DNA of 64,000 nt, from the NCBI RefSeq assembly GCF_000422945.1, contig NZ_AUHA01000002.1:310001-374000 (forward strand), in the 5' to 3' direction. The notes beneath the pieces were generated by a model, which saw only the letters and a list, made by a program, of their open reading frames with translations, did not search any database and was not told where the DNA came from. The DNA comes from Daejeonella oryzae DSM 19973 (lineage in GTDB: Bacteria > Bacteroidota > Bacteroidia > Sphingobacteriales > Sphingobacteriaceae). The first letter of the stretch is position 1. Each line of letters begins with the position of its first letter. Shown here piece after piece: positions 1 to 64,000 of this stretch. The position numbers and the translations under genes were made by a program.

Positions 1-227
1 CGGTTATAACTCAAATCCAGTACCTGTGCAACGGTTTGAACCAATAATGTTTTCGCCAGTCCGGGAACTCCCACCAAAAGGCAATGACCATTACTAAAAA
101 TAGAAATCAACACGGCTTTAATCACATCATCCTGCCCAACTATTACTTGAGCAATCTCTGATCTGATTTCGCGATACGCATAACTTAAAGCATCAACAGC
201 TTGAACATCCGTGCTATATGACTTCAT
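1..227 (-). CDS. MoxR-family AAA+ ATPase (partial, N-terminal end)
   Basis: Only the first 75 or so codons are present; the gene runs off the left edge. It opens at ATG 227 and reads a MoxR-type AAA+ start: the family VIVGQ segment at residues 28-32 and the Walker A loop GVPGLAKT at 53-60. MoxR ATPases act as chaperones that help assemble or mature metal-centre and membrane-associated protein complexes, usually beside a DUF58/VWA operon (family knowledge; that operon would lie outside the window). It is transcribed leftward, directly downstream of the SurA-like gene with a 4-base gap, so the two are probably co-transcribed. Confidence 0.88.
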   Translation of the reverse strand, partial: MKSYSTDVQAVDALSYAYREIRSEIAQVIVGQDDVIKAVLISIFSNGHCLLVGVPGLAKTLLVQTVAQVLDLSYN

Positions 228-231
228 AAAA

Positions 232-1590
232 TTAATTTACCGGTGTAAGCCATGACTGCAGAATGCTGCAGGTGGAAAACTCATTATCAATTTTAATATA
301 CGTTGTTTTTCTTCGTTTTTCAAACCACTCGCTTACAGTGCGACTAGTCTTATCCTCGAAGGCTGCATCTTTAATTTTAGGAAAATCCTGTTCCAGATTT
401 GCTTTATGAGGACCGGTCTTTGATTTAAGGTATAAGAATCTATACCCCTGTTTTCCATCTGCGGCTGTAAAAATTGACGGCTCAGAATAGCTTCCCACTT
501 TCATAGTATCCACTGTTAAGAAAACCTGAGCATCCAATTTATCAGTAGGAATAAAAGTTGTGCGGCTCTGAACATTCTCTGCATTTAACAGCATGCCGCC
601 ATTATACTTAGTTTCGTTGTTACCTGAATACAGGGAAGCTGAGGTTGCAAAATCAAGCTTGCCTTCTTTTACTTTAGTGTAAATACTGTCTATATGTACT
701 TTAGCACGCTGTAAGCTTTCAGAAGTTGATTCAGATTTTATCAGTATGTGGCGAACATTTACCTGCTCTCCCCTGCGCTCAACAACCTGCAAAACGTGAA
801 AACCGTATTCTGTTTCAAATACCGGAGATAATTCTCCTGGCTTTAACTTAAATGCCATAGCCGCAAATTCCTTCACAAAAGTAGAACGGTCGGCAAAACC
901 CAAATCACCACCTTCACGTGCTGATCCCGGATCCTGAGAATATAAGCGGGCCAATGTTCCAAAATCCTCACCACCTTTTATTCTTAAACGTAAAGCTTCC
1001 GCTTTATCGCGATATACTTCTTTTTCAAGTTTGTTTAAAGTTGGATAAATTACTACTTCGCCAACTTCCACCTCAGTGTTATAATACGGAAGACTGTCTT
1101 GCGGAATGGCATCATAAAAACGTTTTACTTCCAATGGGGTGATACCTACATTTTCTGTAATCTTTCCCTGCATTTTATTTGCTACAAGCTGCTCGCGAAT
1201 ATCCGGACGGATCTCATCTTTATATTGAATAACAGATCTGTTCAGAAACTGCTCTAAACGTTCCTGACCGCCTGCTCTGGAAGTCATTACTCTTAAACGG
1301 CGATCGATTTCATCATCTACCTGAGGTTCGGTAACCGTTACAGAATCTATCACAGCTTGCTGAGCAAGTAATTTTTGGGCCAGTATCTGCTGCAGTATTG
1401 TACATTTTATTTCCGGATTCTCCGGATTTCCCTGAGCCAGATATTGGGCATATTGCATTTCGATATCAGATTGCAGCACAATGGTACTGCCCACAACTGC
1501 AGCTATTTTATCAATTGATCTTTTTTGTGCCTGAACATGGGTAAGCGTAATAAAAAGAAGTGCACTAATTATCCCTAAGGTCTTTCTCAT
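232..1590 (-). CDS. SurA-like periplasmic peptidyl-prolyl isomerase (two parvulin domains)
   Basis: A 452-residue secreted foldase. Residues 1-22 are a signal peptide ending in VQAQ; about 24-165 match a SurA N-terminal chaperone region; two PpiC/rotamase domains follow, the first about 170-270 (GGDLGFADRS, then YGFHVLQVVERR) and the second about 275-392 (VRHILIKSES, then GGMLLN). It should assist outer-membrane protein folding in the periplasm. It lies in a leftward run with the MoxR gene and another parvulin protein upstream. The length is close to SurA, and the two-domain order supports that assignment, but Bacteroidota have several paralogues, so the symbol surA is withheld. Confidence 0.88.
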   Translation of the reverse strand: MRKTLGIISALLFITLTHVQAQKRSIDKIAAVVGSTIVLQSDIEMQYAQYLAQGNPENPEIKCTILQQILAQKLLAQQAVIDSVTVTEPQVDDEIDRRLRVMTSRAGGQERLEQFLNRSVIQYKDEIRPDIREQLVANKMQGKITENVGITPLEVKRFYDAIPQDSLPYYNTEVEVGEVVIYPTLNKLEKEVYRDKAEALRLRIKGGEDFGTLARLYSQDPGSAREGGDLGFADRSTFVKEFAAMAFKLKPGELSPVFETEYGFHVLQVVERRGEQVNVRHILIKSESTSESLQRAKVHIDSIYTKVKEGKLDFATSASLYSGNNETKYNGGMLLNAENVQSRTTFIPTDKLDAQVFLTVDTMKVGSYSEPSIFTAADGKQGYRFLYLKSKTGPHKANLEQDFPKIKDAAFEDKTSRTVSEWFEKRRKTTYIKIDNEFSTCSILQSWLTPVN

Positions 1591-1785
1591 TTTGTTGTAT
1601 TCTTCTGTTATTTATTCAATTGCCGGTTGAGGCAATTTGTATTTTATAATATTGTATAACCAACCGCAATTGGTTATTTAAACTTTCGCAAAATTATCAG
1701 ATATATTTATTAATCAAGCATTTTTAAACTTTCGGAATGATATAGTTTTAAAAAGCCCTCCCATTGCCAGTTAAGCAATATTTAA

Positions 1786-3687
1786 TCAGCGAATGAGCCT
1801 TTTTAACTCGGAGCGATTTACAACAACCGGATATTTTTGCTTTAATTGTTTAATCCACTCTTCTTCCAGAAAATTCTGATAATCGGATAAAACGAGGCCT
1901 CTCACTTCATCAAAAGTTTTTTGGCGGGAAGGGAAAACCTCGTGAATTTGTACAAGTACATGCACATTTCCAACAATTATTTCAGAGTCTGTATTGCTTT
2001 TCCAGGTAGCCCTGTCTGCAAACATATGCTCTGACCGCTCATATACACCTTTATTAATTACCAGATTAAGCGGATTACTTTGATTTAACTTTTGCAGTAT
2101 TTCCTGTTCAGGAATATTTTGTTTCAGCATTTGCTTGGTTTCTGCCAGAAGTTTGGCAGAGCCTGTTACATAAATATTTGCACTGGCTCGCTCCTTCCAC
2201 ATATAATTTTGCCTGTGCGACTCAAAAAAAGCTTTTAAGCCGGCAGTATCCGTTTGTGATAAATCCCAAATCTTACGTTCAGAGTAATTGTATAACAAAA
2301 TTCCGTTCCGGTATTCATTCATCAAAAATCTAAAATCAGGATAATGGGCTTCCAGATGATTGTTTTCCAGAGCAATAAGCTTGTGATTCATAAAATCCTG
2401 GTACCAGTCAGCACTAGTCTTAGCCAAGGGCCCTTCTATCTGCCGGCGTTCCTGAATATATTTGGCCAATGCAGGGAGCAATACCTTTTCTTTGTTAACA
2501 GTAAACAAAACTGCATTTGAATATTTTTCAGGATCATTTAAGAGTTTAGTTAAAGCTTCCTCACTTTTATAATCCGAATTTTCCTGCAGCCGGTATTCTT
2601 TTTTAAGGCGGCTTATAAATAAATCCTGACTTAATGCAGATCGCTCATCGGCCGTAACCCGGTTCTTCAAAATATTTCTTACCTGTTCTAATGGAGGCAA
2701 TGGAAATTTTTGGATCAGTTTAATAATGTGCCAGCCATAATTGGATTGAACCGGATTGGATATATCGCCTTCGGAAACTAAAGTGAATGCGGTATTTTCA
2801 AATTGCTTTACCGACTGGCCAAGGCTTAATATGGGCAGAAGTCCGCCTTTTAATCCAGAATTTTTATCATCCGAATACTGCTTGGCCATGGAAGAAAAAT
2901 CCTCACCAGAATTTAACCTTTTATGAATCTCGAATATTTTATTTCTGGCCAGAACGGAATCGGCGTACGAACTATTCGGTGCTACTGCGACCATAATATG
3001 AGCCACTTCCCGCTGTCCCGGATTGGGCAGCACATCATTTATTTTAATAATATGATATCCAAAACGTGTTCTTACAATTGAAGATATTTTTCCTTTTGGC
3101 GTAGTGTAAGCCGCCGTTTCAAAGGGATAAAGCATCTGGAAAGCAGTGAAATTACCCACACTTCCCTTACTTCCGGCTGCTCCCGGTTCTTCAGAATACC
3201 TGGAGGCAAGTTCCTCAAAAGAACTTCCATTTAATGCCTGATCTTTTATATCCCTGATCTTATTGTATGCGATCAATGTATCGGCTGGAGTAGCCTGGGG
3301 AGCACATAAAACTAAAATATGACTGGCGTTGATGATCTTTTGAGAACGTTCATACGCTTCCACAATCAGTTTATCCGAAACCTCACGCTCTAATAAATAA
3401 CGTTCGGCAAGCTTTGCCCGGTAACCGTCAAGTTCCTGCTTAAAACCTTCTTCCTGATCCAGACCGTGAGCTTCGGCATCGATCACTTTCAACCTGAAAT
3501 TGCTGTATAAATCCAGGTACGATTTTAAACTCTTTTCATCAAAAGCAGGCGGAGTGCCGTTGCTCTTATTATAAACCCATAAAAATTCCTGAACTGTAAC
3601 TTCTTTTGAACCTAACTTCACAAGAGTTTGAGCTTGTATAGACGAGATGCTGCATAGTATGAAAAAGGCAAGAAAGGGTTTTCTCAT
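1786..3687 (-). CDS. Large parvulin-type peptidyl-prolyl isomerase, secreted
   Basis: A 633-residue protein with a signal peptide (residues 1-19, ending SIQAQ) and two PpiC domains: about 118-218 (NASHILVL, then FGYHIIKIND) and about 226-330 (VAHIMVAV, then YGWHIIKLI). The C-terminal 300 residues have no motif I recognise and may be a chaperone or substrate-binding region. It sits directly upstream of the SurA-like gene on the same strand, about 195 bases away, as a tandem pair of envelope foldases. The expected role is folding of outer-membrane or secreted proteins; the substrates cannot be read from the sequence. Confidence 0.85.
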   Translation of the reverse strand: MRKPFLAFFILCSISSIQAQTLVKLGSKEVTVQEFLWVYNKSNGTPPAFDEKSLKSYLDLYSNFRLKVIDAEAHGLDQEEGFKQELDGYRAKLAERYLLEREVSDKLIVEAYERSQKIINASHILVLCAPQATPADTLIAYNKIRDIKDQALNGSSFEELASRYSEEPGAAGSKGSVGNFTAFQMLYPFETAAYTTPKGKISSIVRTRFGYHIIKINDVLPNPGQREVAHIMVAVAPNSSYADSVLARNKIFEIHKRLNSGEDFSSMAKQYSDDKNSGLKGGLLPILSLGQSVKQFENTAFTLVSEGDISNPVQSNYGWHIIKLIQKFPLPPLEQVRNILKNRVTADERSALSQDLFISRLKKEYRLQENSDYKSEEALTKLLNDPEKYSNAVLFTVNKEKVLLPALAKYIQERRQIEGPLAKTSADWYQDFMNHKLIALENNHLEAHYPDFRFLMNEYRNGILLYNYSERKIWDLSQTDTAGLKAFFESHRQNYMWKERASANIYVTGSAKLLAETKQMLKQNIPEQEILQKLNQSNPLNLVINKGVYERSEHMFADRATWKSNTDSEIIVGNVHVLVQIHEVFPSRQKTFDEVRGLVLSDYQNFLEEEWIKQLKQKYPVVVNRSELKRLIR

Positions 3688-3826
3688 TTAGATTAAGGAA
3701 CAATTGCTTTAGCTAACGAATTTTGGCCTAAGTTAGTCTTTTGGCTTAATAGCTATAGTCATTTAACTCTTTTTAACAGATATCAGAATCGTATTAAAAC
3801 AGGTATGAAACTCAATACAGAAAGTA

Positions 3827-3856
3827 TTGGCTTTACTAAAATGGATTCTATCTTTG
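3827..3856 (+). promoter_or_regulatory. Bacteroidota-type promoter for the 3876 gene
   Basis: TTG at 3827-3829 is followed after 19 bases by TATCTTTG (3849-3856), a perfect TAnnTTTG -7 box. Transcription would start near 3862, giving a leader of about 14 bases before the ATG at 3876. This is the clearest single promoter in the window and supports the phylum assignment. Confidence 0.6.
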
Positions 3857-3875
3857 CTCGTAAAAATTATACCTG

Positions 3876-4496
3876 ATGTCAAACTTATTAAGTGATGATC
3901 CTGCTGCATTGAAATTGCTCATGAATGAAGATTTGTATTTCATCCGCGAAACTCAGCCCAAAGTTGTAAGTAAGGAGAAAGCCACTGTGCATCAGGTACT
4001 TGAAAAAAGCAATACTATTACTGAAGCCGATAAGCTAGTGGAAGTTCCCCGGCCTGATAAGATTCCTGAAGTTGTAATGCCGGCAGATGAACCCAATGCG
4101 GGAAAAGCCATATATACGGATTTTAACTACTTAGGTGAAAACAATAAATATTTCCTGGTGCTTATCCAGGATCAGATTCATACACATCTCAATGCTGCTC
4201 ATAAAGACCTGCTTTTAAATATCCTGAAAGCAAAAAAAATGGATCTTCGTGATGTTGCCATCGTTAACCTCCGCTCCTATCCGGAAGTGACTTTTACGCA
4301 GCTGAAAGACTTTTTTGTTTGTAACCGCATGTTGATTCTTGGAATTCCGCCGGCTCAAATTGCTTTGCCTTCCATAACCCTTAACCGGGATGAAAAGCAT
4401 AAAGAAGTAAAAATTCTGGCTTCCTTCAGTCTTGGTGAGATGCAAAACGATGTCAACAAAAAAAGGGAATTCTGGAACGTACTCAAAGCTTTTTAA
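3876..4496 (+). CDS. Conserved-looking protein of unknown function (206 aa)
   Basis: A soluble acidic protein without signal peptide or membrane segment; I do not recognise a domain. The N-terminal third is low in hydrophobics and rich in Glu, Lys and Val, like a disordered linker; the C-terminal half (about residues 85-206) looks folded. The stop codon at 4496 is one base before the rdgB start, so the two genes are tightly coupled and share the promoter at 3827-3856. That coupling suggests a housekeeping context but gives no function. Confidence 0.75.
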   Translation: MSNLLSDDPAALKLLMNEDLYFIRETQPKVVSKEKATVHQVLEKSNTITEADKLVEVPRPDKIPEVVMPADEPNAGKAIYTDFNYLGENNKYFLVLIQDQIHTHLNAAHKDLLLNILKAKKMDLRDVAIVNLRSYPEVTFTQLKDFFVCNRMLILGIPPAQIALPSITLNRDEKHKEVKILASFSLGEMQNDVNKKREFWNVLKAF

Positions 4497-4497
4497 T

Positions 4498-5079
4498 ATG
4501 GAACTGATATTTGCTACCAACAATCAACATAAATTAGAAGAGGTTCAGTCCCTTATAGGATCTGAGTTTAATCTGAAAAGCCTAAATGATATGGGCTACT
4601 CTGAGGATATTCCAGAAACTGGTCACACATTTAAGGCAAATGCCAGTCAGAAAACGCATTTTATATTTGAGCATTTTAATATGAATTGCTTTGCGGATGA
4701 TTCAGGTTTAGAAATAGATGCACTTAATGGAGAACCCGGCGTTTATTCGGCACGCTATTCAGGCAGTCGCGATCCGAAGAAGAACCTCGAACTGGTTCTG
4801 GAAAAAATGCAAAACTTAAATAACCGGAAAGCCCGCTTTAAGACTGTGATTTCGCTGATGCTGAATGGGAAGGAATATTTTTTTGACGGAATTGCAGAAG
4901 GTGTGATCACAGAAAATCAATCCGGATCAGAAGGTTTTGGCTACGACCCAATTTTTAAACCTGATGGCTATGAACATACTTTTGCTGAAATGAGCCTGTC
5001 TGAAAAAAACCGCATCAGCCACCGGGCAAAAGCAATGGAAAAACTCATTTCTTTCTTAAAAGAAATTCAGCAATCATAA
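4498..5079 (+). CDS. rdgB: RdgB/HAM1 non-canonical purine NTP pyrophosphatase
   Basis: Hydrolyses dITP, ITP and XTP to the monophosphates, keeping deaminated purines out of DNA and RNA. The family N-terminus FATNNQHKLEE (residues 4-14) is present, followed by FADDSGLEIDAL with the catalytic Asp pair, GVYSARY, SEGFGYDPIF and SHRAKAM near the C-terminus. The ATG at 4498 was chosen over an upstream in-frame ATG at 4432, because the family begins directly with the ATNN segment and the longer frame would overlap the preceding gene. The resulting 193 residues match the usual length. Confidence 0.95.
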   Translation: MELIFATNNQHKLEEVQSLIGSEFNLKSLNDMGYSEDIPETGHTFKANASQKTHFIFEHFNMNCFADDSGLEIDALNGEPGVYSARYSGSRDPKKNLELVLEKMQNLNNRKARFKTVISLMLNGKEYFFDGIAEGVITENQSGSEGFGYDPIFKPDGYEHTFAEMSLSEKNRISHRAKAMEKLISFLKEIQQS

Positions 5080-5122
5080 GTTGGCCAGAATGTATTAACC
5101 AACATAGCTTCAATAAAAAGCG

Positions 5123-7123
5123 CTAATTTTTCTTTTCATTAGCTGCTTTCTTTACCTCTGTTTTTTTAGCTAAAGGTTTAGCAGGCAATTTTGGCTTTAG
5201 TACACGTGCTGCTTTGTTAAAAGACGGAATTATTTCTTCCATTGATTTAGGCCTGTCTTTTGGTTTCCAAATAAATCCTTTTAAAATATCCTCATCAACC
5301 GGGATTTTATCAACCGGGTAATAAGTCCCTTCAGGTTTTTTTATGGAAATAATATCCGATAATTTATTTTTTTCAAAAAGAACTTTAATGCGGCTGCTTA
5401 CCATTCTGTTCATTCCGCTATATTCATCTTTCTCCTTGACATAATAAATACTTTCTGCATTTCCATCCACAAACAACCTGTCCAGCCGGCTCTCTTTAAA
5501 AAAGCCGGTGATTACTTTTCCACGAACCTGATTAAAGTGCAGAGAGTCATTTTCTTCAGTATTCACAATAAAGCTGTTATGCTGTAAAAGCATATTATCC
5601 AGCTTTTTATTCTTTAACTGAAGATAAACAGTATCTCCGGAAAGCTGAGAACCCTGGGTCCAGAACATGGGATTGATGTAACACCGAACGGTTGAATCTC
5701 CATAACTAAAAAACATAGAATCTGATTTAGCCTGCAAGTCTGACTTAAATATTTTAGCACGATGGTAAGCCATTACAATTCTAACTTTTGCTGTATCCTG
5801 ATCAAGTGAATCTTTCAGCAACACAACCGGTTTTTCAGTTACTTTTTCAGCAGCCTGCTTTCTTGCCTCACGCTTAGTTAACTTAGGTTTTACTGTATCG
5901 GTTTTGGCTTTAATTACATCGGGTTTCGGTTGTAATATAATCAGCGAATCGGGTTCAGGATTCGTTTTCACAGAATCTTTGAGAATTATTTCATCTTCCT
6001 GTTTCTCTTCAATTGCTTTTTTATCCTTGCGGTTTAAACGGGCACTTTTTGCCGGAGCCGCTTTTACCAGTTCCTTTTTATCAGAATAAGCTGCATTAAC
6101 TGCATCTTCCGGACTTGTTTTTGGTTCAGGTTCATCCAATTCAGTATCTTTTTTTAGCTCATCCTTACGGTAAGGTGTTACCAGGCTTTTAAGAACTACT
6201 TTACTAAAAAGCGTATCGGCAGTCATATAAATGGAATCCACTTTTGAAGAATCTGATTCTGTGGTAATGATCACATACGCATTTTTTGTTGCTACAATAC
6301 TTTGGTCATCTTTTCTATAAACACCCATATCACCTTTAAAAGTGATTTTTTGTGCTGCATCCAAGAAAGTGATATTCTTTATAGCCCTACCGTAACCTGC
6401 CCGGCGGTCGTAAAAAAGACTGTCGCCTTTGAGAGATTTGCTCCCTTGCGTATACAGGTTCTTTTTCCCAAAACGAGCCTGATCATTACTGGTATTATAT
6501 TGTCCGTTTTCCGTATAGAGGGTGTCATCTTTACCATAAATATTGGTTGGCCCGTAGAAAAAAGCAATTTTTGAAGTGGTATTATATCGTAAGGTATCTG
6601 ATTTGATCAGAGCCTCGGGCGAAGTCACGATCACATTATTTCTGAAAAAGGCATCTCTTGAATTCGCAAAATAATACCCTCTCTTACTGGTAACTGTATT
6701 TTGTCCGTTAACAATTTTCCCGCCTCCGGTATAACTTCCAACTTTAGTACCCATATTATAGGTTAAAAAGTCAGTAGATAAAGTTGCATCACCATCAATC
6801 AGCCGCACATTTCGGGTTAGAATAGCCAGTTTATTATTTCCGTTGTAATTTAGCAGTTCTGAATAAACCGTAGTTCCGTTACTTTGAGTAATAACCACGT
6901 TTCCAAAAGCATCGAAGGTATTTTGACTCTGATTAAAATTGGCACTATCCGCTGCCAGTGTAGAACCGTCGTGAGAAAAAATTGGCCTTATAATTCGCAC
7001 CAAACCCTTTTGCTGCAGTCCTTTTAGCAATTGCGATGAAACCAGCTGAACCTGCTTGGGTTGCTGCGCAAAAGCAGAAAATGACAGAACAGAAATAATA
7101 ACTAAAACAAAATATTTTCTCAC
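5123..7123 (-). CDS. OstA/LptA-like outer-membrane biogenesis protein
   Basis: A 666-residue secreted protein with a signal peptide (residues 1-19, ending FSAFAQ). The N-terminal half consists of repeated beta-strand units of the OstA-like type (LRYNTTSKIAFFYG, ADSANFNQSQ, GKGD-type turns), as in LptA and the LptD N-terminus, which bridge lipopolysaccharide across the periplasm. Residues about 308-450 are a Lys/Glu/Pro-rich low-complexity insert, after which OstA-like strands resume. The start is GTG at 7123, the only plausible start giving a clean signal peptide. It is divergent from tilS. Role in LPS transport is family knowledge; the domain layout is seen directly. Confidence 0.82.
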   Translation of the reverse strand: MRKYFVLVIISVLSFSAFAQQPKQVQLVSSQLLKGLQQKGLVRIIRPIFSHDGSTLAADSANFNQSQNTFDAFGNVVITQSNGTTVYSELLNYNGNNKLAILTRNVRLIDGDATLSTDFLTYNMGTKVGSYTGGGKIVNGQNTVTSKRGYYFANSRDAFFRNNVIVTSPEALIKSDTLRYNTTSKIAFFYGPTNIYGKDDTLYTENGQYNTSNDQARFGKKNLYTQGSKSLKGDSLFYDRRAGYGRAIKNITFLDAAQKITFKGDMGVYRKDDQSIVATKNAYVIITTESDSSKVDSIYMTADTLFSKVVLKSLVTPYRKDELKKDTELDEPEPKTSPEDAVNAAYSDKKELVKAAPAKSARLNRKDKKAIEEKQEDEIILKDSVKTNPEPDSLIILQPKPDVIKAKTDTVKPKLTKREARKQAAEKVTEKPVVLLKDSLDQDTAKVRIVMAYHRAKIFKSDLQAKSDSMFFSYGDSTVRCYINPMFWTQGSQLSGDTVYLQLKNKKLDNMLLQHNSFIVNTEENDSLHFNQVRGKVITGFFKESRLDRLFVDGNAESIYYVKEKDEYSGMNRMVSSRIKVLFEKNKLSDIISIKKPEGTYYPVDKIPVDEDILKGFIWKPKDRPKSMEEIIPSFNKAARVLKPKLPAKPLAKKTEVKKAANEKKN

Positions 7124-7251
7124 ACCACAAAATTAGAGTTTTGAACAGGGTTTTATAATTAAAAATTAAGGTCGTAATTATATATTGTATTCATGTATTT
7201 GTTAACGCGGCATTAGCAGTAATTATATTTATCCTTTGTAATATTGCATCA

Positions 7252-8598
7252 ATGACCGAATTAGAAAGATTTCTTTCCTTTATCAAACAACATGCCCTGT
7301 TCGGCGAAAGCGAACGGATCTTACTTGCGGTTAGTGGCGGACGGGATTCTGTACTAATGAGCCACCTTTTTAAACAGGCCGGTTACCATTTTGGCATTGC
7401 TCATTGTAATTTTAATCTCCGTGGAGAAGAGTCAATAGCCGATGAAGAATTCAGCTCAGATTTGGCTTTTAAGCTTGATGTTCCTTTCTATGGAACGAGT
7501 TTTAAAACCGAAGAGTACGCACGTGAAAACCATATTTCTATTCAAATGGCGGCACGCGATCTGCGTTACCAGTGGCTGGAAGAAATCAGGAATGATTTCG
7601 ATTATCGTTACATCGCGGTTGCTCAGCATCAGAATGATGTTGTGGAAACGGTTCTGTTGAATTTAACCCGCGGTACCGGTATTGCCGGGATGCATGGCAT
7701 TTTACCTAAACGAGGCAAAATTATCAGGCCGATGCTGTTTTTAACTCGCGATGAAATTAATGATTCCGTCGAAAAAGGAAATTTGTCTTACAGAGAAGAT
7801 AGTTCAAACAGCTCTACCAAATACGCCCGCAATAAAATCCGGCTGGAAGTAATCCCCAAATTAAAAGAACTGAATCCGCATCTGGAAGAAACCTTTTTAA
7901 ATAACACCAAACGTTTTGCAGACCTGGAAATTCTACTAAATAATACGCTTCAAAACCTGCGAACTAAAATATTCCAGAATTTAGACTCAGATGAATACCG
8001 TATTAATCTGGATGATTTAAAAAATCTGAATCCTTTAAACACGCTGTTATTTGGCCTTTTCCAACCTTTCGGATTTTCGGAGGCTGTTCTGAATGACCTG
8101 GTTAAAAGCTGGGAAGGAAACTCCGGAAAGATGTTTTATTCATCCACTCACCGGTTAATTTTAGACCGTAAAAGTGTATTATTAAGCCCGAGACTGACGG
8201 AAAAAATTACAAACTATACACTAAATGAAGCTGGGGAGTTTAGCTGGAATAATAGTTTTTACAATAGTTTTGTAACAGATGCCGGCAATCATCAACTAAT
8301 TAAAGAAAAGCACGTTTTACAGGCTGATTATTCACTTTTGATATTTCCTTTAATCTTTAGAACCTGGCAGGCAGGAGATTTTTTTTATCCTTTGGGGATG
8401 AAAAATAAAAAGAAACTGAGTGATTTTTTTATTGAACAGAAAATTCCGCTCACTAAAAAACAGGAAGTTGGAATACTTGTAAACGGCAATGGTGATATAA
8501 TCTGGATTTGTGGGTACCGGCCCGATGACCGGTATAAAATCAGAAAGGCCACAGAAAAAGTTTTTATCTTAGTGAAGCAAAATATACATGGAAAATAA
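7252..8598 (+). CDS. tilS: tRNA(Ile)-lysidine synthetase TilS
   Basis: Converts C34 of the CAU-anticodon tRNA-Ile to lysidine with ATP and lysine, so that it reads AUA. The PP-loop motif SGGRDS is at about residues 28-33, followed by the family signatures AHCNFNLRGEES and AQHQNDVVETVLLNLTRGTG. A C-terminal tRNA-binding region with RTWQAGDFFYPLGMKNKKK and SDFFIEQKIP is present. At 448 residues it is full length. It starts at ATG 7252, divergent from the OstA-like gene, and overlaps the next gene by 11 bases, indicating co-transcription. Confidence 0.95.
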   Translation: MTELERFLSFIKQHALFGESERILLAVSGGRDSVLMSHLFKQAGYHFGIAHCNFNLRGEESIADEEFSSDLAFKLDVPFYGTSFKTEEYARENHISIQMAARDLRYQWLEEIRNDFDYRYIAVAQHQNDVVETVLLNLTRGTGIAGMHGILPKRGKIIRPMLFLTRDEINDSVEKGNLSYREDSSNSSTKYARNKIRLEVIPKLKELNPHLEETFLNNTKRFADLEILLNNTLQNLRTKIFQNLDSDEYRINLDDLKNLNPLNTLLFGLFQPFGFSEAVLNDLVKSWEGNSGKMFYSSTHRLILDRKSVLLSPRLTEKITNYTLNEAGEFSWNNSFYNSFVTDAGNHQLIKEKHVLQADYSLLIFPLIFRTWQAGDFFYPLGMKNKKKLSDFFIEQKIPLTKKQEVGILVNGNGDIIWICGYRPDDRYKIRKATEKVFILVKQNIHGK

Positions 8599-9100
8599 AC
8601 CGCTATTTGTAGAAAAACAATATTTAGGCCGTGATTACGGTCGAATCAGTGTCCGAATGGTAATGGCTATATTCTGTTTTGCGGCTTATTATTTCAGCGA
8701 AGGCCGCGAAGGTACCAGTGATCTTTTCCTGGTTGTAGGAACGGGTATTCTGGTGGTTTCAGTCATCATGATGTTTTTACTTCATTACCAAACCATTGTT
8801 CAAAATAAGAGCATTATCCTGAACGGATTGTGGACCACCAAAGTTGTTAAAATTGATTTGAACAGCATTGTGAATATTGAAAAAATAAAGTACAGCCCTT
8901 ATCTCATTAATAATCCGGTTTATAATCTCCACCAAAAAGGAACGATTAAATTTTACGCAGGTGGTAAAGACGCCATTAAATTAACCGACCGGGATGGATT
9001 GCACTATATCATCGGCACCCATACTCCTTCTGAATTAGAGCAAAGCTTAAGATTAGCTTTAAAAGATGCTAAGCTGAGTTTCAATAAAAATGCTTCTTAA
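8588..9100 (+). CDS. Small membrane protein, PH-like C-terminal part
   Basis: A 170-residue protein with two membrane segments (about residues 22-38 and 45-65) followed by a soluble beta-rich part of about 100 residues (KSIILNGLWTTKVVKIDL, then GTIKFYAGGKDAIKLTDRDG) resembling bacterial pleckstrin-like domains. No catalytic motif is visible. It overlaps tilS by 11 bases and is followed by a terminator at 9105-9129, so it is the last gene of that unit. Function unknown. Confidence 0.7.
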   Translation: MENKPLFVEKQYLGRDYGRISVRMVMAIFCFAAYYFSEGREGTSDLFLVVGTGILVVSVIMMFLLHYQTIVQNKSIILNGLWTTKVVKIDLNSIVNIEKIKYSPYLINNPVYNLHQKGTIKFYAGGKDAIKLTDRDGLHYIIGTHTPSELEQSLRLALKDAKLSFNKNAS

Positions 9101-9104
9101 AACA

Positions 9105-9129
9105 AAAACCCCGCTGTTAGCGAGGTTTT
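9105..9129. terminator. Bidirectional hairpin between convergent genes
   Basis: AAAACC-CGC pairs with GCG-GGTTTT around a TGTTA loop, with one C/A mismatch. A-runs on one side and T-runs on the other let it work for both the tilS-side unit and the leftward oxygenase gene. Confidence 0.6.
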
Positions 9130-9147
9130 AAGTATAGATTTCTTAAT

Positions 9148-10113
9148 TTATTTTTTCAATCCAATTTCGCGTAAGCGCTCATCCAGATAGTTTCCTGCAG
9201 TAATATCATCATATGCTTTCGGATGATTTGCATCCACACATGATTCAAGGCAGGTTAAATCCATTTGTGATTTTGGATGCAGGAAAAAAGGAACAGAATA
9301 TCTTGATGTTTTCATCAGTTCAACCGGAGGATTTACTACGCGGTGAGTGGTTGATTTTAATTTGTTGTTAGTCAATCGCTGCAACATATCACCAACATTC
9401 ACTACAATATCTTCAGCGTTGGCCTTAACCGGGAACCATTGTCCGTCGCGGGTTAAAACTTCCAGTCCATCGGCGCTGGCACCAATTAAAAGAGTAATCA
9501 GGTTAATATCTTCATGTGCTCCGGCACGAACTGCATCATCCGGAAGCGCTTCGGGATTATCTAAGGGAAAATAATGGATGGCTCTAAGAATTGAATTTCC
9601 GTTGTGAACTTTGTCATCGAAATAATTTTCAGGAAGCTCCAAATATATCGCAATAGCTCTGAGTAAATATTTGCCCGCATATTCCAGGCGCTGGTAAACC
9701 TCGCGGGTTACTTCATTAAATCGCGGCAATTCCTCCACTGTTACGTTATCAGGATATTCTTCCTTAACAGGATCTCCATCAGTAACAACCTGTCCGCTTT
9801 GCCAAAATTCTTTTAAATCGGGAGTTTTAGAATCTTTTGCTTTTTCTTTGCCTTTGCTGGTATAGCCCCGCTGACCGGCTAACTCAGGCTTTTCATATTT
9901 CAGTTTATCTTCTTCCGGAAGAGTAAAAAACTTTTTAACCTCAGCATATAATTCATTCATCAGCTCCTGAGTCATTCCGTGATTTGCAATGGTTACAAAT
10001 CCGGTCTCGTTGTACGCTTTACCAATATTATCAGAAAATTTCTTTTTTTGCTCTGGACTGCCTTTGATGTAATCATTCAGATCAAGGCGTGGAATATTTA
10101 CTTCTGCTGACAT
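9148..10113 (-). CDS. 2-oxoglutarate/Fe(II) oxygenase, isopenicillin N synthase-like family
   Basis: A 321-residue soluble dioxygenase of the plant/IPNS-like family. The N-terminal DIOX_N part is present (IPRLDLNDY, then GFVTIANHGM). The metal ligands are visible as HEDIN (His and Asp of the HxD pair, about residues 195-197) and THRVVNP (distal His, about 255), and the 2-oxoglutarate Arg/Ser pair as RYSVPFF (about 270-276). It stands alone between convergent and divergent neighbours, so no pathway can be inferred. The substrate is unknown; proteins of this type are often annotated as flavonol or gibberellin oxidases by distant similarity, and that is not meant here. Confidence 0.85.
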   Translation of the reverse strand: MSAEVNIPRLDLNDYIKGSPEQKKKFSDNIGKAYNETGFVTIANHGMTQELMNELYAEVKKFFTLPEEDKLKYEKPELAGQRGYTSKGKEKAKDSKTPDLKEFWQSGQVVTDGDPVKEEYPDNVTVEELPRFNEVTREVYQRLEYAGKYLLRAIAIYLELPENYFDDKVHNGNSILRAIHYFPLDNPEALPDDAVRAGAHEDINLITLLIGASADGLEVLTRDGQWFPVKANAEDIVVNVGDMLQRLTNNKLKSTTHRVVNPPVELMKTSRYSVPFFLHPKSQMDLTCLESCVDANHPKAYDDITAGNYLDERLREIGLKK

Positions 10114-10356
10114 GTTGTAATTTTTGATTTTGAACTAATATACGAGCATTTGTGGATAAGCCCATAAAATTTAAAGACAGGCAAATGCAAATATTTAATT
10201 ATCAGAATTTTATGTTATCAACATCAATGCTATAAAACAACCTAAGCCGCTTGCTGTTTGCTAATTTGATTTACAGCCAACAATTAGTCGCTTTGCGAAT
10301 TTTACATTTTATGATAAGTAATGAAGATGATCGTTTACAGCTCTGATCCTGAATAA

Positions 10357-11049
10357 ATGAAAGAAATATTTGAATGGAACCGATTCTTTTTTAATGACCT
10401 GCCATTAATTTTTCTTCTGGAGATTGTTGTTCGGGCTACAATCATGTTTGTAGTAATCCTTATCGCCTTGCGATCTTCAGGAAAACGCGGCGTTAAACAG
10501 CTTTCGGTATACGAACTGGTATTAATTATCGGTCTGGGTTCTGCGGCGGGTGATCCGATGTTTTATGAAGATGTTGGTATTGTACCCGCAATCACTGTTT
10601 TTGTTATCATAATATTATTGTACAGAACCGCCACCTGGTTATCCGGCAAAAGCAAAAAAATTGGACGCTTACTGGAAGGCAAACCTGTAACTCTGATTGA
10701 GGACGGACGATTTTCGATTCAAAATTTCGAAAAGGAAGATCTTGCACAGGATGAATTTTTCTCCGAGCTACGACAGCAAAATGTAGAGCATCTTGGCCAG
10801 GTTCGTGTAGGGCTGATTGAACCAAGCGGCGAAATAAGCTTATTTTTTTATGAAGATGAGGATGTAAAATCCGGTCTGCCTTTAATACCCGAAGTATTTA
10901 ACAGAAAACTGGAAATTATTCCCAGCAAAGGAATTTATGCCTGTGCTTTTTGCGGAGAAACTAAAGAAATCACACAAGGTTCTGCTACATGTCCTGTTTG
11001 TAAACGGAAAGAATGGGTTAAAGCACAAAGCAACCGCCGGATTTCTTAG
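10357..11049 (+). CDS. YetF/DUF421-type membrane protein with a C-terminal zinc ribbon
   Basis: A 230-residue protein. Membrane helices occupy about residues 14-95 and carry the family signature RSSGKRGVKQLSVYELVLIIG, followed by a cytosolic DUF421 domain (about 110-195, LIEDGRF, then DEFFSELRQQNVEHLGQV). The last 35 residues hold CAFC-x12-CPVC, a likely four-cysteine zinc ribbon that I do not associate with the usual family members. DUF421 proteins have been linked to spore and membrane functions in Bacillus, but the biochemical role is unclear. It is convergent with the response regulator gene. Confidence 0.82.
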   Translation: MKEIFEWNRFFFNDLPLIFLLEIVVRATIMFVVILIALRSSGKRGVKQLSVYELVLIIGLGSAAGDPMFYEDVGIVPAITVFVIIILLYRTATWLSGKSKKIGRLLEGKPVTLIEDGRFSIQNFEKEDLAQDEFFSELRQQNVEHLGQVRVGLIEPSGEISLFFYEDEDVKSGLPLIPEVFNRKLEIIPSKGIYACAFCGETKEITQGSATCPVCKRKEWVKAQSNRRIS

Positions 11050-11059
11050 AAAGAGGGGA

Positions 11060-11416
11060 TTACGAAACGCTCGCAATTACACGCTCAAGCTCTTCAATGT
11101 CAAAAGGCTTTGCTAAAAATGTATCTGCACCGGCTTCTTTGGCCAGAGACTTAATGTCGTTATTTGCCGAAAAATAAATGATTGGGATTACTTTATATTG
11201 CTCAACACTTTTAATGGCCTGCGTAGCTTTAATTCCGCCGCCATCCGGAATCCAGTTATCCATTAGAATCACCTTCGGCTGAACCTCTTCCACCACGTTT
11301 AAAATGTCATTGCAATGTGTACGGGTATGAACTTCCCAGCCCTGCTCTTCAAGTATATAAGTGCAGATGGATAAGATATCCGTATCATCATCACATATTA
11401 AAATTCTTTTAGACAT
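11060..11416 (-). CDS. Single-domain response regulator (receiver only)
   Basis: 118 residues covering just a CheY-like receiver. The acidic pocket DDD is at about residues 8-10, the phospho-acceptor Asp lies in VILMDNW (about 50), and the conserved Lys in FLAKPFD (about 102). No output domain follows. The ATG at 11416 (MSKRILICDDD) was chosen over a longer GTG frame reaching 11461, because the receiver fold begins at that Met. No histidine kinase is adjacent, so its partner is unknown. Confidence 0.88.
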   Translation of the reverse strand: MSKRILICDDDTDILSICTYILEEQGWEVHTRTHCNDILNVVEEVQPKVILMDNWIPDGGGIKATQAIKSVEQYKVIPIIYFSANNDIKSLAKEAGADTFLAKPFDIEELERVIASVS

Positions 11417-11690
11417 TTTATTCATTATTAGCGGCAACAAAAATATAAAAATATTTATCACACAAGCATTTTTCCTTACAGAGAAATATTTTATTGCATA
11501 TCATTAAGATACAACCTTCAATATAGGATCATCAAGATGATTACAGACTCTTTTTATCCCAATTTGATGCATAACCAGCAGTGACATTTTCTACATTTAA
11601 TAAATGTTTAAAATATTAACTTCTTAAATATTAAAGTTTTATAACTTAACATCGCTTTCTATCATCAATTCAAAAGATAATTTAAAATCA

Positions 11691-12124
11691 ATGATAACAG
11701 AGCCATTTATAATTGAAAAAGTATTTGATGCGGGCATAGACCAGTTTGGGAAGCCATCTCAAAAAAGGACCAGATGAAAAAATGGTATTTCGATATTGAT
11801 CCGTTCGAAGCAGTTGAAGGATTTGAATTTAATTTTCAAGGCGGCTCTGAAACTAAAAAATATAAGCACCTGTGTAAAATAACAGAGGTAATTCTTCAAA
11901 GAAAATTGAGTTACAGTTGGAAATATGAAAACTATACCGGAAATACACTGGTTACTTTTGAGCTGTTTCCGCAGGATGATAAAACACTATTGAAACTTAC
12001 CCATCAGGGCTTAGATAGTTTCCCTTCTGACAATCCTGATTTTGCTAAAGAAAACTTTGCACAGGGATGGACGCATATTATTGGTGAAAGCTTAAAAGAT
12101 TTTTTAGAAAATAAAGAGAACTGA
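11691..12124 (+). pseudogene. SRPBCC/AHSA1-like protein, frameshifted near the N-terminus
   Basis: An AHSA1-like SRPBCC domain read in two frames. From ATG 11691 the first frame gives MITEPFIIEKVFDAGIDQ and then runs to a stop at 11774-11776; the +1 frame continues the expected family sequence as VWEAISKKDQMKKWYF and stays open to 12124. A single missing base near 11741-11746 (CCAGTTTGGG) restores the full protein of about 144 residues. The downstream frame has a second ATG at 11774, which would make a 116-residue protein lacking the first strand and helix. Either a real pseudogene or a sequencing error. AHSA1-like proteins bind hydrophobic ligands or Hsp90 (family knowledge). Confidence 0.75.
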
Positions 12125-12151
12125 TTTTAAAAAATATAAAATATTCCATAT

Positions 12152-12616
12152 ATGAACCTATCCGGAAAATTAAAAATTATGCTGCTGATCCTTGCTTTGG
12201 GAACAGCTGCAAACGGGGCTTCTGCACAAAATATTAACAAACCCTCATTAAATCACATTGCACTGTATGTTCAAAACCTGCAGGTTAGCACAGAATTTTA
12301 CAGGGATATTGTCGGGCTGGATACTATTCCCGAACCTTTTAAAGATGGAAAGCACACCTGGTTTACGCTTGGCATAGCCGGACAGCTGCATTTGATTTCC
12401 GGTTCCGGAGAAAGTCAGGTACACAATAAAAATTCTCATTTATGCTTCAGCGTAAACTCTATAGAAAGTTTTATTTCCAAATTGGATTCCAATAAAATAG
12501 AATACATTAACTGGAAAGGCGACAGCAAATCGCCGACAATTAGAGTTGATGGAGTTATGCAGATCTATTTCCAGGATCCAAACGGGTATTGGATTGAAGT
12601 AAATAATGATCGGTAA
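12152..12616 (+). CDS. Secreted VOC (glyoxalase/bleomycin-resistance) superfamily protein
   Basis: 154 residues: a signal peptide (residues 1-26, ending GASAQ) followed by one vicinal-oxygen-chelate module. LNHIALYVQNLQVSTEFYRDIVGL gives the first metal-ligand His, and the C-terminal FQDPNGYWIEVNN carries the usual Glu ligand. Export of a VOC protein is somewhat unusual, as most are cytosolic. It lies 27 bases after the SRPBCC frame and is followed by a strong terminator. The substrate is unknown. Confidence 0.8.
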   Translation: MNLSGKLKIMLLILALGTAANGASAQNINKPSLNHIALYVQNLQVSTEFYRDIVGLDTIPEPFKDGKHTWFTLGIAGQLHLISGSGESQVHNKNSHLCFSVNSIESFISKLDSNKIEYINWKGDSKSPTIRVDGVMQIYFQDPNGYWIEVNNDR

Positions 12617-12650
12617 CCAATGCGGTTTAAAGAAAATTTATAAAAGCAAA

Positions 12651-12680
12651 AAACCCGCTCTACTTTCGTAAAGCGGGTTT
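12651..12680. terminator. Bidirectional terminator between VOC gene and tRNA-Glu
   Basis: Perfect 9-bp stem AAACCCGCT / AGCGGGTTT with a 12-base loop, flanked by A-rich sequence on the left, giving U-rich tails for the leftward tRNA transcript. Confidence 0.75.
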
Positions 12681-12681
12681 G

Positions 12682-12753
12682 TAGCCCGTAGGGGAATCGA
12701 ACCCCTGTTTCCAGAATGAAAATCTGGCGTCCTCACCCCTAGACGAACGGGCC
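12682..12753 (-). tRNA. tRNA-Glu (anticodon TTC)
   Basis: A full cloverleaf reads on the minus strand: acceptor GGCCCGT pairs with ACGGGCT, the D arm is GTCT...GGAC, the anticodon arm is CCAGA / TCTGG with loop TTTTCAT (anticodon TTC), and the T arm is AGGGG TTCGATT CCCCT. CCA is not encoded (the discriminator A is followed by CAA). It is the promoter-distal gene of a two-tRNA transcript. Confidence 0.95.
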
Positions 12754-12784
12754 TTCATAAAAAAGTTGAAGTAAACTTCAACTT

Positions 12785-12860
<76 letters not shown>

Positions 12861-13007
12861 CTGTATTTATTTTTCGGGTTTGCTTCCCGCATAATTTTGA
12901 TTGCTCCGGTTATGATTCCGGTGAGATTAGTTCTGATTTGGTGATCAGCTTTTTTCTCTTTTTCCAGTTTTTAAAAGCTTCTGATTTTTCGTCGTCGTCC
13001 TTTTAAA

Positions 13008-13047
13008 TTGGTCTGCAAAGATATATTTCGTTTCTTTGCAGACCAAA
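13008..13047. promoter_or_regulatory. Inverted repeat carrying overlapping divergent promoters (tRNA / era)
   Basis: A perfect 13-bp inverted repeat, TTGGTCTGCAAAG (13008-13020) and CTTTGCAGACCAA (13034-13046), separated by 13 bases. On the minus strand TTTG (13044-13047) and TATCTTTG (13016-13023) are 20 bases apart, a full Bacteroidota promoter for the tRNAs. On the plus strand TTG (13008-13010) and TTTCTTTG (13031-13038, 7 of 8 matches) are also 20 bases apart and would serve era. Confidence 0.55.
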
Positions 13048-13068
13048 TATATTTTAAAATAAATTTTC

Positions 13069-13947
13069 ATGTCACATAAAGCCGGATTTGTAAGCCTCGT
13101 TGGGAAACCAAATGTTGGAAAATCCACACTGATGAATGCCCTGGTTGGCGAAAAGCTTTCTATAGTAACTCCAAAAGCCCAAACTACACGTCATCAAATT
13201 TTAGGAATTGTGAATGAGCCTGATTATCAGATCGTTTTCTCTGACACACCCGGGGTTATTAAACCGGTGTATGGGATGCAGGAATCGATGATGAACTTTG
13301 TAAATGGTTCATTAGTGGATGCAGATATCATTCTTTTTGTAACAGATATTAATGAAAGGCATGATGAAAATGATGTGCTGGAAAAACTTTCAAAAACATC
13401 TTCACCCATCGCCGTCATCATAAATAAGATCGATAAATCGACCGAAGAGTTCGTAAAAGAGAAAATTGAATACTGGCAAAACACCTTAAAACCACAGGCT
13501 GTTTTTGCAGTTTCGGCCCTTCATGATCATAATGTTCCGGCGGTTATGCAGTTCATTATGGATAATTTGCCCGAACATCCGGCGTATTATGATAAAGACG
13601 TACTGACAGATCGCACTGAAAGGTTCTTCGTTTCTGAAATTATCAGGGAAAAAATCTTCAAATTATACGAGAAAGAAATTCCTTACAGCACCGAAGTAAT
13701 CATTACAGCATTTAAAGACGAGCCAAAAATTGTCCGCATCAGCTCAGAAATAATTGTTGAAAGAGATTCTCAAAAGAATATTATTATAGGGAAGGCCGGC
13801 GAAATGCTCAAGAAAGTTGGAACCTATGCCCGAAAAGACATGGAAGAATTTCTTCAGAAAAAAGTTTTTCTGGAAATGTTCGTCAAAGTGATTCCTGACT
13901 GGCGTAACCGCAAGAATTATCTGAAGCGTTTTGGCTATGAAGACTAA
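13069..13947 (+). CDS. era: GTPase Era
   Basis: Ribosome-associated GTPase needed for 16S rRNA 3'-end processing and 30S assembly. The G1 motif GKPNVGKS starts at residue 11, G3 is DTPG, and G4 is NKID (about 122-125). The C-terminal KH domain carries IIGKAGEMLKKVG, and the protein ends with the typical basic and aromatic tail. At 292 residues it is full length. Der follows 150 bases downstream, so two GTPases of ribosome assembly are adjacent. Confidence 0.97.
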   Translation: MSHKAGFVSLVGKPNVGKSTLMNALVGEKLSIVTPKAQTTRHQILGIVNEPDYQIVFSDTPGVIKPVYGMQESMMNFVNGSLVDADIILFVTDINERHDENDVLEKLSKTSSPIAVIINKIDKSTEEFVKEKIEYWQNTLKPQAVFAVSALHDHNVPAVMQFIMDNLPEHPAYYDKDVLTDRTERFFVSEIIREKIFKLYEKEIPYSTEVIITAFKDEPKIVRISSEIIVERDSQKNIIIGKAGEMLKKVGTYARKDMEEFLQKKVFLEMFVKVIPDWRNRKNYLKRFGYED

Positions 13948-14097
13948 ATTAAGAATACGAATTGATCAGCAACAGTAAAGAATAAATAAATAAAACGGTT
14001 TTTGGATCCGGCGATGTGATATCGATATCTGAAATTAAAAAGGGTTTTAGCTCAGCGACATAAAATCGTAACCTAAACCTAAAATCAAAAAATTAAA

Positions 14098-15399
14098 ATG
14101 AGTAACATAGTAGCAATCGTTGGTCGTCCCAACGTAGGAAAATCAACTTTATACAATCGTTTAACGGAAACCCGCAAAGCCATAGTTGATGATTTAAGCG
14201 GGGTTACCCGCGACAGGCATTACGGCACCGCAGAATGGACCGATAAGAATTTTACAGTTATTGATACCGGAGGATATGTAGCGCACTCCGAGGATGTATT
14301 TGAAGCAGCTATCCGCGAGCAGGTGGTTATTGCCATTGAAGAAGCTACCGTGATTCTTTTCATGGTGGATGTAACCACAGGAATTACCGATTTGGATGAT
14401 GATATAGCCAAATTATTAAGACGCAGTAAAAAGCCTGTTTTTGTGGTGGTAAATAAAGTTGATAACAACCAGCGGTTGAATGATGCACATGTTTTTCACG
14501 GAATGGGCTTAGGAGAATTGTATTCTCTTTCGGCAATTACCGGATCTGGAACAGGTGAATTGCTGGATGAAGTAATTAAACATTTTGAAGATATTCCGGA
14601 AGATGAGAACCAGCTTCCAAAATATGCCATTATCGGGCGGCCGAATGTTGGAAAATCATCTCTTATTAATGCATTGATTGGCAAGGACCGCAATATTGTA
14701 ACTCCTATTGCCGGTACAACCCGTGATTCCATACATATCCATTACAACCAGTTTGGACATGAATTTATGTTGATCGATACGGCAGGTCTTCGTAAAAAAA
14801 CCAAGGTTAAAGAGAACATCGAGTTTTACTCGGTAATGAGAACCATCAAAGCATTAGAAGAAGCAGATGTAATCATGCTGATGATTGATGCGGTAGAAGG
14901 TATTGAATCACAGGATATCAATATTTTTCACCTTGCAGAAAAGAATAAAAAGGGTGTGGTTATCCTTGTAAATAAGTGGGATCTGGTTGATAAAGATCAT
15001 AAAACTACCAAAGAATTTGAGGAGAAAATCAGGCAGAAACTGGCTCCTTTTAATGATGTGCCTATTGTTTTTACCTCGGTTACCGAAAAACAACGTATCT
15101 ACAAATCCATTGAGGCTGCTGCCCATGTTTATAAAAACAAGCTGAAGAAAATTCCTACTTCAAAGCTGAATGATGTAATGCTTCCGCTTATCGAAAGCTT
15201 CCCTCCTCCGGCTGTAAAAGGAAAGTATGTAAAGATTAAATACATTACGCAGATTAATGGCGCATCGCCTATGTTCGCATTCTTTTGCAACTTACCCCAA
15301 TACGTAAAGGAACCTTATAAGCGTTTCGTGGAGAACAAACTTCGTGATCATTTTGATTTCAGCGGGGTTCCAATCCAAATTTATTTCAGACAGAAATAA
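14098..15399 (+). CDS. der: GTPase Der (EngA), tandem GTPase domains
   Basis: Two consecutive Era-like GTPase domains: GRPNVGKST at residues 9-17 and GRPNVGKSS at about 180, each with its own DTGG/DTAG and NKVD/NKWD motifs. A C-terminal KH-like domain ([15 protein letters not shown]) completes the family layout. Der acts in assembly of the 50S ribosomal subunit. 433 residues is normal for the family. Confidence 0.97.
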
Positions 15400-15437
15400 T
15401 CAGACATATTAAATTTATTGATCCAAAAACTCAACAA

Positions 15438-15653
15438 ATGAAACATTTATTAATTTATTCTGCCATTGCATCTATGCTGATTATTGGAGCATGTAATTCG
15501 GATAATTCGGCAAATGCCAAAACTGATTCACTGGAAGCCGCAGCTGCTGCTGATTCGATGCTACAGGAAGTATTGACTTCTGATTCATTACAAAAAGATA
15601 CTGTTAAAGCTGCTGATACTACTTCATCTGCAGCTCCGGAATCTTTTAACTAA
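15438..15653 (+). CDS. Small putative lipoprotein
   Basis: A 71-residue protein with an N-terminal hydrophobic stretch and lipobox LIIGAC (Cys19), followed by an Ala/Ser/Asp/Thr-rich tail with no fold signature. It should be a lipid-anchored surface or periplasmic peptide. It lies 38 bases after der and its stop overlaps the convergent S41 protease gene by 4 bases. Function unknown; such low-complexity lipoproteins are common in this phylum. Confidence 0.6.
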   Translation: MKHLLIYSAIASMLIIGACNSDNSANAKTDSLEAAAAADSMLQEVLTSDSLQKDTVKAADTTSSAAPESFN

Positions 15654-17272
15654 TCTGCCTGCTGTAAAACATCTAAAGACCGGGTTATAATCCGGTCTTC
15701 AGCATTTAAGACCTTATAAAAACCTTCATCACCAAGGTAATAACGGGCCAGCAAAGCTTTAACATCTGTTTCAATCAGTTTTTTAGACAACTCCATCTGC
15801 CGCGGCGAAGGACCTATTTTTTGTGCCAAAGCCATTTGTGAAATCTCCTGGTAATCTGCCGGACTTAGTTTAAAGCTCTTCATATAAACCTCGGGATTTA
15901 TTAAATCGCCCTTTTTATTCAGCAGATGCTGAAATACAAAATCGTTTAAGATTCCCTTTGCTGAGATAGAATAATAGTAATTAGAATATCCAAGTGTGTC
16001 TAAAGGCACGTAGATATCGGGCATGATTCCGCCACCGCCGTAAACTACTTTTCCTGACTGGGTGGTATAGGTTTGTTGCTTTGAATACGAAGTATCGCTT
16101 AAGCCTTTGCCGTCAGAATAAATCTCTCCGTTTTTAAAGCGCTTTCCAACTTCTTTGTAATATTCTTCTTTCCCCTTTACGTACGATTTCTGAATTGAGC
16201 GGCCAAGCGGGGTATAATAACGGGCAATAGTAAGGTTTAATGCAGAACCATCGCCAAAATTAAATTGTTCCTGCACCAGTCCTTTTCCAAAAGAGCGGCG
16301 GCCAATGATCGTTCCCCTGCCCAGATCCTGAACCGCACCGGCAACAATTTCACTTGCCGAAGCCGTATTTTCATCAATAAGAACCACAAGTTTTCCCTGC
16401 TCAAATTTCCCTCCCGCGGTGGCAAAGTAATCTGTTCTAGGTTCATGTGCTCCTTCGGTATATACAATCAATTTTTTGTTTCCCAAAAACTGATCTGCTA
16501 ATTCTGTTGCGGAGTTTAAATAACCTCCCCCGTTTTGTCGCAAATCCAGAATTAGGTTCTTCATCCCTGCGTTTTGTAATTTTATTAATGAGCTAAGAAA
16601 ATCTTCATCCGTTTGATCTCCAAATTTGCTGATTTTAATATAGCCCGTATTTTTGCTGATCTGATAAGCCGCATCAATACTGCTGATTGTGATCTTATCA
16701 CGCAATACGGCTATATTTTTTAAAACGTTTCGTCTTTTTAAAAGGATGTTAACTTTTGTACCTGCCTTGCCGCGAATATTTTCTACAACCTGCTTGGCGC
16801 TGATGCCGATACCCGCAACCTGCTTGTTATTTACTTTCAGAATTTTATCTCCGGGAAACATGCCGGCCTTGTATGCCGGGCCTGATTTATTTACTGACGT
16901 TACCAGCAACGTATCATTAAGGATATAATATTCAATTCCTATTCCGTAAAAATTGCCTTCCAAATCTTCAGAAAGTAGTTTTGCATCTGCAGGTGGCAGA
17001 TAAGAGGTATGAGGATCCAGGTTTTTTACGATTTCTTCAATCACTTTATCCTGAATGGTATCAATTTTAATGGGATCAACATATTTTTCATTGATGATCT
17101 GAAGAACTTTATTGACTTTATCCGACCGGTCATTTATTCCGAACTGCAAAAAAGAACCATTTTTTGTATTCGCATTTTCATTTGCAAACTTTGGTCCGGC
17201 AATCATCCCCACAATTAAAACTGCTGAATACCCGGCAGCAATTAGCAAATTTCTCTTAGTCAGCGCTCTCAT
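15650..17272 (-). CDS. S41 C-terminal processing peptidase (CtpA/Prc family)
   Basis: A periplasmic serine protease: an N-terminal membrane anchor (LLIAAGYSAVLIVGMIAG), a PDZ domain (about 85-170, GIGIEYYILNDTL, then PGDKILKVNNKQV) and an S41 domain with the Ser in NTASASEIVAG and the Lys in GRRSFGKGLVQ. It trims protein C-termini or murein-linked proteins. ATG 17272 is preferred over a TTG at 17290, because GGGGAA sits just before it. The protein is 540 residues. Confidence 0.9.
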   Translation of the reverse strand: MRALTKRNLLIAAGYSAVLIVGMIAGPKFANENANTKNGSFLQFGINDRSDKVNKVLQIINEKYVDPIKIDTIQDKVIEEIVKNLDPHTSYLPPADAKLLSEDLEGNFYGIGIEYYILNDTLLVTSVNKSGPAYKAGMFPGDKILKVNNKQVAGIGISAKQVVENIRGKAGTKVNILLKRRNVLKNIAVLRDKITISSIDAAYQISKNTGYIKISKFGDQTDEDFLSSLIKLQNAGMKNLILDLRQNGGGYLNSATELADQFLGNKKLIVYTEGAHEPRTDYFATAGGKFEQGKLVVLIDENTASASEIVAGAVQDLGRGTIIGRRSFGKGLVQEQFNFGDGSALNLTIARYYTPLGRSIQKSYVKGKEEYYKEVGKRFKNGEIYSDGKGLSDTSYSKQQTYTTQSGKVVYGGGGIMPDIYVPLDTLGYSNYYYSISAKGILNDFVFQHLLNKKGDLINPEVYMKSFKLSPADYQEISQMALAQKIGPSPRQMELSKKLIETDVKALLARYYLGDEGFYKVLNAEDRIITRSLDVLQQAD

Positions 17273-17571
17273 TTCCCCATTAAAGTTCAAATTTATTTAA
17301 AATCCTTAACATTCAGCACGGGATTATGTAATCGTAAAAGAATTATCAATAATCATTCTAATCAATCGATAATCGGTGAAACATCTTATAATGGCAAGCG
17401 GGAAATGTTTTCTACACCTGCTATTCATAAAATGGCGGCATTTAGTGTCAATTCACATGACTCCCTAAAAAATTATTGCAGTTCCAGCACGAAAATTCGT
17501 TCTGGATTTTTATTATAATGTATTTTCGGCTTTTAGATAATATTCCGATTTTTACAGAATAATTTTGAACC

Positions 17572-18393
17572 ATGAACAGAACTACCGAAGAAGCATCTCA
17601 TTACAACGACCTGGAAAAAATGTCTGTTAGGGAACTTCTTGAAGGAATGAACAGGGAAGACCGCTCTGTACCATATGCGGTTGAAAAAGAAATCCCTCAT
17701 ATAGAAAAATTGGTAGAGGTAATCGCCGGTAAAATGAGTGCGGGCGGACGTTTGTTTTATATAGGCGCCGGAACCAGCGGACGGCTTGGTATTTTGGACG
17801 CTTCGGAGTGTCCTCCAACGTATGGAGTTCCATTCGACATGGTGGTAGGTATAATTGCCGGCGGTGATACAGCTATAAGAAAAGCGGTTGAAAATGCCGA
17901 AGATGATATGGAACAGGCATGGATAGATCTTCAGGAATATAATATCAATGAAGGTGATGTGCTTATTGGAATTGCGGCTTCGGGAACTACACCTTATGTA
18001 ATTGGCGGTTTGCGCAAAGCCAATGAAATGGGTTTAGAAACGGGTTGCATTGTTTGTAATTATAACAGTCCGGTTGCCGCTGAAGCCAAATATCCTGTGG
18101 AAGTGGTCGTAGGTCCTGAATTTGTAACCGGTTCAACACGGATGAAATCCGGCACGGCACAAAAACTCGTATTAAATATGATCAGCACTTCGGTAATGAT
18201 TCGTCTTGGACGGGTAAAAGGAAATAAGATGTTTGATATGCAGCTAACCAATCATAAACTGGTTAACAGAGCCGTTAATATGATAATGGAATCCACAAAA
18301 CTGGACGCAGAAACTTCCATGAAGCTTTTAGAAGAATTTGGAAGTGTTAGGAAAGCTGTAGAAAATGCGCCTGACCGCAACCATCAACTATAA
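17572..18393 (+). CDS. murQ: N-acetylmuramic acid 6-phosphate etherase MurQ
   Basis: Cleaves the lactyl ether of MurNAc-6-P to give GlcNAc-6-P and D-lactate in cell-wall recycling. SIS-domain signatures are clear: YIGAGTSGRLGILDASECPPTYG, AASGTTPYVIGGL, and GPEFVTGSTRMKSGTAQK near the C-terminus. At 273 residues it is full length. TAATTTTG lies just 4 bases upstream of the ATG, so if it is a -7 box the transcript would be leaderless; I treat that as unproven. A second ORF follows after a small hairpin. Confidence 0.96.
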   Translation: MNRTTEEASHYNDLEKMSVRELLEGMNREDRSVPYAVEKEIPHIEKLVEVIAGKMSAGGRLFYIGAGTSGRLGILDASECPPTYGVPFDMVVGIIAGGDTAIRKAVENAEDDMEQAWIDLQEYNINEGDVLIGIAASGTTPYVIGGLRKANEMGLETGCIVCNYNSPVAAEAKYPVEVVVGPEFVTGSTRMKSGTAQKLVLNMISTSVMIRLGRVKGNKMFDMQLTNHKLVNRAVNMIMESTKLDAETSMKLLEEFGSVRKAVENAPDRNHQL

Positions 18394-18396
18394 AAA

Positions 18397-18420
18397 CAGC
18401 TTCCTGTAAAGGAAGTTTTG
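18397..18420 (+). terminator. Weak hairpin after murQ
   Basis: CTTCC-TGTAAA-GGAAG followed by TTTT, located between the murQ stop and the next ATG at 18424. The stem is only 5 bp, so it is at best a partial terminator or an RNA-stability element. Confidence 0.3.
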
Positions 18421-18423
18421 AGT

Positions 18424-18990
18424 ATGCACGATATAGAACCCTATTACCGCTGGCGTGATGATTATATTGCTGCCGAAGATGAAAAATCTCCTTTTTTTGA
18501 AACGCAGTATAGCGAACTGAGTTTTGATAAGCAGATTTACAATTATTATATCCATCCGCAATGGGATTTTTTCGGATCTCAAACGCTTTACATGAAGGTG
18601 ATTTTTGCAGATTACGGTCTCGGGTTTGCAATCATAGAATTTATCGGTGAGTGGAATGATGCTCTTTATAATGATATCATGCTTTTAAAGCGGGAGATTC
18701 TGGAGCTGATGATGGATGAAGGAATTAATAAATTTATATTACTTGGTGAGAATGTTTTAAACTTTCATTCTTCTGATGATTGCTATTACGAAGAGTGGTT
18801 TCAGGATGTTGAAGATGGCTGGATTGCAGGAATAAATTTCAGGGAACATGTCATCAGCGAATTCAAAAGAAATAATATCGACTATTATATCAACTTTGGA
18901 GGTGCTCTGGATCAGATTAACTGGCGGCATCTCAAACCGCTACAGTTCTATAAAATAGTGGAGGAACAGCTTACCAAAAGACTCACCTGA
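18424..18990 (+). CDS. Conserved-type cytosolic protein of unknown function (188 aa)
   Basis: A soluble, aromatic- and acid-rich protein (many Tyr, Trp, Asp and Glu) without signal peptide or membrane segment, and with no motif I recognise. ATG 18424 (MHDIEPYYRW) is preferred over a TTG two codons earlier. It follows murQ by 30 bases, and the next gene is a Bax-inhibitor protein 50 bases downstream on the same strand. Confidence 0.7.
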   Translation: MHDIEPYYRWRDDYIAAEDEKSPFFETQYSELSFDKQIYNYYIHPQWDFFGSQTLYMKVIFADYGLGFAIIEFIGEWNDALYNDIMLLKREILELMMDEGINKFILLGENVLNFHSSDDCYYEEWFQDVEDGWIAGINFREHVISEFKRNNIDYYINFGGALDQINWRHLKPLQFYKIVEEQLTKRLT

Positions 18991-19040
18991 CAATTATTGC
19001 TGCATCGGAATCAATTACTTACTTTAGAAAAAAATATACA

Positions 19041-19778
19041 ATGAAAGAACAGGAAACTATTTATCAGTTAGACGAGAACGGCTTAGCAATTAAAGAAACC
19101 GGCATTACCTCCAAAAACTTTTTAGCCAATGTATTTTTATGGATGTTTGTTGCGCTGGGCATTTCGGCCTCTTTTGCCTTTTACTTTTCCCAGGACCCAT
19201 CACTTCTGAGCATATTAGTCAATACAGAAACCGGAAGAATGACCGGCCTGGGTAAAGCAGCCATGTTCGCTCCGCTGGCTTTTGTTTTATTAATGTCTTT
19301 CGGACTAAACAGATTATCCTTCCCGGTTTTGGCATTACTATTTGTAGCCTATTCTGCAATTACTGGCATCAGCTTAAGCTTTATACTTTTCATTTATAGC
19401 TCCTCTTCTATATTAACCTGCTTTCTTTCTGCTTCAGCCCTTTTCGGGGTAATGGCAATTGCGGGATATACAACAAATCAGGATCTTACCAAATTTGGAT
19501 CAATTTTAATGATGTTCCTTGTTGGGATCATTATTGCCAGCGTGATTAATTTTTTCATGCAAAGCAGTCAGCTTGATTACATTATTAGTTTTGTAGGAGT
19601 AGCCATATTTGTGGGATTAACGGCGTATGATGTTCAGAAATTAAAACGCATAGGCGAAGGTTTGGAATATGGAACCGCGGGAGCAAACAAAATGGTTATC
19701 ATGGGAGCTTTAACACTTTATCTGGATTTTCTTAATCTCTTCCTTATGCTGCTTCGATTATTTGGAAGCAGAAAATAA
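19041..19778 (+). CDS. Bax inhibitor-1/YccA family membrane protein
   Basis: 245 residues with about seven transmembrane helices in the BI-1-like pattern. NFLANVFLWMFVALGISA opens the first helix, and the C-terminal segment GLTAYDVQKLKRIGE is the family signature, with the conserved acidic residue used in pH sensing and calcium leak in homologues. A strong terminator follows 35 bases later. The physiological role in bacteria is poorly known. Confidence 0.88.
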   Translation: MKEQETIYQLDENGLAIKETGITSKNFLANVFLWMFVALGISASFAFYFSQDPSLLSILVNTETGRMTGLGKAAMFAPLAFVLLMSFGLNRLSFPVLALLFVAYSAITGISLSFILFIYSSSSILTCFLSASALFGVMAIAGYTTNQDLTKFGSILMMFLVGIIIASVINFFMQSSQLDYIISFVGVAIFVGLTAYDVQKLKRIGEGLEYGTAGANKMVIMGALTLYLDFLNLFLMLLRLFGSRK

Positions 19779-19813
19779 ATTACAATATTAAATTTGCCCA
19801 AACAGGTAATTTG

Positions 19814-19854
19814 AGGGCTCTATTCGGAAGATTATTTCGAATAGAGCCCTTTTT
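19814..19854 (+). terminator. Strong rho-independent terminator
   Basis: Perfect 13-bp stem AGGGCTCTATTCG / CGAATAGAGCCCT with an 11-base loop, followed by TTTT. It ends the Bax-inhibitor transcript just before the metH leader. Confidence 0.9.
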
Positions 19855-19856
19855 CA

Positions 19857-19888
19857 TTTGTATTTTAAAAAAATTCCATACATTTTTG
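19857..19888 (+). promoter_or_regulatory. Candidate promoter for the metH leader
   Basis: TTTG (19857-19860) is followed after 18 bases by TACATTTTTG (19879-19888), close to the TAnnTTTG box. It would start transcription a few bases before the SAM riboswitch. Confidence 0.4.
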
Positions 19889-19893
19889 CACTG

Positions 19894-19995
19894 CTTATTA
19901 AGAAAGACGGAGGGATTAGACCCTGCGAAGTCTTAGCAACCTGTGCTTACAAGGTGCTACATTCTATTCCGGATATTTTACCGGGAACAGATAAG
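19894..19995 (+). promoter_or_regulatory. SAM-I (S-box) riboswitch upstream of metH
   Basis: The S-box core is readable: closing helix P1 CTTAT (19894-19898) with ATAAG (19991-19995), the P2 region GGAGGGATTAGACCCT, then GAAGTCTTAGCAACCTG, ACAAGGTGCTACATTC and a final helix TCCGGATATTTTACCGG. The order and conserved bases match the SAM-I class, which senses S-adenosylmethionine. It precedes the methionine synthase operon, as expected for feedback control of methionine synthesis. Confidence 0.88.
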
Positions 19996-20134
19996 TGAAA
20001 GTCATCAGATTACCGACTTTTCGAAGATAAGCTTGTTTTAAGATTTGAGATATTAAAACTGGGAATTTAGATTGCTTAATCTAAAACTTCTCCAGCTACT
20101 TATCTCCTTTCTAAACTGAGATTAAGTTGATGAA

Positions 20135-20171
20135 ATGAAATTGCGGTTTTCTGGAACCGCTTGGATTTCAT
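20135..20171 (+). promoter_or_regulatory. Hairpin between the riboswitch and the metH start
   Basis: Long imperfect stem: ATGAAAT / ATTTCAT outside and GCGGTT / AACCGC inside, with loop TTCTGG. It ends 25 bases before the metH ATG and lacks a clear T-run, so it may be part of a translation- or stability-controlling expression platform rather than an intrinsic terminator. Confidence 0.45.
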
Positions 20172-20196
20172 ATCTAAAATCTCATATCAAATAAAT

Positions 20197-23100
20197 ATGA
20201 ATATCAGAGAAGAATTAAAAAAGCGAATTTTAGTAATTGATGGGGCAATGGGCACCATGATTCAGCGCTATAAATTAAAAGAAAACGATTTTCGCGGAGA
20301 ACGTTTTAAGAATCATCCATGCGATGTTCAGGGAAATAATGATCTCCTTAATCTCACCAGACCCGATATTATCAAGGCCATCCATGCAGAATATTTGGTA
20401 GCCGGAGCAGATATCATAGAAACGAATACATTCAGTACACAGCGTATTTCTCTGGCAGACTACCAGATGGAATCACTGGCTTATGAACTTAGTTTTGAAG
20501 GTGCACGTTTAGCCAGGGAGGTAGCGGATGAGTTTACAAAAAACAATCCGTCAAGGCCGCGTTTTGTAGCCGGTGCCATCGGTCCTACAAACCGTACCGC
20601 CAGTTTATCTCCCGATGTTAATGATCCCGGATATCGTGCCGTTACTTTTGACGATTTAGTTGAAGCCTATTACGAGCAAGTCCGCGGACTTGTTGATGGT
20701 GGTTCAGACGTATTAATTATCGAAACTATTTTTGATACACTGAATGCAAAAGCCGCGATATTTGCAATCAAAAAATATGAAGAGGAATTAAAGAAATCCA
20801 ATTCTTCTGCCTTGGGAGAAAAGTTTAACGGAAGGCTTGAAATCATGGTTTCGGGCACCATTACAGATGCCAGCGGCCGTACTCTTTCCGGACAAACTGT
20901 TGAAGCTTTTCTGAATTCGGTAAGTCATGCCAACCTGCTGAGCATTGGGTTAAACTGTGCTTTGGGCGCAAAAGAAATGCGTCCGCACATTGAGGAACTT
21001 TCAGATAAAGCTTCCTGCTATATTTCCGCTTATCCAAATGCAGGTTTACCTAACGAGTTTGGAGCGTATGATGAGGTTCCTCATGAAACTGCTCATCTGG
21101 TTGAAGACTTTATGCAGAGCGGCTTCGTAAATATAGTGGGCGGATGCTGCGGAACTACCCCTGAACATATCAAATTCATCGCCGAAAAGGCAGTTAAATA
21201 TCCTCCGCGAACTCCTGCGGTTATAAAACCTTTTCTTCGCTTAAGCGGATTAGAACCAGTAACCCTTACACCCGAAACCAATTTTGTTAATATCGGGGAA
21301 CGAACCAATGTAACGGGCTCTCCTAAATTTTCTAAGCTAATTTTAAGCGGAGATTTTGAAGGAGCACTTTCTGTAGCCCGCCAGCAGGTAGAAGGCGGAG
21401 CCCAGATCATTGATGTAAATATGGACGAAGGCATGCTCGATTCTGAATCGGCAATGGTTGAGTTCCTAAACCTGATCGCTTCAGAACCTGATATTTCCAA
21501 ACTTCCGATCATGGTCGATTCATCCAAATGGAGTGTAATTGAAGGAGGTTTAAAATGCCTTCAGGGAAAGGGCATTGTAAACTCCATCTCGCTGAAAGAA
21601 GGGGAAGAAAAATTTAAAGAATACGCCGTTAAAATCAAACAATACGGAGCTGCAGTAGTAGTAATGGCCTTTGATGAACTGGGACAGGCCGATACACTGG
21701 AACGCCGGAAAGAAATCTGCCGGCGATCTTATGATATTTTGGTTAAGGATCTGAATTTTCCCGCTCAGGATATCATTTTTGACCCCAATATACTGACGGT
21801 TGCCACCGGATTGGAAGAACATGCTAATTATGCGGTCGATTTTATTGATGCAACCCGTTGGATTAAAGAAAATCTGCCGCTTGCTAAAGTAAGCGGCGGC
21901 GTAAGCAATATTTCATTCTCCTTCCGGGGAAACAACACGGTCAGGGAAGCCATGCATTCAGCATTTTTGTATCATGCCATTCATGCTGGCCTCGACATGG
22001 GAATTGTAAATGCCGGAATGCTCGAAGTGTATGAAGAAATTCCGAAAGACCTGCTGGAACTTGTTGAAGATGTTTTATTAAACCGCCGTGCCGATGCTAC
22101 CGAGCGCCTGGTAGATTTTGCTGAAACAATTAAAACCAAAGGAAAAGTTTTGGTTAAAGATGAGGAATGGCGCAAGGGAAATGTAGAAGAGCGTTTATCT
22201 CATTCACTTGTCAAAGGAATTATTGATTACCTGGATGATGATGTGGAAGAAGCCCGGCAGAAATATCCCAAACCTTTGGAAGTAATCGAAGGTCCGCTGA
22301 TGGATGGAATGGGAATAGTTGGCGATCTGTTCGGTCAGGGAAAAATGTTTTTGCCCCAGGTGGTTAAATCTGCAAGGGTTATGAAAAAAGCAGTAGCCTA
22401 TCTGCTTCCATTTATCGAGGAAGAAAAATTAAACAATGCAGACAGCAACCAGCGTAAAAATGCAGGCAAAATACTTTTGGCAACTGTAAAAGGCGATGTT
22501 CACGATATTGGTAAAAACATCGTGGGTGTAGTTCTTGCCTGTAATAATTTCGAGGTTATCGACCTGGGGGTTATGGTTCCGGCTCAGCGAATAATCGAAG
22601 AAGCTAAAAATCACAATGTGGATATTATTGGCTTAAGCGGGCTGATCACTCCTTCTCTGGATGAAATGGTTCATTTTGCAAAAGAGATGGAGCGGCAGGA
22701 GTTCACAATTCCCTTGATTATTGGCGGAGCCACCACTTCCCGCATTCATGCAGCTGTAAAAATTGCACCCAATTATTCCGGGCCAACCGTACATATTCTG
22801 GATGCTTCCAGAAGTGTGACCGTTTGCAGCACGCTGATGAGCGATGAAAATCGTAAGCAATATATCGATAACACACGTAGCGAATATGACAAAGCCCGCG
22901 AAGATCATTTAAACAAGCGTTCTGACAAGCGGTTTAAAAGCATCGGCGAAGCCCGGACCAACAGGTTCAGAATTAATCTGGATTTACATACACCTCCAAA
23001 ACCTGCTTTTTTAGGAACACGATCGTTTACTGATTACCCTCTTGAAGAATTGGTGCCATATATAGACTGGACGCCATTTTTCCACACATGGGAGTTACGG

Positions 23101-23904
23101 GGAAGTTATCCGAAAATTTTCAGCGACAGCTTTGTAGGCGATGAAGCAAAAAAGCTTTTTGATGATGCCCAATTACTTTTAAAAAAGATTGTTGATGAGA
23201 AATTATTAAGGGCAAACGGTGTTATTGGTTTCTGGCCGGCAAACTCTGTTGGTGATGATATTGTTTTAGACTCTAATCTTTCGGGTAAACCGGGAGCGGT
23301 TATCCATACACTTCGCCAGCAGTCAGAAAAAGTTGCCGGTGAACCTTATTACGCACTAGCGGATTTTGTAGCCTCTAAAGAAAGTGGAATACAGGACTAC
23401 TTTGGCGGATTTGCGGTTACAACCGGATTAGGCTGCGACGAGCTGGTTACCGAATTTGAGAAAGATCATGATGATTACAACAGCATTATGACAAAAGCTC
23501 TTGCAGATCGTCTGGCAGAAGCTTTCGCAGAGCGGATGCACGAGCTGGTGCGTAAAGAATTCTGGGCTTATGCTCCTGAAGAAAGCCTCACTAATGAAGA
23601 ACTGATCAAAGAAAAATATGCCGGCATCCGCCCTGCACCGGGTTATCCTGCCTGCCCCGATCATACCGAAAAACGCACCCTGTTTGATTTGCTGGATGCA
23701 GAAAAAACAACAGGAATTCATCTGACAGATAATTTTGCCATGCACCCGGCCTCGGCTGTCAGCGGCTTTTATTTTGCTCATCCGGAATCACGCTATTTCG
23801 GGCTGGGAAAGATCGGTAAAGACCAGGTTGAAGATTACGCAATCCGCAAAAACATGTCTATTGACGAAGCCGAAAAATGGCTGAGTCCTAATTTAGGTTA
23901 TTAA
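20197..23904 (+). CDS. metH: Cobalamin-dependent methionine synthase MetH
   Basis: Methylates homocysteine using 5-methyl-THF through methylcobalamin. All four modules are present: the homocysteine domain ([10 protein letters not shown] near the start, zinc site [10 protein letters not shown] at about 313-322), the folate domain ([14 protein letters not shown], about 364), the cobalamin domain ([11 protein letters not shown], about 767, supplying the B12-ligating His) and the AdoMet activation domain (about 930-1235, [12 protein letters not shown]). ATG 20197 is preferred over an upstream TTG at 20161 because the latter lies in the leader hairpin. Controlled by the SAM riboswitch; metF follows 5 bases later. 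Confidence 0.97.
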
Positions 23905-23909
23905 AATAA

Positions 23910-24866
23910 ATGAAAATCACCGACCATATAAAAAACGCTGGAGGTAAAACTCTTTTCTCTTTCGAGCTGCTGCCGCCGGTTAAAGGACAAAGCATCCAGG
24001 GAATTTATGATGCAATAGATCCTTTGATGGAATTTAATCCCCCTTTTATTGATGTGACCTACCATCGGGAAGATTATATTTATAAACAGCATGAAAGCGG
24101 CTTACTTGAAAAAGTATCTTACAGAAAACGCCCCGGAACCGTAGCCATTTGTGCTGCAATCATGAATCGTTATAAAGTAGATGCTGTTCCGCATTTAATT
24201 TGCGGTGGTTTTACAAAAGAGGAAACAGAAAATGCCCTGATTGATTTGCAGTTTCTGGGAATAGACAATGTGCTTGTTTTAAGAGGAGATGCCCGCAAAG
24301 CAGATACTTCATTTATTCCTACTCCGGGTGGTCATGCTTTTGCAACCGATTTGCTTGAACAGGTTTACAATATGAATAACGGAAACTATCTTCACGAAGA
24401 TCATGACACTTCTTTCAGTACTAATTTCTGTATTGGCGTGGCCGGATATCCCGAAAAGCATTTTGAAGCCCCCAATATGAAATCAGATTTTAAATACCTG
24501 AAAAAGAAAGTGGAGATGGGTGCCGAATTTATTGTTACCCAAATGTTCTTCGATAATTCTAAGTATTGCGATTTCGTTAAATTATGCCGCGACAACGGAA
24601 TTCATGTTCCGATTATTCCGGGTTTAAAACCTATAACTTCATCCAAACAATTAATCAGTTTACCTAAAATGTTTCATATCGATATTCCCGAAGAGTTGAG
24701 CGAGGAAATACAGAAATGCAAAACAGAGGCGGATGTAAAAAAAGTTGGAATTGAATGGATGATCAACCAGTGTAAAGAACTGATGAGCTATGGAGCCCCA
24801 GTACTTCATTTTTATACGATGAGTAATCCGGGACCAACAAAAAAAATCGCGGAAGCTATTTTCTGA
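23910..24866 (+). CDS. metF: Methylenetetrahydrofolate reductase MetF
   Basis: Reduces 5,10-methylene-THF to 5-methyl-THF, the methyl donor for MetH directly upstream. Family features are seen: FSFELLPPVKG near the N-terminus with the catalytic Glu, a folate/FAD-binding LRGDARK, and GAEFIVTQMFFDN. 318 residues is typical for the bacterial enzyme. The 5-base gap to metH means it shares the SAM riboswitch. Its stop abuts the convergent HAD gene. Confidence 0.96.
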   Translation: MKITDHIKNAGGKTLFSFELLPPVKGQSIQGIYDAIDPLMEFNPPFIDVTYHREDYIYKQHESGLLEKVSYRKRPGTVAICAAIMNRYKVDAVPHLICGGFTKEETENALIDLQFLGIDNVLVLRGDARKADTSFIPTPGGHAFATDLLEQVYNMNNGNYLHEDHDTSFSTNFCIGVAGYPEKHFEAPNMKSDFKYLKKKVEMGAEFIVTQMFFDNSKYCDFVKLCRDNGIHVPIIPGLKPITSSKQLISLPKMFHIDIPEELSEEIQKCKTEADVKKVGIEWMINQCKELMSYGAPVLHFYTMSNPGPTKKIAEAIF

Positions 24867-25481
24867 TTAAAATCCGTTCAGTAACCCTTTCTGATTAAGA
24901 ATAGTATTCAGTTGTTCCGGTGAAATAAAATGAATACTCTCCCAGCCTATTTGCCGGGCGGCTTCGATATTCCGGAGATTATCATCTATAAACAGAAGTT
25001 CTTCAGGTTTCACCTGGTACCGGTCTGTCAGTATCTGATAAAATTCAGGATATGGTTTTCGATTCATTTCGGTTCCGGAAACCACTATGCCGTCGAACCA
25101 GTGCAAGAACTCAAAACGGTTTAAAGCGAGCGGAAATGTTTCTGCCGACCAGTTTGTTAAAGCATAAATTTTATACTTTTCTGTTGCTTTTAATTGCCTG
25201 AATATTTCTACGGTACCTCTTATTTCTCCGCCCAGCATTTCTTCCCAGCGATCGTAAAAAGCTCTGATGTTTGATTCATGTTCCGGATATTCCTGAACAA
25301 GGGTATCGGTAGCAAATTTTAAAGAACGCCCTGCATCCTGTTCTTCATTCCAGTCTGGAGTACAAATTGTATCGAGAAAATCCTGCATTTCCTTTTCATC
25401 AGCAAACAGTTTCTCGTATAAATAAACAGGATTCCAGTCAATTAAGACGGCTCCCAAATCAAAAACAATTGTATTTATCAT
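24867..25481 (-). CDS. HAD-superfamily hydrolase (subfamily IA)
   Basis: 204 residues with HAD motif I FDLGAVLID (residues 7-15), in which the second Asp of the usual DxD is replaced by Ala-Val, the variant seen in HAD-IA YihX-like proteins. Motif II is ALTNWS, a conserved Lys lies in NRKPYPEFY, and motif IV is FIDDN. It probably dephosphorylates a small sugar phosphate or similar metabolite. It lies 5 bases after thrC and so may be the last gene of the threonine operon. Confidence 0.85.
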   Translation of the reverse strand: MINTIVFDLGAVLIDWNPVYLYEKLFADEKEMQDFLDTICTPDWNEEQDAGRSLKFATDTLVQEYPEHESNIRAFYDRWEEMLGGEIRGTVEIFRQLKATEKYKIYALTNWSAETFPLALNRFEFLHWFDGIVVSGTEMNRKPYPEFYQILTDRYQVKPEELLFIDDNLRNIEAARQIGWESIHFISPEQLNTILNQKGLLNGF

Positions 25482-25486
25482 ATAAA

Positions 25487-26791
25487 TTATTTCAGCATAT
25501 ACTTTTTAAAATCCTCAAAATCATTGTTAATAGCAACCTTTAATTTTGTTCTGCTTTCCAATTCTTTAACCTGTTCAGGTACCCTAATGCTTCGGGAAAT
25601 ATTGTCTGGAAAAACTTCCGGAAATTTGCAGGGATGAGCAGTTGACAAAAAGACATTCGCACTTTTATCTTCAGGGTGATGAATCTGCCATTTCTGTAAA
25701 GCCCGGAAGGCAATTGCGGTATGCGGACAAACCACATATTTGTAATCTTTGTAAACCTGCCGTATGCTTTCAATCGTATCCTCATCCGTAAAGCTGTATG
25801 CGGTAACCAGCTTCTTTAAATCGCTGACATTTTCATCAAATAAATCCATTATGCGAACCCAGTTACTGGGATTACCCACATCCATGGCATTAGAAAATGT
25901 TTGAACAGATGGTTTTGGTTGATATTTTCCATGCGTTAAAAATGCCGGAACCGTATCGTTTACATTTGTAGCCGCTAAAAATTGTTTAACCGGCAAACCC
26001 ATTTTCCAGGCCAGCAAGCCCGCTCCTATATTTCCGAAGTTACCGCTTGGCACAGAAAATACTACATACTTTTTACCCTGTTTAAGCAATTGAGAATATG
26101 CATTGAAGTAGTAAAAGGTTTGCGGAATAAGCCTGGCAATATTGATTGAATTAGCAGATGTCAGCCTGTATTTCTCATTTAATTCCCGATCGGAAAAAGC
26201 TTGTTTAACTAAAGCCTGGCAATCGTCAAATGTTCCCTCTATTTCTACCGCCCTGATATTCTGCCCATGTGTGGTTAATTGTAATTCCTGAATCGGGCTT
26301 ACTTTACCTTTGGGATATAAAATGGTAACCTGAGTATTTGGAACACCTGCAAATCCCAGGGCGACCGCTCCGCCAGTATCGCCCGAAGTGGCAACCAATA
26401 CATTCAATTCCTTTTCCCCCTCTTTAAAAAAATGAGCCATAATCCGGCTCATAAAACGGGCGCCAAAGTCTTTAAATGCTAAAGATGGTCCGTGAAACAA
26501 CTCAAGCACATACAGATTATCCTCCAGATGAATTAACGGAGCCGGGAAATTTATCGCATCACCCGTAATTTTTTTTAAAATTTGTGAAGGAATTTCATCC
26601 TTTAAAAAAGCCGAAGCTATTTCAAACGCAATATCCTGAAAAGAATAATCAGCCAGATTCTTAATAAATTCCGGCTTCAGAAATGGAATTTCAGCAGGCA
26701 TATATAAACCTTTATCCTGAGGAAGACTATTGAAAATAGCTTCTTTAAAAGAAACCCGAAGCGCTTTATTTTGAGTACTGTAAAATTCCAT
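25487..26791 (-). CDS. thrC: Threonine synthase
   Basis: Converts O-phosphohomoserine to threonine with PLP. The PLP lysine is in LAFKDFGARFM; ATSGDTGGAVALGF supplies the phosphate loop, and VPSGNFGNIGAGLLAWKMGLPV the second PLP-binding loop. At 434 residues it is of the class found in Bacteroidota and Proteobacteria. It is the third threonine gene in a leftward thrA-thrB-thrC operon behind an attenuator. Confidence 0.96.
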   Translation of the reverse strand: MEFYSTQNKALRVSFKEAIFNSLPQDKGLYMPAEIPFLKPEFIKNLADYSFQDIAFEIASAFLKDEIPSQILKKITGDAINFPAPLIHLEDNLYVLELFHGPSLAFKDFGARFMSRIMAHFFKEGEKELNVLVATSGDTGGAVALGFAGVPNTQVTILYPKGKVSPIQELQLTTHGQNIRAVEIEGTFDDCQALVKQAFSDRELNEKYRLTSANSINIARLIPQTFYYFNAYSQLLKQGKKYVVFSVPSGNFGNIGAGLLAWKMGLPVKQFLAATNVNDTVPAFLTHGKYQPKPSVQTFSNAMDVGNPSNWVRIMDLFDENVSDLKKLVTAYSFTDEDTIESIRQVYKDYKYVVCPHTAIAFRALQKWQIHHPEDKSANVFLSTAHPCKFPEVFPDNISRSIRVPEQVKELESRTKLKVAINNDFEDFKKYMLK

Positions 26792-26859
26792 TTTGTTGAT
26801 TTATGCGTTGAATGAATTACAAGTTTTTGAAAAACATGTGGCAGGTATTTATTAGTTTT

Positions 26860-27837
26860 TTATAAAACCCTGGGTCCTTCGTTATTAATTGTAGAAATGT
26901 AAGCCAGGCTCCTGATGTTTATACTTTCCAGATGCTTTCGCAATGCAGATGTAACTTTCCTTCCTGTTTCTTCATCTTTAACCAAAGCAAAAACAGAAGG
27001 GCCGGAACCCGAAATCCCAAAACCCACAGCCCCAGCTTTCATAGCCAGTTCACGTAACTTATAAAAATCAGGAATAAGAATCGAGCGGACCGGTTCAACC
27101 AGCACATCTTTCATGCTTCTGCCGATTAAATCAATATCATTAAGAAACAAACCGCTGACCAGGCCGGCAACATTCCCCCATTGTATAACCGCATCCTTGA
27201 GCTGGATTTTAGAACGTATCATTTGCCTTGCATCTTTTGTTGGCACATCCACCTCGGGATAAACTACCGCTGCATATAATCCGGAAGGTGTTGGCAGGGC
27301 GATCAAATCCAGCGGATCATAACTGCGTATGAGCACAAAGCCGCCCATTAATGCCGGTGCCACATTATCGGCATGACCGTAACCGCAGGCAAGTTCTTCG
27401 CCTTTCATGGCAAAAGGAACCAATTCACGGGCTGTGAGCAGATTGCCCATAAGCTGGTTAACAGCAAATAAACCTGCTACGGTACTTGCAGAACTTGAAC
27501 CCAGTCCGCTTCCGATTGGCATTTTTTTGTGTAGCTCGATTTCAAGCCCAATATCAGGACGGTTTAAATGGCGCAGGTAATGCTGAACACTGGCGCTGAC
27601 TGTATTCTTTGCTGCATTTAGCGGAAGTCGACCATCATCGCCGGTAATTTTAAGCAGCCTGATTCCGGGCTGCTCTGTTAATCTCATTCTAACCTCATCG
27701 CCCGGTTCATTCAGGGCAAATCCAAGAACATCAAATCCGCAAACTACATTGGCCACAGTAGCCGGGGCAAAAACAGAAATTTCAGAACTGATATTGGCTT
27801 TTTTCTTGAGAGGATTTATTTCCATATTGATTAGCAT
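26860..27837 (-). CDS. thrB: Homoserine kinase
   Basis: A GHMP-family kinase making O-phosphohomoserine. The N-terminal VFAPATVANVVCGFDVLGFAL, the ATP loop PIGSGLGSSSAS and the C-terminal GFGISGSGPSVFALV are all present. ATG 27837 lies 17 bases after the thrA stop; an in-frame ATG at 27825 is also possible. At about 320 residues it is full length and sits between thrA and thrC. Confidence 0.95.
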   Translation of the reverse strand: MLINMEINPLKKKANISSEISVFAPATVANVVCGFDVLGFALNEPGDEVRMRLTEQPGIRLLKITGDDGRLPLNAAKNTVSASVQHYLRHLNRPDIGLEIELHKKMPIGSGLGSSSASTVAGLFAVNQLMGNLLTARELVPFAMKGEELACGYGHADNVAPALMGGFVLIRSYDPLDLIALPTPSGLYAAVVYPEVDVPTKDARQMIRSKIQLKDAVIQWGNVAGLVSGLFLNDIDLIGRSMKDVLVEPVRSILIPDFYKLRELAMKAGAVGFGISGSGPSVFALVKDEETGRKVTSALRKHLESINIRSLAYISTINNEGPRVL

Positions 27838-27853
27838 GCAATTTCATTTAAAA

Positions 27854-30304
27854 CTAATGAGTTCCTACATTAATGATATCTGCAAAAACTCCCGCAGCTG
27901 TTACCTCGGCACCGGCTCCCGGACCTTTTACCACCAAGGGTCGTTCTTTATACCGGTCGGTGCTGAATGAAATAATATTATCGCTTCCCGAAAGGGTATA
28001 AAACGGATGATCTTCTCCAACCATCTGCAGCGTTATAGAAACTTTGCCATGGTCCAGCTTACCGATATATCTTAACACTTTTTTGTTTTCGGAAGCCTGA
28101 TGTTTTAATTGATTGAAGTAATCTGCATTCAGCTCCAGTTGCTGATAGAAATCAGCCACTGTGGATGCTTTTAAACATGCATCGGGCAACATAGATTCAA
28201 TAGTCACATCTTTTTCTTCAAGAGGATAACCGGCGTCACGGGCAAGGATCAGCATTTTTCGCATAAAATCTTTCCCGTTCAGATCATCCCGGGGATCGGG
28301 TTCTGTATATCCTTTGTCCTGAGCTTCTTTTACAACTTCATGAAATGCCTTATCCCCTTTAAAATGATTAAAAATGTAAGAAATTGTTCCGGATAAAATG
28401 GCTTCAATCTGTTCAATTTTATCACCGCTCATCATCAGATCTTTTAAAGTACGAATGATGGGCAAACCTGCGCCCACATTGGTCTCATAATAAAAATCTA
28501 CCCCAAATTTTCTGGCTGTATTTTTTAATTTTTCATATTGTGCAAGACTGGCCGAATTGGCGATTTTATTACAGGTAACTACCGAAATACTTGCCTCAAA
28601 AATTGACTGATAAAAAGGAACGGGCTGCGGACTTGCAGTATTATCTACAAAAACACAATTAGGTAAATTCATCGCTTTCATTTGAGCCACAAAAGAATCC
28701 AGATCAGCTACTTCGCCCTGATGATTCAGAGCATCTTCCCAATTGTTTAACGAAATTCCTTCAGGCGATAAAAGCATTTTACGTGTGTTACTGATGCCCG
28801 CAACTTTTACCTGCAGATCATTATTCTCTGCCAGAAAAGGCATCTGAACCTGAAGCTGCTTAAACAATGTTTTGCCAATATTGCCTGTTCCTAAACAGAA
28901 CACATAGAGTGTTTTATTAAGCTCGGTATAAAATGCATCATGTACGGCATTTACAGCTTTTGACAGATCCTGATGAGCTATAATAACAGATATATTGTAT
29001 TCGGATGAGCCCTGAGCAATGGCATGAACATTTACGCCGTTTCTTCCCAACGCCTGAAACAGTTTTCCCGAAATCCCCGGAGTCCGTTTCATATTCTCGC
29101 CCACTATGGCTAAAATAGAAAGTCCATTTTCTACTTCGGGTTCATCCAGCTTTTTTGCCTTCAGTTCAAGATCAAATTCCTTTGAAATATGTTCAAGAGC
29201 TTTAACTGCATCGGCGGGTTTTACTGCAAATGTAATGCTGTGTTCTGATGAGGATTGTGTAATCAGTACTACATTAATCTGCTCACGCGATAAAAGAGAA
29301 AAAAGTCGGCCACTGAAACCAGCCTTCCCAACCATTCCGCTTCCGGCTAAATTAATGATGCTGATCTCGTCAATTGAAGAGATTCCTTTAATTGGCAGAG
29401 CGGATGGTTTTGCGCCATGTCTGATGTATGTGCCTTCAAAATCCGTATCAAAAACATTGCGGATCACGATGGGGATTTTTTTCAGGAAAGCAGGCGTCAT
29501 GGTTGGAGGATAAATAACTTTTGCTCCGAAATACGAAAGTTCCATGGCCTCGGTATAGCTAAGCTCAGGCAATGAAAAAGCTTTTTTAACCATCCGCGGA
29601 TCGGCGGTCATCATTCCGTTTACATCAGTCCATATTTGTATTTCTTCGGCATCCAATGCCGATCCTAATATAGCGGCAGTATAATCACTTCCTCCTCTTC
29701 CTAAAGTAGTAACCCGGTTAGTATCGTTACTTGCTATAAATCCGGTTACAAACAGCATTTTCCCCTGATTTCGATTGATTAAATCTTTAATCAATAGGTC
29801 TGTGAGTTCTACATTAACTTTTGCCTGTCCAAAGTTATTGTCGGTTTTAATAAAGGTGCTGGCATCAGCAAATTCAGATTCCGGAAACTGCTGCTTTGCA
29901 ATACAGCAGATCATAAAAGTAGAACAGCGCTCGCCATAGCTTAACACCAAATCTTTAGCCTGCAGGCTCAGCTCCTGTAAATTATAGATGGCTTGCAGCA
30001 GATCTTCCAGCTCGTTAAAATAAATTTTAAGACGGGTTAAAACCGGATTTTGAGCCGAGGCAGGAAGTAAAGCTCTGAGAGTTTCGAAGTGCCGGTACTC
30101 AATGGCTTCAAGTTCAGTACTGTAATCCTGACCAAGAGCAGCTTTCTGGGCCATGTCAATAAGCAGGTTTGTGACCCCGCTCATGGCCGATAAAACTACT
30201 ACAGGTTTTTCGGCCTTTTCCCGCTCCTTTTTTAAAATTCCTAATAATGCAGTGATGCTTTCTATTGAACCAACTGAGGTGCCGCCAAATTTTAAAATAT
30301 TCAT
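27854..30304 (-). CDS. thrA: Bifunctional aspartate kinase / homoserine dehydrogenase
   Basis: Catalyses the first and third steps from aspartate to homoserine. The kinase half begins KFGGTSVGS (residues 4-12), has GRGGSDYTAAILG, and is followed by two ACT regulatory domains (about 310-460). The homoserine dehydrogenase half starts about 465 with the NAD-binding GTGNIGKTL and carries the family segment GTISYIFN and DPRDDLNGKDFMRKMLILAR. 816 residues fits ThrA/MetL. An attenuator with a Thr/Ile-rich leader peptide lies just upstream, so repression by threonine and isoleucine charging is expected. Confidence 0.97.
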   Translation of the reverse strand: MNILKFGGTSVGSIESITALLGILKKEREKAEKPVVVLSAMSGVTNLLIDMAQKAALGQDYSTELEAIEYRHFETLRALLPASAQNPVLTRLKIYFNELEDLLQAIYNLQELSLQAKDLVLSYGERCSTFMICCIAKQQFPESEFADASTFIKTDNNFGQAKVNVELTDLLIKDLINRNQGKMLFVTGFIASNDTNRVTTLGRGGSDYTAAILGSALDAEEIQIWTDVNGMMTADPRMVKKAFSLPELSYTEAMELSYFGAKVIYPPTMTPAFLKKIPIVIRNVFDTDFEGTYIRHGAKPSALPIKGISSIDEISIINLAGSGMVGKAGFSGRLFSLLSREQINVVLITQSSSEHSITFAVKPADAVKALEHISKEFDLELKAKKLDEPEVENGLSILAIVGENMKRTPGISGKLFQALGRNGVNVHAIAQGSSEYNISVIIAHQDLSKAVNAVHDAFYTELNKTLYVFCLGTGNIGKTLFKQLQVQMPFLAENNDLQVKVAGISNTRKMLLSPEGISLNNWEDALNHQGEVADLDSFVAQMKAMNLPNCVFVDNTASPQPVPFYQSIFEASISVVTCNKIANSASLAQYEKLKNTARKFGVDFYYETNVGAGLPIIRTLKDLMMSGDKIEQIEAILSGTISYIFNHFKGDKAFHEVVKEAQDKGYTEPDPRDDLNGKDFMRKMLILARDAGYPLEEKDVTIESMLPDACLKASTVADFYQQLELNADYFNQLKHQASENKKVLRYIGKLDHGKVSITLQMVGEDHPFYTLSGSDNIISFSTDRYKERPLVVKGPGAGAEVTAAGVFADIINVGTH

Positions 30305-30316
30305 ATTTTAAGGTTA

Positions 30317-30352
30317 AAAAAAAAAGCGCCCCTGGGTGGGGGCGCTTTTTTG
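30317..30352 (-). terminator. Threonine operon attenuator
   Basis: On the minus strand, AAAAAAGCGCCCC pairs with GGGGCGCTTTTTT, followed by a run of T. It stands between the leader peptide and thrA, only 13 bases before the thrA start. An alternative pairing is available: CTGGG in the leader peptide coding region can pair with CCCAG in the left part and loop of this hairpin, which would give an antiterminator when the ribosome stalls. Confidence 0.8.
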
Positions 30353-30374
30353 TATTTATTTTTCAATTATACCA

Positions 30375-30449
30375 TTAGCATCTCCCCAGCCGAAATTCCC
30401 CGGTTGTTGATGTAATTGTAATCATAATAGTTATCAGGTTGTTAAGCAT
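30375..30449 (-). CDS. thrL: Threonine operon leader peptide (24 aa)
   Basis: A short frame from ATG 30449 to TAA. Residues 6-16 read ITIMITITSTT: five Thr and four Ile codons within 11 codons, as in ThrL leaders, where stalling at Thr and Ile codons relieves attenuation. The C-terminal residues GEFRLGRC overlap the sequence that can pair with the terminator. A second in-frame ATG at 30425 would give a 16-residue form. It resembles E. coli ThrL in logic and not in sequence; too short for standard gene finders. Confidence 0.75.
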   Translation of the reverse strand: MLNNLITIMITITSTTGEFRLGRC

Positions 30450-30651
30450 GCTTTTTACTTGTTGTACTTTGTACACTCTAAAGTACTGTTTAATTTCTAA
30501 GTCAAAGATTATTTTTGGATTAATTTAAAATTAATGTAAATCTCATCCGCATGTAGCTATTAAATTTCGATCAACCTGATTTAAAACGAAGTGTTCTTAA
30601 TTAAGCGTTTAAGGTGTAACAAAAAATGTTTTCCTACTTTTACAGCATTAT

Positions 30652-31572
30652 ATGCAAGGATTAGTTATTAAGTCAACCGGAAGCTGGTATGAGGTATTAA
30701 CCCCGGAAGGGAATAGCGTTAATTGCCGAATTAAGGGAAAATTTCGTACACAGGAGATTCGCACCACAAACCCCATTGCAGTTGGAGACCGGGTAGAATT
30801 TGAACCGGAACCCGAACAGCAGACCGGCGTAATCAATAAATTACTGGAGCGCAGAAATTACATTATCCGCAAATCGGTAAATTTATCCAAGCAATCGCAG
30901 ATCATTGCCGCAAATCTCGACCAGGCATTTCTTATTGTTACCCTAGCCTCGCCACGAACCTCTTTAGGTTTCATAGACCGATTTTTAGTTACCGCCGAAG
31001 CGTATCATATTCCGGCTAAATTAATCTTTAACAAACTGGACCTTTTCAGCAACGAAGGACTTGAAATACTTGCAGAATATCAATCCATATATGAGCGACT
31101 TGGCTATCCCTGCTACAGTGTTTCGGCTACCGAAGGAACTAATCTGGAAAATATTAAAGCTTTGCTAAAAGATAAAGTCACGCTGGTAACCGGTCATTCC
31201 GGGGTTGGAAAATCTACATTAATCAATGCACTGCTTCCGGGATTTGAACTCAAAACAGGTGAAATTTCTGACTGGAGCGACAAAGGAAAACATACTACAA
31301 CCTTTGCCGAAATGTTTGCTTTGCCTTTCGGCGGATATTTAATAGATACTCCCGGCATACGCGAATTAGGTGTGATAGATATTGAAAAAGCCGAGCTTGG
31401 GCCGCTGTTTCCGGAAATAAGAGAGCGAATGAGCCTATGTAAATTCCATAATTGCCGACACCTAACAGAGCCCGGATGCGCAGTACTTTCTGCAGTGGAA
31501 GAAGGTGAAATTGATCCCTCCAGATATGAAAGTTATCTGAGTATTTATCATGGTAATGAAACAAGGAATTAA
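30652..31572 (+). CDS. rsgA: Small-subunit biogenesis GTPase RsgA
   Basis: A circularly permuted GTPase that checks late 30S maturation. An N-terminal OB fold precedes the G domain. G4 is NKLD, G1 is GHSGVGKSTL (about 182-191), G3 is DTPGIRELG, and the C-terminal zinc finger is CKFHNCRHLTEPGC. 306 residues is usual. It is divergent from the threonine operon and is the last ordinary gene before the accessory island. Confidence 0.96.
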   Translation: MQGLVIKSTGSWYEVLTPEGNSVNCRIKGKFRTQEIRTTNPIAVGDRVEFEPEPEQQTGVINKLLERRNYIIRKSVNLSKQSQIIAANLDQAFLIVTLASPRTSLGFIDRFLVTAEAYHIPAKLIFNKLDLFSNEGLEILAEYQSIYERLGYPCYSVSATEGTNLENIKALLKDKVTLVTGHSGVGKSTLINALLPGFELKTGEISDWSDKGKHTTTFAEMFALPFGGYLIDTPGIRELGVIDIEKAELGPLFPEIRERMSLCKFHNCRHLTEPGCAVLSAVEEGEIDPSRYESYLSIYHGNETRN

Positions 31573-31691
31573 TATATTCATGTAACTAAATTAAGGCCTC
31601 TTATTAACTAATTATCATTTAATAAATTATTATATGAATTTAAAATAAAATAAATATATTGTAAGTATTAATTACACCTGTAAAAGTTATA

Positions 31692-32795
31692 ATGAATACA
31701 GAATTCAGATTTACTATGTCAGTTGAGAATTCTATACAATATGAAGTAAGAAGGATTTCTAATTTATATAAATTGGATAATCCGATTCTAGCTGACTATA
31801 TTAAAACGAGAAAAGCCTTTTGCATAATCGACTCTAATTTACATCACTACGTCAGACAGCTTGAAGATTATTTTATCGCACATCATATAGAAGCATATTA
31901 TTTCTATCTAACAATCACAGAACACGAGAAAAACATAAAATCTATTATGGATTTTAGTTCTTTCTGTTTCAAACACCAAATTAGCCGTCGCGATACTATT
32001 ATCGCTTTCGGTGGTGGCATCATCTGTGATTTGGGCGGCCTCTGCGCAAATTTATTAAGACGTGGCACTCCTTGTATTAAAATACCAACAACACTTCTTG
32101 GAATTATTGACGCTTCAGTGGGAGTTAAAAATGGAATTAATTTTGCTGGAAGCAAAAACTCAATAGGCACTTATTGTCCTCCCGAAGCAGTTCTTATAGA
32201 CTTAAGCTTTCTTCAAAGTCTTTCAAAAAAAGAAATTAAAAGCGGTTTAGTTGAGATGATAAAAATCATAGCGTTGAAAGACATTGATACTTGGAATTTA
32301 TTGAAAAGGAATATGTCCAAATTTTTGAATAAAGATTTTGATAGTCAAGCAATCGAACTAATAGACAGGTCAATAGCTTTTATGTTATCTGAACTTAGAA
32401 GCAATTTATTTGAAGATAATTTAAACCGAATTGTAGATTATGGTCATGAATTCGGGCATCTAATTGAGATAATAACCAATCATGAACTCTCGCATGGGGA
32501 GGCGGTTGGAATAGGCATGTTATTATCAAACCATATTGCCTTTAAGAAGGGATTAATGGATCAAAGTGATTATGAAGATTTTCAATTGATTTATGACAAA
32601 TTACAACTGCCCTCTTGGCACAATTTACTTACATCGCAAAAGTTATATGATCAAAAGGATTTCATTAGTAGACATAAAGGCGGAAATTTCAACATTGTAG
32701 CTTTACAGAAAATTGGTTCCCCTATTTTTATTAATCAGTTAAGCTTGGATGACATTGAATATGCTGTTAATATCTTAGCTACAGATGTAATTTAA
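31692..32795 (+). CDS. Sugar phosphate cyclase, EEVS-like (DHQ synthase superfamily)
   Basis: Expected to use NAD and zinc to cyclise a phosphorylated ketose, by analogy 2-epi-5-epi-valiolone synthase acting on sedoheptulose 7-phosphate. NAD loop GGGIICDLGG (107-116) and RRGTPCIKIPTTLLG (123-137) lead to IDASVGVKNGINFAGSKN (139-156) and LGTY/GTYCPP, which resemble EEVS more than AroB. The zinc ligands appear as E188 (GLVEMIK), H252 (YGHEFGH) and H268 (LSHGEA). Residues 231-249 (MLSELRSNLFEDNLNRIVD) also match the EEVS pattern, whereas HEFGHLIE retains a His that AroB has and EEVS usually replaces with Pro. 367 residues. First gene of a rightward island operon; housekeeping AroB is unlikely from these differences. 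Confidence 0.8.
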   Translation: MNTEFRFTMSVENSIQYEVRRISNLYKLDNPILADYIKTRKAFCIIDSNLHHYVRQLEDYFIAHHIEAYYFYLTITEHEKNIKSIMDFSSFCFKHQISRRDTIIAFGGGIICDLGGLCANLLRRGTPCIKIPTTLLGIIDASVGVKNGINFAGSKNSIGTYCPPEAVLIDLSFLQSLSKKEIKSGLVEMIKIIALKDIDTWNLLKRNMSKFLNKDFDSQAIELIDRSIAFMLSELRSNLFEDNLNRIVDYGHEFGHLIEIITNHELSHGEAVGIGMLLSNHIAFKKGLMDQSDYEDFQLIYDKLQLPSWHNLLTSQKLYDQKDFISRHKGGNFNIVALQKIGSPIFINQLSLDDIEYAVNILATDVI

Positions 32796-32815
32796 TCAAA
32801 TAAGAGTTAAAAATC

Positions 32816-33829
32816 ATGATTGATTGTTTAGTTTTTGATATAGGAGGAACTAATTTACGTGCTGGAAGATATTTGTTCAGAAAGAATAAGCTTGTAGAAG
32901 TTATAAACAAGCCAACTCCAACTATTTGGAATACAAACGATAAAAGTGAAATTTATTACAACTACTTAATCACCAATATGGAGGAACTGACAAAAAAAAT
33001 ATTTCCGGAATGTTCTCCAAAAGTAGTTACAATTGCCTTCCCGGGTCCAATCACTTTAGATGGTGAAATTCTACGTACTCCCACAATCTGGGGTAACAAA
33101 TTTATAGCTAACTCCTCTTTTGTTTCAGATCTAAAAAGCGTCTGGCCAAATTCAGTAGTGAATATTATAAATGATGTTTCAGCTGCAGGCTATTTCTTGT
33201 GTAGTAAATACAGTCAAGATTTCTGTGTAATTACAGTTAGCTCTGGGATTGGTAGTAAGCTTTTTATCAACGGGAAACCATATACTGGTGAGACGGGACG
33301 CGGTGGTGAGATTGGGCATTGGGTGACCGATAATTCTAAAGATGCTTTTAAGTGTGAATGTGGAGGGAAAGGACATTTAGGAGGAATTGCATCGGGTAGA
33401 GGAGTGTTAGCCATGGCAAAAAATCAAGCTAAAATATATCCCGCAATTTTTCAAAAGTCTTTGATAGCTCAACGCACAAAGGGCAATCATGCTATTATAA
33501 CTAACGAATTGCTTGTAGAGTCATATTTGGAAGAAGATGAGTGGACAAAAGTCGTAATAAACAAATCAGCCAAAGAACTAGCCAAAGCAATTGCTCTGAT
33601 ACATACTACCACGGGAGTTGAACTATTTATAATCATTGGCGGTTTTGGAATTGCCTTAGGTGAACCATATCGAAAGATACTGGCAACTTTTGCTAAAGAC
33701 TTCTGTTGGGATTTAGGGCAGGATTGGAATGAAATGATAAAGTTAGGCCCTAAAAACACTGAAATGGGTTTGTTGGGAGCGGGCATATTCTCAGAAACAG
33801 TAAGAAGCTCAATCTATGAAAATAACTAG
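32816..33829 (+). CDS. ROK-family kinase, candidate cyclitol kinase
   Basis: Sugar kinase of the ROK/glucokinase fold. The phosphate loop DIGGTNLRAGRY is at 8-19, the catalytic Asp is D120 (NDVSAAG), and the sugar-binding E165 and metal ligand H168 lie in GGEIGHW. The zinc motif reads CECGGKGHLGG (180-190): two of the three usual Cys are present and the third is His. ROK homologues act as C7-cyclitol 7-kinases in the validamycin and acarbose pathways (ValC, AcbM), which fits a gene 20 bases after a cyclase. A plain glucokinase or N-acetylmannosamine kinase remains possible. The end overlaps the next gene by 14 bases. Confidence 0.78.
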   Translation: MIDCLVFDIGGTNLRAGRYLFRKNKLVEVINKPTPTIWNTNDKSEIYYNYLITNMEELTKKIFPECSPKVVTIAFPGPITLDGEILRTPTIWGNKFIANSSFVSDLKSVWPNSVVNIINDVSAAGYFLCSKYSQDFCVITVSSGIGSKLFINGKPYTGETGRGGEIGHWVTDNSKDAFKCECGGKGHLGGIASGRGVLAMAKNQAKIYPAIFQKSLIAQRTKGNHAIITNELLVESYLEEDEWTKVVINKSAKELAKAIALIHTTTGVELFIIIGGFGIALGEPYRKILATFAKDFCWDLGQDWNEMIKLGPKNTEMGLLGAGIFSETVRSSIYENN

Positions 33830-34913
33830 GTACGCGTATTCTAAACAATTCGGAATTGACCATGATATATTGTTCGAAGACCTTAGAAGAATGATATTAA
33901 ATGGTGATTATGTTCTTACCAAAGAGGTTACAGTTTTTTTAAATAACTTTTCAAATTTCATCCAAGCCGGTTTTGCATGTGGGACCAATTCGGGCACAGA
34001 TGCTTTAATATTAGCTATGAAAGTTTTGAATATAGGTCCTGGTGATGAAGTAATCACTCAAGCTAACACGTTTAATGCAACTGTTGCGGCAATAAAATTT
34101 GTAGGCGCTACACCTGTATTAGTAGATGCTGATGAAAACACTTTCTTAATGAATGTCGCTCAGATCGAAGAGAACATTTCAAGCCGATGTAAAGCGATCA
34201 TCCCTGTTCATCTTTATGGGAAACCCTCGCCAATGGAGCAAATTACCGAGCTTGCAAGTAAGCATAACATTTATATCATCGAAGACTGCGCACAAGCACA
34301 CGGTTCAAAGTTGAATGGCAAGAATGTTGGTACTTTTGGCAAAATCGGATGTTATAGCTTTCATCCGAGTAAAAATTTGGCTGCTGCTGGAGATGGTGGT
34401 TGTATTGTCACTAATGATGCTGAATTGTTTGAAAAATGTCAACAGGTTTCAAGCTTGGGACAAAAGGGGCAAAACAATCATGTAGTGATGGGATTCAACA
34501 GCAAGCTTGATGCTTTACAAGCCAGAATCTTGGATTGGAAATTGCCTTTTCTATCTGGGTGGAATATCGCCCGAAACCAAATTGCCGATCGTTACTATAA
34601 ACAATTAAGCCAACTTCCAATTAAATTTCAGCAAAGAGCTTCCAATGAATTTCATACTTATCACCTCTTAACCATAAGAACCGAAAAAAGGAATGAGTTA
34701 CAGGAATTTTTAAAAGTAAAAAATATTGATACAATAGTTAGGTATCCAACTCCGATCCATTTACAAAAAGCTTTCGAGAAAGAAGGGTGGAAAAAAAATC
34801 AATTCCCGGTTGCCGAAAAACTTGCCAATGAGCTTTTATGCTTACCGATAAGGCCCGATATGAGCACAGACGAGATCGATTATGTGTGTGACAATGTTAA
34901 ACATTTTTTCTGA
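33816..34913 (+). CDS. DegT/DnrJ/EryC1/StrS aminotransferase
   Basis: PLP-dependent aminotransferase that converts keto sugars or keto cyclitols to amines. PLP Lys186 is in SFHPSKNLAAAGDGG, Asp157 in IIEDCAQAHG contacts the pyridine nitrogen, and GTNSGTDALILAM (57-69) forms the cofactor phosphate site. 365 residues. It overlaps the upstream kinase by 14 bases and is followed 13 bases later by a NAD-dependent enzyme. In aminocyclitol clusters this family installs the amine on a ketone made by a neighbouring dehydrogenase. The substrate here is inferred from context only. Confidence 0.9.
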   Translation: MKITRYAYSKQFGIDHDILFEDLRRMILNGDYVLTKEVTVFLNNFSNFIQAGFACGTNSGTDALILAMKVLNIGPGDEVITQANTFNATVAAIKFVGATPVLVDADENTFLMNVAQIEENISSRCKAIIPVHLYGKPSPMEQITELASKHNIYIIEDCAQAHGSKLNGKNVGTFGKIGCYSFHPSKNLAAAGDGGCIVTNDAELFEKCQQVSSLGQKGQNNHVVMGFNSKLDALQARILDWKLPFLSGWNIARNQIADRYYKQLSQLPIKFQQRASNEFHTYHLLTIRTEKRNELQEFLKVKNIDTIVRYPTPIHLQKAFEKEGWKKNQFPVAEKLANELLCLPIRPDMSTDEIDYVCDNVKHFF

Positions 34914-34926
34914 AAATTTCAGCAAA

Positions 34927-36129
34927 ATGAAATCCTTGCGCAAACTTACGATACTTGGTGGTAGTAGTCCGTTTACAGTAGAGCTTATCAATTGTATTCG
35001 TGAGGGTAATTTAGAAAATCAAATAGGCCCCTACCATCTTTTTCTTTTTGGACGGAATGAGAGAAATCTCCAACTTTTATTTGAGTATAGTCGTTTTAAT
35101 CTTGATAAGATTGGCTGGAAAGTGGATTTTTCCACTAATATAAATCATGCCCTTTATGGTTCTTCTGTAGTTATTCATCAGAGCAGATATGGAGGGTTAG
35201 AGGGCAGATTAGATGATGAGATTTTTGCTAGTAAAATGGGCGTTCCTTCTGACGAAACGTTAGGACCTTCTGGATTAAAATCAGCATTAAGGATGGCTTC
35301 TGATTTAAAAGTATTAGCAAGAAAAATCAGTTCGCTTTGCCCCGAAGCATTAATAATCAATTTAACAAATCCATTAAGTATTGCCGTTTCTATTTTGCAT
35401 CATGAAGGTGTATCAAATATATTAGGTATTTGCGAATTGCCACTTGTTACTTTGGATAAAGTAGCAGATATATTAAAAATCCCAACCGAACAATTGCATT
35501 GGGAATATTCGGGTTTGAATCACAGAGGATTTATCCATGGAATTAAGCTACAAGGACAGGACGTCATGCCTTTATTTTTAGATCGCATCTCTATTTCAGG
35601 TTTCGATGGATTTCATAATTCCTTGATAGAAAACTTAGAAGCTATTCCCCTAAAATATTTCCATTTATTTTATAAGGCTCACTTTAATCAAGTTAGGGCA
35701 AATCAAGTAAAGCTTATTGGGGAAAGCATAATTGATGAACTTATCCTAAACCCCATTAAATCGCCGGTAAGTCTAAAACACAGAACCATGGATTGGTATA
35801 GAAAAGGAATAATTCCTGTTTTACAAAGCATCAATTCTTCTAAATCTGCCATTCTTATTATTAATAAACCAACAATAAATACTCTTACAATTGAAAGCAA
35901 AGCTTATGTTTCAAATGATAAAATTACGTTGATTAAATCCGCGAAACCTCCTGCACAGGTAAGGAAATGGCTAGAAATTTTTGTGGAACATGAAAAAGCT
36001 ACTTTTAAAGCAGCAATGGATCCATCACCAAATAATATAAGTAGTGTTTTAAATTCAGACCCGTTGGTTGCTTCTTCCAACGTAAAAGCTATTTGTAAAT
36101 CTATTTTAAAAACATATAATAGAACATGA
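34927..36129 (+). CDS. GH4-type NAD-dependent hydrolase/dehydrogenase-like protein
   Basis: 400 residues of the glycoside hydrolase 4/LDH-like fold, which binds NAD and Mn and oxidises C3 of a sugar. Seen: N-terminal nucleotide loop LTILGGSSPFTVEL (7-20), DETLGPSGLKSALR (109-122), INLTNPLSIAV (144-154), the likely metal ligand Cys169 in LGICELP and His199 in YSGLNHRGF. ATG 34927 is preferred over an upstream ATG at 34882, which lies within the aminotransferase. In an island without substrate-uptake genes, it may act as an oxidoreductase on a cyclitol instead of as a catabolic glycosidase. The downstream gene overlaps by 4 bases (ATGA). Confidence 0.8.
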   Translation: MKSLRKLTILGGSSPFTVELINCIREGNLENQIGPYHLFLFGRNERNLQLLFEYSRFNLDKIGWKVDFSTNINHALYGSSVVIHQSRYGGLEGRLDDEIFASKMGVPSDETLGPSGLKSALRMASDLKVLARKISSLCPEALIINLTNPLSIAVSILHHEGVSNILGICELPLVTLDKVADILKIPTEQLHWEYSGLNHRGFIHGIKLQGQDVMPLFLDRISISGFDGFHNSLIENLEAIPLKYFHLFYKAHFNQVRANQVKLIGESIIDELILNPIKSPVSLKHRTMDWYRKGIIPVLQSINSSKSAILIINKPTINTLTIESKAYVSNDKITLIKSAKPPAQVRKWLEIFVEHEKATFKAAMDPSPNNISSVLNSDPLVASSNVKAICKSILKTYNRT

Positions 36130-37082
36130 ACCGACCTACGCTAAATATTGGAATAATAGGTTGTGGAAGGATGGGAAAGATCAGGGCGGAAGCTACAAAG
36201 AATGCCAATCAAAATATATTGGCAGCGTTTGATATCAACAATCAAATGCTTTCAGATTTCAAATTATTATTCCCCAACTCTCAAGCGATAGATAAAATCG
36301 ATAATTTCCCATGGAATAATATCGATATAATTTTTATTTGTTCTCCTCCTTCATTGCACTTAACTCATATCTCAATTGCTGTTAAACACAAAAAGGCATT
36401 TTTCGTTGAAAAGCCACTTTCAATAAATGCAATCGAAATAACCCGTATAATTAAAGAGATAGAAACAAAACAAATAATCAATGCTGTTGGATATATGAAC
36501 AGATATCGAGCATCTATACAACATATAAAAAACCTTCCCTTCTTAGGCGTTTCAAGTTATTGGATAAACAAAATGTACAAAGTTCCCTGGTGGGAAAATA
36601 TTAATGAATCTGGAGGCCCTTTAAACGAACAAGCCACCCATTTATTTGATTTATATCGTTACCTCATTGGAGATGTATTTGAAGTTTTTGCAAACTGTGC
36701 CTTAAGTAATTATAGTTTTCCAACTACTATAAGTGTTAACCTCAAGTTTATAAAAGGCCAAGTTGGAAATATCCTTTACAGTTGCGACGCAAAGTCAAAA
36801 AAAATAGGGATGGATTTATTTACTGAAGAAGATAAGATTTCATTAGAAGGGTGGGATTTCAATCTAAGAAATCAAACGTTTCCGATTTTATCTGCTCAGG
36901 ATATATTCGACTTAGAAACTAAAACATTTTTCAACGCTGTTATAGAAAACAAGCAACAATTGGTTCTTTCTGACATAAAAGATGCATTAGATACCCAATT
37001 CTTAGTAGACGCTGTAAATTTATCAATCAAAACACGAAGTGTCGTCAACATTAAAGAATTTGTGACATCTAATTCAATATAA
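36126..37082 (+). CDS. Gfo/Idh/MocA-family oxidoreductase
   Basis: 318 residues. The N-terminal Rossmann loop GIIGCGRMGKIRAEA (8-22) and the family EKP motif (FFVEKPLSI) mark the NAD(P) domain. The C-terminal domain has GGPLNEQATHLFDLYRYL, with the conserved active-site Glu/His pattern. This family includes inositol and scyllo-inosose dehydrogenases and sugar 3-dehydrogenases such as NtdC. Its ATG overlaps the upstream stop, so it is translationally coupled in the same operon and could generate the keto group for the aminotransferase or reduce a cyclitol ketone. Confidence 0.87.
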   Translation: MNRPTLNIGIIGCGRMGKIRAEATKNANQNILAAFDINNQMLSDFKLLFPNSQAIDKIDNFPWNNIDIIFICSPPSLHLTHISIAVKHKKAFFVEKPLSINAIEITRIIKEIETKQIINAVGYMNRYRASIQHIKNLPFLGVSSYWINKMYKVPWWENINESGGPLNEQATHLFDLYRYLIGDVFEVFANCALSNYSFPTTISVNLKFIKGQVGNILYSCDAKSKKIGMDLFTEEDKISLEGWDFNLRNQTFPILSAQDIFDLETKTFFNAVIENKQQLVLSDIKDALDTQFLVDAVNLSIKTRSVVNIKEFVTSNSI

Positions 37083-37163
37083 TAATTTGCAAAATATGGT
37101 TGCAATGTATAATCTGTTGATAATATAATCTTTACAGTAACGCTAAAGAAGAAAAAAAAAGTT

Positions 37164-37511
37164 ATGAAGTACTCATTTGAAGATCAAGATTATAATTTCG
37201 AGATCGCCCACAATGGTAATGCTCCGATTTACTCTTTAAGGGTGGCTACTTTATCCTCAAATTTTGCTTTTAATTTTTTAGACTTTGTCAAGATGCCCGT
37301 GGCCTCCACCATTGGTAAGCACACTCATTTCACTGATAGTCAGGAAATTTATATAATAATATCCGGAAATGGTGAAATGATAGTTAATGAAAAAAATTAC
37401 ATAGTTAAAAAAGGTGATGTTATAGTGAATCCCATTGGTGGAACTCATCAAATAAAAAATATGGGAAGTGAAGAAATTTGCTTTGTAGTAATTGAAACCC
37501 AAGTTCATTAA
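37164..37511 (+). CDS. Small single-domain cupin
   Basis: 115 residues, one cupin barrel. The metal site is intact: H53 and H55 (HTH), E61 in DSQEIYIIISGNGE, and H95 in GGTHQIKN. Small cupins of this kind serve as isomerases, epimerases, dioxygenases or sensors. Here the position after two dehydrogenases and beside a cyclase makes an epimerase or isomerase of a cyclitol ketone plausible (inference). It is 81 bases after the previous gene, a longer gap than the others, so a weak internal promoter is possible. Confidence 0.8.
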   Translation: MKYSFEDQDYNFEIAHNGNAPIYSLRVATLSSNFAFNFLDFVKMPVASTIGKHTHFTDSQEIYIIISGNGEMIVNEKNYIVKKGDVIVNPIGGTHQIKNMGSEEICFVVIETQVH

Positions 37512-37555
37512 ATCTAATTAGCTTTATTTCATTACAATTAATTTTAGGTACAGTT

Positions 37556-38635
37556 ATGATATCATTCAATATACTAGCCAACCCAAACTGGAAACGAGGC
37601 TTACATCCTTTTTACCGATGGAAAAACCAATTGGAGAACAATGGTATTAAGGTTCAAATATACTTTAGCCATAAAGACAAAAGGCTTCGGAACTCAGACA
37701 ACATTTTTATTTTTTCAAGGTACTTCGAACAAGGTTGGCAGAATATTCAGAAAAGGACTCCTGAAAATGAAAGTGAATTAATAAAATATTTATCAGATTT
37801 AAAAAATTATGCCGGCGAACTGATTTGGTTTGACGAAGCTGCGTCCTCCGGCTCCGCAGATTTTCCGATTATAGGTCATGTTGATAAGTTTGTAAAGAAA
37901 CAAGTGTTAAAAAAGATGGATTATTATAAAGAGCCTGTTAATACTGCTGATTTACGTATTTGGGTAAATTCAACTATAAAACAAACACAGGTAACTCCCT
38001 TCATACCTTGTCCGGCAAATGAACTTCACAAAATAAAAGCTGGGTGGAATACCTCCGTCTACGATTATCGTTACATTAGAAATAGATTAATGCCAATAAG
38101 TAACTATCTCAGCTATAAGATTTATAGCCCAAGATATACTGACATTAATGCCAAACGAAATCTTGATGTCGCATTCAGAGGAACTACTGCTTATAAAAAC
38201 AATATTGAAGTTTCTCTTCAAAGAAATAAAATTATTACTATTCTAAATGATATCGATTTAAAAATTGCACAAGGCAGAAGGATAACAAAGGCAAAATATT
38301 TCAAAGAATTACAATCAGCTAAAATCAGTTTGAGTCCGTTTGGATTTGGCGAAATTTGTTATCGTGATTTTGAAACCTTTATCGCTGGAGCGATATTGGT
38401 AAAACCTTCATTAGATCATCTGACTACATACCCAAATGTATTTATTCCAAATGAAACCTACATACCAGTATCATGGGATTTAACAGATCTGCAGGAAAAA
38501 ATAGAAGATATTTCCATTAATTACAACCAATATAAAGATATCGCTCGTAACGGACAAAATCGATTTAAGACATTGTTAAATAATTCAGAATATTTTGTTG
38601 AAGCAATAAATCGCATTCTTGATAGGACTTTCTAA
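37556..38635 (+). CDS. Glycosyltransferase, group 1-like (exostosin-type C-terminus)
   Basis: 359 residues. The N-terminal half shows no clear motif; the C-terminal half has SLSPFGFGEICYRDFETFIAGAILVKP and HLTTYPNVFIPNETYIPVSWDLTDLQEKI, the pattern of group 1 or exostosin-like glycosyltransferases. It is the last rightward gene of the island and would transfer either an ordinary sugar or the cyclitol product. It converges with the leftward genes within 63 bases. Assigned from motif resemblance, so family placement is moderate. Confidence 0.65.
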   Translation: MISFNILANPNWKRGLHPFYRWKNQLENNGIKVQIYFSHKDKRLRNSDNIFIFSRYFEQGWQNIQKRTPENESELIKYLSDLKNYAGELIWFDEAASSGSADFPIIGHVDKFVKKQVLKKMDYYKEPVNTADLRIWVNSTIKQTQVTPFIPCPANELHKIKAGWNTSVYDYRYIRNRLMPISNYLSYKIYSPRYTDINAKRNLDVAFRGTTAYKNNIEVSLQRNKIITILNDIDLKIAQGRRITKAKYFKELQSAKISLSPFGFGEICYRDFETFIAGAILVKPSLDHLTTYPNVFIPNETYIPVSWDLTDLQEKIEDISINYNQYKDIARNGQNRFKTLLNNSEYFVEAINRILDRTF

Positions 38636-38697
38636 AAAGATTGCAGAACAAATCTTCACACAGAGGTAAGGCGGAAACTTCGCTTGTCATTCCAAAT

Positions 38698-39753
38698 CTA
38701 CACTGATTTGGGTTCACATACAGTATAAAGATTGTTATAGTAACCAACCATATCGCTAATACTTTCGTAGATATTATGTTTTATCATTCCACCTGTACTT
38801 AGAATTTTAGAGTTATCACCTAAATGATGGTCAATTTTACCATTTAAGAGTGCCAATTCGGTGGTTTTTATCTCAAAGCTGTCTTTCTTTTTATCAAAAA
38901 TTAATCTCAAGCATTCACTAAGAATGCTGTCTATCATTACTGGCACCCCCGAACAAATATTATAAGTCTCATTATAATTTCCTCTATTTAAAAGTAATGC
39001 TATATAACTTGCAACATCTCTGACATCCACAAAATCTCTAATAGAATCCAAGGAACTGGTTTGCAATTCAGTTATTAATGGATCATTTTTGATTCTTAAT
39101 AATTCACTTACAAATCGTCCGCATACATGACGCTCATCCTGGCCTGGTCCAACAATATTAAACACCCTTAAAACTAAATAGGGAATATGGAATTGTTCAC
39201 AAAAAGATTTAACTATAGTTTCTTCGGTTGCCTTTGCAAATTGGTATAGATCGGCGGGATTACAGATGTCTGACTCTTTGAAAGGAATGTCTTCAATTTT
39301 TGAGGGTAATCCATAAATACCACCGCTCGAGATTGCTACAAAAGGAATATTTTTAAAGTGTTTATTACAAGCCCAAAGCAAATTAAGGGTTCCTTGAATG
39401 TTTGTGCTAAACAACTTTCCATACCCATCGCCTTTCAGTCCAGACGCCAGATGAATAATTTCTGTGGGATTAAAATCAAGCATTACATCTTCTATTTTTG
39501 TCTTATCCAAAATATTCGCCTGTAAATATCTGTATTTGTCGTTTTCTAACAATTTGAGGAGTTCATCAGGGAGTGGCGCATTTGATAGTATATTACCTTT
39601 TATATGAACCGAATGTGTGAAGCTCCTAGGAATCTCTTCGGACCTGCCAATCCCCAAAATTTGTATGTCCTCAAATTCTGCTAACAATGAAGAAGTAAGG
39701 TATCTTCCCAAAAAGCCTTGGGAGCCGGTAATTAGAACTCTTTTCTTATTCAT
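38698..39753 (-). CDS. NAD-dependent epimerase/dehydratase (extended SDR)
   Basis: 351 residues: Rossmann loop VLITGSQGFLGRYL at the start, Ser-Gly ISSGGIYG followed by YQFAKATEE, which holds the Tyr and Lys of the YxxxK site. Extended SDRs of this type interconvert or dehydrate NDP-sugars. It overlaps the next SDR by 8 bases (its start lies inside the upstream gene's end) and is the last gene of the leftward half of the island. The substrate is unknown. Confidence 0.85.
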   Translation of the reverse strand: MNKKRVLITGSQGFLGRYLTSSLLAEFEDIQILGIGRSEEIPRSFTHSVHIKGNILSNAPLPDELLKLLENDKYRYLQANILDKTKIEDVMLDFNPTEIIHLASGLKGDGYGKLFSTNIQGTLNLLWACNKHFKNIPFVAISSGGIYGLPSKIEDIPFKESDICNPADLYQFAKATEETIVKSFCEQFHIPYLVLRVFNIVGPGQDERHVCGRFVSELLRIKNDPLITELQTSSLDSIRDFVDVRDVASYIALLLNRGNYNETYNICSGVPVMIDSILSECLRLIFDKKKDSFEIKTTELALLNGKIDHHLGDNSKILSTGGMIKHNIYESISDMVGYYNNLYTVCEPKSV

Positions 39754-40660
39754 TCTGAAATGATAGGATAGTTTTTTTCAGCCCATTTATTAATGATGTT
39801 TCCGGTTTCCAATCCAATTCCGTTTCTGCTTTCATATTGTTTGATATTAAAAGATCAATATCAGCAAATCTCGGTCGGTCAGATTTGGAGTTTTCACAAA
39901 TATTTCCAGAGGTATGCATAATTTCTTGAATCATTGTTGCTATTTGTTTTGCGCTCGTCCCAATACCCGTTCCAATGTTAAATATCTCGAAACCTTTAAA
40001 TTCAGATAATAATGCGTTTTTTATTGCCCTCACCAAGTCACCGACATAGCAATAATCTCTAACTGAAGAAAGGTTAAATAGTCTTAAATCACCCCCTTCT
40101 AATGTTTTTTTATAAACATCATACATTAATGATTTCTTGGACATACTGGGCCCATATATGGAAAATGGTCTAAGGATTTTAAATTTAATAGATTTAGAAA
40201 TATGATACACATAAGCTATTTGCTCAATAGCTACCTTTGATACGCCATAAGGTGATAGAGGCTGAAGTAAGCTATACTCTGAAACCGGATTGAAGATAGG
40301 TCGTCCGTAGACTTCTGCAGATGAGATGATGATCACTTTATCAATCTTTATATCTTTACATACGTTCAACAGTGATGTTGTTCCTAAAGTATTTACCCTT
40401 AAACTTTCTATAGGGCTTTCAAATGAATCTCGAACACTGTTAAGGCCGGCTAAATGTATTACCACGTTTACATCGGATAGAACTCTTCTCAATTGATTAA
40501 TATCGAATAGGTCCACTACAATTAAATCAGTAGAGGTAATAACATTCTCATCGGTTCCTGTAATTAAAACAGTATTGATTATTTCATCCTTAAAATCACG
40601 TCTCAAGTGTGTGCCAATAAAACCTCCAGCCCCAGTAATCCCAACCTTCAATTTTCCCAT
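39746..40660 (-). CDS. NAD-dependent epimerase/dehydratase (UDP-glucose 4-epimerase-like)
   Basis: 304 residues. Nucleotide loop VGITGAGGFIGTHLRRDF (residues 5-22), the middle segment IHLAGLNSVRDSFE, and the catalytic pair YGVSK with a Ser in ISSAEVYG. The RPFSIYGP segment typical of extended SDR is present. Paired with the adjacent SDR it may carry out two steps of one NDP-sugar or NDP-cyclitol modification. Only 2 bases separate it from the methyltransferase gene. Confidence 0.86.
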   Translation of the reverse strand: MGKLKVGITGAGGFIGTHLRRDFKDEIINTVLITGTDENVITSTDLIVVDLFDINQLRRVLSDVNVVIHLAGLNSVRDSFESPIESLRVNTLGTTSLLNVCKDIKIDKVIIISSAEVYGRPIFNPVSEYSLLQPLSPYGVSKVAIEQIAYVYHISKSIKFKILRPFSIYGPSMSKKSLMYDVYKKTLEGGDLRLFNLSSVRDYCYVGDLVRAIKNALLSEFKGFEIFNIGTGIGTSAKQIATMIQEIMHTSGNICENSKSDRPRFADIDLLISNNMKAETELDWKPETSLINGLKKTILSFQNE

Positions 40661-40662
40661 AA

Positions 40663-41523
40663 TTAAATCGGCTTTGTTATATATAAGATAGTTAAAGGGC
40701 CAACTTTGGGGAAATATCGTCCCAACTTATATCTCAGAAAATTTGATATGGCACTATTTATTTTAAAAAAAATAGAAGCATGTTTGCCAATTAAGGGGCT
40801 CACCAATCTCATCATAACGCTTAAGAGTGCGAAATTCACAACCTTGCCAATAAGTAGATATGGAACTAGAGAATGAGTTGTTTTATGAATAACCTGAAGT
40901 TGTGCTTTTTGCAACAATTTTGCAAGAGACTTCTCAGAATACAACCACCTATGCTGTGGTAATCCTAAAGGAAACAATCTGTACCAATAACTCGAAATTC
41001 CTCCAACAACTCCAACTTCAAAACTAATATAACCGTTTTGTTTTAAGGCCTTTTTCATTTGTTCAATAGAAAGGAAGGGGTCTGGAAAATGCGCTAAGAG
41101 ATCGACATGAAAAATCACGTCAAACTTTTTACTATTAAAATCAAAAGTTTCTATAAATCCTTGATACCCCATAATTTTATAAATATTTTTCATGTAACCC
41201 AATCGTAAGTAATTGGGCTCAAGTCCAAAAACTTCGTATCCGAACTGGGCAAATGCATGAAGTTGATGCCCGTTGCCTGAACCAACCTCTAACAAAATCA
41301 TATTCTTACCAATTTTTTTATTTAACCACCGAGCTTTGTAATAGGAAGATAGTTTATAAAATGGATCAGAATGAGAATCCATTTCCCAGTTGATAGTTTC
41401 AATATCAGGTAATGGATTGCAGAATAATAATCCGCACTCTGGACATACTAGCGAGTTATATCCTTTTTCTTGATAGACTGATTTACTGGAATGCTGATGA
41501 CACAAAAAACATTTATTTTCCAC
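40663..41523 (-). CDS. SAM-dependent methyltransferase with N-terminal zinc knuckle
   Basis: 286 residues. The start carries CFLC and VCPECGLLFC, a four-cysteine N-terminal knuckle; the class I SAM site is LLEVGSGNGHQLHAF, and a post-I segment FDVIFHVDLLAHFPDP is present. This layout is common in polysaccharide and natural-product clusters, where the enzyme methylates a sugar or a lipid-linked intermediate. It is 3 bases after the GT4 gene in a tight leftward run. Confidence 0.84.
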   Translation of the reverse strand: MENKCFLCHQHSSKSVYQEKGYNSLVCPECGLLFCNPLPDIETINWEMDSHSDPFYKLSSYYKARWLNKKIGKNMILLEVGSGNGHQLHAFAQFGYEVFGLEPNYLRLGYMKNIYKIMGYQGFIETFDFNSKKFDVIFHVDLLAHFPDPFLSIEQMKKALKQNGYISFEVGVVGGISSYWYRLFPLGLPQHRWLYSEKSLAKLLQKAQLQVIHKTTHSLVPYLLIGKVVNFALLSVMMRLVSPLIGKHASIFFKINSAISNFLRYKLGRYFPKVGPLTILYITKPI

Positions 41524-41526
41524 TTT

Positions 41527-42696
41527 TTATTTTTTTTTTGTTGCAAGCTCAAGAAATTCGATTTCCAATTTTTTATTCATTGAATCAGGTGAAAAACAAT
41601 CATCAAACCTGTTTTTTGCAGCCTCACCAAGCTTAAATCTAAAGTGTTCGTTCTTAATCAATTTTTCTAAGTGATAAATTAGCCTATCTGGAGAATTAAT
41701 ATCAAACAATAGGCCTGTTTTATTGTCTATGACCATTTCGGGAATACCTCCAACTGTTGAAGCAATCAATGGCTTTCCGATTGACATTCCCTCAAGTATA
41801 CTATTTGGGAGAGAATCATACCTACTTGCATGTACCTGAATATCAATAACGTTAAAAATATTCCCGATATATCCTGGGTAACTTAAAAACTGTACCCTAG
41901 ATTTTAAGTTATATTCTTGGACTAATTCTGTTAATCTCTTTAAGAATTGAGTGTCCCGAGGATACCCTATTATCCATAACTCGATATAAGAATATTTATT
42001 TGCTAATTGATGGAAGGCATCGATCAGGAGATCCTGACCTTTAGAATGGACAATTTTTGCAATCTGACCAATGATTAACTTTTTCGCTTTAGTTTTACTT
42101 ACTTTTAGTTTTTCTATTTCCTCGTCATAAGAAAATTGAAGTTTTATGGGACTAGGTATTACTAAAAATTTTGGATTATCTGAACCAATCCATGCCTGGA
42201 GCTCAACCGTCCTAAACCGAGAATCACAAATTATTGTATCGCTAAATTTCAAAAAGTGTCTTGCTGTTTTGGAATATAAGCTATTGTTATTCTGCTTATG
42301 ATATAAGGTTGTAACTATTGGAATATTTATCAATTTCTTTACCAACGCCCCAAAAATACCTCCACGTGGCAGCCGACAATCCAAAACATCTATTTTGTGT
42401 TGATTTATTATTTTAAGAATGGACACAAAGTAGATGATTGCATTAGCCAAAGACAGGAACTTATGCAATGGTTTCCAAATTTTGCCCTGCTTAAATTTAA
42501 TCACCCTGACATAACTAACCTGAATCTGAGCCCTTTTGAAATGATTCATTGCGGGATTAGATTGGTACAATGTGCAAACTCGGATATTAAATAATGTTTT
42601 ATCTAAACCATCGCAGATATTCAACAGTCTAGTTTCATCACCACCAAAACCACTCGAAGAGTGAAGAGAAAGAATATTTGTTTTTTTTTTCTGCAT
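41527..42696 (-). CDS. GT4-family glycosyltransferase
   Basis: 389 residues, GT-B fold. The N-terminal segment ILSLHSSSGFGGDETRLL fits the acceptor side; the C-terminal domain carries LIIGQIAKIVHSKGQDLLIDAF and the EX7E signature region PNSILEGMSIGKPLIASTVGGIPEMV. It transfers a sugar from an activated donor. It lies 11 bases after the nucleotidyltransferase, which could supply that donor. Confidence 0.9.
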   Translation of the reverse strand: MQKKKTNILSLHSSSGFGGDETRLLNICDGLDKTLFNIRVCTLYQSNPAMNHFKRAQIQVSYVRVIKFKQGKIWKPLHKFLSLANAIIYFVSILKIINQHKIDVLDCRLPRGGIFGALVKKLINIPIVTTLYHKQNNNSLYSKTARHFLKFSDTIICDSRFRTVELQAWIGSDNPKFLVIPSPIKLQFSYDEEIEKLKVSKTKAKKLIIGQIAKIVHSKGQDLLIDAFHQLANKYSYIELWIIGYPRDTQFLKRLTELVQEYNLKSRVQFLSYPGYIGNIFNVIDIQVHASRYDSLPNSILEGMSIGKPLIASTVGGIPEMVIDNKTGLLFDINSPDRLIYHLEKLIKNEHFRFKLGEAAKNRFDDCFSPDSMNKKLEIEFLELATKKK

Positions 42697-42707
42697 TATA
42701 CCATCAA

Positions 42708-43460
42708 TTAGTTAAGTTGTCCTCTAAGCTTAATAATTGTTTTCAGTAATGACCATTTTTCCATCTGGTTGGTTTTCAATAAGCTGAGGTTATCATTAAT
42801 ATCTGTCCATATTGCCTTATGTGGAAAGGTATTAACTTTGAAATGGGATTTAATCAAAGTTTTACACAAAAGAGGAACATCTATCCTCCTATCCCTGTAA
42901 TGTTCGCGAACTATTTCTATAGCAGAATTACTTAGAACATAAGTTCCACTTGACACAAATATCTTTTTTAAAGGTTTTTCAAGATAATCAATAATCGTGG
43001 TATCATGTGTAATCAATTCTCCAAATGGAATTCTGAAAGACTCTTCATGTGCTGCAATTGTCATATCCGCCCCAGATTTAATATGGGCATCTACTAAGTT
43101 TTTTAAATTTAGATTTAAAAGATTATCTACATTTAAAATTAATAAAGGTTCTTTATTGCAATCAACCCACTGGACGGCCCCTATAGTTCCTAAAGGAACG
43201 TTTTCAGTTAATAATTCTAATTTTATTTTAAGTTTGCATTCATAAACAACCTGCAATTCTTTTATATAATTAATTAGATCAGGCTCATTTACAGAAACCG
43301 ATATCCACAGGGTTTTAAATTTAAAAAGATAAGCATACAAAATATTTAATTCTATAAGTGGAATATCAAAAACTTTAATTAAAGCTTTATGGGTATTACT
43401 ATTCGTTGAAGCCCGCATTCTGCTGGATTGCCCCCCAGCCATAATTAAAACATGATTCAT
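42708..43460 (-). CDS. NTP-transferase domain protein (sugar/cyclitol-1-P nucleotidyltransferase-like)
   Basis: 250 residues of the GT-A-like nucleotidyltransferase fold. The start reads VLIMAGGQSSRMRAST, the nucleotide-binding loop, with the usual Lys in THKALIKVFDIPLI; the metal Asp is in LLILNVDNLL. It is shorter and more divergent than RmlA or GMP-forming ManC. ValB in the validamycin pathway is a comparable enzyme activating valienol 1-phosphate. First gene of the leftward half of the island. Confidence 0.78.
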   Translation of the reverse strand: MNHVLIMAGGQSSRMRASTNSNTHKALIKVFDIPLIELNILYAYLFKFKTLWISVSVNEPDLINYIKELQVVYECKLKIKLELLTENVPLGTIGAVQWVDCNKEPLLILNVDNLLNLNLKNLVDAHIKSGADMTIAAHEESFRIPFGELITHDTTIIDYLEKPLKKIFVSSGTYVLSNSAIEIVREHYRDRRIDVPLLCKTLIKSHFKVNTFPHKAIWTDINDNLSLLKTNQMEKWSLLKTIIKLRGQLN

Positions 43461-43598
43461 TTTAAACCAGTAATATAAATTTATAAATAGTTTAATTCTA
43501 TAAGTTTAAATATATTTATTTTTTTAAACTTTTGTCATGAGATCAACTCCAATATTTAATAAAGTTATATGCCAGTTAATCAAAAGAATCAAAGTAAA

Positions 43599-44051
43599 AT
43601 GAGAGCAGTCATCCAGCGGGTAAGCAATGCATCTGTAAAAGTGAATGAAATAATCACCGGCCAGATAAACACCGGCTTTTTGGTTTTACTGGGAATTTCT
43701 GAAGATGATACTGAAGATGATGTGAGCTGGCTTTCTGCAAAAATTGCCGGGATGCGTATTTTTAGCGATGAAAATGACCAGATGAATCATTCTCTGGAAG
43801 ATGTGAATGGAGAAATTTTACTGATCTCACAGTTTACTCTTTTTGCACAAACAAAAAAAGGAAACCGACCCGGTTTTACACGGGCCGCAAAACCGGAGAA
43901 AGCAATTCCGCTGTATGAGCTGATGTCTGCGAAATTAGAAATGCTCACAGGAAAGAAGACTCAGAAAGGAATTTTTAGCGCAGATATGAAGGTAAGTCTT
44001 TTGAACGACGGACCTGTTACGATAATTATTGACACAAAGAACAGGGAATAA
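43599..44051 (+). CDS. dtd: D-aminoacyl-tRNA deacylase
   Basis: Removes D-amino acids (and glycine) from mischarged tRNA. The family start MRAVIQRVSNASVKV is at 1-15, the nucleophile segment SQFTLFAQTKKGNRPGF follows, and the cross-subunit Gly-cisPro motif NDGPVTI is near the end. ATG 43599 is preferred over an ATG at 43569 because the family begins directly with MRAVIQR. 150 residues. First gene beyond the island on the right. Confidence 0.96.
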   Translation: MRAVIQRVSNASVKVNEIITGQINTGFLVLLGISEDDTEDDVSWLSAKIAGMRIFSDENDQMNHSLEDVNGEILLISQFTLFAQTKKGNRPGFTRAAKPEKAIPLYELMSAKLEMLTGKKTQKGIFSADMKVSLLNDGPVTIIIDTKNRE

Positions 44052-44105
44052 TTCATCCGGGAATCAGCCTGGTTTTCCTAATTAACCGGTAACAAATAAA
44101 CTATT

Positions 44106-44432
44106 ATGACCATACAGGAAGCACAGCAAACGGTAGATAGCTGGATCAAAACAACCGGCGTAAGATATTTTAATGAATTAACCAATACGGCTATCCTGAT
44201 GGAAGAAGTTGGAGAGGTGGCCCGGATTATATCCCGTAAATACGGCGAGCAATCTTATAAAAAATCTGATGAAAATGCTGATCTGGGCGACGAACTGGCT
44301 GATGTACTATTTGTGCTGATCTGCCTGGCCAATCAAACAGGTGTTGATCTGACTGAAAGCCTGCATAAAAACCTGGAAAAGAAAAGCATCCGCGATAGCG
44401 ATAGGCATAAGAATAATGAAAAGCTCCGGTAG
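44106..44432 (+). CDS. MazG-like nucleotide pyrophosphohydrolase
   Basis: 108 residues, all-alpha NTP-PPase fold. EEVGEVARII and DELADVLFVL give the EExxE...ExxD metal-binding pattern. It probably hydrolyses non-canonical or damaged nucleotides. It follows dtd by 54 bases on the same strand and converges with the ComB-like gene. Confidence 0.85.
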   Translation: MTIQEAQQTVDSWIKTTGVRYFNELTNTAILMEEVGEVARIISRKYGEQSYKKSDENADLGDELADVLFVLICLANQTGVDLTESLHKNLEKKSIRDSDRHKNNEKLR

Positions 44433-44471
44433 ACGCATGAATATGAGGAGCGGGCTATTAAACAATAAACC

Positions 44472-45236
44472 TTATTCCTCTATTTTAATAACCCCTGCTC
44501 TTTCGGTATGAATAATTAAATCCTGATCCATTTTCACCAGCCGGTCGCCTTCTAAAACCGGAATGCTGGCAGTGATATCAACGTTAAGACAAAACTCAAT
44601 ATCTTTTTCAATTTTCAGTTTCTTTAATCTTTCGCTGTGCGAGGTTTTTTTAAGAAAGCCATTGAGATCATTTTTTCCAAGTATATACAAATCATCCGCA
44701 GCAATACCAGAATCATCAAGCTTATACCCTTCGCCCTTTAGCTGGTTTACAACAGCGCCTGCAAACAGGGTATCTTCCAGATTAAATTTATTTTTCCAGC
44801 CGGCGCAAAGTAAAAACACATCCGAATCCTGTTTTTTAAGCCAGTTGCATAAAGAGGTTAAATTCAGAAATGACCCAATAACGATTTTACGGGCCTCCCG
44901 AGATTCGTTAATTGCATGCGTACCGTTTGTAGTAGTTAATACAATGGTTTTACCGGCCACTTTTTCTACGGTATATGAAAACGGAGAATTCCCAAAATCA
45001 AACCCGTTTACTACCTCGCCATTACGTTCGGCAGCGAGTAAAAATTCAGACCCGCGGTATGATTCGCAACTCTCAATAGTTGCTACCGGAATAATCGCTT
45101 CCGCTCCATTTTCAATGCCATAGCAAATAGAAGATGTTGCCCTGAAAATATCAATCACTACAACTACGCTTTCGCGGATATCATACAGATGAAGAAGAGC
45201 GGGAGTCAAACAGACTTCCAGTTTACGGTTTTGCAT
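44472..45236 (-). CDS. 2-phosphosulfolactate phosphatase (ComB-like)
   Basis: About 254 residues. Family segments VVVIDIFRATSSICYGIENGA, LLAAERNGEVVNGFDFGNSPF and TTTNGTHAI match ComB. In methanogens ComB releases sulfolactate for coenzyme M; in bacteria its role is less clear and may concern sulfolactate or related sulfonates. No other sulfonate gene is adjacent. ATG 45236 (MQNRKLEVCL) is preferred over an upstream ATG at 45254, though either fits. Confidence 0.85.
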   Translation of the reverse strand: MQNRKLEVCLTPALLHLYDIRESVVVVIDIFRATSSICYGIENGAEAIIPVATIESCESYRGSEFLLAAERNGEVVNGFDFGNSPFSYTVEKVAGKTIVLTTTNGTHAINESREARKIVIGSFLNLTSLCNWLKKQDSDVFLLCAGWKNKFNLEDTLFAGAVVNQLKGEGYKLDDSGIAADDLYILGKNDLNGFLKKTSHSERLKKLKIEKDIEFCLNVDITASIPVLEGDRLVKMDQDLIIHTERAGVIKIEE

Positions 45237-45296
45237 ATATTTCGATTTTATCATCAGGATACACTTCTGCGGATGTATTTACGGATGACAAGAGTT

Positions 45297-46373
45297 TTAT
45301 TTAAAGGGGAATTTGACAACTTTTGCTTTAATTTTATTATCGCGGATGCGGATAAAAATCTCAGAACCTTCTTTAGCAAATTCAGTTTTTACATATCCCA
45401 TACCAATTGCTTTTTGTAACGACGGAGACTGCGTTCCGGAACTTACCTTTCCGATAACATTTCCATCTGCATCAACAATTTCATAATCATGACGCGGAAT
45501 TCCCCGGTCAACCATTTCAAAACCAATCAGTTTACGTTCTACTCCGTTTTGTTTCTGGGCGGCTAAATTTTCAGAATTGACAAAATCTTTGCTGAACTTG
45601 GTGATCCAGCCTAAACCTGCTTCAAGAGGTGAAGTTGTATCATCAATATCATTTCCGTACAGGCAAAACCCCATTTCTAAACGCAAGGTATCCCGGGCAG
45701 CCAAACCAATTGGTTTAATTCCGAAATCTTTACCTGCTTCAAATATTTTATTCCATATCTCAGAAGCATGCTCATTATCAAAATACAATTCAAAACCGCC
45801 GGCACCGGTGTAACCTGTGGCAGAGATCAGCACATTTGGAATTCCTGCAAAAGTTCCTTTCTTGAAAGTGTAATATTCCATTGAAGCCAGGTCCAAATCT
45901 GTCAGACTTTGCAGTGCTTCAGCAGCTTTTGGCCCCTGCACGGCTAACAAAGAAGTACGGTCAGATATATCTTTCATCTCCACTCCAAAGTTGTTATACT
46001 TTGAAATCCAATCCCAGTCTTTTTGTATATTGGATGCATTTACAACCAGCATATAGGTTTTCTCATCTATACGATAAACCAGTAAATCATCTACAATTCC
46101 ACCATTCTCATTTGGCAGGCATGAATATTGAATTTTCCCATCATACAATTTAGAAGCATCGTTAGAGGTAACTTTCTGAATTAAATCTAATGCGCCCTCT
46201 CCTTTTAAAATAAACTCGCCCATATGACTCACATCAAATACGCCCACTGCTTTTCGAACAGTTTCGTGTTCTGCATTTATACCGGCGTACTGCACAGGCA
46301 TATTAAATCCCGCAAAGGGAACCATTTTAGCGCCTAAAGCTATGTGGAGATCATTTAAAGCTACATTCTTCAT
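45297..46373 (-). CDS. gcvT: Glycine cleavage system T protein (aminomethyltransferase)
   Basis: Transfers the methylene from the glycine-cleavage H protein to tetrahydrofolate. Segments [23 protein letters not shown] (with the conserved Asp), [12 protein letters not shown] and [11 protein letters not shown] match the family. ATG 46373 is preferred over a TTG at 46403, because the family N-terminus begins at [10 protein letters not shown]. 358 residues. Co-directional with the glycosyltransferase upstream. Confidence 0.95.
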
Positions 46374-46428
46374 GTTAGGGAATCCAATTTTTATTTGCGC
46401 CAAAAGTAAATAAAAAAGCGGAGATGCT

Positions 46429-47631
46429 TCAGGCCTCTTCTATTTTATGATAGAAGTCCATAATTGCGGCACTGCCGGTTTCCATGCAGTAATCTGTTTC
46501 TACCAAATGGCGGGCATTTTCGCCAATCATTTCAACAAAAGAGTGATCTGTACTGCATTGCAAAATGTATCGGTAAAAGTCATCGGCAGTATCTGCTATG
46601 AGGATATTTCTGCCATGCTCATATCTGATTCCTTCTGCGCCGAGCGAGGTGGAGATCACACATTTTTTCATGGCCATAGCCTCGATAATTTTCACCCTCA
46701 TTCCGCTGCCCGAAAGCAGTGGCACAATCATCATAGCTTTAGAGTTCATAAACTCTTTGGCATTTTCAACACTCGAATGAATTTTCACATCGTCTGCTTC
46801 GTGGTTTCTGAATTCTTCAGGAATATTTTTTCCGGCGATATAAAATTTCAAACCGACATTAAGCTCTTTGAGATCGGCCCAAACATTCTCTAAAAACCAT
46901 TCCAGGCCTTCTTTATTCGGCAACCATTTTAAAGAGCCAATATGAAAAACGGATAAAGGTTCAGTAAGTGACAAATCCGGATTGTATTCATCCGGATCTA
47001 TCTGCACAGAAAGATTTTGCATAGGAACGGTACAGCCTCTGTACTTTAATTCACGAAGGTCGGCCTCGCAAATGGTTGCCACTGCATCAAAATTATTTAA
47101 CTGACTGAGTTCAAATTTTCTTAATGTGCCGGCAAGCGAGTGAAGATAAAATTTTCTGAGAGGCCATTTTTCTGAATCTGCAAAGCGGTCCCAAATCTGG
47201 TACTCTACATTATGAGCCCGGTAAATTACTTTTGCCCTGCTAAATTGCCTGATCACAGGAAGATAAGGCACTACAAACAATCCTTCTAACTGAATAATAT
47301 CAAAATTAGTTTCGCTTAGGATATTCCTTAACTGAATGGCTGCATTGGTATTATAATAACGTGAAACTATATAAGATTTATTAAATAACAGGCTTTTAAA
47401 TGCATTCATTGCACTTACATGGGTATTCAGGTAGCTGGTAGTTATTGAAATCTGATTTAGAACTGGATCATTAATCCGGGCAATTTCAACAAAATGCTTT
47501 GCGGGATTGAGACTAAAGATGCTGACCTCTGCGCCCAGATTAAGAATGCCTTTTAAAGTATTGCGAAGCACAATCGGATATCCTCCATTTGCCGGATACG
47601 GAACCCGGTTGCTTATGTACAATATCTTCAT
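46429..47631 (-). CDS. GT4-family glycosyltransferase
   Basis: 400 residues, GT-B fold. The start [22 protein letters not shown] is typical, and the C-terminal donor site has [33 protein letters not shown] with the EX7E pattern. It lies between rnhB and gcvT, outside the island, and no other polysaccharide genes flank it. The acceptor and donor are unknown. Confidence 0.88.
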
Positions 47632-47687
47632 TTTTAAACAATTTAATCACTGTTTAATTTAGCAAGCTTTATACGAATATCAAAATC

Positions 47688-48287
47688 TTAAATAAACAGT
47701 TCCAGCTGCGGATTGGTAACCCGAAAAGTTTTACGATGGTATGGAGACATGCCGTAGTTTATTACTGCTTCGCGATGTTTTAGTGTTGCATACCCCTTAT
47801 TTCTGTACCAGTCATACTCAGGATGTTCTTCCGAAATTTTACACATATAATCATCCCGGTAGGTTTTTGCAAGAATAGAGGCAGCTGCAATGGAATAATA
47901 TTTACCATCGCCCTGAACGATACATTCATGCGGAATATCCTGGAAAGATTTAAAGCGGTTGCCATCAATAATTAAGAACCGCGGAATTAATTTTAACTGT
48001 TCAAGCGCTTTGTGCATCGCTAAAAACGAAGCATTCAAAATGTTTATTCTATCTATTTCTTCATGATCTACCTGAGCAACTGCAAAGGCCAATGCTTCAC
48101 GTTCAATAAAATCACGCAGCGAATAGCGCTCTTTTTCAGTTAGTTGCTTAGAATCGGTTAAAATGGGATGACTAAAATCAGAAGGTAAAATAACTGCCGC
48201 GGCAAATACTGGTCCGGCCAAACAACCACGACCGGCTTCATCACATCCTGCTTCAATAAATTCGTTTTGATAAAATGATAAAAGCAT
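47688..48287 (-). CDS. rnhB: Ribonuclease HII
   Basis: Removes ribonucleotides from DNA by cutting RNA-DNA junctions. The catalytic [12 protein letters not shown] (Asp-Glu of DEDD), [18 protein letters not shown] and [12 protein letters not shown] are all in order. 199 residues. Leftward, between a SpoIIE phosphatase and a glycosyltransferase. Confidence 0.96.
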
Positions 48288-48333
48288 TGGTGCTGTCTTT
48301 AAATCCTGATAAGAAAGGCAAATTTAATGGAAC

Positions 48334-49578
48334 TTAAAGAATACGGATGGATAATAATGTAATATCATCTGAATTCATACTCGCTTTATGCAGCGACTTG
48401 ATATTTTGAAGGATCTTTTTATTGAGATCGTCAACCGGCAGTCCCTTAAATTTTAACAGATGGGATACCAGTTCTTCATCAGAAATGTAGACGTCTTCCT
48501 CGGCACTTTCAACCAAACCGTCGGTATAATTAAATATAAGCGTTCCCGGTGTTAAACATTCTTTCCCCATCCTGATAAACGGTAGCTCATCAAAGGCGCC
48601 GATCATGGTAGTTCCTTCACGCAGAAATTTAACCGAATCTCCGGAAAGCATAATTGGTGGGTTATGGCCCGCATTTACATATTCCAGCTGCCGGTCCTGC
48701 TCATTATATCTGCCAATAAACAGCGTTATAAAGCGCTCGCCATTTGTATTTGAAACAACTATTTTATTTAAACGCTCCACAATTTTTGACAGATCGCGTT
48801 CTACCGAAGCCCAGGCACGAAGACTTGCCTGCAAATTTGCCATAAGCAAAGCAGCAGAAACACCTTTTCCCGAAACATCGGCAATACACCACATATATTC
48901 TGTGGGACTTAAAGGAATAAAATCGAAATAATCTCCACCAATGTTTTGATTTGGAAGATAGGTTGATCCTACTTCTATAGTTCCGGATTTTGGCAGTTTT
49001 TGCGGAACCAGCATATTTTGCACTTCGCTGGCAAGTTCAATATCGCGGTGAAGCAGTTCCCGTTCAACGCGTTCTTTAAACAGTTTTTTATTTTCCAGAG
49101 CTACGATAATCACATTGATCATCGTTTGAATAAAACTCAAATCATTGCTGATCAGTTCAGAGTTTGCGTTTAAATTCCCGATTAACACAAAAGCCTGCGA
49201 ATCTTCTTTAAGAAAAACCGGAACGAAATATTCATAGCTGCTAACCAGATCGTGCGGGTAGCTTCTTAATGGAGTAATAACGTTTAGCTCTTGCAGCAAA
49301 TGGCACATTTCCTGCAAAACTTTTGGGCTTTCGGCCGGACCACCAAATCGCGTTGCACAATAAAAATGGCCCTCCTCTTTAATCAGCAGGCGCATTTTAC
49401 CGATTTTCAGGTGAACACTAAAAATTACCTGCAACATTTCAAAAAGCACAGACGAAGGGCTATTTTTATTAATAGCCTGCGTTACTTCCAGAAGGGAATT
49501 TAATTCAGCCTGCCTTTTCAGCAGCAGCTGTATTAAATCTCTTTCATCTGTTTCATTTTGAGTTTGAAGATTTGCCAA
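48334..49578 (-). CDS. SpoIIE/RsbU-type PP2C serine phosphatase with N-terminal GAF-like region
   Basis: 414 residues. About 20-175 resemble a sensory GAF-like domain; a helical linker (RDIELASEVQNMLVPQKLP) precedes the SpoIIE phosphatase at about 200-414, with metal-binding NIGGDYFDF, ADVSGKGVSAALLMA, NAGHNPPIML and FNYTDGLVE. Such proteins dephosphorylate anti-sigma-factor antagonists. No antagonist or anti-sigma gene lies nearby, so its partner is elsewhere. Confidence 0.9.
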   Translation of the reverse strand: MANLQTQNETDERDLIQLLLKRQAELNSLLEVTQAINKNSPSSVLFEMLQVIFSVHLKIGKMRLLIKEEGHFYCATRFGGPAESPKVLQEMCHLLQELNVITPLRSYPHDLVSSYEYFVPVFLKEDSQAFVLIGNLNANSELISNDLSFIQTMINVIIVALENKKLFKERVERELLHRDIELASEVQNMLVPQKLPKSGTIEVGSTYLPNQNIGGDYFDFIPLSPTEYMWCIADVSGKGVSAALLMANLQASLRAWASVERDLSKIVERLNKIVVSNTNGERFITLFIGRYNEQDRQLEYVNAGHNPPIMLSGDSVKFLREGTTMIGAFDELPFIRMGKECLTPGTLIFNYTDGLVESAEEDVYISDEELVSHLLKFKGLPVDDLNKKILQNIKSLHKASMNSDDITLLSIRIL

Positions 49579-49626
49579 TACAAACGTCTTTATGTTAGCG
49601 TTAAAATTAATAAGAATACTTGCATA

Positions 49627-50778
49627 TTACACATTTGTATTCTGTGATTTTACATCAAAAGCATCCTGCAATCCCAATGCTAACAGGTTAAAAGCATAAA
49701 CCATAAACATAATTGCAATTCCGGGTAATATAGCTAAATATGCTGCATCTATTATAATATATCCATAATGTTCCTTAATCATTCCTCCCCAGGTAGGCAT
49801 TGGAGGCTGAGCGCCAAAACCCAGAAAACTTAAACCCGCTTCCAGCAGTATGGCAGAAGCGAAATTTGAAGAAGCCACTACCAGAATAGGACCAGCAATA
49901 TTGGGTAAAATATGCCGCATAATAATTCGGCTGTCGCCGAAACCCAGTGCCCGGGCTGCTTCTACGAATTCAACTTGTTTCAAAGCCATAATCTGCCCTC
50001 TTACCAATCGGGCTACTTCCACCCACATCGATAATCCAACGGCAATAAATATCTGCCAGAACCCTTTTCCCAAAGCAAATGAAATTGCAATCACAAGCAA
50101 TAAGGCAGGCAGTGACCAAACCACATTCATCAGCCAGCTTATAAACACATCCGTACGGCCTCCATAAAAGCCGGCCAGCGCTCCGAGCGTAATCCCGATA
50201 AACAGGGAAATAAAAACAGCCATCACTCCAACCGAAAGCGAGATGCGAATTCCAAGAATCAGCCTGCTTAAAAGATCACGGCCGTAAATATCGGTTCCAA
50301 GCCAGTACGTTTTTTTTACGATCAGGTTTTTTAGAACGTAGCTTTTTAACCCCTGTGAAGTGGATTTTAATTCGGAATACTTTGCTGCAGGCAAAAGTTC
50401 AGCGTATGCAAAACCTTTCTCCTCTGCCACCTCTTCGTCTCCAATATATTCTCTCAAAATAATTGAATCTTTACTAAACCTGTAAGAACTTACGGGAATT
50501 TCTTTGAAAGAAGATGGCTGACCAAAGAGCATCAATTCAACAAAATTTTTTGTTTCCACAGAGTGATTATTTCTTAGCCGCAGGATAGTAAATGTTGAGC
50601 CTGGTTTCTTGGTACTGATTTGTAGCAGCATATTGTTAGCCATGGGAGTTTGATCAGGCATGATCAAATACCCAAGCACTCCCATAATCATCAAAATCAG
50701 AATAACGATGATACCTCCTACAGCTGGCTTATTTCGTTTAAATCTTTTCCAGGTACGTTGAGAAGGTGTATTATCCAT
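49627..50778 (-). CDS. ABC transporter permease (OppC/DppC-like)
   Basis: 383 residues. An N-terminal helix (about 17-37) is followed by a long periplasmic segment of about 110 residues, then the BPD permease domain (YWLGTDIYGRDLLSRLILG, further helices) with the EAA loop EAARALGFGDSRIIMRHILPN. This family imports peptides or exports related compounds. No ATPase, second permease or binding protein is adjacent, so the rest of the transporter must be elsewhere. Confidence 0.86.
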   Translation of the reverse strand: MDNTPSQRTWKRFKRNKPAVGGIIVILILMIMGVLGYLIMPDQTPMANNMLLQISTKKPGSTFTILRLRNNHSVETKNFVELMLFGQPSSFKEIPVSSYRFSKDSIILREYIGDEEVAEEKGFAYAELLPAAKYSELKSTSQGLKSYVLKNLIVKKTYWLGTDIYGRDLLSRLILGIRISLSVGVMAVFISLFIGITLGALAGFYGGRTDVFISWLMNVVWSLPALLLVIAISFALGKGFWQIFIAVGLSMWVEVARLVRGQIMALKQVEFVEAARALGFGDSRIIMRHILPNIAGPILVVASSNFASAILLEAGLSFLGFGAQPPMPTWGGMIKEHYGYIIIDAAYLAILPGIAIMFMVYAFNLLALGLQDAFDVKSQNTNV

Positions 50779-50820
50779 GTAAATTATATTCCTGTTTCAG
50801 TTTAAAGCTGCAATTAAAGA

Positions 50821-51954
50821 TTATCTGACCATGCGGCCTTTCCAGTTGTATTTACCTGAATTACCTGCAATGCCAATGTATACAAAATAAAATATGTGTA
50901 AAACAGTTAAAAGCGGTTGATACCATAATAATTCACGTCGGTTTGCAAACCGGGCCATCGGAATCAAAAAAGCCAATTCTGTTAAAAGTTTACACACCAA
51001 ACTGATAAGTGCAAGATCCCAGTACTGGGGATCAAAGAATCCCAATATTGCATTAATCAGAATCAGCAAATTAAAAAACCAGATAGAAACTCCCAGAACA
51101 ACTATACTTTTATTTTTATACTTGGTGCTTTTTGATGCCCAGCGCTTTCTCTGCTGAATAAATTCAGCAAGCGTAGGTTTTGCATGAGTATATACCGTTG
51201 CTTCACGCGATTTACAAAACCCTATTCCATCCGGATACCGGGAAGCAACTTTATGAAGAAAAAGTTCATCATCTCCAGAGGCCAGATCATCAATTCCTTT
51301 AAAACCCTTTAATTCAAAAAAAACATCTTTGCGGTAAGCCAGATTTGCACCATTGCAAGTGGAAGGCATTTTGTTGCCAATTGTGGAAGCTCCTAATCCA
51401 ATCAGGTATAAAAATTCAAGCGTTTGCATTTCCTCAAATGCAGAGTTTTCTTCAAAATAAGCAACCGGCGATGATATCAGCTTAAAATTGTTCTCCTCGT
51501 AATACGAAACAATATTGGCCAGCCATTCGGGACCCATTCGGCAATCAGCATCTGTAGTAACAATCAGCTCCCCTTTTGAAATAGCAATTGCCTCGCTGAT
51601 GGCCTTTTTCTTATATGAATTTAGCGGCTCGTGCTCATTCAGCTTAATCAGTATAACGCCTTTTGCAGCGTATGAACTGATAATTTCGGCTGTACGGTCT
51701 GTTGAGTGATCATCTACGATAATTAATTCCAGAAGTTTTCCGGGATAATTTTGCGCCAGAATATCTCTGATGGTTTTATCAAGTTTATCTTCTTCGTTGC
51801 GTGCCGCAATTAATACACTTACATACGTTTTAGGAATAGAAGCTGACTTGCTGATCCAGGGCAAATTAATCCATCCTCTTCTGAAATACAGAACTACGCT
51901 AACATAGCAGATGGTCAGCAGAATGCTCAGAAAACTAATTACGGTTAGTGCCAA
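50821..51954 (-). CDS. Membrane-anchored GT2 glycosyltransferase
   Basis: 377 residues. A leading helix (about 5-25) is followed by a GT-A domain: VSVLIAARNEEDKLDKTI, DDHSTD, TTDADCRMG and QRKRWASK (the QxxRW motif), then two or three C-terminal helices. It probably builds a lipid-linked glycan. Its start overlaps the end of the upstream flippase-like gene by 20 bases. Confidence 0.9.
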   Translation of the reverse strand: MALTVISFLSILLTICYVSVVLYFRRGWINLPWISKSASIPKTYVSVLIAARNEEDKLDKTIRDILAQNYPGKLLELIIVDDHSTDRTAEIISSYAAKGVILIKLNEHEPLNSYKKKAISEAIAISKGELIVTTDADCRMGPEWLANIVSYYEENNFKLISSPVAYFEENSAFEEMQTLEFLYLIGLGASTIGNKMPSTCNGANLAYRKDVFFELKGFKGIDDLASGDDELFLHKVASRYPDGIGFCKSREATVYTHAKPTLAEFIQQRKRWASKSTKYKNKSIVVLGVSIWFFNLLILINAILGFFDPQYWDLALISLVCKLLTELAFLIPMARFANRRELLWYQPLLTVLHIFYFVYIGIAGNSGKYNWKGRMVR

Positions 51955-52909
51955 AAAAATTGAGTTTTAAAACGAATACGGAGCCTAAAATAGCAGGAAT
52001 TATGAGATTTATTAACCAGATAAATGCGGTGGCGGCCATTATAGCAATTTCATGCGAGGTAATAAAAGCAAAAAAATAAGTGGCCGTCATGCTGCGGACT
52101 CCTACGTCCAGTAAATCTAAAGAGGGTAATGCGGATTGAACAAAAAATAAAATAAAAATCATCATCAGCATTTCAAAAAGCTGGATCTCAGGAATAAGAA
52201 GATGTATGATCAGGAAATACTGCGTTGTAAATACCGCAAAGCGGGAAAAGCTATATATAAAAACCTGCAGCAGTTCACGTTTTTTATATCTCGCCAGGAT
52301 GCCGAAAAATCGCTGATAGGGTTTAATAAAACTAATTCGCGACAATAAGCCATCCAGCCAGCGGATATTAAAATAAAAGAGAAGAAATGAACCGCAAAAA
52401 ATTACAACCAGAAATGAAAGTGAATAATACAATAGGATATTCAGTTCAACAAAGCGACCTATAAACCACAAAATAGCCAGTGAACCTAAAATATTGGTGA
52501 TTACCATCTGACTGAAAGCACCCACTCCCATGGCAATAACTCCCATAATCCGTCTTCGCGGAGAAAGGAAAAATACACGGCCGCCATATTCGCCGATGCG
52601 GTTTGGCGTAAAAATAGCCCAGGTTAAACCGCAAAAAACAGATTCCACCGCTTTCCAGGTACTGATTTTTTCTATCCGCTGAACCAAAAATTTCCATTTT
52701 AGAGATTCCAGAAACCAGTTGAGGAACATGAGTAAAAAAACAATGCCCAGCACTAAACTGACTTTTGCAGTATCAAGTTGTAGTGTTAAAGTTTTAAAAC
52801 GCGTAATATTCTGGTTGTCGGATAGCTTATAATAAATGAAACCGAAAGCAAGCAGTAAAATACCGGCTTTAAAAAATATACTGAAGAACTTTTTCTGCTT
52901 CTGATTCAA
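51935..52909 (-). CDS. Lysylphosphatidylglycerol synthase-like/UPF0104 integral membrane protein
   Basis: 324 residues with about eight transmembrane helices and no soluble domain, in the UPF0104/flippase-like family (WFLESLKWKFLVQRI, then TPNRIGEYGGRVFFL, and SLDLLDVGVRSMTA). Such proteins are found as partners of GT2 enzymes in lipid or glycolipid flipping or modification. The 20-base overlap with the GT2 gene supports one functional pair. Confidence 0.82.
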   Translation of the reverse strand: MNQKQKKFFSIFFKAGILLLAFGFIYYKLSDNQNITRFKTLTLQLDTAKVSLVLGIVFLLMFLNWFLESLKWKFLVQRIEKISTWKAVESVFCGLTWAIFTPNRIGEYGGRVFFLSPRRRIMGVIAMGVGAFSQMVITNILGSLAILWFIGRFVELNILLYYSLSFLVVIFCGSFLLFYFNIRWLDGLLSRISFIKPYQRFFGILARYKKRELLQVFIYSFSRFAVFTTQYFLIIHLLIPEIQLFEMLMMIFILFFVQSALPSLDLLDVGVRSMTATYFFAFITSHEIAIMAATAFIWLINLIIPAILGSVFVLKLNFFGTNRN

Positions 52910-53034
52910 GGATCACCTAAATATGCTGCAATGTTAAGAAATCAGAAAGGGAATCGGAATTTTAAATGATGGAGGAAAAAAGTAATAAGAAAAATTTGCA
53001 GGAAAATTGATTTTGTGATTTATATCATAGGTTA

Positions 53035-53281
53035 ATGGCAGTTAATTTAGATAAAATGATTGCAGCATTTAAAGAATTTATAGACCCAACTAACACTCTA
53101 AATTTTCCCGATGATGCTTATAAAGGTTTGATGTTACAGGGATTAGAAGCATCAACCTACTATAGTAAACATCTTAACTCTACAGAAACAAAAACATTAT
53201 AATGGAGAAGTTATCTCTTTAGAAAATAATTTTATCGGTATATTATCTGATATTACGCGTTTAAAAATTAGAGGATATTAA
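53035..53281 (+). pseudogene. Small lineage-specific gene with an internal frameshift
   Basis: ATG 53035 opens a 55-residue frame ending TETKTL at TAA 53200-53202. From there another frame runs without stop as HYNGEVISLENNF and ITRLKIRGY to TAA 53279-53281. A one-base slip in the A-run at 53189-53194 would join them into a protein of about 80 residues. No recognised domain. It fills most of the gap between the flippase-like gene and the next broken gene; the remaining bases at 52910-53034 show nothing I can assign. Confidence 0.4.
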
Positions 53282-53286
53282 CAAAG

Positions 53287-53987
53287 ATGAGAAATACAAA
53301 ATGTCTAAAAATATGTCTTTTATTATTATTCCTTTTTATTCAGATTACTTCAAAAGCACAGTTAAAGGCTTCAAATTATCTTTTTCTTAAACTAGCTAAA
53401 TATAAAATAGAAGCATGGAAAGGAAACAATGGTATTAGAGGTTATACCATAAATAACACAAACTTTTCTTTTCGCAAGGATCTACATTTTACTCATTTTA
53501 ACGAAGTTGTGGCAAGCAGGGGTTGCTGTTCTTATCAGGAAGTGAAACGAATACCAAAAGAATGGAACATTATTAAAGTGGAAAATATCGTAACCTTTTT
53601 GGAAAAAGAGCCTCATATATTAAATCCATTCAAAAATAAAATATTCATCGTGGAAAAGGATAAATGTAAAAATATTTTTAAAGTTTACCAGGTTAATTTG
53701 GTACAAAACTGGCTTATGGATTGATACAGGCCGATTATTGAATGCTGATACGTTTCCTTCAATTTCCAAAATCTCAGTTGATTCGCACAGATTAAATACC
53801 TGGATCAACAGTGAGCAATGCGCATTTTTTCATGGATTAGAGCCGTCATTTGAACAATTTACCTGAAAAAGCTTCGGGCTCACCTAACGATAATGGATAT
53901 AAATTTGCCCAACAAGCCTTTGGTTTTCGAGTTGAATACGGGCCTTCAATGTATTATGTAAAATATCAAATGTATATCAGGCCATGA
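53287..53987 (+). pseudogene. Frameshifted secreted protein of unknown function
   Basis: ATG 53287 opens 145 residues with a signal peptide (1-25, ending ITSKAQ) and stops at 53722-53724 after VNLVQNWLMD. In the +1 frame the sequence continues without interruption as YKTGLWIDTGRLLNAD to a stop at 53864-53866, and a third frame follows from about 53853 (NLPEKASGSPNDNGYKF) to TGA 53985-53987, overlapping the next ATG. The intact 5' frame might still be translated. No family recognised; the original gene was probably longer, about 230 residues. Confidence 0.5.
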
Positions 53988-54448
53988 AGAAATATAAAAA
54001 CCCAAATCGGATTTTATTGCTCTTAACAATTTCTATTTTTTTTAGCTTTTGCAATGCAGATAATTCAAAAAGAACTGATTCAAAAAAACAAAATCAATTA
54101 GAGAGAATAGATTCTACACGTATTTTCCAGGTTGTTTTAGATTCTTTTTTTATTGAAGGGGTTAAGGGTCAGGATGTCTTTATAATTGTAAATAATTTAA
54201 TAAAACCTGATTATAACCTAAAAGTAGATAGCAACCCTGTAAAATATATTAATAAACCCTTAGGGTATCCTAAGGGTGAAAAATTTGATTACAGTAAATT
54301 GATTGTTTCTTTTGAAAAACTGAAAATTTCTGGATCCAATTGCACTCTAACTATTTATTGTAAAAGGGCCGGTATTATAGCAGATTATGTGTTAATTAAG
54401 GTTAAGGGCAAATGGATTATTAAATCCTTCAATAGAATTTACACCTAA
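53984..54448 (+). CDS. Putative lipoprotein of unknown function
   Basis: 154 residues with an N-terminal hydrophobic stretch and a lipobox-like end FSFC (Cys about 23), then a Lys/Ser/Asp-rich linker and a beta-rich domain of about 120 residues. I recognise no family. Its ATG overlaps the stop of the decayed gene upstream. AT-rich, like its broken neighbours, and unlike ruvC downstream. Confidence 0.6.
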   Translation: MKKYKNPNRILLLLTISIFFSFCNADNSKRTDSKKQNQLERIDSTRIFQVVLDSFFIEGVKGQDVFIIVNNLIKPDYNLKVDSNPVKYINKPLGYPKGEKFDYSKLIVSFEKLKISGSNCTLTIYCKRAGIIADYVLIKVKGKWIIKSFNRIYT

Positions 54449-54560
54449 TCTTTCCTATAGCGAAGCGTTACATAGAAGACCAGGGATAACGCTTCAGAAT
54501 TAATACAAGAAGTTAAAAACTTATTATCCAGCTGATACTAAAAACAGGTAATATTGCCAG

Positions 54561-55166
54561 GTGCTAAGAGAAAAATCAAAAGAGCGAATTATCCTGGGAA
54601 TCGACCCCGGTACAAGCGTAATGGGGTATGGTCTGGTAAAAGAAGTAAAGAGCCAGGTAGAATTGATTTGTATGGGAGTAGTGAAAATGGATCATCTGGA
54701 TGATCATCCCTCAAAGCTTAAGCATATTTTTGAAAAAACGGTTGCACTTATTGATCAATACCATCCGGACTGCCTGTCAATTGAAGCTCCCTTTTATGGA
54801 AAAAACATCCAGGTTATGCTGAAACTGGGGCGGGCACAGGGCGTAGCTATGGCAGCCGCATTATCCCGCGGACTTCCAATATTTGAATACTCTCCCCGCA
54901 AGATCAAGCAGTCTATTACCGGAAACGGAAATGCGGTTAAAGAGCAGGTTGCGTCTATGCTTAAAACATTATTAAAATTCACAGAATCTCCTGAATTTCT
55001 GGATGCCACTGATGGACTGGCAGTTGCGGTTTGCCATTCATTTCAAAAAATGACAGCAGGCCCCGGAAATAAAAAGTCGTACTCTGGATGGGATGCTTTT
55101 ATTAAGGATAATAACAAACGTATTTCGGGAAATCCATCAAAAGATGGAACAAAAAAAGCCGGATAA
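54561..55166 (+). CDS. ruvC: Holliday junction resolvase RuvC
   Basis: Endonuclease that cuts Holliday junctions during recombination. The first catalytic Asp is in ILGIDPGTSVMGYG, a catalytic Glu in LSIEAPFYGKN, and the C-terminal acidic pair in LDATDGLAVAVCH. The start is GTG 54561; no ATG upstream in frame gives a better start. 201 residues is slightly longer than usual because of a basic C-terminal tail. Confidence 0.94.
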   Translation: MLREKSKERIILGIDPGTSVMGYGLVKEVKSQVELICMGVVKMDHLDDHPSKLKHIFEKTVALIDQYHPDCLSIEAPFYGKNIQVMLKLGRAQGVAMAAALSRGLPIFEYSPRKIKQSITGNGNAVKEQVASMLKTLLKFTESPEFLDATDGLAVAVCHSFQKMTAGPGNKKSYSGWDAFIKDNNKRISGNPSKDGTKKAG

Positions 55167-55174
55167 AATCCGAT

Positions 55175-55588
55175 TTAATGAATTGAAGAAATGCCGTATA
55201 AAGCTTTGCGAATTTTGTCCGCAGTTTCGTTGAGTTCTTTCTCGCTAGGTTTTAATTTTTCTTTGCTGAAATTCATATCATCAACCCGGTTCATCGGGAT
55301 CAGGTGAATATGTGCATGAGGTACTTCCAAACCGATCACAGCAACTCCTACTTTTTTGCATGGTATTGCTTTCTTGATTCCTTCTGCAACCATCTTCGAA
55401 AAAAGCATCAACCCGGCATAGGTTTCGTTCCCGATATCGAAAAGATAATCTGTTTCCTGTTTAGGGATCACCAAAACGTGTCCGGTAGCCAGAGGCTGAA
55501 TATCCAGAAAAGCCAAAAACTCTTCTGTTTCGGCTACTTTATGCGCAGGAACTTCTCCTGCTACGATCTTTGAAAATATGGAAGCCAT
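55175..55588 (-). CDS. HIT-family hydrolase
   Basis: 137 residues; the histidine triad HAHIHLIP is at about 98-105, with the upstream family segment PLATGHVLVIPKQETDYLFD. HIT proteins hydrolyse nucleotide phosphoramidates or dinucleotides. It is leftward, downstream of greA, and converges with ruvC. Confidence 0.93.
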   Translation of the reverse strand: MASIFSKIVAGEVPAHKVAETEEFLAFLDIQPLATGHVLVIPKQETDYLFDIGNETYAGLMLFSKMVAEGIKKAIPCKKVGVAVIGLEVPHAHIHLIPMNRVDDMNFSKEKLKPSEKELNETADKIRKALYGISSIH

Positions 55589-55654
55589 AATATTAAGCTC
55601 TGGATGATTGCTTGTGAGTGGTGAAAGAAACGTATTACTTTAAATTCAACCGGT

Positions 55655-56128
55655 TTACCTGCTGATTTCTAAAATCTCAAATTCAATTTTACCGGCAGGA
55701 ACAGTAATTTCTGCTTTCTCACCTACAGATTTCCCTAATAAGCCCTGTGCAATAGGAGACTTTACAGATATTTTACCTGTTTTCATATCCGCCTCGGTCT
55801 CTGAAACCAGCTGATAGGTCATGGTTGCACCGTTGCCCACATTTTTTATTTTTACAATTGACAAAGCCAGTACTTTTGTAACATCAAGTTTAGATTCATC
55901 TATTAAACGTGCCGTAGCCAAAACATTTGTAAGTTTTGAAATTTTAGATTCATGATGCCCCTGCGCTTCCTTAGCCGCGTCATACTCAGCATTTTCTGAT
56001 AAGTCACCTTTATCCCGTGCCTCCGCAATAGCTTTAGCAATCTGTGCCCGCCCCTCTGTCTTTAAGAAATGTAATTCTTCCCTAAGCTTGTCTAATCCTT
56101 CCTGGGTATAATAAGTAACATCCGACAT
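55655..56128 (-). CDS. greA: Transcription elongation factor GreA
   Basis: Rescues backtracked RNA polymerase by stimulating transcript cleavage. The coiled coil with acidic tip (ARDKGDLSENAEYDAAKEAQ, seen in pieces) and the C-terminal FKBP-like part with SPIAQGLLGKSVGE match the family. ATG 56128 is preferred over one at 56191, because the family begins with the YYTQEGLDKL segment and the longer frame contains the terminator at 56168-56201. 157 residues. Confidence 0.96.
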   Translation of the reverse strand: MSDVTYYTQEGLDKLREELHFLKTEGRAQIAKAIAEARDKGDLSENAEYDAAKEAQGHHESKISKLTNVLATARLIDESKLDVTKVLALSIVKIKNVGNGATMTYQLVSETEADMKTGKISVKSPIAQGLLGKSVGEKAEITVPAGKIEFEILEISR

Positions 56129-56167
56129 ATCTGTAAAATTATGTTTTAAACTTCTATAAAAAACAAA

Positions 56168-56201
56168 CAAGACTATGCCGGCATACGCCAATATAGTCTT
56201 G
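56168..56201 (-). terminator. Terminator after the dehydrogenase gene, before greA
   Basis: On the minus strand CAAGACTAT pairs with ATAGTCTTG (9 bp) around a 16-base loop, followed by TTTGTTTTTT. It separates the upstream rsmA/dehydrogenase unit from greA. Confidence 0.75.
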
Positions 56202-56234
56202 CGAATTGTTAATACGAAGATAATATTTTAAGAA

Positions 56235-57167
56235 TTAGAAAACCAAATTTTTAAGTTTTTCAGCCAGCACTTCAGAAATTTTTCGATAGGATTCATGAGT
56301 CCAGCCTGCAACATGCGGACTTAAAATAACCCGGTTATTATGGGTTAGTTCTTCAAACCAAGTCTGTTCTGAGAGAGCCGGAAATTTTTCTGTTTCGAGC
56401 ACATCCAAACCTGCAGCAATGATTGTTCCTTGTTGTAATCCTTTTAAAACCGAAGCTGTATTAACAATTTCGCCACGGGATGTATTGATGAAAAATATGG
56501 GTTTTTTAAAATGAAACAGATACTCATCATCCACCATTTTATGAGTTTCGCGGGTTAGCGGAATATGAAAACTCAATACATCAGCATACTTTACTATCTG
56601 CTCCATGCTCATCTCTTTCACAAAACCATCTCCATAGCCGGATTTATACTTATCAAAAGCAATTACTTCTACGTCAAATCCCTTTAGCTTTCTGGCCATG
56701 GCCTGACCTGTGTTGCCATATCCAATTAAAGCAACCGTTTTGCCTTTAAGTTCCCAGCCACGGTTTCCTTCACGATTCCAAATTCCATTTCTAATTTCAA
56801 AATCGCCTTTACGGAGATTGGTCATCAGTGAAAGCAGCATTCCGATAGCGTGCTCAGCTACTGCATCGCGATTTCCTTCAGGCGCATTAATGCACGTAAT
56901 TCCTTTTAAGGCAGCATAACGCTCATCTACATTATCCATTCCTGCACCCGCACGGGCAATAAACTTCAGGTTTGGAGCAGCATCCATAACTTCTGCGTCA
57001 ACTTTAAATTTTGTTCTGATCACAAGACCGCAATAGTTTTTTAAAACTTCAAGCGTTTGCTGCCTGGTAAAATTAGGCTGATCATTACAGGTAAAACCTA
57101 ACTTTTCTGCACTTTCTTTAAAAGACGGATGCAAATCATCAACAATTAAAATCTTTCCTGAGTGCAT
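56235..57167 (-). CDS. D-isomer-specific 2-hydroxyacid dehydrogenase
   Basis: 310 residues of the SerA/glyoxylate reductase type. NAD loop ALIGYGNTGQAMARKL, catalytic Arg in RAGAGMDNVD, INTSRGEIVN for the Arg/Glu pair region, and catalytic His in SPHVAGWT. It lacks the C-terminal ACT domain of long SerA proteins. It may act as phosphoglycerate dehydrogenase or as another 2-hydroxyacid enzyme; the sequence does not settle this. It starts one base after the rsmA stop. Confidence 0.87.
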   Translation of the reverse strand: MHSGKILIVDDLHPSFKESAEKLGFTCNDQPNFTRQQTLEVLKNYCGLVIRTKFKVDAEVMDAAPNLKFIARAGAGMDNVDERYAALKGITCINAPEGNRDAVAEHAIGMLLSLMTNLRKGDFEIRNGIWNREGNRGWELKGKTVALIGYGNTGQAMARKLKGFDVEVIAFDKYKSGYGDGFVKEMSMEQIVKYADVLSFHIPLTRETHKMVDDEYLFHFKKPIFFINTSRGEIVNTASVLKGLQQGTIIAAGLDVLETEKFPALSEQTWFEELTHNNRVILSPHVAGWTHESYRKISEVLAEKLKNLVF

Positions 57168-57168
57168 C

Positions 57169-57948
57169 TTATCTATTTTCAGAAATCATGTTGGTTAAAT
57201 GAACAAAATCCGCAACACTTAAACGCTCTGCCCGCAGATCGAGCATTGGATCATCTCCCATATTATCTTTATTGATTAAAGAAGATAATGCATTCCTCAA
57301 AGTTTTTCGCCTTTGATTAAATCCAGCTTTAACAACCTGCCAGAATAGCTTTTCATCGCAATCCAGCTGCTTCACTTTATTCCGCGTTAAGCGGATTACT
57401 GCCGAAAGCACTTTAGGCGGAGGATTGAAAACACCCGCCTTCACGGTAAATAAATATTCTACTTCATAATACGCCTGCAGAAAAACGCTCAGTATGCCAT
57501 ATTCTTTGCTTCCCGGTTTTTCGGCGCAGCGTTGCGCTACTTCCTTTTGAAACATACCCACTACTTCGACAACCTGATCGCGGTTATCGAGAATTTTAAA
57601 AAGTATCTGCGATGAAATATTGTAAGGGAAGTTTCCGATAATTCCAAATGGGCCATTAAACACATCCGCGAAGTTTAGTGCCAGGAAATCTCCGTTTATT
57701 AATTTATCACCCAGCTGCGGATATTTTTTCTGCAGATACTGGAACGATTCCACATCAACATCAATTAAATAGGTTTCATACTGTTGCTGCTGAAGTAAAT
57801 AATCAGAAAGTATTCCCATACCGGGACCAACTTCTAAAACCTGTTTATACTCTGCCGCAGCCCGCAGGCTGTTAACTATTTTTTCGGCAATATTTTTATC
57901 AGTTAAAAAATGTTGCCCCAGATGTTTTTTTGCTTTAACAAGACTCAT
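57169..57948 (-). CDS. rsmA: 16S rRNA adenine dimethyltransferase RsmA (KsgA)
   Basis: Dimethylates two adjacent adenines near the 3' end of 16S rRNA. AKKHLGQHFL at the start, SAM-binding VLEVGPGMGILSDYLL, and the catalytic NFPYNISSQI are seen. ATG 57948 (MSLVKAKKHLGQHF) is preferred over the longer frame from 58038, whose extra 30 residues do not resemble the family. 259 residues. Confidence 0.96.
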   Translation of the reverse strand: MSLVKAKKHLGQHFLTDKNIAEKIVNSLRAAAEYKQVLEVGPGMGILSDYLLQQQQYETYLIDVDVESFQYLQKKYPQLGDKLINGDFLALNFADVFNGPFGIIGNFPYNISSQILFKILDNRDQVVEVVGMFQKEVAQRCAEKPGSKEYGILSVFLQAYYEVEYLFTVKAGVFNPPPKVLSAVIRLTRNKVKQLDCDEKLFWQVVKAGFNQRRKTLRNALSSLINKDNMGDDPMLDLRAERLSVADFVHLTNMISENR

Positions 57949-58119
57949 CAGCGATAATTTATTACAAATTACGTTAAAATTGACGGGAGAATCAGCATGA
58001 TGGCTTTCCGTAATCTCAAATCCCTCGATTAATAGCAATTAGTAAATAGTCAATTAAAGTCTTTATTTTGCAGAAATTTACTAAATGAATAGCGCTGCAA
58101 AGCTGCAACATGTATAATT

Positions 58120-59175
58120 ATGAGTGATAAAATTAAAGTCGGAATTTCTGTAGGTGATGTAAATGGTATAGGCTTAGAAGTGATCATTAAAACCCTTATG
58201 GATAACCGTATTATGGATTATTGCACCCCCATAGTTTACGGTCATACCAAAATTGCTTCTTTTCACCGCAAGACCTTAGCCATTAACGACTTTAGTTTTA
58301 ACGTAATAAATAACCCGGGTATGGCTCATGATAAAAGGCCAAATATGATTAACTGCTGGGAAGAAGATGTAAAAATAGAATTGGGCGTAGCTAACGAAAC
58401 CGGTGGTAAATATGCTTTTTTATCACTTGAAAAAGCATTAGATGATTTGTTAGCAGGCAGCATTGATGCACTTGTTACTGCTCCAATTAACAAGCATACC
58501 ATCCAAAGTGAAAATTTTCAATTTGCCGGGCATACAGAATATATTCAAACCAAAACCGGATCTGAAGATTCGCTGATGTTTTTGATTAGTGAAGATCTGA
58601 AAGTAGGAGTTGTTACTGGGCATATCCCTATTTCTGAAGTTCCTGAAAAAATTACTCAGGAAAAAATTATTTCCAAGCTGACGCTCATGAATAACAGCTT
58701 AAAGAAGGATTTCTGGATTCAAAAACCCAAAATTGCCGTTTTAGGATTGAATCCGCATGCGGGAGATAACGGCTTGATTGGTAATGAGGAACTTCAAACT
58801 ATCATTCCGGCTATTGAACAGGCCAATTCACAGGGAATTATGGCCTTTGGCCCTTATTCGGCAGATGGTTTTTTCGCCAACAAAACATTTGCACAATTTG
58901 ATGCGGTGCTGGCCATGTATCATGATCAGGGATTGATTCCGTTTAAGCAAATTAGTTTTCATAACGGCGTTAATTTTACTGCCGGCTTACCGGTTGTAAG
59001 AACCTCACCAGATCACGGAACCGGTTTTGATATAGCGGGTAAAAATAAAGCTTCTGAAAATTCTTTCCGCGAGGCAATATTCGAAGCTGTTAATATTGTG
59101 AAGCACAGAAGAGAAAGTACCGAACTTGCATCCAATCCATTAAAAATAAGCAGGTTTACCAAAGACAGAGATTAG
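58120..59175 (+). CDS. pdxA: 4-hydroxythreonine-4-phosphate dehydrogenase
   Basis: Pyridoxal phosphate synthesis enzyme. The metal-binding His residues lie in FAGHTEYI, LNPHAGDNG and MYHDQGLIPFK, and TAPINKH is the substrate loop. 351 residues. Divergent from rsmA and first in a rightward run leading to the fatty-acid genes, although a 155-base gap follows it. Confidence 0.95.
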   Translation: MSDKIKVGISVGDVNGIGLEVIIKTLMDNRIMDYCTPIVYGHTKIASFHRKTLAINDFSFNVINNPGMAHDKRPNMINCWEEDVKIELGVANETGGKYAFLSLEKALDDLLAGSIDALVTAPINKHTIQSENFQFAGHTEYIQTKTGSEDSLMFLISEDLKVGVVTGHIPISEVPEKITQEKIISKLTLMNNSLKKDFWIQKPKIAVLGLNPHAGDNGLIGNEELQTIIPAIEQANSQGIMAFGPYSADGFFANKTFAQFDAVLAMYHDQGLIPFKQISFHNGVNFTAGLPVVRTSPDHGTGFDIAGKNKASENSFREAIFEAVNIVKHRRESTELASNPLKISRFTKDRD

Positions 59176-59303
59176 ATACTTTTAACAGAATAAAGATAAT
59201 TTTTAAGCGTACTCAAAAATGAACGCATCTAAGTAGGTAAATATCCTGCCTGATAATTTCAAGGCAATTTTAAAAAAAGCATTCCCAACTAAATTATTTT
59301 TCC

Positions 59304-59311
59304 TATTTTTG
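59304..59311 (+). promoter_or_regulatory. -7 promoter box before the DUF177-rpmF-plsX operon
   Basis: TATTTTTG matches TAnnTTTG exactly; no clear TTG lies 19-21 bases upstream. It would give a leader of about 13 bases before the TTG start at 59331. Confidence 0.4.
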
Positions 59312-59330
59312 CAGGCTTAATTGGAGTGCT

Positions 59331-59864
59331 TTGAAACCGCTAAAGGAATATAGAATACCTTTTACAGGCCTGAAAATGGGCAAACATGAATTTCATTTTG
59401 AAATTAATGATGCTTTTTTTGCAGAATTTGAATATTCGCTGGTTAAAAGTGGCAACTTAAAAGCAGATCTGGAATTAGATAAACAGGAAACATTATTAAT
59501 CCTTAATTTTAATATCCAGGGTCAGCTTAATTTTAGCTGTGATGTTTGCCTTGCAGATTATCCTTCAAATATTAGTATTGAAGAGCGCCAGATAGTTAAA
59601 TTCTCTGGTGATGAAAATTTGGAAGATAACACGGATGAGATCGTCGTGTTAACAAAAAATGATTTCGAGATTGATGTATCAAAATTGATCTATGAATATA
59701 TTACCCTTTCGGTACCTTATATCAACCGTTGTGATGATGAAGGAAATACCCAATGGTGTGATAAAGAAATGATTGCGAAGCTCGATGAGCTTTCGGGAGA
59801 AAATGAGCAAGAAACTGACAATGACGACCCACGCTGGGAAGCGTTGAAGAACATAAAAAAGTAA
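59331..59864 (+). CDS. DUF177 (YceD-like) protein
   Basis: 177 residues, a small acidic protein. The family start LKEYRIPFTGLKMGKHEFHFEI is present and needs the TTG at 59331, since the next in-frame Met would remove it. A central Cys pair lies in FSCDVCL and a further pair in RCDDEGNTQWCD. YceD precedes rpmF in many bacteria and is tied to 23S rRNA maturation or L32 function (family knowledge). It is 21 bases before rpmF. Confidence 0.88.
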   Translation: MKPLKEYRIPFTGLKMGKHEFHFEINDAFFAEFEYSLVKSGNLKADLELDKQETLLILNFNIQGQLNFSCDVCLADYPSNISIEERQIVKFSGDENLEDNTDEIVVLTKNDFEIDVSKLIYEYITLSVPYINRCDDEGNTQWCDKEMIAKLDELSGENEQETDNDDPRWEALKNIKK

Positions 59865-59885
59865 ATAATTAATACATAGGAACAA

Positions 59886-60077
59886 ATGGCACATCCAAAA
59901 CGGAAAATATCTAAGTCTAGAAGAGACAAAAGAAGAACGCATTATAAAGCTGAAGCGCCTGGCTTAACTACTTGCCAAACTACTGGTGCAATACATTTAC
60001 CTCACCGTGCTTACAATGTGGATGGTAACCTGTATTACAATGGCAAAATGGTTATTGAAAATACTTCAATAGCATAA
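59886..60077 (+). CDS. rpmF: 50S ribosomal protein bL32
   Basis: 63 residues. The family start [19 protein letters not shown] is intact. The usual zinc knuckle is reduced: one Cys in LTTCQTT and no CxxC pairs, so this looks like the zinc-free form. It is between DUF177 and plsX, the common rpmF-plsX-fab arrangement. Confidence 0.97.
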
Positions 60078-60178
60078 GTTAATTTTCTGACATGAATTAC
60101 CATGCGGAAAATCCGTCAAAAAATATTTTCATTAATATTTCATGGGCACTTTCATATAATAAGGAACAATTTATCTAG

Positions 60179-61117
60179 ATGAAAATTGGCTTAGATATAA
60201 TGGGCGGAGATTTTGCTCCCAAAGCAACAGTTTTGGGAGCAATTGCAGCTCAGAAAGCCTTATCAGCAGATCAAAAAATAGTTCTTTTTGGCGATAAGGA
60301 TCAAATCCTCCCTATACTTTCCGATCAGCAGATCGATCCGGATGTTTTTGAGTATGTCCATACAACCGAAGTCATTGGGATGGGAGAACATGCAACTAAA
60401 GCAGTTTTTCAAAAACCCAATTCCAGTATCAGTTTAGGCTTTCAATATTTAAAAGAAGGTCAGATTGATTCATTCTCCTCTGCCGGAAATACCGGCGCCA
60501 TGCTTGTTGGAGCTATGTTCAGCGTTAAAACCGTAAGCGGGGTTATACGCCCGGCTATTGCGAGCAATATCCCCAAATCAAAAAGCGGTTTTGGCATTCT
60601 TCTGGATGTTGGAGCCAATGCGGATTGTAAACCCGATGTTCTTCTTCAATTTGGAATTCTGGGAAGCTTATATGCAGAGCATATTTATAAAATGCCTAAT
60701 CCAAAAGTTGCCTTAATGAATTTGGGCGAAGAAGAGGAAAAAGGCAATATGCTTACTCAGGCTACTTTCCCTTTAATGAAAGAATGTCCCATAATTAATT
60801 TCGTTGGTAATATCGAAGGTCGTGACCTTTTTAATGATAAGGCTGATGTAATTGTATGTGATGGATTTACCGGAAATGTAACTCTAAAACTAGCTGAAAC
60901 ATTTTACGTTTTAACTGTAGAAAAAGGTTTTAAAGACCAGTTTTTCGATAGATTTAATTATGAACAATACGGAGGCTCCCCTATTTTGGGAATAAATGCC
61001 CCGGTATTAATTGGCCACGGAATTTCAAGTCCCGAGGCTATAAAAAATATGGTACTATTGTCTCGAACCATGATCGAAACCAATTTAGTTGATAAGATCA
61101 AAGAGGCCTTTAAATAA
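60179..61117 (+). CDS. plsX: Phosphate acyltransferase PlsX
   Basis: Makes acyl-phosphate from acyl-ACP for phospholipid synthesis. The start LDIMGGDFAPKATVLGA is the family N-terminus; SAGNTGAMLVGA and DGFTGNVTLKLAE follow. 312 residues. It is 101 bases after rpmF and 21 before fabH. Confidence 0.95.
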   Translation: MKIGLDIMGGDFAPKATVLGAIAAQKALSADQKIVLFGDKDQILPILSDQQIDPDVFEYVHTTEVIGMGEHATKAVFQKPNSSISLGFQYLKEGQIDSFSSAGNTGAMLVGAMFSVKTVSGVIRPAIASNIPKSKSGFGILLDVGANADCKPDVLLQFGILGSLYAEHIYKMPNPKVALMNLGEEEEKGNMLTQATFPLMKECPIINFVGNIEGRDLFNDKADVIVCDGFTGNVTLKLAETFYVLTVEKGFKDQFFDRFNYEQYGGSPILGINAPVLIGHGISSPEAIKNMVLLSRTMIETNLVDKIKEAFK

Positions 61118-61138
61118 TTTCATCCAAATCTTTTCTGT

Positions 61139-62125
61139 ATGCATAAGATTCATGCTGCAATAACCGCGGTTCACGCTTACGTCCCCGATTATATTTTAAC
61201 TAACAAAGAGCTGGAAGGCATGGTTGATACCAACGATGAGTGGATTACCAGTCGGACAGGTATTAAAGAACGCCGGATTCTCAAAGGTGATTTTGCAACT
61301 TCGGATATGGGCGTACATGCTGTAAACGGATTGCTTAAAAAAAGAGGCATCTCAGCTTCAGAAATTGACCTTATCATTTTTTGTACTACAACCCCTGATA
61401 TGCCTTTTCCGGCCACAGCAAATGTTCTGGCTGATAAAATTGGAGCTGTAAATGCCTGGGGATATGATTTAAATGCCGCATGTTCAGGTTTTGTGTTCGG
61501 TTTATCAACCGGATCGCAGTTTATAGAATCGGGAAAGCATAAAAAAGTTCTTGTAGTTGGTGGCGATAAAATGTCATCAATTATCAATTATAAAGACCGT
61601 ACCAGCTGTATCATCTTCGGCGACGGATGCGGTGCAGTTCTACTTGAACCAAATACCGAAGGCTATGGTGTACAGGATTCCATACTGAAAAGTGATGGAT
61701 CCGGCGGTTCATACTTATTCCAGAAAGCGGGCGGATCATTGCATCCTGCTACATCCAAAACCGTAGAAAATGACGAACATTATTTAGTTCAGGAAGGACA
61801 GGCAGTATTCAAATTTGCTGTAACGAATATGGCCGATGTTGCTGCCGAGATTATGGAGAAAAATAATTTAGGTCCTGATGATGTGGCTTGGCTTGTGCCT
61901 CACCAGGCTAATAAGCGGATTATTGATGCCACTACCAATCGCATGGGTTTAAGCTCTGACAAAGTAATGATCAATATTGAGCGTTACGGGAATACTACTA
62001 ACGGTACAATTCCTATCTGTTTGTGGGAATGGGAAAGCAAATTGAAAAAAGGTGACAATGTTATCCTTGCTGCCTTTGGCGGTGGTTTTACATGGGGATC
62101 GGTATACCTTAAATGGGCTTACTAA
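61139..62125 (+). CDS. fabH: 3-oxoacyl-ACP synthase III (FabH)
   Basis: Starts fatty-acid synthesis by condensing acyl-CoA with malonyl-ACP. The catalytic triad is visible: C115 in LNAACSGFVFG, His in VPHQANKRI (about 255) and Asn in RYGNTTNGTIP (about 285). The Asn segment is the TTNG variant, in place of the more usual TSAAS. 328 residues. Confidence 0.95.
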   Translation: MHKIHAAITAVHAYVPDYILTNKELEGMVDTNDEWITSRTGIKERRILKGDFATSDMGVHAVNGLLKKRGISASEIDLIIFCTTTPDMPFPATANVLADKIGAVNAWGYDLNAACSGFVFGLSTGSQFIESGKHKKVLVVGGDKMSSIINYKDRTSCIIFGDGCGAVLLEPNTEGYGVQDSILKSDGSGGSYLFQKAGGSLHPATSKTVENDEHYLVQEGQAVFKFAVTNMADVAAEIMEKNNLGPDDVAWLVPHQANKRIIDATTNRMGLSSDKVMINIERYGNTTNGTIPICLWEWESKLKKGDNVILAAFGGGFTWGSVYLKWAY

Positions 62126-62204
62126 AAAATCAGAGCCTTTGTTAAAATTTTTATTATAATTTTAGATCGCTAAATTTTAATTTTTTTATACTAAAACACA
62201 TAAA

Positions 62205-62681
62205 ATGGATATTAAACAAATTCAAGATCTCATTAAGTTTGTCTCCAGGTCTGGAGTAAATGAGGTTTCTATTGAACAGAAAGAGTTTAAAATTACCATA
62301 AAAACCAATCAGGCACCAACTTATGTTACGGCTAGCGTTCCTGCGGCAGCAGCACAGGTTTTACCTGCAGCACATGCCGCTCCTCCGGTTTCTCCGGTAG
62401 AAGCTAAGGAAGTGCTGGTTCCTGTTTCTGATGATTCAAAATACCTCACTATTAAATCTCCGATGATCGGAACGTTTTACCGTTCATCCAGCCCGGATAA
62501 GCCATTATTTGTTAATGTTGGCGATGAGATTAAGGCAGGACAGGTGGTTTGTATTATCGAAGCGATGAAGTTATTTAACGAGATCGAATCTGAAATTTCA
62601 GGTCGAATTGTTAAAGTGTTAGTAGATAATGCAAGTCCGGTAGAATATGATCAGCCTTTATTTTTGGTAGAGCCTATTTAA
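62205..62681 (+). CDS. accB: Biotin carboxyl carrier protein of acetyl-CoA carboxylase
   Basis: 158 residues. An Ala/Pro-rich linker (about 40-75) separates the N-terminal helix from the biotinyl domain, with the biotinylated Lys122 in IIEAMKLFNEIE. It supplies malonyl-CoA for the upstream FabH. It is 79 bases after fabH and 91 before accC. Confidence 0.96.
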   Translation: MDIKQIQDLIKFVSRSGVNEVSIEQKEFKITIKTNQAPTYVTASVPAAAAQVLPAAHAAPPVSPVEAKEVLVPVSDDSKYLTIKSPMIGTFYRSSSPDKPLFVNVGDEIKAGQVVCIIEAMKLFNEIESEISGRIVKVLVDNASPVEYDQPLFLVEPI

Positions 62682-62772
62682 TTTGAAGATACCCAGTTTG
62701 ACTATTTGAAGTTAAATTACCTATTTCTTCATTTTCAGTTTGCCAAATTTTCAGGTTTTCAAATCAAAAACT

Positions 62773-64000
62773 ATGTTTAAAAAAATACTTATTGCCAACC
62801 GGGGTGAAATTGCACTGCGAATAATCCGTACCTGTAAAGAGATGGGTGTTAAAACAGTAGCAGTTTATTCTACTGCCGACCGCGATAGTTTACACGTGCG
62901 TTTTGCCGATGAAGCTGTTTGCATCGGCCCGCCACCCAGTAAAGATTCTTACTTAAATATTCCCAATATAATTTCTGCAGCCGAATTAACCAACGCAGAT
63001 GCTATACATCCCGGTTACGGTTTTCTTTCAGAGAATTCTAAATTTTCTGCCATCTGCCGCGATTACGGAATCAAATTTATTGGTGCTACGCCAGAACAAA
63101 TCAACGGCATGGGCGACAAAGCCTCTGCTAAAGAAACGATGAAACTGGCCGGAGTTCCAACTATTCCGGGTTCTGAAGGATTGTTAACAGATATTAAAAG
63201 CGGAATTAAGATTGCCGCTGAAATTGGTTATCCTGTTATTTTAAAAGCTACTGCCGGTGGTGGTGGCCGCGGAATGCGTATTGTTTGGAACGATGAGGAG
63301 TTCGAACCCGCATGGGATTCGGCACGTCAGGAATCTGCCGCAGCTTTTGGTAATGATGGTCTTTATCTTGAAAAATATGTGGAAGATCCGCGTCATATAG
63401 AAATTCAGGTGATCGGAGATCAGTATGGCAAAGTTTGTCATTTATCTGAACGCGATTGTTCTATTCAGCGTCGTCATCAGAAATTAATTGAAGAAGCACC
63501 TTCCCCATTCATGACTCCCGAGTTACGTGAAAAAATGGGTATTGCAGCTATTAAAGGAGCGCAAGCCGTAAATTACGAAGGCGCCGGAACTGTTGAATTT
63601 CTGGTAGATAAACACCGTAATTTCTATTTCATGGAAATGAACACGCGTATCCAGGTTGAACACCCGGTTACCGAAGAGGTTATCAATTTCGATCTGATTA
63701 AAGAACAAATAAAAGTTGCCGCCGGTATTCCGATATCAGGAAAAAATTACGAACCAACCATGCATGCCATTGAATGCCGTATTAATGCGGAAGATCCGTT
63801 CAATAACTTTCGTCCTTGTCCCGGAAAAATTACACAGTTTCATTCACCGGGTGGACACGGAGTACGTGTAGATACTCATGTTTATGCCGGTTATCAGATT
63901 CCTTCTAATTACGATTCAATGATTGCGAAGCTGATTTGCGTGGCACAAACCCGCGAAGAAGCAATTTGTACGATGGAGCGTGCTTTAAGCGAATTTGTTA
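62773..64000 (+). CDS. accC: Biotin carboxylase subunit of acetyl-CoA carboxylase (partial)
   Basis: The frame opens at ATG 62773 with the family start [23 protein letters not shown] and runs off the right edge after 409 codons of the usual 450 or so. ATP-grasp features are present: [13 protein letters not shown], the CSIQRRHQK loop, and [16 protein letters not shown]. It carboxylates biotin on AccB with bicarbonate and ATP. Confidence 0.96.

Follow-up and report, generated by a model that had tools for sequence, protein, structure and literature searches.

A candidate C7 aminocyclitol pathway island with a deep-branching sugar phosphate cyclase in Daejeonella oryzae

Main finding

Our analysis of a 64,000-nucleotide stretch of the Daejeonella oryzae DSM 19973 genome (the window) indicated that a block of linked enzyme genes, headed by a cyclase of the sedoheptulose 7-phosphate (S7P) cyclase type, is inserted between rsgA and dtd. 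We regard this block, with a probability of about 0.6, as a two-module island that was acquired horizontally and encodes the synthesis of a C7 aminocyclitol (carbasugar) glycoside. Gene content, linkage and insertion are read directly from the genomes, and the class of the cyclase is indicated by sequence, tree and predicted fold; from sequence we infer every substrate, the order of the steps and the product. Among the C7-cyclitol compounds are a drug for diabetes and a fungicide for crops, and most of the characterized pathways known to us are those of actinomycetes. If Bacteroidota have a conserved and compact pathway of ten genes whose cyclase lies off the known branches, such compounds could be sought more widely.

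Gene content and insertion of the island

The island comprises the following features, G461 being a second carrier genome from another genus of the same family.

31573..43568: inserted island, about 12.0 kb, flanked by rsgA and dtd
31692..32795, plus strand: sugar phosphate cyclase, S7P-cyclase-like, in a deep lineage of its own with the G461 orthologue
32816..33829, plus strand: ROK-family kinase (Pfam ROK), candidate cyclitol 7-kinase
33816..34913, plus strand: DegT/StrS PLP aminotransferase (Pfam DegT/DnrJ/EryC1/StrS), candidate keto-cyclitol aminator
34882..36129, plus strand: GH4-like NAD-dependent enzyme (PF02056 and PF11975, N and C domains)
36126..37082, plus strand: Gfo/Idh/MocA oxidoreductase (Pfam), inositol-dehydrogenase-like, nearest inositol dehydrogenases
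37164..37511, plus strand: small Cupin_2 protein (Pfam), candidate epimerase or isomerase
37556..38635, plus strand: putative glycosyltransferase (sub-threshold PF13524; 22.8 bits, cut-off 25), absent from the G461 locus
38698..39753, minus strand: extended SDR (SDR2; Pfam Epimerase family), NDP-sugar reductase/epimerase-like, 51% identical to G461
39746..40660, minus strand: extended SDR (SDR1; Pfam Epimerase family), NDP-sugar epimerase/dehydratase-like, 54% identical to G461
40663..41523, minus strand: SAM-dependent methyltransferase (Pfam), absent from the G461 locus
41527..42696, minus strand: GT4 glycosyltransferase (GT4 match), 47% identical to G461
42708..43460, minus strand: sugar-1-phosphate nucleotidyltransferase (NTP_transferase match), 50% identical to G461

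All twelve reading frames at 31692-43460 were intact (12/12), arranged as the preliminary description had reported in two convergent runs, seven genes on the plus strand (31692-38635) and five on the minus strand (38698-43460), with intergenic gaps of -32 to +81 bases. The enzyme families named in that description were borne out by Pfam/NCBIfam-type domain matches, the glycosyltransferase at 37556 only below threshold; its single-sequence structural model (pLDDT 31.5) was unusable. In every one of the 19 congeneric genomes compared, rsgA and dtd are direct neighbors (at most about 120 bases apart, or overlapping) and the site is empty; the island is therefore an insertion. Its GC content (0.32-0.36) lies below that of the adjoining sequence (0.37-0.42), which by itself is weak evidence, since positions 52001-54000 outside the island are equally low (0.337) and the G461 locus lacks a GC contrast. 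A promoter and terminator scan of the sequence gave no excess over shuffled sequence.

Ten of the twelve genes recur in G461 with order and orientation kept and 47-69% identity; the methyltransferase (40663) and the glycosyltransferase at 37556 have no match in its locus (L007). The catalytic motifs expected for these enzyme families were retained in both carriers. The linkage to the cyclase, which the preliminary description had proposed to check in related genomes, is conserved for ten genes, not twelve, and in one other genome. None of the genome-level outcomes that it had named as refuting its proposal was observed. Because these ten occur together in G461 and the site is empty in all 19 congeners, we consider the gene set to be more than a chance assembly.

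Class of the cyclase

The cyclase carries the N and C domains of DHQ_synthase (Pfam), and its best relatives of solved structure are ValA (7e-54) and DDGS (1e-42), followed by DHQS and DOIS. The predicted model (pLDDT 85) was closest in fold to ValA (Z 45.6; rmsd, 1.9; 356 aligned), with DHQS reaching at most 41.2. The DDGS of mycosporine and gadusol synthesis, likewise an S7P cyclase, was the second-best structural match (Z 44.1), whereas its rows carry Glu and Ala where the window enzyme has Leu and Asp; we take these to be sites 267 and 281 of ValA, which discriminate EEVS from DDGS. According to PMC4426668, EEVS and DDGS can be told apart at two fingerprint sites. The Glu, His, His and Asp/Lys/Asn set is invariant in the 13-row alignment, and at three positions where AroB rows carry Lys, Val and Asn, both the window and G461 carry Met, Leu and Asp, as do the four EEVS-type rows. 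By sequence, predicted structure and pocket residues, the enzyme is nearest to the S7P cyclases, with ValA as the best match.

A paralogue of DHQ or aminoDHQ synthase feeding an aromatic product is a very improbable identity for this enzyme. The top NCBIfam model is indeed aroB (227.9 bits, under the cut-off of 305), but tested S7P cyclases score about equally with that model; the Lys/Arg/Asn of AroB is replaced by Met/Asn/Asp in the window, and other shikimate-type genes are absent from the island. Grouping with AroB was rejected in the AU test (p 0.002), a comparison somewhat unfair to the AroB rival because its two AroB rows do not form one clade in the free tree. The genome also encodes a separate AroB (G000:C3:376859-377632) adjoining a prephenate-dehydratase-like reading frame, so that the cyclase is neither grouped with AroB nor the sole AroB, two of the outcomes that the preliminary description had named as fatal to its proposal.

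Use of glucose 6-phosphate or another hexose phosphate, leading to a C6 aminocyclitol (2-deoxy-scyllo-inosamine-like) in an aminoglycoside-type pathway, is also improbable, if less so. Glutamine-scyllo-inositol transaminase is among the top matches of the island aminotransferase, the Gfo/Idh enzyme is nearest to inositol dehydrogenases, and the second His of the GHxxGH motif is common to the window and both DOIS rows. Against this, grouping with DOIS was rejected (AU p 0.0066), DOIS was a poorer structural match (Z 34.7) than DHQS, and DOIS rows carry Lys and Glu at the positions of Met and Asp in the window.

The relationship with EEVS is more intricate. In three free trees, the window lineage joined the S7P cyclases (support of 92/76, 93/86 and 94/91) and fell outside the EEVS rows (95/87 and 97/89 in the second and third); these trees hold 29-30 rows with long branches, among them just four of EEVS type, two of DDGS and no EVS reference, and contain window and G461 rows whose letter composition departs from that of the alignment. 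The long-branched L093 was left out of the second and third trees. Placement within EEVS gave an AU p of 0.013 with DDGS present and a borderline 0.061 with DDGS removed, and a grouping with EEVS and DDGS together gave 0.065. The window and G461 read GHEFGH where EEVS rows read GHxFSP, i.e., His for Pro, and three further motifs of the window cyclase depart from those of the EEVS rows: VKNGINF against KTGVN or a variant of it, HKGG against HRDG or a variant, and IGM against IDM. The cyclase, which forms a deep separate branch with its one orthologue and has His in place of the EEVS Pro, is probably not a plain EEVS, and these motif departures suggest that its substrate or product may differ. 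The EEVS-like label of the preliminary description therefore holds as regards an S7P-cyclase-type enzyme that is not AroB, but not as regards membership among the EEVS rows. The His/Pro change in the pocket offers a test case for effects on product stereochemistry.

EboD, encoded in the ebo operon, is a member of the S7P-cyclase superfamily that has been reported for Bacteroidetes. An EboD-like cyclase, in which case the island would yield not a carbasugar but a cyclitol akin to the ebo product, is slightly less probable than the hexose phosphate alternative. The two enzymes fall in one broad half of the tree and share VKNGINF, the His after GHxx and the HxGG motif, and a common clade was not rejected (AU p 0.149). 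The window cyclase nevertheless lies outside the 16-row EboD clade (support of 100/100), the free trees join its lineage to the S7P cyclases, and the island lacks ebo-type neighbors, which at one EboD locus (L008) are TatD, UbiA, TIM-barrel and phosphodiesterase genes. The EboD labels were assigned by motif (29 of 80 loci), in the tree (16) and by operon (one, L008).

Distribution of the island

In searches for the cyclase, the only positives were the window and G461: 2/201 genomes of the family, 2/400 of the order, 1/395 of the class, 1/395 of the phylum, 1/41 relatives, 1/6 in the genus of G461 and 1/1 for the genome itself, the draws overlapping and the thresholds being 1e-40 to 1e-50 except in the own-genome search. 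No further carrier of the island was thus found in the genus-to-phylum draws. Other neighborhoods yielded candidates that were set aside: two matches in 249 genomes from the order of a Hyphomicrobium MAG were EboD-like (L094) and AroB-like (L095) by motif, and the single matches in the family of a Chitinophaga genome (1/137; L019) and in the order of a Dyadobacter genome (1/138; L008) were the cyclases of those central genomes themselves, both in the EboD clade. From a contig scan that relied on exact peptides, 80 of 98 relatives were retained, the best of them 32% identical across most of the query; such a scan could miss a sequence as close as that of G461, which reads NGINY, not NGINF. Viral contigs searched with the island aminotransferase gave no relative, and among the open-licence literature matches listed there was no paper on a Bacteroidota C7-cyclitol pathway besides the ebo paper.

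Proposed pathway and its closest known systems

In the first module (31692-37511), the cyclase would close sedoheptulose 7-phosphate to a keto C7-cyclitol, whose C7 hydroxyl the ROK kinase would re-phosphorylate. The kinase gene adjoins that of the cyclase, and such proximity (within 5 kb) was found at 3/4 plasmid S7P-cyclase loci versus 0/80 contig-scan loci, a slightly generous control in that less than 5 kb of sequence flanks the cyclase at some of the 80. In PMC9200736, AcbM and ValC are described as ROK-like. The cupin, 68% identical to its G461 counterpart, would move a stereocenter or the keto group; at another locus (L088), a cupin likewise adjoins an S7P cyclase. An epimerization step as in validamycin and acarbose had been proposed, but no VOC-type epimerase was seen in the island of the type of ValD/AcbO, which we take to be VOC-family enzymes, and the cupin may stand in for it. 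The GH4-like and Gfo/Idh enzymes could perform NAD-dependent oxidation and reduction, possibly with dehydration, on the 7-phosphate. The former is nearest to 6-phospho-glucosidases, which would suit a 7-phosphate substrate, and in both carriers it has the GIC and NH motifs, whose Cys and His are presumably metal ligands; its plasmid relatives are distant, the named ones being mostly 6-phospho-beta-glucosidases. The aminotransferase would then place an amine onto the ketone, giving a C7 aminocyclitol 7-phosphate. Its DegT/StrS family was confirmed by Pfam, with 69% identity to G461. Its matches include nucleotide-sugar aminotransferases (QdtB) besides a scyllo-inositol transaminase, a point against the present reading.

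In the second module (38698-43460), the nucleotidyltransferase and the two SDRs, all resembling NDP-hexose/heptose enzymes, would produce a modified NDP-sugar that the GT4 enzyme attaches to the aminocyclitol; the second glycosyltransferase (37556) and the methyltransferase would be decorations confined to the strain of the window. The lack of a phosphatase and of an exporter in the island weighs against this two-module reading, as does the finding of no more than two carriers. The preliminary description had instead supposed that the cyclitol itself is activated, in which case the nucleotidyltransferase would yield an NDP-carbasugar, which the GT4 enzyme would transfer as a pseudosugar to build either a small molecule or a surface glycan. 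The enzyme classes are those of validamycin and acarbose, and the nucleotidyltransferase and GT4 enzyme belong to the conserved ten. AcbR-type nucleotidylation of valienol 1-phosphate offers a precedent, but the C1 kinase AcbU and the C7 phosphatase AcbJ are required beforehand in the acarbose route, as set out in PMC9200736. No candidate for either was found among the twelve genes of the island, which together with the NDP-hexose-like SDRs makes this activation unlikely, though the strongest of the alternatives considered.

The two-module pathway resembles validamycin and acarbose synthesis (ValA/AcbC, ValC/AcbM) in its S7P-cyclase-type enzyme and ROK kinase, by family only. Aminotransferase, dehydrogenase, nucleotidyltransferase and glycosyltransferase classes also occur in those clusters. 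The island differs from them in lacking a C1 kinase, a phosphatase and a recognized pseudoglycosyltransferase, in the separate branch of its cyclase, and in adding a cupin and a GH4-like enzyme; we know of no validamycin or acarbose cluster with a GH4 member. A bolder proposal, which we hold tentatively and at somewhat less than even odds, is that the window cyclase and its one orthologue constitute a novel sugar phosphate cyclase class, sister to all known S7P cyclases, opening an undescribed Bacteroidota pathway in which the GH4-like enzyme acts as a biosynthetic cyclitol-phosphate dehydratase or oxidoreductase and the cupin replaces the epimerase, to give a new aminocyclitol glycoside. The GH4 and cupin steps would then be new chemistry.

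Uncharacterized plasmid-borne S7P-cyclase loci of Streptomyces clavuligerus (L004), Rhizobium rhizogenes (L003) and Agrobacterium vitis (L005) also resemble the island, a ROK gene adjoining the cyclase in all three. Unlike the island, they lack matches to the GH4, Gfo/Idh and cupin proteins in the vicinity of the cyclase, and their cyclases belong to another branch (31-38% identity to that of the window). The S. clavuligerus locus also carries a DegT aminotransferase, 44% identical to that of the island.

A rare gene block between rsgA and dtd

The genome of Daejeonella oryzae DSM 19973 (3.45 Mb, 10 contigs, completeness 99.5%) carries at window positions 31692-43460 an island of twelve open reading frames, seven forward and five reverse, which run convergently and mostly overlap or sit a few bases apart. 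Features named below are as follows:

31692-32795 (+), sugar phosphate cyclase (SPC)
37556, putative glycosyltransferase, absent from the second carrier's locus
38698-39753 (-), SDR2
39746-40660 (-), SDR1
41527-42696 (-), GT4 glycosyltransferase
42708-43460 (-), nucleotidyltransferase (NTase)

In the 19 other genomes examined from the genus, rsgA and dtd always adjoin (at most about 120 bases apart, or overlapping), and the cyclase was found in none at 1e-45; in the window about 12 kb separates the two genes, which marks the island as an insertion. Family assignment of all twelve genes revealed no integrase, and the window's two tRNAs lie far from the island. Island GC is low in the window and not low in the second carrier (G461; same family, other genus). 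Another low-GC stretch (0.337) occupies 52001-54000, outside the island.

The aspartokinase-homoserine dehydrogenase of D. oryzae shares 75% identity with two Pedobacter genomes, 70% with Mucilaginibacter, 68% with G461 and 45-52% with five other Bacteroidota genomes, in line with a host in the Sphingobacteriaceae. The G461 locus holds, in window order, a first run (cyclase, ROK, aminotransferase, GH4, Gfo/Idh, cupin; 60, 60, 69, 50, 55 and 68% identity, respectively) and, convergent to it, a second (SDR2, SDR1, GT4, NTase; 51, 54, 47 and 50%). Of the twelve genes listed in the preliminary description, ten are conserved here; the methyltransferase and the 37556 glycosyltransferase had no match within this 19.9 kb locus. 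Cyclase searches at thresholds of 1e-40 to 1e-50 yielded no third carrier in overlapping genome draws (relatives, 41; phylum, 395; family, 201; class, 395; order, 400), and none of the other five genomes of G461's genus had the cyclase. Because the same ordered genes recur in G461 and no third carrier was found, the ten-gene unit is rare, mobile on an evolutionary scale and moves as a block.

A candidate new cyclase class

Pfam assigned DHQ_synthase domains to the cyclase, and no NCBIfam model exceeded its cut-off; six sedoheptulose 7-phosphate (S7P) cyclases/DDGS and related rows likewise fell below, and EboD of the L008 locus reached PRK06203. ValA was the best solved relative, and the predicted model also had ValA as its closest structural match; the alignment underlying the model included EboD rows and G461, not ValA. 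The pocket has Met, Leu and Asp as in S7P cyclases (Lys, Val and Asn in AroB), with His where EEVS has Pro.

In three tree runs (29-30 rows), the window and G461 cyclases paired at 100/100 on a long stem and branched beside the S7P cyclases (92/76, 93/86, 94/91), which excluded the pair at 96/88, 95/87 and 97/89. The EEVS-like assignment proposed earlier holds as kinship with S7P cyclases but probably not as membership of EEVS, placement with EEVS being rejected with DDGS in the set (AU test, p 0.013) and borderline without it (p 0.061). A grouping with DOIS was rejected. The enzyme is distinct from AroB: that grouping was also rejected, and the one other SPC in the genome (E < 0.001) is a separate AroB, whose neighbour reads by eye as prephenate dehydratase. 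A 'DHQS family' protein on a Streptomyces microflavus plasmid (L093, 2854-3969) has a very long branch and joins no named SPC class.

EEVS-type genes also occur outside actinomycetes, Candidatus Burkholderia kirkii being one such host (PMC8599487), and the case found in the literature for Bacteroidetes is the ebo operon (PMC5133447), with whose table in that paper L008 agrees gene by gene. The search for SPCs in the D. oryzae genome (E < 0.001) found no EboD. Unlike the ebo operon, the island has a cyclase in another clade with other neighbours; a common clade with EboD was not rejected (p 0.149). There is a good chance that the window cyclase represents a new SPC class.

Proposed pathway and comparison loci

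We infer the chemistry of the whole pathway as follows. The cyclase would convert S7P to a keto-cyclitol, which would receive a phosphate at C7; the cupin, GH4-like and Gfo/Idh enzymes may alter its stereochemistry, its oxidation state and perhaps its degree of unsaturation; the aminotransferase would add an amine; and the second run (38698-43460) would make and attach an NDP-sugar. The GH4-like protein matches 6-phospho-glucosidases, with Cys, His and Tyr kept at the expected places. GH4 enzymes oxidize next to the elimination site, and the nearest ones act on 6-phosphates, so the substrate here could plausibly be a cyclitol bearing a 7-phosphate. The best solved relatives of the aminotransferase are QdtB and a chain named glutamine-scyllo-inositol transaminase, and inositol dehydrogenases are the nearest named relatives of the Gfo/Idh enzyme. 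Both SDRs resemble NDP-sugar reductases/epimerases, and the NTase weakly matches (E about 4e-8) heptose/mannose 1-phosphate nucleotidyltransferase-type proteins. In acarbose biosynthesis, cyclitol nucleotidylation requires the prior action of AcbU and AcbJ (PMC9200736), whereas the island's twelve genes include no counterpart of either; such genes may be present outside the island.

Known ROK-like 7-kinases include AcbM and ValC (PMC9200736). ROK genes adjoin three of four plasmid S7P cyclases (Rhizobium rhizogenes, Streptomyces clavuligerus and Agrobacterium vitis; not Streptomyces sp. NBC_00467) and lie beside the cyclase in 0 of 80 comparison loci (80 of 98 relatives from an exact-peptide contig scan). 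The R. rhizogenes cyclase is the closest plasmid match to the window's (37.6%); its locus (pC6.5b, L003, 14812-25773) also encodes a ROK protein, a TIM-barrel protein, a methyltransferase and glycosyltransferases, flanked by transposase genes. The A. vitis locus (L005, 11944-19465) combines the cyclase and ROK with dehydrogenases, a sugar phosphate isomerase/epimerase and an MFS transporter, with acyltransferase genes nearby. A cupin also adjoins the cyclase on the NBC_00467 plasmid (L088, 5947-13080), followed by an aminotransferase, ABC-transporter genes and a phosphotransferase, in what looks like an uncharacterized cyclitol locus.
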